36,860 bases of DNA, taken from contig DZBS01000017.1 in NCBI GenBank assembly GCA_022729995.1, positions 1 to 36,860 on the forward strand. Reading direction: 5' to 3'. Source of the stretch: Draconibacterium orientale (GTDB lineage Bacteria; Bacteroidota; Bacteroidia; Bacteroidales; JAADGE01). How positions within the stretch are numbered: position 1 is the stretch's first letter; each line of letters starts with the position of its first letter. Positions 1 through 36,860 of the stretch are shown one piece after another. Position numbers and translations under genes: made by a program. Under the pieces are notes generated by a model. It saw only the letters and a list, made by a program, of their open reading frames with translations, made no database searches and had not been told where the DNA came from.

Positions 1-70
1 GCTCAGGCTGTCTATTAAATAGAAAACATAAAAATGTTAGGCGGTTTTCAAAAAAATTAATTGAAATAAT

Positions 71-910
71 ATGAAAAACAATTTACAAAGAAACTTTGTT
101 CTGACTGATAATAAAGAGTTAAGAGATAGATTAATTCAAATTATCGGCTACAATAATTATGAAAGAAATTTAGAACTTCGTTTCAATTTTCTTATTGAAA
201 AAGAACTAAATTATGGTAATTATCTTGCAGAAGGACATTATATTAGCGGAGAAAATGTGAATATTAGCATGAATGCACATATCGAATATAATTATTTTCA
301 TAAACTTTCTGTAGAACAAATATTAGATTTACAAACTGCATATTGTGTAAAACTTCTCAAACATTGGAAAAAACATTACGAAACACCTAAAAATCTTCAA
401 ATTGATAATTTGATTGAAGATGTTGAGAATTATGTAAAACAATTGACAAATCTTCCGGAAAACTCGGAAAAAGCATTTATAAAACCCGAAAAATATTTTA
501 AATTTTCTATGGTTACGACTATTTATGAAGGAATGAAATATAAATATAACTGTGATAAAATAAGAAGAATAATTGCAAATAATACAGCTCTTGAAGATTT
601 TGGGGTAAGTATTAATGATATAATGATTTCACATAATATAGTTACAGGAAATTACTATGAAAAAATAAGCGAATACGGAGCAAGAAATAAAAATGCTTTT
701 TTTATTCTTTCATTAGATTATGATACACTTTCGGAATTTGATTTTGAAGGACAAGTAAGATTTTTAGAAAATTCAATACTCGAAAGAACTGATGCTCTGA
801 AACTGAATAAAATGAAACCAAAAGATTTTGATTACGAAAAGTTTAAAATATTAGTAAAAAAATCAATAAATGAATATTTGCTGAATAATGAAGAAGAGGC
901 ACTTGTCTAA
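71..910 (+). CDS. Hypothetical protein, 279 aa
   Basis: I do not recognise this protein. It is a complete reading frame from an ATG to a TAA, rich in Lys, Asn, Glu and Ile like its neighbours. It has no signal peptide and no convincing membrane segment, so it is probably a soluble cytoplasmic protein. The sequence looks mostly helical, with aromatic-rich stretches around residues 70-105 (including HWKKHYE) and a charged C-terminus ending in NNEEEALV. No catalytic motif stands out. Nothing upstream in the 70 bases before it identifies an operon partner, and a hairpin-forming repeat follows at 956-978. It could be an accessory or defence-type gene, but that is only a guess from the repeat-rich surroundings. 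Confidence 0.7.
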   Translation: MKNNLQRNFVLTDNKELRDRLIQIIGYNNYERNLELRFNFLIEKELNYGNYLAEGHYISGENVNISMNAHIEYNYFHKLSVEQILDLQTAYCVKLLKHWKKHYETPKNLQIDNLIEDVENYVKQLTNLPENSEKAFIKPEKYFKFSMVTTIYEGMKYKYNCDKIRRIIANNTALEDFGVSINDIMISHNIVTGNYYEKISEYGARNKNAFFILSLDYDTLSEFDFEGQVRFLENSILERTDALKLNKMKPKDFDYEKFKILVKKSINEYLLNNEEEALV

Positions 911-955
911 GGGAAGTTTGCAAATCGCTTGTTTTTACAGTTAGTTTACCGGTTG

Positions 956-978
956 GGCTAAAGCACCTGCTTTAGTCC
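956..978. repeat. Short palindrome downstream of the 279-aa gene
   Basis: GGCTAAAGCA and TGCTTTAGTCC form a stem of about ten pairs with a two-base centre. There is no T-run after it, so it looks more like a REP-type palindrome than an intrinsic terminator, although it could act as an RNA 3' end. The rest of 911-1124 is AT-rich and contains a tandem TGTTAATTC at about 1041-1058. Confidence 0.5.
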
Positions 979-1066
979 AAATATCCTGCGCAGTGCAAAA
1001 GCAATTAGCAGTTTATGCATTTTTGAGATTCAGTCAATTCTGTTAATTCTGTTAATTCTTTTTTTG

Positions 1067-1074
1067 TATATTTG
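1067..1074 (+). promoter_or_regulatory. Candidate -7 box upstream of the SulP gene
   Basis: TATATTTG matches the Bacteroidota -7 consensus TAnnTTTG and lies 50 bases before the start codon. The expected TTTG at -33 is weak here (only TGTT nearby), so this is a tentative call. Confidence 0.35.
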
Positions 1075-1124
1075 TATATTTACACCATTGTATCATTAAT
1101 TTATTTTTTCTTCCAAAAGACTAT

Positions 1125-3530
1125 ATGAAGATTAAAACCTTTTTCAAAAATAATCTACACAAATATATTCCGGCTTTTAAATGGATTCCGGAATATAAAG
1201 GCAAGTTTTTCACAAGCGATATAATTTCCGGACTCACTCTTGCTGCTTATGCAATTCCTGTTTCACTTGCTTATGCTACACTTGCCGGACTTCCGCCTCA
1301 ATACGGAGTTTACGGTTACCTTATCGGCGGTGTGTTTTATGCAATGTTTGGCACAAGCAAACAACTTGCAATTGGTCCAACATCGGCAATTTCAATGATA
1401 ATTGGAATTGCTCTTGCAACTCTTTCAAAAGGAGATGTTCAAAGGTGGATAGATTTAGCTTCGGCAACTGCACTTCTTGTTTCAATATTAAGTGTCTTGT
1501 CGTATATTCTTCGATTGAGTAGTATTATTAATTTTATCAGCGAAACTGTTTTAGTAGGATTTAAAGCCGGTGCCGCTATTATGATAGGGTTAACTCAATT
1601 ACCGAAAATATTTGGTGTGTCGGGTGGCGGCGACGGTTTTTTTAGCAGGCTCAAATCTCTTATCGAACAATTTCCGGAAATTAATTCTTATGTTTTTGTT
1701 TTCGGAATTGTTGCAATTGTTTTAATGATAACAGGAGAAAAGTTTTTACCCGGCAAACCTGTTGCTATTGTTATTGTTATAATTTCTGTTCTTTTAATAA
1801 CTTTTTCTCCTTTAGGAAATTTAGAATTTAAAACAGTGGGCACAATACCCACAGGATTACCAAAATTACATTTTCCCGATTTTAGTTTTAATGATATACA
1901 AGCAATACTTCCTTTAGCAATAGCATGTTTTCTTTTGGCTTATATCGAAAGCGTTTCTGCAGCAAAAACATTGGCACAAAAGAACGATTATGAAATAGAT
2001 GCAGGTCAAGAACTTCTTGCTTTGGGAATGGCAAATTTTGTAACGTCTTTAGGTCAAGGTTATCCTGTTAGCGGAGGTTTGTCGCAATCTGCCGTTAACG
2101 ATAAAGCAGGAGCAAAGACACCTTTTTCACTTGTTTTTGCTTCAATATTTATTGCTGTTTGTTTATTGTTTCTCACCGGATTATTAAAAAATCTTCCGAT
2201 TGTAATTTTAGCTGCAATAGTTTTGGTTGCAATAAAGGGTCTTATTGATATAAAGGAAATGAAACGAATGTATAAAGTTAATCGTTTCGATTTTATAATT
2301 GCCTTAACGGCTTTAATAAGTGTTATTGTTTTAGGTATTTTAGAAGGAGTGTTAATTGCAGCATTATTTTCGTTGGCACTTATTATAAGAAGTGTTTCGG
2401 CTCCGCACATTGCAATTCTCGGTCGTATTCCGGGTTCAAACCGATATACCGACATTAATCGTCATCCCGATAATTTACTTATTCCGGGTATTCTTATTTT
2501 TAGAGTCGAATCGGAATTGGTTTATTTTAATGTGGCAAACATTTACAAAAATTTGCATACAAAAATTGTTGAGCAAGAATCAGACTTAAAGTTTGTAATT
2601 TTCGATTTAAGTACATCTGCAAAAATAGATTCGAGCGGTGCGCGATTAATAAAGAGACTTTATATATATTTAAAATCTAAAAATATAGAATTTAAAGTTG
2701 CCGAAGCACATTTTGGTGTTAGAGATATTTTGAGAAAAGAAGATATTGAACATTTATTGGGACATGTGAGCCGCAGAGATAATTTACATGATGTTGTTAT
2801 AAATGCAATTGGCGAAACCGAACCCGATATTAAAAAACAATTGGTAAAACCTACCAAGTTGCTAAACTCCGATATCGTTTCTCAAATAATTCTCGGAAAT
2901 AATTATTTTACTCAATCGCATCCTGCCGAATTTTTTGAAACTTTTAAATATGAGCAAAAGCCTTATATTACTCTTGTTACTTGTTCAGATTCCAGAGTTC
3001 CTTTAAATGCTCTTATGCCCGACACTTCTAACAAAATTTTTGTGATTCAAAATATAGGAAATCAAATATTAACAACCGAAGGTTCGGTAGATTACGGAAT
3101 TATTCATCTTAAAACTCCTATACTCTTATTTTTGGGACATTCGGATTGCGGAGCTATTAAAGCATACATAAAAGGTTTCGATAAAGAATCGTCGGAAATA
3201 AAACAAGAATTGGATTATCTTTTGCCCACAATTAAAGAATTTCCGGTTAATAACAATTTTGATAAATTTCATTCGCATGTTATTGAAAAGAATCTGGATT
3301 ATCAGGTAAATATTGCATACAAAAAGTATAGAGAACTAATACAATCCGGTGAGCTTACAGTAATTGCCGCATTCTACGATTTTAAAGGCGAGTTCGACAA
3401 AGGAAAAGGAGATATTGTTATTGTAAATGTTAACAGAGAAAAGAATATTGATAAAATTCGCAATCTCGATATCTTTTCAAATCTTTCGGAGAAACAAAAA
3501 GAATTGCATGTGGGAAGATTGGAACAATAG
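1125..3530 (+). CDS. SulP anion/bicarbonate permease fused to STAS and beta-carbonic anhydrase
   Basis: This is an 801-aa three-part fusion. Residues 1-430 are a SulP (SLC26-type) inner-membrane transporter, with the family start region (SDIISGLTLAAYAIP, AGLPPQYGVYG) and many hydrophobic helices. Residues about 450-565 are a cytoplasmic STAS domain with the conserved DSSG loop at 502-505. Residues about 583-795 are a beta-carbonic anhydrase with all four expected zinc/active-site positions: C620 and D622 in CSDSR, then H672 and C675 in HSDC. SulP-carbonic anhydrase fusions are known and are predicted to move bicarbonate (or a related anion) while interconverting CO2 and HCO3- at the inner face. 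Substrate is inferred, not shown; sulfate remains possible. The gene appears monocistronic and is followed by a strong hairpin terminator. Confidence 0.93.
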   Translation: MKIKTFFKNNLHKYIPAFKWIPEYKGKFFTSDIISGLTLAAYAIPVSLAYATLAGLPPQYGVYGYLIGGVFYAMFGTSKQLAIGPTSAISMIIGIALATLSKGDVQRWIDLASATALLVSILSVLSYILRLSSIINFISETVLVGFKAGAAIMIGLTQLPKIFGVSGGGDGFFSRLKSLIEQFPEINSYVFVFGIVAIVLMITGEKFLPGKPVAIVIVIISVLLITFSPLGNLEFKTVGTIPTGLPKLHFPDFSFNDIQAILPLAIACFLLAYIESVSAAKTLAQKNDYEIDAGQELLALGMANFVTSLGQGYPVSGGLSQSAVNDKAGAKTPFSLVFASIFIAVCLLFLTGLLKNLPIVILAAIVLVAIKGLIDIKEMKRMYKVNRFDFIIALTALISVIVLGILEGVLIAALFSLALIIRSVSAPHIAILGRIPGSNRYTDINRHPDNLLIPGILIFRVESELVYFNVANIYKNLHTKIVEQESDLKFVIFDLSTSAKIDSSGARLIKRLYIYLKSKNIEFKVAEAHFGVRDILRKEDIEHLLGHVSRRDNLHDVVINAIGETEPDIKKQLVKPTKLLNSDIVSQIILGNNYFTQSHPAEFFETFKYEQKPYITLVTCSDSRVPLNALMPDTSNKIFVIQNIGNQILTTEGSVDYGIIHLKTPILLFLGHSDCGAIKAYIKGFDKESSEIKQELDYLLPTIKEFPVNNNFDKFHSHVIEKNLDYQVNIAYKKYRELIQSGELTVIAAFYDFKGEFDKGKGDIVIVNVNREKNIDKIRNLDIFSNLSEKQKELHVGRLEQ

Positions 3531-3571
3531 AAATTAGTAAAAAGACAAAAGATATTAGTATAAAGACAAAG

Positions 3572-3606
3572 AAAACGAGACATGTTATTTACTTGTCTCG
3601 TTTTTT
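3572..3606 (+). terminator. Intrinsic terminator after the SulP-carbonic anhydrase gene
   Basis: AAAACGAGACA pairs with TGTCTCGTTTT (11 bp, 11-base loop), followed by more T residues. Related hairpins with the same GAGAC/GTCTC stem occur at 8307-8341 and 9315-9348, so it belongs to a small dispersed family. Confidence 0.75.
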
Positions 3607-3610
3607 GTTT

Positions 3611-3682
3611 GCCGGCCAACCCGGGTGATAAATGGTGAGAGTCGCACCGGCAGTCAAATGACTGTTAGCCGTCTACTCGATT
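3611..3682 (+). mobile_element. Possible group II intron 3' remnant (domain V/VI-like)
   Basis: GGTGAGAGTCGCACC at 3634-3648 resembles the tip of group II intron domain V (GNRA loop followed by the conserved GTCGCAC). About 25 bases later comes a domain VI-like hairpin (CAGTC/GACTG) and then CTACTCGAT at 3673-3681, which resembles the 3' end of many bacterial group II introns. There is no reverse transcriptase gene and the 5' half of domain V does not pair well, so at most this is a decayed tail. The stretch is also clearly more GC-rich than its surroundings. The match is from memory of the motif. Confidence 0.4.
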
Positions 3683-4166
3683 ATGCGTATATTAATTCTT
3701 TATCGTGTAGATTTTCAAACTTAAATAAATTTTCTTTTATTGTAAAAAGTTTGTCGATAAATTTTTCCATTTTCTGTTTTGGGAATTTATTAACAATCCA
3801 AGCATTTATAAGTTCAATTGACATTAATGCTGTTTCATTAGATAATTCAATTGATATGACTAATTCATCAATTTTTGAATTATCAGATAATTCTGTAGAA
3901 TTTATCCATGCTGAAAATTCAACATCATTGCATTGTGGTGTCTCTTGTATAATTCTGACGGCTCGATTTGAATTTTCGATTTTAAAATTATATATCGGAT
4001 TTCCATCCATATACAAAGAACCATCCGGTTTAGTTGTTGTTAAATATTCTTTGAAATTTAATTTCTCAACCGATAATAAAGTATATATAAGTGATTTCCA
4101 AAATTCAATATTTTGAATATATACTTTTTCGTTTGTTATGAAATTTTTATATAAATGAGTTACCAT
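3681..4166 (-). CDS. Hypothetical protein, 161 aa, second gene of a two-gene unit
   Basis: I do not recognise this protein. It has no signal peptide or membrane helix and is acidic to neutral, with a mixed alpha/beta look (YTLLSVEKLNFKEYL, PDGSLYMDGNPIYN). The minus-strand frame was preferred over the overlapping plus-strand frame because its codon use and residue mix match real genes here, while the plus frame is Ser/Phe/Asn-rich like an antisense shadow. It begins 11 bases after the end of the frameshifted gene at 4178-4481 on the same strand, so the two were probably co-transcribed. Its 3' end touches the possible group II intron remnant. The small paired arrangement suggests a toxin-antitoxin or immunity-type unit, but nothing in the sequence proves that. 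Confidence 0.6.
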   Translation of the reverse strand: MVTHLYKNFITNEKVYIQNIEFWKSLIYTLLSVEKLNFKEYLTTTKPDGSLYMDGNPIYNFKIENSNRAVRIIQETPQCNDVEFSAWINSTELSDNSKIDELVISIELSNETALMSIELINAWIVNKFPKQKMEKFIDKLFTIKENLFKFENLHDKELIYA

Positions 4167-4177
4167 AATCGTTTTTA

Positions 4178-4481
4178 TTAAGAATTTATAAATGCTATTC
4201 CTGATTGTATTTCTATATCAACTCTTTCATGTTTTGTTCCATAAACTTTATATGAACGAAAAATGGAACCAATTATCACTTCATGAGGTCCTTGTTGAAT
4301 AAACTCATTTGCTTTATTAAAAGCAATTTCTCTTAATTCTGATTCTTTTTTTGGAATTTTGCTTTTTAGGTTTTTCAAGCAATTTTAAACCTGCATTTTT
4401 TGTTAAAGGTTCATTTTGAGCCCATGATTCGGAAGCTTCTAGATTTTCTCCTTGTGCTTGTATCCTTCCACGATGTTTCAT
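4178..4481 (-). pseudogene. Frameshifted small gene (about 100 aa if restored)
   Basis: Two frames join into one sensible protein. From an ATG at 4481 the frame reads MKHRGRIQAQGENLE, then ASESWAQNEPLTKNAG and LKLLEKPKK. The reading then continues convincingly only in another frame (ESELREIAFNKANEFIQQG, then the C-terminus IQSGIAFINS, stop at 4178). The switch falls at a run of seven A on the minus strand (about 4346-4353), and removing one A would join the halves. The downstream frame alone has only a TTG start with a stop just before it, which supports a broken gene rather than a short intact one. It is either a true pseudogene or a homopolymer sequencing error. The function is not recognised. 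Confidence 0.65.
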
Positions 4482-5189
4482 CTAAATATTTTTTAACAAA
4501 CATAATCATTTATTTTAATTTATCCAATTTTGTATTTCATCATGTTGATTTACATATAACCATCCCTATATACCCCAATTTACAATTTATCAGTTTTGTA
4601 ATGGTTATTAACGCTTGTGTAATAAATATCAAATATATATTTAATAAAAACCCGAAAACCGATGATAATTATGCAGGGTTTGTATGTAAAGACGTGGGCA
4701 TAGCCGCTGCTTAACCGGAATAATAGAAATTTGTATAAAGACAAAAGATATTAGATTGTCTATTTTGTTTAATATCAAAAAAAAATAAATCCCACTAAGC
4801 ACCTTTAAAGAGCATAGCCTTCAGGTTAAGGAAAATATTTTATAATAATGAGGTGATTAAATATGAATAGCCGTGGGTGAAACCCACGGAAAATAGTAAG
4901 AGTAATCAACAACCGTTAAGCGGTTGAACAATACCGGCCAATTTATATTCAAACACTTCGCTGTTGGTTTCTATTCTGCTTATCTTACCCCGTGTTTCAC
5001 TCGGGGCTATTAACATTTAAGTCCTTCGGACTTACTCATAACAAATTTATTTACAACAAAATAAATATTATTTAATTATATTCAATTATCTTAGCCTGAT
5101 GACTATGACTTCAAAAGTAGGAATTGTGACAATACATTTAAAAATATATTATTTTTATTGTGTAATTATAAGGATAATCATTATTCCCT
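4482..5189. other. Long gene-free region with REP-like repeats
   Basis: I see no credible coding sequence in these 700 bases; the open frame at 4400-4714 on the plus strand has the composition of chance translation. The left part is AT-rich and featureless, except for a segment at about 4720-4756 that resembles the sequence just after the SulP stop codon (both contain AAAGACAAAAGATATTAG). The right part is a repeat cluster described separately. Confidence 0.6.
4795..5080. repeat. REP-like palindrome cluster, complete unit
   Basis: Several small palindromes follow one another: CCGTGGG-TGAAA-CCCACGG (4871-4889), AACCG-TTAAG-CGGTT (4911-4925), CCCCG...CGGGG (4988-5006) and AAGTCC-TTC-GGACTT (5019-5033). 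The unit opens with GCATAGCC (4812-4819) and GGTTAAGGAAA (4824-4834) and ends in an AT-rich tail (5025-5074) that recurs almost unchanged at 7295-7344. Such non-coding palindrome clusters are common between genes in Bacteroidota; some REP elements are moved by IS200-like REP-associated transposases, but none is present here. Confidence 0.65.
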
Positions 5190-7010
5190 TTAAGATATTT
5201 TGAAAAAAGCAATTTCTTCTTTCAACTCAAATGCTTGTGCCGACAATTCCTCCGAACCCGATGCAATATCTTCGCTTGCCGAAACATTATCCTGAGTAAG
5301 ATTATTGAGTTGAATAATAGCCGAATTAATTTGTTCTATTCCTTTTTGTTGTTCTGCGCTTGCAACGGCAATTTCTTCAAGCAGTGAAGATGTTCGTCGA
5401 ATATCGGGCATTACCGATTTCAATAAATCTCCGGATTTAACACTCCATTCATAGCTTTGAAATGCAACGTTCACAATTTCGTTTGCTGCTTTTCTGCTGT
5501 TTAGAGCCAATCTTTTAATCTCGGCTGCAACAACAGCAAATCCTTTACCTTTATCGCCGGCTTTTGCTGCTTCTATTGCCGCATTTAATGATAGTATATT
5601 CGTCTGAAATGCTATATCGTTAATTATTTCTATTTTCTTTGAAATTATCTTATTCGATTCTTCTGCACGACTTGAATATTCTATAATTTCTTCCATCAAA
5701 TGTTTCGATTTTGTTGAAATTATTTCTGTTTGTTTTGCATTGTAAGCATTCTGAGAAACTGTTGTTTTAATTTCTTCAACTGTTCCGGTCATTTGCTCAA
5801 CAGACGAAGCCTGCTCGTTAGCTCCTATTGCTAACTTTTGAGAAGAATCGCTGAATTTATTGCTCGCAGTTGCCAAACTTATTGCTCCCGCCGATATATT
5901 GCCCACTATATTATTCAATTTTTCGCGCATAATATTCAACTCTTTTGCTAAGTTGCCTATCTCGTCGTTTGTGTTAATTTTAATTTCATCGCTCAAATTA
6001 CCTTTGCTAAATTCTATAAGTGCTTTGGAGATTGTATTAAAGGGTTTAATGATAAATTTTCCTATTAAATTAATAATTACCGAAATGATTAATATTGTTA
6101 TTAAAATCATTACAGACAAGTTTAAGTAAAGCATTTTGCTTACAGAACCTATAAGTTCTTTTTCCGAAACATCAATGAGTAAATGCCAACCGATATTAGG
6201 AATTTGCCTGCTTATTGCATATCTTCTTTTGCCTGTAGAATTGTTATATTGAAAGGCTTTATTTTGAATTTTAATAAGATTTTCACTAATTCCGTCAAGT
6301 CCTTTAACGGCTTTTATGTTTTTCTTCGGGTCTTTGTCGCCAAATAAACTTATCATATCAGGATTTTCATGAATCTTAATATATCCGTCGCTGTTAAACA
6401 TCATTACCGAACCGTCTTTTCCAATTTTATTATCTAAAATAAAACTTTTTGCATTAGATATATCAAAACTTACAAATACAACTCCCAAAAATGTTCCGTC
6501 GTTATCTAATAATTTCCTGTTCACAAACAAAGTCATCTTATGCGAAGTTGTGCTTATATCTACATTAAAATTTTGAATTTCATTATTCTTTTTGAAATTA
6601 AAATACCACTCATCGGCTTCTGTTAATGTAAGTTTATAACCTTCTTGGGTATAATATCCCAAAGTTTTATCAATAACAACTCCGACGTTTAAATTATATG
6701 CGGTGCTAATTTGCTTAAATAATTGTATCATCGGCTCAATATTCTTCGAATCATTTTTTGCCAAATCTATCAACATTGTGTTATTTGCCAACACATCGGC
6801 AATCATGGCATCTTTTAAAAACTTACTTTGAATTGCATTATCAATATTTTCGGCATTTACAGGAAGTTCGTTTTTCAAAACACGCGATATAATTTGATTT
6901 TTGGCATAGTTATAATTAAATAAGCTTAAACCTAAAAATGCCAATACAACAACTATTGTTATAATTGGCAGAATTTTTTTCCGAATGCTAATAAATTTAG
7001 AATTGCTCAT
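5190..7010 (-). CDS. Methyl-accepting chemotaxis protein with Cache sensor
   Basis: A 606-aa transmembrane chemoreceptor. It has a first membrane helix at about 13-32, a large periplasmic double-Cache-type sensor at about 40-290 and a second helix at about 295-317. A HAMP linker follows to about 368, then a cytoplasmic coiled-coil signalling domain. The signalling tip is well conserved ([20 protein letters not shown] at about 463-482, then [11 protein letters not shown]). It would bind a small molecule outside and control a CheA-CheW complex inside. No che genes lie nearby, so it is an orphan receptor. There is no C-terminal CheR-binding pentapeptide; the protein ends in EIAFFKIS. It stands alone in a repeat-rich stretch with more than 500 bases free of genes on its 5' side. 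Confidence 0.93.
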
Positions 7011-7294
7011 AAAAATAAATTTGTATAGACCTGTTTTGTCGTGAATATGTTTGTTGCAATAATTATTCCTATCATTATTCCAATATTTGTAAAATTAAAA
7101 ATATATACGATTATAAAACATTATTGTTGCAATTAATTCTTAATATAATATTTTATTTGATTATCCGTGTAATTACCTATTTTTTTTTCACTGAAAAATG
7201 TTTTTAATTAGAATTAATATATAGATTAAATGTATAATACAAACTCTCACTTATAAAGCACAACCGTCTGTTTAAGGATTATTTTTTATAATCA

Positions 7295-7370
7295 CTTCGG
7301 ACTTATTCATAACATGTTTGGTTACAACAAAATAAATATTATTTATTTCCTTAACCATACGGCTATGCCC
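7295..7370. repeat. Collapsed copy of the REP-like unit
   Basis: The first 50 bases (7295-7344, from CTTCGGACTTATTCATAAC to AATATTATTTA) repeat 5025-5074 in the same orientation with only a few differences. They are joined directly to TTTCCTTAACC (7346-7356) and GGCTATGC (7361-7368), the reverse complement of the head of the unit at 4812-4834. The palindromes that separate head and tail in the full copy are missing here. Confidence 0.6.
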
Positions 7371-7439
7371 AAAGAGGGAGAACTTTTTTTGTGACGCTTA
7401 ATGATTAAGTGCTTTTTATTTTCAAATTAGGTCATTAGG

Positions 7440-7494
7440 CTTCGGCTACGCTCAGCCACCGAAGAAACCGGTCGTTGAGCGAAGTCGAAACGAC
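7440..7494. repeat. REP-like hairpin repeat (GTCGTT...AACGAC)
   Basis: The segment contains CTTCGGCTACGCTCAGCCACC followed by GTCGTTGAGCGAAGTCGAAA and CGAC. The outer arms GTCGTT and AACGAC pair. It is distinctly GC-richer than its surroundings. From memory, this type of sequence recurs between genes in many Bacteroidota genomes. Confidence 0.5.
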
Positions 7495-7517
7495 ATCATC
7501 TCATCAGCTATTATAAA

Positions 7518-7547
7518 ATAAAAAAGGCGAATTTATTCGCCCTTTTC
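7518..7547 (-). terminator. Intrinsic terminator for the DUF4160-DUF2442 pair
   Basis: Read on the minus strand, GGCGAA-TAAA-TTCGCC is followed by a T-run of about six. It lies about 40 bases past the stop codon at 7587, the expected place for the end of this two-gene transcript. Confidence 0.7.
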
Positions 7548-7586
7548 ATTAACAACCTTGTGAAACTTAACAATTAACAATTATTT

Positions 7587-7829
7587 TTATATTTTTCCTT
7601 CATGCAAATCCCAAATAGGAAAACACATTTCATAATCATTCCAAACAATATCGCCATATTCAATTGAGAATTTTTTAAACAATTGCTTATCAAGATATTT
7701 TTTGGTCATAGGATTTTTGGCGCCGGTCAAGTAACTTGAGAAATCAATCAATCTCTCAACACCGTCGGAGAATATAAATTTAATTTGATACTCACTTACA
7801 TAAACAGCATTATCTATTGAAATAACCAT
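7587..7829 (-). CDS. DUF2442 domain-containing protein
   Basis: An 80-aa protein with the DUF2442 pattern: an N-terminal strand pair (YVSEYQIKFIFSDGVERLIDF), a central segment with KKYLDKQLFKKFSIEYGDIVWN, and the terminal aromatic block YEMCFPIWDLHEGKI. The family is small, cytoplasmic and of unsettled biochemical role. It often lies beside DUF4160 proteins, as here, where its start is two bases after the upstream stop. The pairing suggests a toxin-antitoxin-like module, which is an inference from gene layout only. The two genes share the terminator at 7518-7547. Confidence 0.8.
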   Translation of the reverse strand: MVISIDNAVYVSEYQIKFIFSDGVERLIDFSSYLTGAKNPMTKKYLDKQLFKKFSIEYGDIVWNDYEMCFPIWDLHEGKI

Positions 7830-7831
7830 AT

Positions 7832-8134
7832 CTATATTTTTTTAGTTATTTTTTCGGATGGGAATTCAATGTTATAAACAAAAAAATCAATCCACTTTCT
7901 AATAATATCATCACGATACAACTCAACCACCTTTTTGAACTTCTTTAAGTTTTGAGTATCTAAAGGAGCTTTACCCGTCACATCTTTTATTACAATCTCT
8001 TTAAATTTTCCGTTCTCAAAAACAATCTCGGCCTTACTTTCTTTATCTTGATATTTACCGTGAACATGAATAGGGTCATGCTCCTGTGAATAAAATAAAA
8101 AAATTAGTCCGAAGTATTCATATAATTTAGGCAT
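7832..8134 (-). CDS. DUF4160 domain-containing protein
   Basis: A 100-aa protein with the DUF4160 hallmark at its N-terminus: MPKLYEYFGLIFLFYSQEHD followed by PIHVHGKYQ, including the conserved H-D/E-P-I-H-V-H core (about residues 19-25). The C-terminal half is helical (LKKFKKVVELYRDDIIRKWIDFF). The histidine-rich core suggests metal or nucleic-acid contact, but the function is not established. It is the first gene of a two-gene unit with the DUF2442 gene, and a TATCTTTG box sits 13 bases upstream of the start codon. Length and start match the family well. Confidence 0.82.
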   Translation of the reverse strand: MPKLYEYFGLIFLFYSQEHDPIHVHGKYQDKESKAEIVFENGKFKEIVIKDVTGKAPLDTQNLKKFKKVVELYRDDIIRKWIDFFVYNIEFPSEKITKKI

Positions 8135-8146
8135 AATCTTTTTTTA

Positions 8147-8154
8147 CAAAGATA
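8147..8154 (-). promoter_or_regulatory. Candidate -7 box for the DUF4160-DUF2442 unit
   Basis: On the minus strand TATCTTTG matches TAnnTTTG exactly and lies 13 bases before the start codon, giving a very short leader. No well-spaced -33 TTTG was found. Confidence 0.4.
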
Positions 8155-8230
8155 AAAAAAATATAATGTTTTTTTATTCAAGTTCAATAATTATATGTAA
8201 CACTCATTCAGTTTAGAACTCCAAGTTAGG

Positions 8231-8248
8231 CTGAGTTTCCAAACTCAG
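8231..8248. repeat. Perfect short palindrome
   Basis: CTGAGTTT and AAACTCAG are separated by two C residues. It lies between two divergently transcribed gene pairs and has no T-run, so a REP-like repeat is more likely than a terminator. Confidence 0.45.
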
Positions 8249-8306
8249 TCGTTCTATGTTTTCAGGCTTAGCCTTTATATTATGTAAATAAATATCCGGC
8301 AAAATA

Positions 8307-8341
8307 AAAACGAGACCGGTTGCTATAAGTCGTCTCGTTTT
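8307..8341. repeat. Dispersed GAGAC hairpin, copy 2
   Basis: AAAACGAGAC pairs with GTCTCGTTTT around a loop containing CGGTTGCTATAA. It is nearly identical to 9315-9348, and its stem matches the terminator at 3572-3606. It can act as a terminator in either direction, yet it sits between divergent genes where no terminator is needed. Confidence 0.65.
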
Positions 8342-8481
8342 CTTTTATCTTTAGTCTAATGTCTAAATACTTAATACTAAATACCAAGTTCTGCTTAGTT
8401 TCCAAACTTATGCTTGACGGGGTTTCACATATTATAACCCTTCTTTTTTATACTCATATATTTAAAATGATTTTTTATTAT

Positions 8482-8489
8482 TATATTTG
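8482..8489 (+). promoter_or_regulatory. Candidate -7 box for the antitoxin-PIN toxin operon
   Basis: TATATTTG matches TAnnTTTG exactly and lies 24 bases upstream of the start codon at 8514. No good TTTG is found at the expected -33 spacing. Confidence 0.45.
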
Positions 8490-8513
8490 AAGTAAAATAA
8501 AATACTAAGTTTT

Positions 8514-8750
8514 ATGGAAACAATTGTAAAACAACCATTAACTTCACTACAATTGGAGTTATTAAAAATATTTTCGAGAGATATTTCGGAAACTGATTTG
8601 CTGGAGATTAAAAAATTCTTAATTCAATATTTTGCTCAAAAAGCAATGGACGTTGCCGACAAAGTTTGGGAACAAAATAATTGGAATGAAAAAGATGAAA
8701 TCCAATTTCTTAATGAACATAATAGAACACCCTATAAACACAAGAAATAG
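8514..8750 (+). CDS. Putative antitoxin of a PIN-type toxin-antitoxin pair
   Basis: A 78-aa, mostly helical protein. Its C-terminal half (KKFLIQYFAQKAMDVADKVW, then a charged tail rich in Asn, Glu and Lys) resembles small antitoxin-like proteins that precede PIN toxins in Bacteroidota. It has no clear DNA-binding motif that I can name. The stop codon overlaps the GTG start of the PIN gene by one base (8750), so the two are almost certainly translationally coupled. The role as antitoxin rests mainly on this position: it would bind and neutralise the toxin and may repress the shared promoter just upstream. Confidence 0.75.
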   Translation: METIVKQPLTSLQLELLKIFSRDISETDLLEIKKFLIQYFAQKAMDVADKVWEQNNWNEKDEIQFLNEHNRTPYKHKK

Positions 8751-9163
8751 TGAAAATAGTTTTAGATACAAACATCTTGTGGGTTTCAATATCGAGATAT
8801 TCAAAAACTCATTGGGTTATAAATGAACTTATTAATGGAACATATATTCTTTGTGTAACTACTGATATTTTAGATGAATATGAAGAAATTATTAGTCAAA
8901 AACTTGGTTCTGAAACCGCTAAAAGCATAATGGAACTGTTGGACAATTTACCTAATGTTGAATATGTAACAAAATATTATCGTTGGGAATTAATAGAGCA
9001 AGATTATGATGACAATAAATTTGCAGATTGTGCAATTGCTTGTAACGCCCATTATATTGCTACAAATGATAAACATTTCAATATTTTAAAACTTATTGCA
9101 TTTCCCAAAGTGAATGTTATAAACCTAGATGAATTTAAATTAGTTATAGATACATTAATATAA
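8750..9163 (+). CDS. PIN-domain toxin (predicted ribonuclease)
   Basis: A 137-aa PIN-domain protein of the small toxin type. The acidic metal-binding residues are in place: D6 in the opening LDTNIL, E43 in the ILDEYEE helix, D88 and D93 in DDNKFADCAI, and D107 in ATNDKHF. PIN toxins are Mg2+/Mn2+-dependent endoribonucleases that cut tRNA, rRNA or mRNA when their antitoxin is lost. The start is a GTG that overlaps the stop codon of the upstream antitoxin by one base; no later ATG would keep the first strand and D6. The target RNA cannot be read from sequence. The gene sits beside several hairpin repeats in the accessory part of the window. Confidence 0.9.
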   Translation: MKIVLDTNILWVSISRYSKTHWVINELINGTYILCVTTDILDEYEEIISQKLGSETAKSIMELLDNLPNVEYVTKYYRWELIEQDYDDNKFADCAIACNAHYIATNDKHFNILKLIAFPKVNVINLDEFKLVIDTLI

Positions 9164-9203
9164 ATAGAGGTCATATAGTATCCAATATTTTTTACATTTG
9201 TTA

Positions 9204-9214
9204 CCCCGTCGGGG
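9204..9214. repeat. Short GC palindrome (CCCCGTCGGGG)
   Basis: An 11-base palindrome in an AT-rich gap between the PIN toxin and aspS. It resembles the CCCCG...CGGGG element in the REP cluster at 4988-5006. Alone it is too short to be a strong terminator. Confidence 0.4.
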
Positions 9215-9314
9215 CGTTAGAATTGTGTGTCAATTCAATTTCTACCGAGCTTAGATGCCTAACGGCACAATCAAATTTCATTAGGTGATATCGTTTCTAA
9301 TCGGTTACAAAATA

Positions 9315-9348
9315 AAAACGAGACCGGTTGCTATAACCCGTCTCGTTT
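9315..9348. repeat. Dispersed GAGAC hairpin, copy 3, likely terminator between convergent genes
   Basis: AAACGAGAC pairs with GTCTCGTTT around the same CGGTTGCTATAA-type loop as the copy at 8307-8341. It lies between the convergent PIN toxin and aspS genes, where a two-way terminator would be useful; on the minus strand the hairpin is followed by TTTTTATTTTG. Confidence 0.65.
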
Positions 9349-9392
9349 ACCAATTGTCTTTATACTTATATCTAACTACTTAATACTAACTA

Positions 9393-11141
9393 CTATTTAT
9401 TTACAGAAAGGAATAAGTCTTTAAGCTGCTTATTGTCTATTTCGGCAGGTGCGTCAATCATAATATCTTTACCTGCGTTGTTTTTAGGAAATGCCATCAC
9501 GTCGCGTATTGAATCGCTGCCGTTAAACATAGCCGTCCATCTGTCGAAACCAAATGCAATACCGCCGTGAGGAGGAGCGCCGTATTTGAATGCACTCATA
9601 AGGAACCCAAATTGGTTTTCGGCTTCTTCGTCGGTAAAACCTAATGCTTTAAACATCTTTTGTTGCATTTCGGTATCGTGTATTCTTATTGAACCGCCGC
9701 CAATTTCGGAACCGTTAATAACTAAATCGTAGGCATTGGCTTTTATGTTTTCGGGTTTTGTGTCCAATAAATGTTCTTCGCCAATTTTTGGTGCAGTGAA
9801 CGGATGATGCATTGCATGTAATTGTCCTGTTTCTTCGTCTTTCTCAAATAAAGGAAAGTCGATAACCCAAAGCGGAGCAAATACTTTATTATCTCTAAGT
9901 CCTAATCGGTTTCCCATTTCATGTCTTAGTTCGCTAAGAGCAGCCAATGTTTTAGATTTAGCTCCCGATAATACAAGTATCAAATCGCCGGCTTGCGCAC
10001 CTGTTGCTTGTGCCCATTTCATTAATTCATCTTGATTATAAAACTTATCTACGCTCGATTTAATGGTTCCGTCGGTATTATATTTTGCATAAACCATTCC
10101 CATAGCGCCAATTTGCGGTCGTTTCACAAATTCGGTAAGTTCGTCGAGTTGTTTGCGAGTAAATTCCGATTGTCCTTTAACGCAAAGAGCTCCAATATAT
10201 TCGGCATCGTCAAACACTTTAAAGTCTTTTCCTTTAACAATTTCGGTAACATTGTTAATTAACATTTCAAATCTAATGTCGGGGCGGTCGTTGCCGTATT
10301 TCTCCATTGCATTGTCGTAAGTAATTCTCGGGAAATTATCTTTAAAATCGATATTCTTAACTTCTTTAAACAGATATTTTGCCAAGCCTTCAAAAGTTGT
10401 AAGAATATCTTCTCTTTCAATAAAAGACATTTCACAATCAATTTGTGTAAATTCAGGCTGACGGTCGGAACGGAAATCTTCGTCTCTAAAACATTTAGTA
10501 AGCTGAAAATATTTATCGTAGCCCGATATCATAAGCAATTGTTTAAAAACTTGCGGCGATTGAGGCAGTGCATAAAACTTTCCGGCACTCATTCGTGAGG
10601 GTACCACAAAATCTCTTGCACCTTCGGGTGTTGACCGAATAAGAAATGGTGTTTCAATTTCAAGGAAACCTTTATCGCTTAGGAATCTTCTTACTAATTG
10701 AGCCATAAGATGTCTTAGCATTAATCCTTTTTGAAGAGGTTTACGTCTAAGATCGAGGTAACGGTATTTCATTCTGAGTTCCTCGCCTCCGTCTGTCTCG
10801 TCTTCTATGGTGAAAGGCGGCACTTCGGACTTGCTAAGAATTTCTATATTGCTTACAACAATTTCAATTTCGCCGGTTGTCAGTTCTTTGTTTTTGTTAC
10901 TTCTTTCGGCAACAGTTCCTTTAACTTTAATAACAAATTCGCGTCCAAGTTTGCGAGCTTGTTCGCTAAGTTCTGGTTTAGAGTTTTGGTCTATAACAAG
11001 TTGAGTGATTCCGTATCTGTCTCTTAAATCAATAAAAGTCATTCCGCCAAGGTTTCTAATCTTTTGAACCCAACCGCTAAGTAATATTTCTTTATTAACG
11101 GCATCAATTCTTAATTCGCCGCAATTGTGTGTTCTATACAT
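9393..11141 (-). CDS. aspS: Aspartyl-tRNA synthetase
   Basis: A class II aminoacyl-tRNA synthetase that charges tRNA-Asp with aspartate using ATP. The 582-aa product has an N-terminal anticodon-binding OB fold opening with [11 protein letters not shown]. The catalytic core follows, with motif 2 ([20 protein letters not shown]), a bacterial-type GAD insertion, and motif 3 ([12 protein letters not shown]) near the C-terminus. The start is placed at 11141 rather than nine codons upstream, because family members begin at this MYRTH and a TATATTTG promoter-like box (11166-11173) would overlap the longer version. The gene is monocistronic. Whether it is strictly Asp-specific or also charges tRNA-Asn cannot be decided from this window. 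Confidence 0.97.
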
Positions 11142-11165
11142 TATTGTTATATTGAAATTAAAATG

Positions 11166-11173
11166 CAAATATA
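11166..11173 (-). promoter_or_regulatory. Candidate -7 box for aspS
   Basis: The minus strand reads TATATTTG, a TAnnTTTG match 24 bases before the chosen aspS start. The -33 element is not clear. Confidence 0.4.
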
Positions 11174-11278
11174 ATTATTTAGAATATCTTCTTAAAAACT
11201 ATTTTTTAAGATTGATATTTTATTTATATTTATTAATACATTTGGCTCAAACAAATGTACACATTAAATAAACTTGTA

Positions 11279-11309
11279 TCCGTCAGACCGCTTGAAGCGG
11301 TCTGACGGA
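11279..11309. repeat. Perfect 31-base palindrome between aspS and tadA
   Basis: Fifteen bases on each side of one central G pair perfectly: TCCGTCAGACCGCTT, G, AAGCGGTCTGACGGA. It would fold into a hairpin of about 13 bp. It has no T-run and lies between two divergent promoters, so it is probably a REP-type element rather than a terminator. Confidence 0.75.
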
Positions 11310-11317
11310 TTATTCAA

Positions 11318-11325
11318 TAATTTTG
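11318..11325 (+). promoter_or_regulatory. Candidate -7 box for tadA
   Basis: TAATTTTG matches TAnnTTTG and ends 17 bases before the tadA ATG. A TTG occurs 23 bases upstream, inside the palindrome, which is slightly wide for the -33 element. Confidence 0.4.
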
Positions 11326-11342
11326 GCTAAAACTTATATATC

Positions 11343-11789
11343 ATGACAGATTTTTTTTCCGACGAATATTTTATGAAAGAAGCCTTGAAACTTGCAAAAG
11401 AAGGTTTAAATAACGGCGAAGTTCCTGTTGGAGCAATTGTTGTGTGCAACAATCAAATAATTGCAAAGGCACATAACCTAACCGAAACATTGAACGACGT
11501 TACCGCTCATGCCGAAATATTGGCACTTACGTCGGCAGCAAATCATTTGGGTGCAAAGTATTTACCGGATTGCACATTGTATGTAACAGTTGAACCTTGC
11601 ATTATGTGTGCGGGTGCTTCATATTGGTCGCAAATTGGCAGGATTGTTTATGGCACATCCGATGAAAAAAGAGGATTTACAACAGTTACATCAAATATAC
11701 TTCATCCTAAAACAACTGTAACCTCAGGAATTTTAAAAGATGAATCTGCTAAAATATTAAAAGATTTCTTCTATTCTGTTAGGAAATAA
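11343..11789 (+). CDS. tadA: tRNA adenosine(34) deaminase
   Basis: A 148-aa zinc deaminase that converts A34 to inosine in the anticodon of tRNA-Arg(ACG). The zinc ligands H56, C86 and C89 and the proton-shuttling E58 are in the motifs HAE and PCIMC. The opening EALKLAKEG and the VPVGAIVV strand are also typical of TadA rather than of cytidine or guanine deaminases. The gene is transcribed alone, divergent from aspS and convergent with glpD. A long inverted repeat (11760-11770 with 11790-11800) spans its stop codon but lacks a T-run, so its role as a terminator is doubtful. Confidence 0.93.
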   Translation: MTDFFSDEYFMKEALKLAKEGLNNGEVPVGAIVVCNNQIIAKAHNLTETLNDVTAHAEILALTSAANHLGAKYLPDCTLYVTVEPCIMCAGASYWSQIGRIVYGTSDEKRGFTTVTSNILHPKTTVTSGILKDESAKILKDFFYSVRK

Positions 11790-11840
11790 AAGAAATCTTT
11801 TGAATTGAAATTAATAATAAACAAGGATTAAATTGAATAT

Positions 11841-13508
11841 CTATTTATTAAACGACTTAGCATTTTCTATTTCGTTGTTCATTTCTTGAATGTTCTTTTG
11901 TTTTTCCTCTTCTGTCCAATTCAACATTTTAGCCATAAAATCGGCAGAATGATTTAATACGTTTGCTATTTCGTTAATATGAAAGAAAATCATACTTGTT
12001 CTTCTAATAAAGAAATCGGTTATACTTGCAGTCATTTCATTATTAACCGAATAATCTATTTCAGCATTAAGCCAAGCAATGTCGGTGTTTTTAGTTTCGT
12101 TATAATATCCGTAAGCAATGTCGGTAACTTTATCGATATTCATTCCGTATTTGTAGAACAAAGTTTTGAAGTCGGCAACGGAAATACCGGTTTGTTTTGC
12201 AAGGTCATATTTAGCGTCGGCAAATTGAATTAACTTTTCCTGAGTAGGGTAGAAAGGGAATTCGCCACCCGATAATCTGAGGTTTTTAGTCTGACATTTC
12301 ACAAAATCACGTCCCTCGAGTTTATGTAAGTTTTCGGCAACAATCTTTGATATATTCTTGGCCATAATTCTGTAGCCTGTTAGTTTCCCGCCTGCTATAG
12401 AAACTAAACCTGTTTCGGAAGTAAATATTTCATCTTTACGCGAAAGTTCCGAGGGTGCTTTTCCGTCTTCATGAATTAGCGGTCGCAAACCTGCCCAAGC
12501 GGATTTAACATCGATAAATTCAAGTTTTGCGTTTGGAGATATTTTATTTACGGCATTTATTAAATATTGAACATCTTCCTCGTTAATCGAAGGATTTTTA
12601 ATGTCGCCCGTATAATTTGTATCTGTAGTTCCTATGTATACAATATTTTGACGCGGAATTGCAAAAACCATTCGTTTATCGCCGGTATCAAAATATATTG
12701 CATGATTTAAATTGAATCGGCTTTTTTCTACAACAATGTGAACACCTTTTGTGTGATGTATTCTTTTTCCTTTAAGTGAATTATCTTTTTCGCGAAGTTT
12801 ATCAACCCAAGGACCTGTTGCGTTAACAATGTTTTTGGCAAATATTTGGTAATTTTCTTGTGTTTTGCAATCTTTCACATCAACACCTTTTACTTTTCCT
12901 TCTTCATAAATAAAAGATAAAGCTTCGGAATAATTTAATGCCAGCGAACCGTATTCAGCTGCTTTCTTGAGAACTTCAATTGTTAATCGTGAATCGTCGG
13001 TTTTATATTCGTAATATAAAGCACCCGATTTTAATATCGGACTGTCGATTAGCGGAATGCGTTCAATTGTTTCTTCTCTGGTTAACATTCTTCGTTGCTC
13101 GTCTTTTTTAACGCCTGCAAGAAAATCATAAACAAATAATGCTATTGAAGTTGTAAATTCGCCAAGGTTTCCGTCTTCGATAATCGGAAGAACCATTTTT
13201 TCGGGAATTACTATGTGAGCTGCATTTGTGTGAACCGTTTCTCTTTCTAAACCAACTTCTCTAACTAATCCGAGCTCCAATTGTTCTAAATATCGTAGTC
13301 CGCCGTGAACAAGTTTTGTAGATCTGCTGCTTGTTCCGGAAGCAAAGTCCTGCATTTCGATTAATGCAACTGTCATTCCTCTTGATGATGCGTCTAAGGC
13401 AATTCCTGCGCCTGTAATTCCGCCTCCGATAATTAGTAAATCAAACTTAGAGTTCTTGAACTTTTCAACAATTTCTTTTCTGTTGAGTGCCGAAAATTTT
13501 GTTAGCAT
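11841..13508 (-). CDS. glpD: FAD-dependent glycerol-3-phosphate dehydrogenase
   Basis: A 555-aa membrane-associated flavoenzyme that oxidises sn-glycerol 3-phosphate to dihydroxyacetone phosphate and passes electrons to the quinone pool. The dinucleotide-binding motif GGGITGAG lies at 28-35, followed by the family block SSRSTKLVHGGLRYLE at 60-75. The C-terminal third contains the DAO-type helical cap (SITDFFIRRTSMIFFH). It is the last gene of a minus-strand run: the U32 gene ends 41 bases upstream and the GT9 gene precedes that. No glpK or glpF is next to it, so its link to glycerol uptake is not visible here; phospholipid turnover is an equally good source of substrate. Confidence 0.93.
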   Translation of the reverse strand: MLTKFSALNRKEIVEKFKNSKFDLLIIGGGITGAGIALDASSRGMTVALIEMQDFASGTSSRSTKLVHGGLRYLEQLELGLVREVGLERETVHTNAAHIVIPEKMVLPIIEDGNLGEFTTSIALFVYDFLAGVKKDEQRRMLTREETIERIPLIDSPILKSGALYYEYKTDDSRLTIEVLKKAAEYGSLALNYSEALSFIYEEGKVKGVDVKDCKTQENYQIFAKNIVNATGPWVDKLREKDNSLKGKRIHHTKGVHIVVEKSRFNLNHAIYFDTGDKRMVFAIPRQNIVYIGTTDTNYTGDIKNPSINEEDVQYLINAVNKISPNAKLEFIDVKSAWAGLRPLIHEDGKAPSELSRKDEIFTSETGLVSIAGGKLTGYRIMAKNISKIVAENLHKLEGRDFVKCQTKNLRLSGGEFPFYPTQEKLIQFADAKYDLAKQTGISVADFKTLFYKYGMNIDKVTDIAYGYYNETKNTDIAWLNAEIDYSVNNEMTASITDFFIRRTSMIFFHINEIANVLNHSADFMAKMLNWTEEEKQKNIQEMNNEIENAKSFNK

Positions 13509-13549
13509 AGCTGTATTATTTATGTTTTTTATTTAGAATAATGTTTTAC

Positions 13550-14794
13550 TTAAGCATCAACAATTTTATAGAGTTTGTCGGCTCTTCTTACTTTTTCTTT
13601 TATAGGAATTGATATTGTTTGTCCTTTAAAAGCTTGTTCAACATTTTTTAGGTTGAAACGTATTTCTTCAACAACTGTTTCAATAACTCCGGTTGTTGGT
13701 CCGGTAATTAATATTTGGTCGCCAACTTTAATATCTTCAGATTGAATTTCAAATTCGGCAACATTTATCTTTTCGAAATAGTTTGTTCCTTTACCGATAT
13801 ATATTTTCTTCTTTGTAGCTTTTGAACCGTATTCGCTGCTCCATTCGCCAAGTTTGCGTCCGAGATAATATCCGTCCCAAAATCCACGGTTGAAAACTGT
13901 TGACAATCTTTCAGCCCAATTTTCAATTTTCTCTTGTGTATATGTTCTTTCAAAACAAGAATCAACGGCTTCGCGATAGCACGAACTTGTTGTCTTAACA
14001 TATTCGGCAGGACGTGCTCTTCCTTCAATTTTTAAAACTCTAATTCCCGCTTCCAATACTTTATCAATGAAATTTATTGTTGACAAATCTTTTGGCGACA
14101 TAATGTATTCGTTATCAATTTCGAGTTCAAATCCGGTTTCTTTTTCGGTAACAATATAAGCTTTTCTGCAGGTTTGCAAACAAGCTCCTCTGTTTGCCGA
14201 AGAGTTTTGTTCGTGAAGACTCAAATAACATTTTCCTGAAACGGCCATACATAAAGCTCCGTGTGCAAAAATTTCAATCTGAATTAATTTTCCCGACGGA
14301 CCTTTAATTTGTTCTTTCTCAATTTCATCGGTAATCTTTTTAACTTGTTTTAAACTTAATTCTCTTGCTAAAACAATTACGTCGGCAAAGTGTGAATAGA
14401 ATTTTACGGTTTCAATATTACTGATATTTAATTGAGTTGAAATGTGAATTTCTAACCCGATTGTGCTTGCATAATTTATTACTGCTTGGTCTGACGCTAT
14501 TATTGCGGTAACTTTACTTTCTTTGGCGATATTTAATATTTGACGCATCAAATTTATATCGTGGTCGTATATTATTGTGTTTACGGTTAAATAGCTTCTA
14601 ATATTATTTTCATTGCAAATTCTTACAATTTCTTTTAAATCTTCTGTTGTGAAATTGTTTGTGGATTTCGATCGCATGTTTAATTGCTCAATTCCAAAAT
14701 ATACCGAATTTGCTCCGCCTTGAATTGCTGCTGTCAGCGATTCAAAAGAACCGACAGGAGCCATAATTTCTATGTCTTCTTTTTTATATGTCAT
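13550..14794 (-). CDS. Peptidase U32 family protein (RNA-hydroxylation type)
   Basis: A 414-aa U32-family protein. The TIM-barrel-like N-terminus carries EIMAPVGSFESLTAA and GGANSVYFG, and the U32 signature region around 177-211 contains AHGALCMAVSGKCYLS followed by NRGACLQTCR. Four cysteines (C182, C189, C205, C209) are placed like the iron-sulfur ligands proposed for this family. The name comes from early collagenase reports, but well-studied members such as TrhP and RlhA act in hydroxylation of tRNA or 23S rRNA. The size and signature fit a TrhP-like (YegQ) role in tRNA wobble uridine modification; this is inferred. It starts 20 bases after the GT9 gene and is probably co-transcribed with it and with glpD. 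Confidence 0.88.
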   Translation of the reverse strand: MTYKKEDIEIMAPVGSFESLTAAIQGGANSVYFGIEQLNMRSKSTNNFTTEDLKEIVRICNENNIRSYLTVNTIIYDHDINLMRQILNIAKESKVTAIIASDQAVINYASTIGLEIHISTQLNISNIETVKFYSHFADVIVLARELSLKQVKKITDEIEKEQIKGPSGKLIQIEIFAHGALCMAVSGKCYLSLHEQNSSANRGACLQTCRKAYIVTEKETGFELEIDNEYIMSPKDLSTINFIDKVLEAGIRVLKIEGRARPAEYVKTTSSCYREAVDSCFERTYTQEKIENWAERLSTVFNRGFWDGYYLGRKLGEWSSEYGSKATKKKIYIGKGTNYFEKINVAEFEIQSEDIKVGDQILITGPTTGVIETVVEEIRFNLKNVEQAFKGQTISIPIKEKVRRADKLYKIVDA

Positions 14795-14814
14795 TTTTTA
14801 TTCTGATACTTTTT

Positions 14815-15798
14815 TTACAAAATTAGTTTATTTACTTGTTTAATTATCTGACTTTCGTCAATATCGTTCATACATTTAAAATGTTTTTTAGGGCATTTTT
14901 TGAAACCTATTTTTGAACATGGTCGGCATTTCAAATTGTTATTTTCTACAATTATTGAATTTTCTCCGGATAAATAAGGATACATTCCAAAAACGGGAAC
15001 TGTGTTGCCCCAAACAGAAATAATATCTTTTTTAAAAGCCGAAGCAATGTGCATTAATCCTGTGTCGTGTGAAATTACAAACTTTGCTTGTTTTACGAGA
15101 GATGCAGATTGATTCAAATTAAATTTTCCGCAAGCATTTAAAATTGTTTCTCCAACTTGATTTTTAATTATTTCGCCGGTTTCAAAATCTTCTTTTCCGC
15201 CTGAAATTATCAATGGAAAATTTATTTTTTTACAGATTGATACAATCTTTTCAACAGGAAGTTTCTTTGTGAAATGTTGTGCTCCAATTGCAAACAGAAT
15301 ATATCCGTTTTTGAAGTTTTCGGGTAAAGTGTTTATTTCAACATTATCTTTTTCGGGGATAAAATAATCAAGACCTTTCATATCATTTTCAACATCAAAA
15401 TAATGAATAGTATTTAAATATCTGTCAACAATATGAACATCAGGTAATTTATTTATTTTCAAATTTACCAACAACCATTTTTCCCAATTTAGTTTATTTA
15501 CTTTTAGCGAGTGCATTTTTAGCATCGAAGTAACTCTGTTTGAGCGAATATTGTTATGAAGATCAATAACATGGTCGAATTCAATTTTAGATAATTCATC
15601 AATGGTATTTTTCAGATTTCCGTCGAATACGTGTAGCTTATCTATATACGGATTTTCCGAAAGAATGCTTTCGTATTGTTTCTTTGTCAGAAAATGAACT
15701 TCGGCATTTTCAACTTGTTGTTTTAAATTGCGAATAACAGGAGTTGTAAGTACAATATCGCCGATTGAGCTGAATCGAATAATTAAAAATCTTATCAA
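14815..15798 (-). CDS. Glycosyltransferase family 9 (heptosyltransferase-like)
   Basis: A 327-aa GT-B glycosyltransferase of family 9. It opens with the typical RFLIIRFSSIGDIVLTTPVI and has the donor-site block SHDTGLMHIASAF with the VWGNTVP loop in its C-terminal domain. Near the end is a cysteine cluster (CRPCSKIGFKKCPKKHFKCM) common in this family. GT9 enzymes usually transfer ADP-heptose to the inner core of lipopolysaccharide at the cytoplasmic face of the inner membrane; the exact sugar and acceptor cannot be read here. It lies between pheS (115 bases upstream) and the U32 gene, with no other LPS genes nearby. Confidence 0.9.
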   Translation of the reverse strand: MIRFLIIRFSSIGDIVLTTPVIRNLKQQVENAEVHFLTKKQYESILSENPYIDKLHVFDGNLKNTIDELSKIEFDHVIDLHNNIRSNRVTSMLKMHSLKVNKLNWEKWLLVNLKINKLPDVHIVDRYLNTIHYFDVENDMKGLDYFIPEKDNVEINTLPENFKNGYILFAIGAQHFTKKLPVEKIVSICKKINFPLIISGGKEDFETGEIIKNQVGETILNACGKFNLNQSASLVKQAKFVISHDTGLMHIASAFKKDIISVWGNTVPVFGMYPYLSGENSIIVENNNLKCRPCSKIGFKKCPKKHFKCMNDIDESQIIKQVNKLIL

Positions 15799-15913
15799 TT
15801 TATGATGTATTTAAAAAATAAAGATGTGCTGATTAAATTTTGCTTCATCTTCCATTAAAATTAAAAATGACAGGTTTTATTCAGCACACAAAAATAATTT
15901 ATATCAAAATAAG

Positions 15914-16927
15914 TTATCGAAATTGAGATAAAAATCTTAAATCGTTTTCAAAAAATAATCTCAAATCTTTTATTCCGTGTTTGAGCATTGCAATACGTTC
16001 TATTCCCATTCCGAAAGCAAATCCGGTGTAGATTGTGCTGTCGATTCCGTTGCTTTCCAAAACATTAGGGTCAACCATTCCGCAACCGAGAATTTCTAAC
16101 CAACCTGTGTATTTACAAACATTGCAACCTTTTCCTCCGCAAAGTGAACACGAAATATCCATTTCGGCCGACGGTTCGGTAAACGGAAAATATGAAGGGC
16201 GAAGTCTTATTTTTGTTTCTTCTCCAAACATTTCTTTTGCAAAATACATAAGAGTTTGTTTTAAATCGGCAAACGAAACATTTTTATCAATATAAAGTCC
16301 TTCAATTTGATGAAAAATGCAATGTGCTCTTGCCGAAATTGCTTCGTTTCTGAAAACTCTTCCCGGAGAAATTGTTCTTATTGGAGGTTTTTGATTTTCC
16401 ATTACACGAACTTGAACAGATGATGTGTGTGTTCTTAGCAGAATATCAGGATTTTTTTCAATAAAGAAAGTATCTTGCATATCGCGTGCAGGATGTTCCG
16501 GCGGAAAATTTAATGCCGAAAAAACGTGATAATCGTCTTCCATTTCCGGACCTTCGGAAATTGTAAAACCAAGTCGTGTAAAAATATCTGTAATTTCATT
16601 TCTCGTAAGTGATATTGGATGACGTGAGCCGAGTTTTGAGTTTTCGGCAGTTAAACTCAAATCAATATCTGAAATTTTATCATCGGTTGACGATAATGAA
16701 AGTTTCAGAAAATTTATTTTATCCGAAACAGAATCTTTAAGCTGATTTAAAAACTGACCGAATTCTTTTTTTTCTTCAGAAGGAACGTTTTTAAAATCGG
16801 TAAATAAGTCGGTAATAATTCCGCCTTTTTTTGAAAGATATTTTATTCTAAATTGTTCAATTTCATCTTCTTTGGTTGCCACAAATTTTTCAACTTCCGA
16901 CAAATAATTTTTTACTTTGTCAATCAT
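15914..16927 (-). CDS. pheS: Phenylalanyl-tRNA synthetase alpha subunit
   Basis: The 337-aa catalytic subunit of the alpha2-beta2 enzyme that charges tRNA-Phe. An N-terminal coiled-coil (about 1-90) contacts tRNA. The class II core follows, with GPEMEDDYHVFSALNFP (126-142), motif 2 (GRVFRNEAISARAHCIFHQIEG overall, 189-210) and motif 3 (GFAFGMGIERIAML). A zinc-type cysteine set, C260, C263, C268 and C271, is present. pheT is not next to it, so the two subunits are encoded apart. It starts 14 bases after the cyclophilin gene and is probably co-transcribed with it. Confidence 0.96.
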   Translation of the reverse strand: MIDKVKNYLSEVEKFVATKEDEIEQFRIKYLSKKGGIITDLFTDFKNVPSEEKKEFGQFLNQLKDSVSDKINFLKLSLSSTDDKISDIDLSLTAENSKLGSRHPISLTRNEITDIFTRLGFTISEGPEMEDDYHVFSALNFPPEHPARDMQDTFFIEKNPDILLRTHTSSVQVRVMENQKPPIRTISPGRVFRNEAISARAHCIFHQIEGLYIDKNVSFADLKQTLMYFAKEMFGEETKIRLRPSYFPFTEPSAEMDISCSLCGGKGCNVCKYTGWLEILGCGMVDPNVLESNGIDSTIYTGFAFGMGIERIAMLKHGIKDLRLFFENDLRFLSQFR

Positions 16928-16941
16928 TTATTCTAATTATT

Positions 16942-17754
16942 TTATTTGATAACTGTTATTTTCATTTTTATATTTTTCAAAGGTCTGTTGTTTTGGTCTT
17001 TTTCAAGCTCTGCAATTTTATCTATAACGAATATTCCTTCAACTATTTCGCCAAAAACGGTGTATTCTCCATCGAGAAAAGGAGTTCCGCCAATTTCTTT
17101 ATATGCTTTTCTTGCTTCTTTGGAGAATTTAAAATCTTCATATTTTGTTGAAGTTTTAACGATATTAAATATCGAATCAACTTTTGATAATTCATTTTTT
17201 TCTTGAAAAGATTGAATTTGAACAAGCAATTCAGGATTTTCGTTAAGATATTTTCCAAAAGCAATTTGCTTTTTCTTGGAGTTCATCATTTTTTCAAGAT
17301 TATTTAATTCTATATCATCATATTTTTTCCCTTGAACAATATAAAATTGTGAGCCTGAAGAGGCTTTTTCGGGATTTATCGGGTCGCCAAGTCTGGCTGC
17401 TGATAATGCTCCTTTTTTATGAAAAAATTTAGAATTAAATTCTGCCGGAATTGTATATCCCGGACCGCCGTTACCGATTTTTTTTCCGACTTGAGCATTT
17501 TTTGAATCCGGGTCGCCGCCTTGAATCATAAAATCTTTTATTATTCTATGAAAAATCAAATCGTTATAATATCCTTTATTAATTAATTTTATGAAATTTT
17601 CTTTATGTTTTGGAGTTTCATTGTAAAGTTTAATTTTCATATTACCAAACTCGGTTTCTATTAAAACATAAGTATTTTCGTCATTTATAGATGATTTGCA
17701 CGAAAGTGTAAAAGCAAAAATTGCAAAAAATGAATATTGTAAAATCTTCTTCAT
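16942..17754 (-). CDS. Cyclophilin-type peptidyl-prolyl isomerase, lipoprotein
   Basis: A 270-aa envelope protein folding factor that speeds cis-trans isomerisation of X-Pro bonds. A short signal peptide ends in FTLSC, so C19 is the likely lipidated residue, followed by KSS. The cyclophilin core begins at about 28 (VLIETEFGNMKIKLY) with FHRIIKDFMIQGGD at 68-81 and GSQFYIVQ at 134-141. It resumes at about 222 with GGTPFLDGEYTVFGEI. Between these lies a charged helical insert of about 75 residues (145-220), longer than in simple cyclophilins but of a kind seen in Bacteroidota. The gene is first in a probable operon with pheS. Confidence 0.92.
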   Translation of the reverse strand: MKKILQYSFFAIFAFTLSCKSSINDENTYVLIETEFGNMKIKLYNETPKHKENFIKLINKGYYNDLIFHRIIKDFMIQGGDPDSKNAQVGKKIGNGGPGYTIPAEFNSKFFHKKGALSAARLGDPINPEKASSGSQFYIVQGKKYDDIELNNLEKMMNSKKKQIAFGKYLNENPELLVQIQSFQEKNELSKVDSIFNIVKTSTKYEDFKFSKEARKAYKEIGGTPFLDGEYTVFGEIVEGIFVIDKIAELEKDQNNRPLKNIKMKITVIK

Positions 17755-17911
17755 TCGGTTTTTTTTATTTCTGCAAAAATAAAATTTTTATTCGGAACTA
17801 AATATAACAAATTATTATTTAATGAGTATTTTGATAAATTTAGATAAAATGGAATTATCTTTAAAAAAATTATTTAGTTTTTAAATTGAAATAAATTTTA
17901 AGATAACAGAT

Positions 17912-18214
17912 ATGTCGGCATTGTTAAATTTTGCAATTTTCCCAACGGATAAAGGAACAAGCGTGAGCGAATACGTTAGCAAAGTAATTAAAATGATAAA
18001 AGATAAAAAATATTCTTATCAATTAACTTCAATGGGAACAATTGTTGAAACAGCAACTGTTGACGAGGCACTCGAAGTTATTCTTGAATCGTACAAAATA
18101 CTTGAAAAATTTTCGGATAGAGTTTATATTACTGCAACTATTGATATAAGAAAAAATTCCGATAACAGAATTTTATCTAAAATAGAATCAATTAAAAACA
18201 AAATAGATTTATAA
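17912..18214 (+). CDS. MTH1187-type thiamine-binding family protein
   Basis: A 100-aa protein of the DUF77/MTH1187 family, which has a ferredoxin-like fold; the Bacillus member YqgV has been linked to thiamine binding. Typical features are the opening strand LLNFAIFPTDKG, followed by SVSEYVSKVIKMI, the central YQLTSMGTIVE and the later VYITATIDIRK strand. It has no signal peptide and is presumably a cytoplasmic tetramer. It stands alone on the plus strand, and its stop codon lies two bases from the stop of the convergent 236-aa gene. A role in thiamine metabolism is family knowledge only; no TPP riboswitch or thi gene is visible here. Confidence 0.83.
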   Translation: MSALLNFAIFPTDKGTSVSEYVSKVIKMIKDKKYSYQLTSMGTIVETATVDEALEVILESYKILEKFSDRVYITATIDIRKNSDNRILSKIESIKNKIDL

Positions 18215-18216
18215 AA

Positions 18217-18927
18217 CTATTCGGAGAAATTTCGAAGTAATTTTTCTTTTTTCCTGAGAACATATTTAATTCCGTATCTTTCTGCGTTTTTACGCATTTC
18301 GTTAGCCGGATATTTTGAGTAATATTCTTCTACTTGATTCCAAATATCTACAATAAGATTATCAGCTTCTTTTCTAACGCGAATTAAATTTTTTATGCTT
18401 AAATCATGACTGTTTTTATTGGTAACCTGAGATTTATAGAGTCTCATAAAGTTTTCAAACTCAACTTTAACAACTGCAATTTTAGGATTATAAATAGCAT
18501 TTCCGCCTTCGGATAATCTTTGTTTTTCTCCTTCCACAATTTTATTTCCCCATTCAACAAGTTCAATTTCAGAACTCATGAGCGGCACAGTACTGTCATT
18601 TGGTTGAATACCAAAATATTTCCTGCTGCTTTTAGGAATTTCTTTTCTTATTACACAAAAATTAAATACTTGAACAAAATGAGAAAGATATAATCTGGCT
18701 TTTTTAAACGCTTTTTGATATTCTTTATTTGCATTTACCCTTTGAAGGTAAGTTTTATTATGAGTATCAAGAGCTTGTGCTAATTGCAAACTCACCTTTC
18801 TTAATTTCATTAGTGTAGGTTGGTTGTAGGCCAAAAATTGCGGCACTACATTTTCCGACTGTTCAAGAGCTGTTTCTATAGCTCTTTGTCTGGCTGCATC
18901 TGTATTGGGTAATCTTCTATACGGCAT
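18217..18927 (-). CDS. Conserved Bacteroidota hypothetical protein, 236 aa
   Basis: I recall proteins of this kind from Bacteroidota but know no function for them. It opens with MPYRRLPNTDAARQRAIETA, is rich in helices, and looks like a helical bundle (KLRKVSLQLAQALDTHNK, YQKAFKKARLYLSHF). There is no signal peptide or membrane helix. The protein is basic, and charge clusters such as RKKEKLLRN sit at the C-terminus. It is monocistronic, convergent with the thiamine-binding-type gene and divergent from the ribosomal protein operon. The strong codon pattern and conserved-looking opening make a real gene very likely. Confidence 0.8.
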   Translation of the reverse strand: MPYRRLPNTDAARQRAIETALEQSENVVPQFLAYNQPTLMKLRKVSLQLAQALDTHNKTYLQRVNANKEYQKAFKKARLYLSHFVQVFNFCVIRKEIPKSSRKYFGIQPNDSTVPLMSSEIELVEWGNKIVEGEKQRLSEGGNAIYNPKIAVVKVEFENFMRLYKSQVTNKNSHDLSIKNLIRVRKEADNLIVDIWNQVEEYYSKYPANEMRKNAERYGIKYVLRKKEKLLRNFSE

Positions 18928-19105
18928 AATACAAATTTAAAGAAATCTACAAATTAATAAATAATTAAGTTAAAGGATTTGTCTGATAATGACATACAAA
19001 TCTTGTTCCAAAAATAATAATAATTTTTAAAATGCAATATATTTCTGATATTTAATGAATTAAAATATCAATTTAAAAATATTCAGATTTTTTTGTTAAT
19101 AAGTG

Positions 19106-19135
19106 TTGCCCTTTAATAAAATAGTTGTAGTTTTG
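19106..19135 (+). promoter_or_regulatory. Promoter of the rplM-rpsI operon
   Basis: A TTG at 19106-19108 and TAGTTTTG at 19128-19135 are separated by 19 bases, a very good match to the Bacteroidota -33/-7 promoter. Transcription would start about 60 bases before the rplM start. The leader contains CGCAAAATATGCG (a small hairpin); ribosomal leaders before rplM are described in Bacteroidia, but I cannot confirm that this is one. Confidence 0.65.
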
Positions 19136-19202
19136 CAGACCGCAAAATATGCGAGAATTTTTTGTAAACTATTATTAATTAATTAACTAAAAAGCAGAAA
19201 AA

Positions 19203-19658
19203 GTGGATACATTAAGTTACAAAACTATTTCGGTTAATAAAATGACAGCCGAAAAAGAATGGATTCTGATTGATGCCGAAGGTGAAACTTTGGGTCGATT
19301 AGCTTCTGCCGTTGCAAAAATGTTGAGAGGCAAAAATAAAACAAGCTTCACCCCACATGTCGATTGTGGAGACAACGTTATTGTTATCAATGCAGAAAAA
19401 GTCCAATTAACAGGAAACAAATTAACAGACAAACAGTATGTAAGACACACCGGATATCCCGGAGGACAACGTTTTACAAATCCGTTTAATTTGTTTAAAT
19501 CAAAACCCGAATCGGTAATAGAAAAAGCCGTAAAAGGGATGTTGCCAAAAAATAAATTAGGAAGTGCACTTTATCGTAATTTACACGTAGTTGTAGGTCC
19601 TAATCATAAATATGAGGCACAAAAACCAAGAGAAATTAAATTAAACTCAATTAAGTAA
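19203..19658 (+). CDS. rplM: 50S ribosomal protein L13
   Basis: A 151-aa ribosomal protein that binds 23S rRNA early in large-subunit assembly. The match is clear across its length: WILIDAEGETLGRLASAVAK, then MLRGKNKTSFTPHVDCGD and VVGPNHKYEAQKP. The start is a GTG at 19203, which gives the phylum-typical N-terminus MDTLSYKT; the next ATG would remove it. It is first in the operon, with rpsI starting two bases after its stop and a good promoter 70 bases upstream. Confidence 0.97.
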   Translation: MDTLSYKTISVNKMTAEKEWILIDAEGETLGRLASAVAKMLRGKNKTSFTPHVDCGDNVIVINAEKVQLTGNKLTDKQYVRHTGYPGGQRFTNPFNLFKSKPESVIEKAVKGMLPKNKLGSALYRNLHVVVGPNHKYEAQKPREIKLNSIK

Positions 19659-19659
19659 G

Positions 19660-20046
19660 ATGGAGACAGTAAATGCTACAGGAAGACGTAAAACTGCGAT
19701 AGCAAGAGTTTACGTTAATTCAGGAAACGGAAAAATCACTATCAACAAAAGAGAGTTAAATGATTATTTCCCCGTTCCGGAAATGCAAATTAAAGTGTTA
19801 AAACCTTTAAAAATCGCCGAAGCTACAGATAAATACGATATTACCGTAAATCTTACAGGCGGCGGAATTAAAGGACAAGCAGAAGCTTTAAGCCTTGGAA
19901 TAACAAGAGCATTAATTAAAATTGATGCTGAAATTAAACCGGCTCTTAAAGCAGAAAATCTCGTTACAAGAGATCCGAGAGTTGTTGAACGTAAAAAACC
20001 GGGACAACCAAAAGCTCGTAAAAAATTCCAATTCAGTAAACGGTAA
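19660..20046 (+). CDS. rpsI: 30S ribosomal protein S9
   Basis: A 128-aa small-subunit protein whose C-terminal tail reaches the decoding centre. Recognised by ATGRRKTAIARVYV at the start, LTGGGIKGQAEALSLGI in the middle, and the basic tail KKPGQPKARKKFQFSKR ending in the expected Lys-Arg. It begins two bases after the rplM stop, so the pair is tightly coupled. A 188-base gap with its own promoter-like box separates it from rpsB. Confidence 0.97.
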   Translation: METVNATGRRKTAIARVYVNSGNGKITINKRELNDYFPVPEMQIKVLKPLKIAEATDKYDITVNLTGGGIKGQAEALSLGITRALIKIDAEIKPALKAENLVTRDPRVVERKKPGQPKARKKFQFSKR

Positions 20047-20181
20047 TTTTTTTATTGAGATACAAAACTTATTTTATTGGTTTAAATACCAAAAAGAATA
20101 TAAGTATTCAATTTTGAAAACAATATATTACTTTGTTATAATCCAGTTTAGTATCTAAATTTTCGAGACCAACTTTTTAAA

Positions 20182-20189
20182 TAATTTTG
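20182..20189 (+). promoter_or_regulatory. Candidate internal promoter for rpsB-tsf
   Basis: TAATTTTG fits TAnnTTTG and lies 45 bases before rpsB. At the expected -33 position there is only a TTTC-like match, so the promoter is plausible but weak on sequence. Confidence 0.45.
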
Positions 20190-20234
20190 CTACTCGAGGA
20201 TTGTATTTTTTAAAGAATGTAAACTTAAAAAAAA

Positions 20235-21002
20235 ATGGCAAGAACAAATTTCGAACAACTATTAAATGCAGGAGTTCATTTCGGACACTTAAAACGAAAA
20301 TGGAATCCTAAAATGGCTCCTTATATTTTCATGGAGCGTAACGGTATCCACATAATAGATTTACAAAAGACTATAGTAAAATTAGACGAAGCAGCTGCTG
20401 CGGCTAAACAAATTGCAAAATCCGGACGTAAAATTCTTTTTGTTGCTACAAAGAAACAAGCAAAAGAAATCGTAGAAGAAAGAATTAAGGCAATCGACAT
20501 GCCTTATATTACTGAAAGATGGTCAGGAGGAATGCTTACAAACTTTAGAACTGTCAGAAAAGCTATCAAAAAGATGAATACTTATGATAAAATGGCTACT
20601 GACGGAACTTTCGAGAAAATTTCTAAAAGAGAAAGACTTCAAATCACCAGAGAAAGATTAAAATTAGAGAAAAACTTAGGCAGTATCAATGATATGAAGA
20701 GACTTCCGGCTGCAATTTTCGTTGTTGACGTTAGCAAAGAACAAATTGCAGTGAAAGAAGCTCAAAAACTTCATTTACCTATTTTTGGAATGGTTGATAC
20801 AAACTCAGACCCTTCAATCGATTTCGTTATTCCATCAAATGACGATGCAGCAAAATCAATAGCTGTAATTATTGATACAATTGTTGCGGCAATAAATGAA
20901 GGTCTCGAAGAAAGAAAAATCGAAAAAACAGACAAACCGCAAACCGAGAAAAAAGATTCAGGTGAAGCTGTTAAAACAAGAGCGAGAAAAGAAAAAGAAT
21001 AA
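20235..21002 (+). CDS. rpsB: 30S ribosomal protein S2
   Basis: A 255-aa small-subunit protein, added late and needed for S1 binding. Family blocks include LLNAGVHFGHLKRKWNPKM, YIFMERNGIHIIDLQKT, and FVIPSNDDAAKSI near the C-terminal core. The last 30 residues are a charged, probably disordered extension (EERKIEKTDKPQTEKKDSGE). It is followed after 23 bases by tsf, the usual bacterial rpsB-tsf pair. Confidence 0.97.
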   Translation: MARTNFEQLLNAGVHFGHLKRKWNPKMAPYIFMERNGIHIIDLQKTIVKLDEAAAAAKQIAKSGRKILFVATKKQAKEIVEERIKAIDMPYITERWSGGMLTNFRTVRKAIKKMNTYDKMATDGTFEKISKRERLQITRERLKLEKNLGSINDMKRLPAAIFVVDVSKEQIAVKEAQKLHLPIFGMVDTNSDPSIDFVIPSNDDAAKSIAVIIDTIVAAINEGLEERKIEKTDKPQTEKKDSGEAVKTRARKEKE

Positions 21003-21025
21003 TAACATTTTTAAATTAAAATAAA

Positions 21026-21850
21026 ATGGCAAATATTAGTGCTACAGATGTTGCAAAATTAAGAAAAATGACCGGCGCAGGTATGATGGATTGTAAAAAT
21101 GCATTAACCGAAGCTGACGGAAATTTTGATACTGCAATTGATTTATTAAGAAAAAAAGGCCAAAAAGTTGCAGGTAACAGAGCTGACAGAGAAGCCACAG
21201 AAGGTGCTGTTATTGCTGAATTATCCGCAGATAAAAAAACAGCTGTTATTACTGTTTTGAATTGTGAAACCGATTTCGTTGCTAAAAATGATGATTTCGT
21301 AAAATTTGCAAAAGAAATTGCTGCAATTGCAACTTCTCCAAAAGTTAATTCTCTTGACGAATTAAAAGTTGCCGAATTAAACGGAAAATCTATTGAAAGC
21401 GAAGTAATTAACCAAACAGGTGTTATTGGAGAAAAAATCGATTTATCTTATTTCGATAAAATTCAAGCAGCTCAAGTTTCTGGTTACATTCACATTGGTA
21501 ATAAACTTGCTACAATTGTAGGTTTCAGCAAAAATATCAACGAAACTTCAGCAAGAGAAATAGCTATGCAAATTGCAGCTATGAATCCTGTTGCTGTTGA
21601 CGAAAAAGATGTTCCTAAAGATGTTATCGAAAAAGAAATAGAAATAGGAAAAGATCAAGCAATTCAAGAAGGTAAAACTGTTGAAATGGCTGAAAAAATT
21701 GCTGTTGGAAAATTGCAAAAATTCTATAAAGAAAGCACTTTGTTAAATCAACAATTTATCAAAGACAATAAAATTACAGTAAAAGAATTTTTAAAATCTG
21801 TTGATACTGAAATAACTGTTACAGAATTCAGAAGATACTCATTGGCTTAA
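21026..21850 (+). CDS. tsf: Elongation factor Ts
   Basis: A 274-aa guanine nucleotide exchange factor that releases GDP from EF-Tu. The N-terminal UBA-like domain has VAKLRKMTGAGMMDCKNAL, followed by the core TDFVAKNDDFVKFAKEIA and the dimer region with VSGYIHIGNKLATIVGF. The length is standard for the phylum. It is last in the ribosomal operon; a strong terminator (21873-21903) begins 22 bases after the stop. Confidence 0.97.
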   Translation: MANISATDVAKLRKMTGAGMMDCKNALTEADGNFDTAIDLLRKKGQKVAGNRADREATEGAVIAELSADKKTAVITVLNCETDFVAKNDDFVKFAKEIAAIATSPKVNSLDELKVAELNGKSIESEVINQTGVIGEKIDLSYFDKIQAAQVSGYIHIGNKLATIVGFSKNINETSAREIAMQIAAMNPVAVDEKDVPKDVIEKEIEIGKDQAIQEGKTVEMAEKIAVGKLQKFYKESTLLNQQFIKDNKITVKEFLKSVDTEITVTEFRRYSLA

Positions 21851-21872
21851 TTCGTTACATACATTTAAATTA

Positions 21873-21903
21873 GCGGCTGTCCTGAGAGGCAGCCGTTTTT
21901 TTT
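21873..21903 (+). terminator. Intrinsic terminator after tsf
   Basis: CGGCTG (21874-21879) pairs with CAGCCG (21890-21895) around a ten-base loop and is followed by eight T residues. This is one of the clearest terminators in the window and separates the ribosomal operon from the ABC-F gene. Confidence 0.85.
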
Positions 21904-21918
21904 GAAAAATTTTAATAA

Positions 21919-23547
<1,629 letters not shown>

Positions 23548-23613
23548 AAACAAATAAATCAATAGAAGATTTTAAAAAATTTAATATTATATAATTATGT
23601 TTTTGTAAATAAA

Positions 23614-23645
23614 TTTGTTTCTAAAACTCACTAATATTATCTTTG
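23614..23645 (+). promoter_or_regulatory. Promoter of atpD-atpC
   Basis: TTTG at 23614-23617 and TATCTTTG at 23638-23645 are separated by 20 bases, an excellent Bacteroidota -33/-7 match, 45 bases before the atpD start. Confidence 0.65.
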
Positions 23646-23678
23646 GCATCGAATAAAAAATTTATTACAATAAAGTAA

Positions 23679-25202
<1,524 letters not shown>

Positions 25203-25220
25203 TCATAAATATTATAAATA

Positions 25221-25457
25221 ATGTATTTAGAAATTGTAACACCCGAAAAAACATTATTCAGCGGAGAAGTAATTGAGATTATTGTTCCCGGAAGCGACGG
25301 TTCTTTTGGAATTAGAGAAAACCACGCACCAATAGTTGCTGTTTTAAAAGATGGTGAAATTGAATTTACCGATACTTTAAATAGTAAGCAAAAGTTTAAT
25401 GTTAAAGGCGGTATTGTTGAAGTATTAAAAAATAATATTATTGTTTTAGCAAATTAA
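25221..25457 (+). CDS. atpC: F1Fo ATP synthase epsilon subunit, short form
   Basis: A 78-aa protein comprising only the N-terminal beta-sandwich of the epsilon subunit (YLEIVTPEKTLFSGEVIEI, PGSDGSFGIRENHAPIVAVL). The C-terminal two-helix domain, which in longer forms (about 130 aa) folds up to inhibit ATP hydrolysis, is missing; the frame ends normally after NNIIVLAN. Short epsilon subunits are usual in Bacteroidota, so this is not read as a truncation. It would still connect the gamma subunit to the c-ring. It is co-transcribed with atpD and followed by a strong terminator. Confidence 0.93.
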   Translation: MYLEIVTPEKTLFSGEVIEIIVPGSDGSFGIRENHAPIVAVLKDGEIEFTDTLNSKQKFNVKGGIVEVLKNNIIVLAN

Positions 25458-25481
25458 AACTATACTTAAATATATAATTTT

Positions 25482-25515
25482 AAAGCGATTGATTTTAATT
25501 CAATCGCTTTTTTTA
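25482..25515. terminator. Bidirectional terminator between atpC and the prenyl synthase gene
   Basis: AAAGCGATTGA (25482-25492) pairs with TCAATCGCTTT (25500-25510), followed by T residues on the plus strand and preceded by A residues, so it can serve both convergent genes. Confidence 0.85.
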
Positions 25516-25532
25516 TTTCAAGTTGCAAGTTA

Positions 25533-26507
25533 CTATTTTTTTCTGTCGGAAATATATTCAATGAATAATTTAAGTGATTCTTTTGCTTCGCTTTGCGGGA
25601 ATTCATCTAAAATATCCAGCGATAATTTTTTGTATTCATTCATTTTTTGTTCGGCATAAATTATTCCGCCTTTTTGGTTTACAAAATCAATAACAAATTG
25701 AACTTTTTTGCTGTCTTTATTATGTTTTTTTATGATATTTAGGATTTCTTTTTTTTCCGGTTTAGATGAATTTTTTAAAGCATAAATAAGCGGAAGTGTC
25801 ATTTTTTTTTCTTGAATATCATTTCCTGCGGGTTTTCCGGTCATATTTGTTTTTTCGTAATCAAATAAATCATCTTTAAGCTGAAAAGCAATACCTGCAT
25901 ATTTTCCGAAAAGCTTTAATTTTTCTGTAATTTCATCTGTGGCTCTTGCCGATTTTGCACCGGCTGCAGAACACGCCGCTATTAATGTTGCGGTTTTTTT
26001 GTATATTACGTCAAAATAAATTTCTTCATCAATATCCAATCTTCTTGCTTTTTCAATTTGAAGTAATTCTCCTTCGGCCATTTCTTTTACGGCAACAGAA
26101 ACAATTTGAAGTATTTCATATTCTTTATTTTCGGTTGCAAGTAAAAGTCCTTTTGAAAGCAGAAAGTCCCCAACAAGTACAGCAATTTTGGATTTCCAAA
26201 GTGCTTTTATCGAAAAAAATCCTCTTCTTGTATATGATTCATCTACAACATCGTCGTGTATAAGCGTTGCAGTGTGCAAAAGTTCTATTAAAGCAGCTGC
26301 TGTGTAAGTTGCTTGATTTACTTCACCTACAAGTTTTGCCGACAAAAATACAAGCATCGGACGCATTTGTTTTCCTTGACGTCTGATAATGTAATTTGTA
26401 ACAATATCAAGCAAAGGAACATTACTTTTTAGATTTTTTTTGAAATAAGGCTCGAATTTGTCTATATGCTCACTAATAGGAGCCTTTATTTTTGATACTT
26501 CCGACAT
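25533..26507 (-). CDS. All-trans polyprenyl diphosphate synthase
   Basis: A 324-aa prenyl chain-elongating enzyme that condenses isopentenyl diphosphate onto an allylic diphosphate. Both aspartate-rich Mg2+ sites are present: DDVVD at 85-89, preceded by LIH and followed by ESYTRRG, and DDLFD at 212-216 preceded by FQLK. RRQGKQMRPMLVF at 42-54 is the substrate-binding block. Its length and overall pattern are those of long-chain (IspB-like) synthases that make the menaquinone side chain; the product length is not readable with certainty. It begins 19 bases after the outer-membrane protein gene and may be co-transcribed with it. Confidence 0.92.
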   Translation of the reverse strand: MSEVSKIKAPISEHIDKFEPYFKKNLKSNVPLLDIVTNYIIRRQGKQMRPMLVFLSAKLVGEVNQATYTAAALIELLHTATLIHDDVVDESYTRRGFFSIKALWKSKIAVLVGDFLLSKGLLLATENKEYEILQIVSVAVKEMAEGELLQIEKARRLDIDEEIYFDVIYKKTATLIAACSAAGAKSARATDEITEKLKLFGKYAGIAFQLKDDLFDYEKTNMTGKPAGNDIQEKKMTLPLIYALKNSSKPEKKEILNIIKKHNKDSKKVQFVIDFVNQKGGIIYAEQKMNEYKKLSLDILDEFPQSEAKESLKLFIEYISDRKK

Positions 26508-26526
26508 TTATTTTACTTTATTTTTT

Positions 26527-27276
26527 TTATTGAAAAAACATTAATCTTCCTCTTCCGCATGAAGCATCGCCGTAGAACGCAAAATAGTAATTTAATTCTA
26601 CTAAAAATTGAATACTTACAGGGTTTGTAGCTTTTGTAGGAATTGTGAATGTTGCAGGATAAACTCCGTCGTTTGCTACATAATAGTTATCCAAAGTAAT
26701 GCTTGAAAAAGCATAAGCCAACCTTACACCCATGTTAACTTCAAGTCTTTCTGTTTTTACTGCCGAAGTTCCAAAACCAATCATTATATTTTTAAATTTT
26801 GGTTCGTAATACATTTCAGGCTCAATTGTTTGAGAGAAAGCTGCATCAATTGAATTTGTTTCTGTTACTGTTTTAATAGTTGAAAATTTTGGACCTATTT
26901 CAAAATATCCTCCTCTGTCTCCGGTATATCTGAAAAAAGGAATTATTTCCGATGCTTTTATATTAATATCTTTTGTATATGAATCGGTTGGAGCAACAAT
27001 TGCATATTCTTGAGCCAAACTGAATGCTTCATATTCAATTCCAAAACCCAAATTATCGCCGTAAGAAAAAGTTAATCTTCCTCCAAAAGTATATCCGAGA
27101 TTAAAAAAACTAGGATTAATATTATTGTCATTTAAAATGTCTGTATTGAGTAAAAATGAATTAGTTACACCGCCTTTAGCAGCTATACTAAACCATTTAA
27201 TTACTTGACCTTTTCTTTGAGCATGAGCAGAAATTACAAATAAAGTCAAAATTAAAAGTATAGAAATTTTTTTCAT
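26527..27276 (-). CDS. Predicted outer-membrane beta-barrel protein
   Basis: A 249-aa protein with a clear signal peptide (MKKISILLILTLFVISAHAQ), to be cleaved after HAQ or nearby. The mature part alternates polar and aromatic residues in short strands (YTFGGRLTFSYGDNLGFGIE, VNMGVRLAYAFSS, VSIQFLVELNYYFAFYG), which is typical of a small outer-membrane barrel of the PorT-like type. I do not recognise its ligand or partner. The C-terminus (DASCGRGRLMFFQ) extends beyond the last predicted strand and holds a lone Cys. It lies just upstream of the prenyl synthase gene on the same strand. Confidence 0.75.
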   Translation of the reverse strand: MKKISILLILTLFVISAHAQRKGQVIKWFSIAAKGGVTNSFLLNTDILNDNNINPSFFNLGYTFGGRLTFSYGDNLGFGIEYEAFSLAQEYAIVAPTDSYTKDINIKASEIIPFFRYTGDRGGYFEIGPKFSTIKTVTETNSIDAAFSQTIEPEMYYEPKFKNIMIGFGTSAVKTERLEVNMGVRLAYAFSSITLDNYYVANDGVYPATFTIPTKATNPVSIQFLVELNYYFAFYGDASCGRGRLMFFQ

Positions 27277-27382
27277 GGCATTTAAATTAAGAGTTAGTAT
27301 TATTTTGCTAATTTACGAATAAACATTTTCAAGAAAAATTTTTAAGGATTAAAAAAAAATGTGTTTGTATTGATGTTTGTCG

Positions 27383-27390
27383 TAATTTTG
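27383..27390 (+). promoter_or_regulatory. Candidate -7 box for the MscS gene
   Basis: TAATTTTG matches TAnnTTTG and lies 18 bases before the ATG at 27409. It favours that start over a GTG at 27361, which would place the box inside the coding region. The -33 element is not well spaced. Confidence 0.45.
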
Positions 27391-27408
27391 TGCAAAAATA
27401 ATAAAACT

Positions 27409-28458
27409 ATGAATGAATTTTTAGAAAAAGAATTTTATCACAATACTGTTGAAAGCTGGCTTTTTGCATTGCTTATAATGGCCGGAGCTTATGTAATATC
27501 AAAATTTCTATATTGGTTTTTCAAAAATATTATAAAAAAAATATCGGGGCGCACCGAATCAAAACTCGATGATATTATTATTGATATGATTGAAGAACCA
27601 ATAATGTTGGCCGTTGTTATCGGCGGTTTTTGGTATGGAACTAAGCAATTGGAAATTCCCGGTAACGGACAAAATATTTTAACTCATATTTTTTATATTG
27701 TAATAACATTTGACGTTGCTTGGCTAATAACAAGAACTTTCGATTCAATTATTACACAATACTTTGTGCCTTTAGCGGAAAAAACAGAAAATCAGTTAGA
27801 CGATCAAATTTTACCTATTATTCAAAAAAGTTTAAAAATTGTTATTTGGATAATTGCAATTGTTGTAGGGCTTAATAATGCCGGATATAATGTTGGAACT
27901 TTACTTGCCGGATTAGGAATTGGAGGTTTGGCTTTTGCAATGGCTGCGAAAGATTCTGTGTCAAATTTATTTGGAGGAATTACCGTTTTAATGGATAAAC
28001 CTTTTAAAGTCGGCGATAGAATTATTGTTGGCGGATTCGACGGAAACGTTGTAGAAATTGGAATGCGAAGCACAAGACTTAAAACACTTGCTGGAAGAAT
28101 TGTTACAATTCCCAATAAAATTTTTACCGATTCAAATATTGAAAATGTTACCTCAGAACCGTCAAGAAGAATAGTTTTAAAATTAAGTTTGGTTTACGGC
28201 ACAACTCCCGAAAAAATGGAAGAAGCTGTTTTAATTCTGGAAAATATCAATTTAAAAAGTGAAAATACCGAACAAGTTACTTCAATTAGTTTTGATAGTT
28301 TTAGCTCTTATTCATTGGATATTACCTTTATTTATTTTATCATAAAAGAAAAAGATGTTTATAAAACTCAAACTGAAATTAATACCAAAATTTTAAAAGA
28401 ATTTGAACAAAACGGACTGGAATTTGCATTTCCTACTCAAATAATATATTCCAAATAG
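27409..28458 (+). CDS. Small-conductance mechanosensitive channel, MscS family
   Basis: A 349-aa inner-membrane channel that opens under membrane tension to release solutes on osmotic downshock. Hydrophobic helices lie at about 16-37, 63-77, 93-110 and 140-155. They are followed by the pore-lining Gly/Ala-rich helix (NVGTLLAGLGIGGLAFAMAA, 161-180) and the family beta domain (GGITVLMDKPFKVGDRIIV, then VVEIGMRSTRLKT and PNKIF). The start at 27409 is chosen because a promoter-like box sits inside the longer frame. It has one or two more helices than E. coli MscS. The CPBP protease gene begins 28 bases downstream and may share the transcript. Confidence 0.92.
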   Translation: MNEFLEKEFYHNTVESWLFALLIMAGAYVISKFLYWFFKNIIKKISGRTESKLDDIIIDMIEEPIMLAVVIGGFWYGTKQLEIPGNGQNILTHIFYIVITFDVAWLITRTFDSIITQYFVPLAEKTENQLDDQILPIIQKSLKIVIWIIAIVVGLNNAGYNVGTLLAGLGIGGLAFAMAAKDSVSNLFGGITVLMDKPFKVGDRIIVGGFDGNVVEIGMRSTRLKTLAGRIVTIPNKIFTDSNIENVTSEPSRRIVLKLSLVYGTTPEKMEEAVLILENINLKSENTEQVTSISFDSFSSYSLDITFIYFIIKEKDVYKTQTEINTKILKEFEQNGLEFAFPTQIIYSK

Positions 28459-28486
28459 AAAAGATTTATACAGAAGAAAAAAGTTT

Positions 28487-29428
28487 ATGGAAAACCCTAT
28501 TTTTGAAAATGCTAAACCTTTTAGCAAATTATTTTTTTTGATATTTATTATATTTAGCTCATTACTAATAGTTTTAATTTTTTCATTATTAATTTCAATT
28601 CCTGTTTTTGGCATCGAATTCGGAAATTTGAATTCTTTTCTTGATATTAGAAATCCCGATAATTTGGGTTTTATGAAGTTTATGCAAATTATGCAATCAA
28701 TTTCAATTTTTATAATTCCTCCAATAATTGCTGCATACATTTTTTCTAAAAATTTCAGAGAATTTTTGTTTATCAATAAAAAACTAAACTTTGTTAATAT
28801 TTTATCTGTTGTTTTAATAATAATTTTATCAATTCCAATTATTAATCTTTTTGCCGAAATAAACAGTTCATTGAAATTGCCTCAATCGTTATTATGGTTG
28901 GAAAACTATATGAAATCGGCAGAAGAATCGGCTAAAGAAACAACCGAACTATTCCTTAATGTAAAAACAGTTCCCGGACTTTTATTAAATTTATTTATGG
29001 TTGCTTTAATTCCTGCTATAGGAGAGGAATTGCTTTTTAGGGGAATATTGTTAAAATTGTTTGCAGATTGGACAAAGAATTTTCATGTTGCAATTATTAT
29101 TTCGGCATTTATTTTCAGTTTTATACATTTTCAATTTTACGGTTTTTTGCCCAGGTTATTAATGGGAATTTTATTCGGATATTTTGTTTTTTGGTCTAAA
29201 AACCTGTGGCTTTCAATGATTGCACATTTTGTGAACAATGCAATAGGAGTAATTGTTTTTTTTATTTATTTTGGGATGCCCGAAATGGATAAAATTGAAA
29301 AAGCCGGTGTTAATTACGGCGAATACACATTGTTGCCAATCTCATTTTTAATTGCAGGTTTGTTGATATATATTTTTTATAAGAATAATAAAAAAATTGA
29401 AATTAATTCGGTTGAGCAAAAAAGTTAA
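28487..29428 (+). CDS. CPBP-family intramembrane metalloprotease
   Basis: A 313-aa membrane protein of the CPBP (CAAX protease/Abi) family. The catalytic motifs are all present: E180-E181 and R185 in GEELLFRG, H214 in FIHFQ, and H247 with N250/N251 in IAHFVNN. About eight hydrophobic segments surround them. Family members cut within or near the membrane; in bacteria they process peptides or take part in bacteriocin immunity, and the substrate here is unknown. The last 26 bases overlap the 3' end of the kinase gene on the opposite strand. It follows the MscS channel by 28 bases, so the pair may be an envelope-stress operon. Confidence 0.88.
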   Translation: MENPIFENAKPFSKLFFLIFIIFSSLLIVLIFSLLISIPVFGIEFGNLNSFLDIRNPDNLGFMKFMQIMQSISIFIIPPIIAAYIFSKNFREFLFINKKLNFVNILSVVLIIILSIPIINLFAEINSSLKLPQSLLWLENYMKSAEESAKETTELFLNVKTVPGLLLNLFMVALIPAIGEELLFRGILLKLFADWTKNFHVAIIISAFIFSFIHFQFYGFLPRLLMGILFGYFVFWSKNLWLSMIAHFVNNAIGVIVFFIYFGMPEMDKIEKAGVNYGEYTLLPISFLIAGLLIYIFYKNNKKIEINSVEQKS

Positions 29429-31139
29429 CATTTTTCATTTCCGGATTATAAATATATAAAACACTTTCGTTTGTTTTTGTATTTAACACCGAAATTGCAT
29501 CAATTTCAAGATATTCATATTTCTTGGCATCATAACTTTTTCCTTCCGGAGTTAGCCGAGAAGTTGTATTTCCGATGAACCACCTTCCTCCGGATTTTCC
29601 TTTAGAAATGGTTTTTATTTTGAAATCGCCGTTTAAATCTATTATAACGTTTTGTTTTGCGTTGTTCAAGAAAATTATCATTTTTTTTTCGTCGGAATTA
29701 ATTTTTGTAAGAATACAAGCAAAATTTTCTTCGTCCGAATTGTCGAAATATCCAAAACTAATTGTGTTATATTCAAAATCATTTTTTTGCTCGGCAAACA
29801 ATTTCCACTTTGTTTTGTTATCCTCAAACAATCTGTTTTCCAAGAAATAATCTCTGATTGCAATTTTATATTTTGTTGGAGTTAATTGTCCCGAATATGT
29901 ATTTCCCATTATTTCGTTAATTTGGTCGAAAATGTGATTTACAGCTAAATCGGTTTTTTTTATGTAACCCGAATTATTCCTTAAGCTTGCAACTCTAAAC
30001 CATTCAAGCGAATCCGAAGTTTTACTTTTCACCGACCTCAAAATTCTTACGGTTTCTCCGTAATTAATTTTTTCTATCAATTCTGCATTTGCACTGTCAG
30101 CTGCAAGTAATAATCCTTGTGGAGCAATAACTCGTCTAATATCTTTTTTATTCAGAAAAAAAATTCCGGTACCTATTGCCGTAGTAAAAATTATTGCTGC
30201 AATCATCAAAATCATATTTTGCAAAAAAGTTCTGCTAAAAATTTTATTTTTTATCTCAAGGTCAGATGCTTCGATAATTTTTGTTTGAAGTGAAATATTT
30301 TTTGGTTTAGATATTTTTGTTTGACTGATTTGAATATTGATATTGAATTCTTCGCATGTTTGAAACCTGTCTAAAGGTTTTTCGGCAGTTGCTTTTTCAA
30401 TAATTTCGCACATTTTTAATGAAACTCCTTTGTAAAATTCTTTCGGATTTGGAAACGGTTCGTTTAGAATTTTGTTATAAATTTCATATTCGGTCAAATT
30501 TTTGTCATAAGGAAGTTGGCCGGTAAGAATATAAAACAGAGTTGCTCCAAGCGAGTAAATATCTGAACGCCTGTCGAGAACTCGTCCTTTAATTTGTTGC
30601 GGACTCATAAACATTGTTGTCCCAACTTTTGAGCCGTCTTTTGTATGAACGTTTGTGTTATTATTAATATATTTTGCTATTCCAAAATCTATCAGTTTAA
30701 CATTTCCGTTTGGAGTTATTAGAATATTTGACGGTTTTATATCTCTGTGAATAATGTTTTTTGAATGAATATATGAAATTGCACTTAATATTTGAGTAAA
30801 AATTTTAACAGCTTTTGTTTCGGGCATTGGTCCTGTTACTAAATCTATATAATCATCAAGCGGCTGACCTTTAACAAATTCGCTAATTATGAATAATCCT
30901 TGTTGATTTTCGACATAATCGTAAAGTGCAGTTATATTTGGGTGGTTTAGTTTTGAAAGAGTTATTGCTTCTTGCCTAAATCTCTCTTTGCTTTGAGGAT
31001 TTTTTGCCAAGTTTGGTTTAAGCATTTTTATTGCAGCCTTTCGTTTTAACTGTTTGTGAATACCAAGATAAACGGTAGACATTCCGCCATCGTCAATAAT
31101 TTCGTCAATCAGGTAATTATTAATTATATCTCCAACCAT
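29403..31139 (-). CDS. Membrane Ser/Thr protein kinase with SH3b-like outer domain
   Basis: A 578-aa transmembrane Hanks-type kinase. The kinase domain spans about 8-270, with K38 (AAIKML), E57 in the C-helix, HRDIKPSN (131-138, catalytic D133) and DFG (151-153), so it looks active. The Gly-rich loop is altered: DDGGMSTVY has Asp where the first Gly is usual. A membrane helix follows at about 308-330. Outside lies a bacterial SH3-like domain (about 340-402, ending SGYIKKTDL) and then about 175 residues I do not recognise. SH3b domains often bind peptidoglycan. It is third in an operon: its start is two bases after the phosphatase stop. Confidence 0.93.
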   Translation of the reverse strand: MVGDIINNYLIDEIIDDGGMSTVYLGIHKQLKRKAAIKMLKPNLAKNPQSKERFRQEAITLSKLNHPNITALYDYVENQQGLFIISEFVKGQPLDDYIDLVTGPMPETKAVKIFTQILSAISYIHSKNIIHRDIKPSNILITPNGNVKLIDFGIAKYINNNTNVHTKDGSKVGTTMFMSPQQIKGRVLDRRSDIYSLGATLFYILTGQLPYDKNLTEYEIYNKILNEPFPNPKEFYKGVSLKMCEIIEKATAEKPLDRFQTCEEFNINIQISQTKISKPKNISLQTKIIEASDLEIKNKIFSRTFLQNMILMIAAIIFTTAIGTGIFFLNKKDIRRVIAPQGLLLAADSANAELIEKINYGETVRILRSVKSKTSDSLEWFRVASLRNNSGYIKKTDLAVNHIFDQINEIMGNTYSGQLTPTKYKIAIRDYFLENRLFEDNKTKWKLFAEQKNDFEYNTISFGYFDNSDEENFACILTKINSDEKKMIIFLNNAKQNVIIDLNGDFKIKTISKGKSGGRWFIGNTTSRLTPEGKSYDAKKYEYLEIDAISVLNTKTNESVLYIYNPEMKNVNFFAQPN

Positions 31140-31141
31140 TT

Positions 31142-32386
31142 TTACATCTCCAAACTTAAAGGGATTATCAGATTTTCTCCGGGTAAAATTACAATCTCTT
31201 TTTTATTATTTATATTTATAATCTTACAAAAATTAATTTTAAAGAATTTCTCTATTATAATTTTATTTTCTCCGGGATTTATAATTAAATTATTTTGAGT
31301 ATTTATTTGGAAAATAGAATATCCGGGATTGTTTTTTATTCTCTTTATTTCATTCTCTTTAATATCGTATTTTTCACTGATATATTTTATTGTTTTTGAA
31401 CTATTTTCGAAAATATAATGTTTTTGCACTATTTCATATTTCGTATAAATAATTGCTTTTGCAGGTTTTTGGTTAATAAAAAGTTTTGATAAGTCTGCTT
31501 TTTTATAATCTGTCATAAACCGGTAAAATGTAAACATTGTTAATGTTAATAAAACCAAAGAAATAAAAGCAAACAACTTAAGTCTTAATTTAGATATTTT
31601 AGGTTTTAACGATTTTTTTTGCTCTTCGTTGTTTCCTGTATTGAAAAAATTTATTGTTAGAGCTGTAATATTATCATCTGAATGATGTGTTTTTGCTTTT
31701 CGAATTAATGAATTTGTTTTTTTTTCAACTGATGTTTTTTTTGAAAGAATTTCAATTATTTCTTTATCGCTTACAAATGAAGATAATCCGTCGGTGCATA
31801 ATAAAATGTTATTACCGTCGGTCGGAATTATTGGTTCTTTACATACTTCGGGCGAAAAGTTTGAGAAAACGCCTAAAGCATTAGTTATCTTATTTCTTTC
31901 AGGATGTTTATGAGAATCTTTTTCCGATAATTTTCCTTTCTTAATTAAATTTGCTATGTATGAATGATCTTCCGTTAATCTGAAAATCTTTTTTCCGGTG
32001 GTTAAATAAATTCTGCTGTCGCCGGCATGAGCGTAATAAAATTTATTGTCGCGAAGTAATCCTATTACAATTGTTGTTCCCGGAATCGGATTAATATTTT
32101 TCTCTTTGGATTTTTGAATAATTTCATTATTTGCAAAAATACAAGCATCTTCAAGTAATTTGTAAGGGTTATTTTTCCATTCTGAATTTATAAAATCTTT
32201 AACGGAAATTGTTGCAGTTTCAGATGCAATTTCTCCAAAATCTATTCCGCCCATTCCGTCGCAAACAATAAATAAATTGCCGTTTACAGTTTCGCAAAAT
32301 GTATAAAAATCTTCATTATTTTCCCGTTCGCCAATATCTGATTTAGCGAATATTTCAAATGAACTTATTTTTTTTGTAATTGTCAT
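31142..32386 (-). CDS. PP2C-type phosphatase with membrane helix and LysM-like tail
   Basis: A 414-aa Ser/Thr phosphatase of the PPM/PP2C class. Residues 1-250 hold the catalytic domain: RENNEDF near 21-27, DGMGG at 43-47, HAGDSRIYL at 120-128, TDGLSSF at 198-204 and DDNITAL at 238-244, with metal-binding D43, D199 and D238. A membrane helix follows at about 269-290. Beyond it, residues about 328-378 look like a LysM peptidoglycan-binding module (TIKYISEKYDIKENEIKRI, then NPGENKIII). The protein should reverse phosphorylation by the kinase encoded next to it. It starts five bases after the FHA gene and ends two bases before the kinase gene, so all three are surely co-transcribed. Confidence 0.92.
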   Translation of the reverse strand: MTITKKISSFEIFAKSDIGERENNEDFYTFCETVNGNLFIVCDGMGGIDFGEIASETATISVKDFINSEWKNNPYKLLEDACIFANNEIIQKSKEKNINPIPGTTIVIGLLRDNKFYYAHAGDSRIYLTTGKKIFRLTEDHSYIANLIKKGKLSEKDSHKHPERNKITNALGVFSNFSPEVCKEPIIPTDGNNILLCTDGLSSFVSDKEIIEILSKKTSVEKKTNSLIRKAKTHHSDDNITALTINFFNTGNNEEQKKSLKPKISKLRLKLFAFISLVLLTLTMFTFYRFMTDYKKADLSKLFINQKPAKAIIYTKYEIVQKHYIFENSSKTIKYISEKYDIKENEIKRIKNNPGYSIFQINTQNNLIINPGENKIIIEKFFKINFCKIININNKKEIVILPGENLIIPLSLEM

Positions 32387-32391
32387 CGAAA

Positions 32392-33750
32392 CTATTCTTG
32401 GTTGAAAATTATAAATGCACAGCCCAGCTTGATTTTATCTTTGTTTTTAAGACTTTTAATTTCAATTTTTTCACCGTTTACGAACGTTCCGTTTGTGCTC
32501 GAAAGGTCTTTAATATACACCAAATCGTCTTCAAGTTTAATTTCGGCATGAAAACCCGAAACTGTGGAGTCGGGAATTTCAAAATCGCACTCGGAATTTC
32601 TTCCTAATATGTTTTCTTTTTTCCTGATAATGAATGTTTTTTTTATTCCTTTTGTTTGTAAAATCAATTCACCTGCAGGTTTAATGAATTTGCCGGATTC
32701 GTTACTTTCTATTGTTTCCTTTACAAAAAACCGTAATTGTTTTTTTAGTTTTATAGATTTATTCGACAAAATTAATATTCCAAGTAGTAATAAACTTGTT
32801 ATTATTATTACAATCGGATAATTATATTTTGCAATTATACTTTTTTTATTTGTATTAGGTGTTTCGGTATAGACATTTAAGTAGCTGTTCTTGTATCTTA
32901 TTGTTAAGTAATCGTATGAAATTATTGATTTTAAAACTGTTATTAAATATATTGTATTGTTGTCTGGATTTAAAGTTGCACTAATATCTTCCAAAAAGGT
33001 TTTTACATCTTTTAAAAATGTTATTTCGTTAGTTTTTGTAAACATTCCGCCGGAAACTTTACATAGTTCAATTATTGATTTATCGTTAACAGTATCTCTA
33101 TTCTCATCATTTAAAGCAAAATAAAAAGGAATATTATACATATTAATTTTTTTGGAAACAATAACATCAATTAATGTAAAATCATAGCTTTTCGATAGAA
33201 TTATCAATGAAGCATTGTTCAATTTCTTTTCTGATGTAAAGATTAATTTGTTTACATCGAAAATTAAATCGCTAAAAATATTGCTGTTATTATTTTCGTC
33301 AATATGATTTGTATTTTGAATAAAATCTATAAAATAACTATGGTTTGAAGAAAATTCGGCACTTGAAAATTTCAATATAAATTTATTATTTATTGTTTTT
33401 TTAAAATATGCAATATTGATTTTATCTTTAGAATTTAGCTCTGAAATTAACTTTAACATGCTTTCTTTGTTTTCTTTTTTACTGATTATGTCAAAATCTA
33501 TTAAAAAGAAAATATGTTTATCGTTAAAAGCTATTTTATCTGAATATTTTTTAAAATTAAAATCCAATTCTTCATTATTGCAACTCACAGAAAAGTCTTC
33601 TTTTGACGAAAGTTGTCCTTTTGTTGTTACAAATATTTTCATTTCAGGATATGAATTTATATCTGTTTTTATAATTTCAAAATCGGATTGAGAGAAAACC
33701 GTTTGTGAAAAAAAAATTAATGCTAATGTTTGTAAAATAAGCTTTTTCAA
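32392..33750 (-). CDS. FHA-domain membrane protein with VWA-like outer region
   Basis: A 452-aa protein with an unusual layout. A signal sequence (1-20, ending VFSQS) is followed by about 290 extracytoplasmic residues. These resemble a von Willebrand A fold (HIFFLIDFD at 79-87, ASLIILSKSYD at 180-190, a long KVSGG loop), but the usual DxSxS metal site is not intact. A membrane helix at about 311-329 leads to a cytoplasmic FHA domain (about 372-450). There G383/R384, S398, H401 and N420 (SSTNGTF) form the phosphothreonine pocket. The FHA part should bind a phosphorylated partner, most likely the kinase of the same operon. It is the first gene; a TAACTTTG box sits 21 bases upstream. Confidence 0.87.
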   Translation of the reverse strand: MKKLILQTLALIFFSQTVFSQSDFEIIKTDINSYPEMKIFVTTKGQLSSKEDFSVSCNNEELDFNFKKYSDKIAFNDKHIFFLIDFDIISKKENKESMLKLISELNSKDKINIAYFKKTINNKFILKFSSAEFSSNHSYFIDFIQNTNHIDENNNSNIFSDLIFDVNKLIFTSEKKLNNASLIILSKSYDFTLIDVIVSKKINMYNIPFYFALNDENRDTVNDKSIIELCKVSGGMFTKTNEITFLKDVKTFLEDISATLNPDNNTIYLITVLKSIISYDYLTIRYKNSYLNVYTETPNTNKKSIIAKYNYPIVIIITSLLLLGILILSNKSIKLKKQLRFFVKETIESNESGKFIKPAGELILQTKGIKKTFIIRKKENILGRNSECDFEIPDSTVSGFHAEIKLEDDLVYIKDLSSTNGTFVNGEKIEIKSLKNKDKIKLGCAFIIFNQE

Positions 33751-33771
33751 AATTTAATCAATTATTTCTCG

Positions 33772-33779
33772 CAAAGTTA
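33772..33779 (-). promoter_or_regulatory. Candidate -7 box of the FHA-phosphatase-kinase operon
   Basis: The minus strand reads TAACTTTG, identical to the -7 box of the divergent tetR gene about 45 bases away. No clear -33 TTTG is seen. The two promoters face away from each other within a 109-base gap. Confidence 0.5.
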
Positions 33780-33800
33780 TATAAAATTTATCTAAAATTA

Positions 33801-33832
33801 TTTGATTTTTTAAAAAGTATCTTTTAACTTTG
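33801..33832 (+). promoter_or_regulatory. Promoter of the TetR-family gene
   Basis: TTTG at 33801-33804 and TAACTTTG at 33825-33832 are 20 bases apart, a near-perfect Bacteroidota -33/-7 pair. It overlaps a TTG at 33830 that could be mistaken for the start codon, so the ATG at 33860 is preferred. Confidence 0.7.
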
Positions 33833-33849
33833 ACCGAATGCTCAGTCAA
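33830..33849. promoter_or_regulatory. Possible TetR operator
   Basis: TTGAC (33830-33834) and GTCAA (33845-33849) form an inverted repeat with a ten-base spacer. It overlaps the last bases of the -7 box and the likely transcription start, ending ten bases before the ATG. A dimer bound here would block the promoter, which suggests autorepression. Confidence 0.5.
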
Positions 33850-33859
33850 CAAAATTCTA

Positions 33860-34435
33860 ATGTCTCCAAGAAGCAAAAAACAGTTAGAAGAATTAAAAAA
33901 AATCAAAAGAATTCACATTATGAATTCAGCTCTCGAACTTTTTTCCGATTACGGATATTACGGAACATCAATAAATATGATTGCTCAAAAAGCCGGAATT
34001 GCAAAAGGTTTGGTTTACTCATATTTTGAAAATAAAGATGATTTATTAAAAGAACTGATTTACTCAGGAATTAGAGAATTTGAAAATGTTTTTGACGCCG
34101 ATAAAGACGGTTTTTTAACTGAAGATGAATTTGAATTTTTTATTGATGAAAGTTTTAAATTACTTCAAGAAAATATAAGTTTTTGGCGACTTTATTTCTT
34201 ATTGGTTATGAAAAAAGAAGTTATTGAAATATTCGGACATAAATTTATCGAACTAACGGCTCCACACATTAATATTTTAACAGATTATTATAAAAGAAAA
34301 AATCATGAAAATCCGGAAACCGAAGCTGTTCTTTTTGGTGCAATGATAGACGGAGTTGCTTTTAATTATGTTATGAATCCGGAAAAATTTCCGTTAAATG
34401 AAATAAAAAGTGTTATTATAAAACGATTTAAATAG
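33860..34435 (+). CDS. TetR/AcrR-family regulator with an EF-hand-like loop
   Basis: A 191-aa one-component repressor. The N-terminal DNA-binding domain has the classical pattern ALELFSDYGYYGTSINMIAQ, followed by KAGIAKGLVYSYFENKDDLL (about 46-63). The C-terminal helical domain should sense a ligand and dimerise. Between them lies DADKDGFLTEDEF (residues 79-91), which matches a canonical EF-hand calcium loop at positions 1, 3, 5, 6, 8 and 12. The start is taken at 33860 (MSPRSKKQ) because the upstream TTG frame would overlap the promoter. An inverted repeat at the promoter suggests autoregulation. It precedes a LolA-like protein and an ABC permease, its likely targets. Confidence 0.88.
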   Translation: MSPRSKKQLEELKKIKRIHIMNSALELFSDYGYYGTSINMIAQKAGIAKGLVYSYFENKDDLLKELIYSGIREFENVFDADKDGFLTEDEFEFFIDESFKLLQENISFWRLYFLLVMKKEVIEIFGHKFIELTAPHINILTDYYKRKNHENPETEAVLFGAMIDGVAFNYVMNPEKFPLNEIKSVIIKRFK

Positions 34436-34548
34436 AAATCAATATATATTTTGAATTATGAAACATCCATGTAAGTCTTGCAACACACAGAAGAATAATT
34501 GATAAGGATGTTCCTATCTGACATTTAAAAACAATTAAAAATAAACAG

Positions 34549-35319
34549 ATGAAATTTCAAACAATATTTTTTTCAATAGCGATGATAGCTTCCATGCAAT
34601 TTTCATATTCGCAAAATGCTACAGATATTATTAAAAAAGCCGATGAAAAGTTTCAAGGCAAGTCAAGCTATTCTGAAATGAAAATGACAATTGTTCGACC
34701 AAAATGGTCAAGAACAATTACTTTCAAAAGCTGTAATCTGGGAACCGATTATTCCATGACTTTAATTACGGACCCTGCAAAAGAAAAAGGTCAAACTTTT
34801 TTGAAAAGACAGGAAAATATGTGGAGTTGGAATCCGACAATCAGCCGATTAGTAAAATTACCGCCTGCAATGATGTCGCAAGGTTGGATGGGTTCTGATT
34901 TTTCCAACGATGATTTATTAAAGGAAAGTTCTTTAGTTAACGATTACACTCATAAAATTATTGGTTCTGAAGCAATAGACGGAAACGATTGTTATAAAAT
35001 TGAACTTACTCCAAAAGATGATGCTGCCGTTGTTTGGGGAAAATTGATAAAATGGATTACTAAAAAAGATTTTCTTCAACTTAAAACACAATATTTTGAT
35101 GAAGACAATTACATTGTTAAAACCGAAACAGCTTCAAAAATAATGTTAATGAGCGGAAGAGAAATTCCAACTTATTTTGTTTTAGAACCCGCCGACGAAC
35201 CCGGAAATAAAACTATTGTGGAAATGATTAAAATTAAGTATGATATTAAAGCTACCGAAACTTTTTTCTCACAGCAAAATATGAAAAAAGGTATGGCTTT
35301 AGTTTTCCCCAATAAATAG
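34549..35319 (+). CDS. Outer membrane lipoprotein-sorting (LolA-like) protein
   Basis: A 256-aa secreted protein with a signal peptide (MKFQTIFFSIAMIASMQFSY, cleavage near FSYSQ). The mature part starts NATDIIKKADEKFQGKSSYS and fits the COG2834-type LolA/LolB-like fold: a half-barrel that carries lipids or lipidated cargo in the periplasm. Typical family blocks are WSRTITFKSC, TFLKRQENMWSWNPTISRL and DFSNDDLLKESSLVNDYTH. Such genes are commonly found with FtsX/MacB-type ABC permeases and TetR regulators, as here, so it probably passes substrate to or from that exporter. It is 113 bases downstream of tetR. The fossil permease tail begins at its last base. Confidence 0.87.
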   Translation: MKFQTIFFSIAMIASMQFSYSQNATDIIKKADEKFQGKSSYSEMKMTIVRPKWSRTITFKSCNLGTDYSMTLITDPAKEKGQTFLKRQENMWSWNPTISRLVKLPPAMMSQGWMGSDFSNDDLLKESSLVNDYTHKIIGSEAIDGNDCYKIELTPKDDAAVVWGKLIKWITKKDFLQLKTQYFDEDNYIVKTETASKIMLMSGREIPTYFVLEPADEPGNKTIVEMIKIKYDIKATETFFSQQNMKKGMALVFPNK

Positions 35320-35393
35320 TTATTGCTTCTATTTATCCTGCAAGATAAGCATTAAAACTTAATCCGGTTGAAGCATTAAGAACAGATGCTTAA
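35319..35393 (+). pseudogene. Fossil C-terminus of an ABC (FtsX/LolC-type) permease
   Basis: One frame reads IVIASIYPAR, a stop (TAA at 35346-35348), then ALKLNPVEALRTDA and a final TAA at 35391. The motif YPAR-K-A-x-K-L-N-P-V-E-A-L-R is the classical C-terminal tail of MacB/LolC-type ABC permeases, and the internal TAA sits exactly where a Lys codon (AAA) would be expected. No upstream part of the gene remains; the frame stops within the LolA-like gene. It looks like the scar of a deleted second permease, just before the intact one. Confidence 0.6.
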
Positions 35394-35411
35394 ACTAAAA
35401 ATTTATTTATA

Positions 35412-36860
35412 ATGAAAGATTTTTTTAAAATAGCATGGCGAAATGTTTGGCGAAACAAACGACGAAGTTTAATAACAATGTCGTCAATATTTTTTGCGGT
35501 TTTTTTGGCTTTAATAATGCGTTCTTTCCAATTGGGAAGTTATGAAAGCATGATAAATTCGATGGTTGAAATGTATTCAGGCTATATTCAAATTGAAAAT
35601 AAAGATTTTCCGGAAGATAATACAATTGATAATTCAAGTGAATATTCAGAAAATATTATTTCTAAAATCGAATCTGTTGAAAATGTAAAAACTGTTGTTC
35701 CCAGATTAAGTTCATTTTCTTATGCTTATTCTAAAGATCAAAGTAAAGGAATTCTTTTTACCGGAATTAACCCACAAAAAGAGAATGAAATGACCGGGCT
35801 TATCAAACAACTTGTTAATGTAAAAATAACCGAACAAGCCGTAAACAATATAAAACAAAAAAATGTTCCACGTGAAATTATTAACAAGTTATTAACAATT
35901 GTTAATAACTATTATTCAGATGATAAAATTTTGAAATTTGATTTAGAACTTTCAAATGATGAAGCACGTGAATATATTCCTATCATAAAAAAATATGCAG
36001 CCTATAAAAATGAGTATCTTAAGCAAAATGATAAAGGTGTTTTAATTAGTGCAGGATTGGCAAAATATCTTAAACTTGATGTAGGCGACAGTATTATTCT
36101 TATGGGAATGGGTTATCACGGAGTGAGTGCTGCAGGAAAGTTTAAAATCAAAGGAATTGTTTTGTTGCCAAACCCGAAACTTAATGATATGATTATTTAC
36201 GGTGAACTAAATAATGTTCAACATTATTTTTCAACTTACACGGTTTCCGATGATTTTAAAGATACTACTTTTTTATTATCTACTTATGCCGTAAATCTTA
36301 AAAATAAAGATGATGAAAGTATTGCTAATTCTCGTGATGAAATTATAAAAAATATAAACTCTGATTTGTTTCTTGTGCGCGGATGGAAAGATGCAAATAA
36401 GGAACTTGCAAATCAAATTAAGTCTGATAATGAAACCGGAGTTTTGATGATAATGCTTTTATACGTTGTTATTGCTTTTGGAGTTTTAGGAACTGTTTTA
36501 ATGATGATTGCCGAACGACAAAGAGAAATGGGCGTGATGATTGCCGTAGGAATGAAAAAAACAAAACTCGCTCTAATTGTTAGCATAGAAATGGCTTTTA
36601 TAAGTTTTGTTGCTTTGGTTTCAGGAATTTTGGTCAGTGTACCTTTTATAATTCTTGGAAATATTTTTCCTATCAGACTTAAAGGAGAAATGGCTCAAAT
36701 GATGATTTCTTATGGTTTTGAACCCGTTATGCCTTTGGCATGGTTTGGTTCTTATTACACCGACCAAGTTATATCTGTAATTGTAATTGTTTTATTAGTA
36801 ATGATTTACCCGTTAATTTCTATCAACAGATTAGAAATTATTAAAGCACTTAGAGGATAG
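35412..36860 (+). CDS. ABC transporter permease, FtsX/MacB-like
   Basis: A 482-aa inner-membrane permease, complete, with its stop codon being the last bases of the window. The N-terminus (FFKIAWRNVWRNKRRSLITM) and first helix (about 19-38) are typical. A large periplasmic domain (about 40-340) follows, then three helices at about 343-363, 393-417 and 453-473. The cytoplasmic coupling block AERQREMGVMIAVGMKKTK lies between the second and third helices. This type works by mechanotransmission with an ATPase that must be encoded elsewhere, probably just downstream. With the LolA-like protein upstream, export or outer-membrane sorting of lipids or lipoproteins is the likeliest task; the cargo is not readable. 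The C-terminus (INRLEIIKALRG) differs from the fossil tail upstream. Confidence 0.92.
   Translation: MKDFFKIAWRNVWRNKRRSLITMSSIFFAVFLALIMRSFQLGSYESMINSMVEMYSGYIQIENKDFPEDNTIDNSSEYSENIISKIESVENVKTVVPRLSSFSYAYSKDQSKGILFTGINPQKENEMTGLIKQLVNVKITEQAVNNIKQKNVPREIINKLLTIVNNYYSDDKILKFDLELSNDEAREYIPIIKKYAAYKNEYLKQNDKGVLISAGLAKYLKLDVGDSIILMGMGYHGVSAAGKFKIKGIVLLPNPKLNDMIIYGELNNVQHYFSTYTVSDDFKDTTFLLSTYAVNLKNKDDESIANSRDEIIKNINSDLFLVRGWKDANKELANQIKSDNETGVLMIMLLYVVIAFGVLGTVLMMIAERQREMGVMIAVGMKKTKLALIVSIEMAFISFVALVSGILVSVPFIILGNIFPIRLKGEMAQMMISYGFEPVMPLAWFGSYYTDQVISVIVIVLLVMIYPLISINRLEIIKALRG

Follow-up and report, generated by a model that had tools for sequence, protein, structure and literature searches.

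Three contiguous minus-strand genes in the 36,860-nucleotide window (the whole stretch of DNA analyzed here) encode an FHA protein, a PP2C phosphatase and a Hanks-type kinase. We propose, with moderate confidence, that the best explanation for them is an operon that encodes a membrane-based phospho-threonine switch, which probably couples the state of the envelope to reversible protein phosphorylation in these uncultured bacteria. The trio is a real set of neighboring genes: coordinates and strand are exact, as are the gaps of 5 and 2 nucleotides reported in a first-pass annotation, and the Pfam matches of the kinase (PF00069, 187.9 bits), the PP2C domain (58.3 bits) and the FHA domain (PF00498, 71.2 bits) all exceed their cut-offs. 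Catalytic motifs of the kinase (AAIK, HRDIKPSN, DFG) and phosphatase (RENNED, DGMGG, AGDSR) are present, as are the phospho-threonine-binding motifs of the FHA domain (GR, SxxHA, STNG). The same annotation described each product as joining a cytoplasmic signaling domain to an outer one across the membrane, and hydropathy and sequence agree, predicting one hydrophobic span per protein, between its two parts. The features are as follows.

32392–33750, minus strand: gene 1, VWA-TM-FHA reader, 452 aa, TTG start (sequence, Pfam)
33691–33750, minus strand: signal-peptide-like N-terminus of gene 1, residues 1–20 (sequence; helix 3–19 in the model)
32974–33531, minus strand: predicted VWA fold, extracytoplasmic, residues 74–259, lacking the DxSxS metal motif (structure model, motif check)
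32776–32838, minus strand: predicted transmembrane span of gene 1, about residues 305–325 (hydropathy; helix in the model)
32395–32685, minus strand: FHA domain, cytoplasmic, residues 356–452, with GR, SxxH and NG (Pfam, fold, motif check)
33772–33779, minus strand: possible Bacteroidota -7 box TAACTTTG, upstream of gene 1 (no more frequent in the window than expected by chance)
31142–32386, minus strand: gene 2, PP2C-TM-LysM phosphatase, 414 aa (sequence, Pfam)
31646–32377, minus strand: PP2C domain, residues 4–247, Stp1-like, catalytic motifs intact (profiles, motif check)
31517–31597, minus strand: predicted transmembrane span of gene 2, about residues 264–290 (hydropathy, sequence)
31295–31444, minus strand: first LysM-like repeat, strongly degenerate, about residues 315–364 (alignment with relatives having two LysM repeats)
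31154–31288, minus strand: second LysM-like repeat, about residues 367–411 (profile E 0.0047; alignment with relatives)
29403–31139, minus strand: gene 3, kinase-TM-SH3b-C-terminal domain, 578 aa (sequence, Pfam)
30330–31121, minus strand: Hanks Ser/Thr kinase domain, residues 7–270, PknB-like, catalytic motifs intact (profiles, motif check)
30282–30284, minus strand: codon of Thr286, juxtamembrane threonine of the kinase, candidate FHA docking site (kinase alignment)
30156–30230, minus strand: predicted transmembrane span of gene 3, about residues 304–328 (sequence, alignment)
29940–30149, minus strand: SH3b domain, residues 331–400 (profile, model, fold comparison)
29406–29939, minus strand: conserved C-terminal ectodomain, residues 401–578, helices followed by ~130 residues of beta sheet, FG-GAP/propeller-blade-like (alignment, model)

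Promoter scans found no motif excess over shuffled sequences.

Outer domains of the three proteins

The PF00069 match and the motifs named above, together with the activation-segment threonine in GTTMFMSPQQ, identify gene 3 by sequence as a Hanks-type, PknB-like kinase. Its identity as a PASTA kinase was ruled out: the PASTA equivalog NF033483 (PrkC/PknB) scores 276.2 bits, under its cut-off of 450 and over the kinase part only, there is no PASTA match, and an SH3b domain stands in its place. The earlier description of the outer region as SH3b-like is supported by fold and family matches. The window copy scores 18.0 bits against PF08239 (SH3_3), under the cut-off of 27; the profile matches 15 of 16 family members (best E 1.3e-8), and in the AlphaFold model the domain (pLDDT 89.7) resembles an endolysin SH3b (Z 11.0). 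That description was nevertheless incomplete, since a second, larger conserved domain of ~175 residues, not listed there, follows at the C-terminus. An FG-GAP profile matches it weakly in three members, and its beta part resembles propeller blades (Z about 8), a likeness that may reflect a common arrangement. For the ectodomain as a whole, comparison with known structures gave a clear match for the SH3b part only, and a PDB sequence search (query A1) returned only weak SH3-type matches (E 0.007–0.08).

Gene 2 scores 219.5 bits against the Stp1/IreP profile NF033484 (cut-off 230) and retains the metal-binding motifs; the pairing of a PknB-like kinase with an Stp1-like phosphatase supports the proposed switch. 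The LysM-like outer part reported for this protein is unambiguous in relatives, which have two copies of it (52.3, 44.8, 42.5 and 31.9 bits), but is weak in the window copy (PF01476, 17.3 bits, cut-off 20.9), which alignment suggests to be a degenerate tandem LysM. Part of genus g5 has a single repeat, and in genome G077 the outer domain and the membrane span are both lost.

No FHA domain was found in the genome other than that of the reader, which favors the switch. Its PF00498 score and its phospho-threonine-binding residues (G, R, S, H, N, G), invariant in nine sequences, mark it as a genuine FHA domain, and its modeled fold agrees (Z about 19). The signal-peptide-like N-terminus and single span predict an N-out/C-in topology, the reverse of the kinase and phosphatase. 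Comparison of the outer regions with known folds, which the first-pass annotation had suggested, recovered a VWA fold here as it did an SH3b fold in the kinase: the gene 1 model (pLDDT 74.6 overall) aligns with the VWA domain of TFIIH p44 over 165 residues (Z 17.9, rmsd 2.8). The VWA-like call thus stands by predicted fold, although gene 1 has no Pfam VWA match and the MIDAS motif DxSxS at the first VWA strand is absent in all reader sequences compared. Because this motif is missing, and because VWA domains are not known as wall binders, the envelope response that had been ascribed to the reader does not follow; its VWA domain may equally well serve as an output or a scaffold.

Distribution and related operons

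The kinase with this ectodomain occurs in all 21 genomes of its own family and, in a patchy pattern, across the rest of the order (18 of 393 genomes, seven families); it was not found outside the order. At least four families have the complete trio as adjacent genes in an unchanged order, a recurrence beyond chance, so the absence from related genomes that would have told against the earlier reading was not observed; operon-type gene order and overlaps recur in several families. Kinase and VWA-FHA protein co-occur, in favor of the switch: the latter was found in 15 of 18 kinase genomes versus 4 of the remaining 375, and at family level in 6 of 7 with the kinase versus 3 of ~113 without. Mirror-tree correlations (rho 0.67–0.72) lack a background-gene comparator and were not used as evidence.

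Other observations count against the switch. The FHA gene lies away from the kinase in family f63 and in some members of genus g5, VWA-FHA was not found in four genomes (G008, G020, G006 and G278), and no conserved cell-wall genes were found beside the trio across the family, in addition to the degenerate or absent LysM and the missing MIDAS motif. The neighbors are unrelated and variable, being, as named from reading of their sequences, an MscS-type channel, CPBP protease, TetR, UbiD-like decarboxylase, sulfotransferase and flippase. A tie of the trio to cell-wall genes was ruled out on this ground.

The membrane-spanning VWA-FHA protein is a shared part that also adjoins PP2C in larger kinase/FHA operons, and related operons have reader and phosphatase with swapped outer domains. 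Such swapping would suit ordinary PknB/PstP-type signaling in which the outer parts are passive anchors at the membrane or wall, sensing nothing, with regulation in the cytoplasm. Fast divergence of LysM (14–28% identity to the window) and VWA (19%), the decay of LysM and the VWA domain without MIDAS fit this explanation as well. We nonetheless regard it as rather unlikely: the kinase ectodomain (~245 residues) has 27 invariant columns and 39–40% identity to the window (versus 62% in the kinase domain), good conservation that goes beyond what an anchor would require, and membrane-anchored copies of it exist without any kinase.

Thr286 and the proposed switch

Within an otherwise variable juxtamembrane linker, Thr286 is kept in 32 of 33 kinases, and its +3 position, the register commonly read by FHA domains, is mostly hydrophobic (I/F/V/L). 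This alignment nominates Thr286 as a possible docking point of the FHA protein. The residue is also kept, where read, in the four genomes in which VWA-FHA was not detected.

In the switch that we propose, the kinase would read a periplasmic ligand or state through its SH3b and C-terminal domains and phosphorylate itself and partners, and the membrane-held PP2C protein, anchored toward the wall by LysM, would strip these marks. The VWA-TM-FHA protein would dock on a phospho-threonine, possibly Thr286, and either pass the state to its outer VWA or build an envelope complex there. Wall sensing by the trio is plausible; SH3b and LysM bind other ligands too, which counts against a wall reading. A more specific version, which we offer tentatively and consider doubtful, is a dedicated envelope circuit of Bacteroidota-type Gram-negatives in which both enzymes contact the wall and the FHA protein acts from the inside out, docking on phosphorylated Thr286 and changing its outer VWA or, where a sister family has one, its outer trypsin-like protease. 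Were this true, phosphorylation inside the cell would drive an event outside the membrane. In the sister family f120 the FHA partner forms a fusion with an outer domain of trypsin-like type, as would fit a reader that serves as an output arm. The trio is a compact, conserved set with a single genomic FHA reader and one specific predicted docking threonine, so that the wiring from kinase to mark, reader and outer effect is directly testable.

Comparison with known systems

Our literature search found no description of the LysM-PP2C/VWA-FHA/SH3b-kinase trio, and little on Hanks-type signaling in Bacteroidota. Control of a secretion or surface machine, with the VWA as machine contact, would parallel PpkA/PppA/Fha1 of type VI secretion, likewise a kinase, PP2C and FHA regulatory set with a VWA outside the membrane (PMC3224232). 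VWA domains are protein-contact modules, and the FHA domain weakly matches the TagH family (TIGR03354, 37.5 bits). However, the VWA sits on the reader rather than the kinase, no secretion genes adjoin the trio, and the type VI sheath gene VipB was not found in its own genome (93% complete). Such control is improbable, and a type VI regulator was rejected because VipB was not found and the TIGR03354 score is under the cut-off of 120 bits. An origin as a membrane-attached branch of the stress-response and defense TerY-P triads, in which a VWA-type TerY, a PP2C and a kinase are encoded together (PMC4978471), we consider very improbable. The same three folds share one operon, and a soluble VWA-PP2C-kinase-like triad exists elsewhere in the same genome, on C62; that triad, however, lacks both an FHA domain and a membrane span, and a DTSPS motif is retained in its VWA. 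TerY-P triads are linked to DNA-processing genes and lack the FHA-VWA membrane fusion, whereas the trio has no flanking defense or DNA-processing genes. Membership was ruled out by that fusion and by the separate triad on C62.

Firmicutes PASTA kinases with Stp/PrpC share adjacent genes for a PknB-like kinase and Stp1-like PP2C; the trio differs in having no PASTA, a membrane-spanning phosphatase and a third gene, VWA-FHA. A protein of the cyanobacterium Synechocystis also joins a kinase, membrane span and outer SH3b, and the excerpted account of it describes no conserved second ectodomain or PP2C/FHA operon (PMC1262709). In the related larger operons L175, L176 and L178, genes for VWA-TM-FHA, PP2C and kinases are accompanied by an FHA-ABC2 transporter, recalling the Rv1747-type FHA-ABC transporter with PknF as it appears in a citing passage (PMC6213207), but this larger set is not the window trio.

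A close parallel also bears on the earlier suggestion that such a set is uncommon, to which Actinobacteria offer a precedent: there PstP, a phosphatase that also spans the membrane, is encoded at one locus with PknB and FhaA/FhaB (PMC6554272). That locus likewise unites FHA readers with a transmembrane PP2C and with a transmembrane Hanks kinase whose ectodomain is wall-related (PMC6554272, PMC6428115), and its kinase and phosphatase domains belong to the same subfamilies as those of the trio. The kinase ectodomain there is PASTA, in place of SH3b and a second domain; RodA/PbpA genes are absent beside the trio, whose phosphatase carries LysM and whose FHA protein is fused through the membrane to VWA. 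By this analogy, the trio is best read as a membrane phospho-switch like PknB/PstP/FhaB of Actinobacteria, with another set of ectodomains.

Architecture of the predicted membrane phospho-signalling trio

The first-pass annotation had described three closely spaced genes, each joining a cytoplasmic signalling domain to an outer one (VWA, LysM or SH3b), and this anatomy stands in its coordinates, gaps, motifs, SH3b fold and VWA fold, with LysM clear in orthologues. The genes, in order of reading, are separated by 5 nt (FHA/PP2C) and 2 nt (PP2C/kinase):

32392-33750, minus strand: FHA protein (VWA-TM-FHA reader), 452 aa, TTG start, first gene
31142-32386, minus strand: PP2C phosphatase, 414 aa, second gene
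29403-31139, minus strand: Hanks kinase, 578 aa, third gene

The kinase, PP2C and FHA domains all scored well over the Pfam cut-off, the nearest NCBIfam models were PknB (kinase domain) and Stp1 (phosphatase), and a check of the window sequences found the catalytic and phospho-Thr-binding motifs present. At its 3' end the kinase gene shares 26 nt (29403-29428) with the 3' end of a convergent CPBP-type gene. At the other end, two TAACTTTG boxes (33772-33779, minus; 33825-33832, plus) face the divergent FHA and TetR genes; they may be divergent promoters, in which case the TetR gene could be a regulator of the trio.

The kinase ectodomain was modelled by AlphaFold at pLDDT 89.7. Its SH3b domain, seen as an SH3_3 match in 15 of 16 family members (best E 1.3e-8), superimposes on that of the phiSM101 endolysin with Z 11.0 over 67 residues (rmsd 1.7) and also matches SH3b domains of Bacteroides dipeptidyl-peptidase VI. 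SH3b makes up less than one third of the whole outer region. The rest, residues 401-578, is a conserved second domain, in which helices precede a beta-sheet part of ~130 residues and which has weak matches to FG-GAP. Membrane-anchored copies of the ectodomain without a kinase also exist; loci L025, L026 and L028-L031, among other matches of ~300 aa, carry both SH3b and the second domain.

In the window's phosphatase, LysM scored 17.3 bits, below the cut-off of 20.9, and two LysM exceeded that cut-off in four orthologues (L106, L111, L108, L105); the alignment with these indicates that its outer part is a degenerate tandem LysM. One repeat is kept in part of genus g5, and none in genome G077. 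The reader is predicted to have an inverted topology, with a signal-peptide-like start, VWA outside and FHA inside. Its outer part was modelled as a VWA (Z 17.9 against TFIIH p44, ~16 against the VWA domains of inter-alpha-inhibitor and alpha-2-delta), in which a motif check did not find DxSxS. The trio may sense the wall, and its VWA arm could serve for output instead of sensing.

Distribution and a candidate docking site

The kinase ectodomain occurs in all 21 genomes of the window's family, f1, where PP2C adjoins the kinase wherever the contig could be read far enough; 18 of these genomes have the VWA-FHA gene. That gene is contiguous with the PP2C-kinase pair in the window and in genomes G019, G002, G003 and G001. 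In G004, one contig ends with this gene and the beginning of PP2C (L179), and the kinase contig starts inside PP2C, so that this is probably one locus cut by assembly. In part of g5 (L040, L041, L045, L048), 3-4 kb of opposite-strand genes separate VWA-FHA from PP2C-kinase; this cassette holds sulfotransferase, acyltransferase-like and flippase genes.

Among 393 genomes of the order, the search gave 24 matches, ectodomain-only proteins included, with the full kinase in 18 genomes (families f1, f17, f56, f58, f63, f85 and f120). The first-pass annotation stands here too: the trio is conserved outside f1, contiguous and in unchanged order, in f17, in f85 and in four genomes of f56. In a phylum sample of 395 genomes, the ectodomain search returned only the window's own and two partial matches. 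After two weak matches were dropped, 15 of 18 genomes with the kinase had VWA-FHA, versus 4 of the other 375. Genomes are not independent; collapsed by family, the counts were 6/7 versus 3/~113.

FHA domains bind phospho-threonine, often with selection at position +3. The juxtamembrane linker that follows the kinase domain is variable (mean 36% identity to the window), yet its Thr286 is conserved in 32 of 33 kinases, mostly within T-[KRQ]-[ILV]-[IFVL]-[DE], although its alignment is doubtful for the two f120 kinases. From this sequence pattern we predict Thr286 as a candidate FHA docking site. The sole exception, G077, has lost the outer part of the phosphatase, and no VWA-FHA was found in it; G008, G020 and G278 gave no VWA-FHA match, yet keep Thr286.

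Related operons and exchanged outer domains

VWA-TM-FHA is not limited to the trio: it also lies next to PP2C in f11, f67, f71, a second G004 locus and G523, from another order, usually preceded by a soluble FHA protein. Where contigs were long enough to show downstream genes (f11, f67, G004), the PP2C is likewise membrane-spanning with different outer regions, followed by a soluble kinase and a multi-span FHA protein (RDD family in L176). The f11 and G004 operons have additional kinases; f11 has an FHA-ABC2 transporter upstream, and G004 an FHA membrane protein resembling it. These larger operons (L175 4703-18715, L176 5131-18684, L178, L174), with parts comprising FHA-ABC2 transporter, soluble FHA, VWA-TM-FHA, PP2C-TM-X, soluble kinase, FHA-RDD and membrane kinases, are a fuller phospho-signalling island that has its VWA-FHA and PP2C parts in common with the trio. 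In f120, the kinase is directly followed by an FHA-FHA-TM-trypsin-like protein (L116 9345-10640; L117 5675-6970), by its domains a predicted phospho-reader fused to an outer protease. Together, these loci indicate that readers joining FHA to an outer domain recur, with the outer domains swapped.

Comparison with known systems

The window's own genome has one FHA domain (that of the trio), two PP2C and three kinase-like genes, and no type VI sheath was found in it; at 93% completeness, such absences are provisional. Its second PP2C lies on contig C62 (L186 1867-5254) within a row of soluble VWA (DTSPS), PP2C and kinase-like genes that resembles TerY-P triads (PMC4978471). Membership of a PASTA kinase system was rejected, PASTA having been tested and not found, as was membership of the type VI pathway; the trio would only work like these systems. 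The first-pass annotation had called the arrangement unusual. An actinobacterial locus also has a transmembrane phosphatase (PMC6554272), which makes the arrangement less singular than claimed. The trio most likely works as a membrane phospho-switch resembling PknB/PstP/FHA, with a new set of ectodomains.
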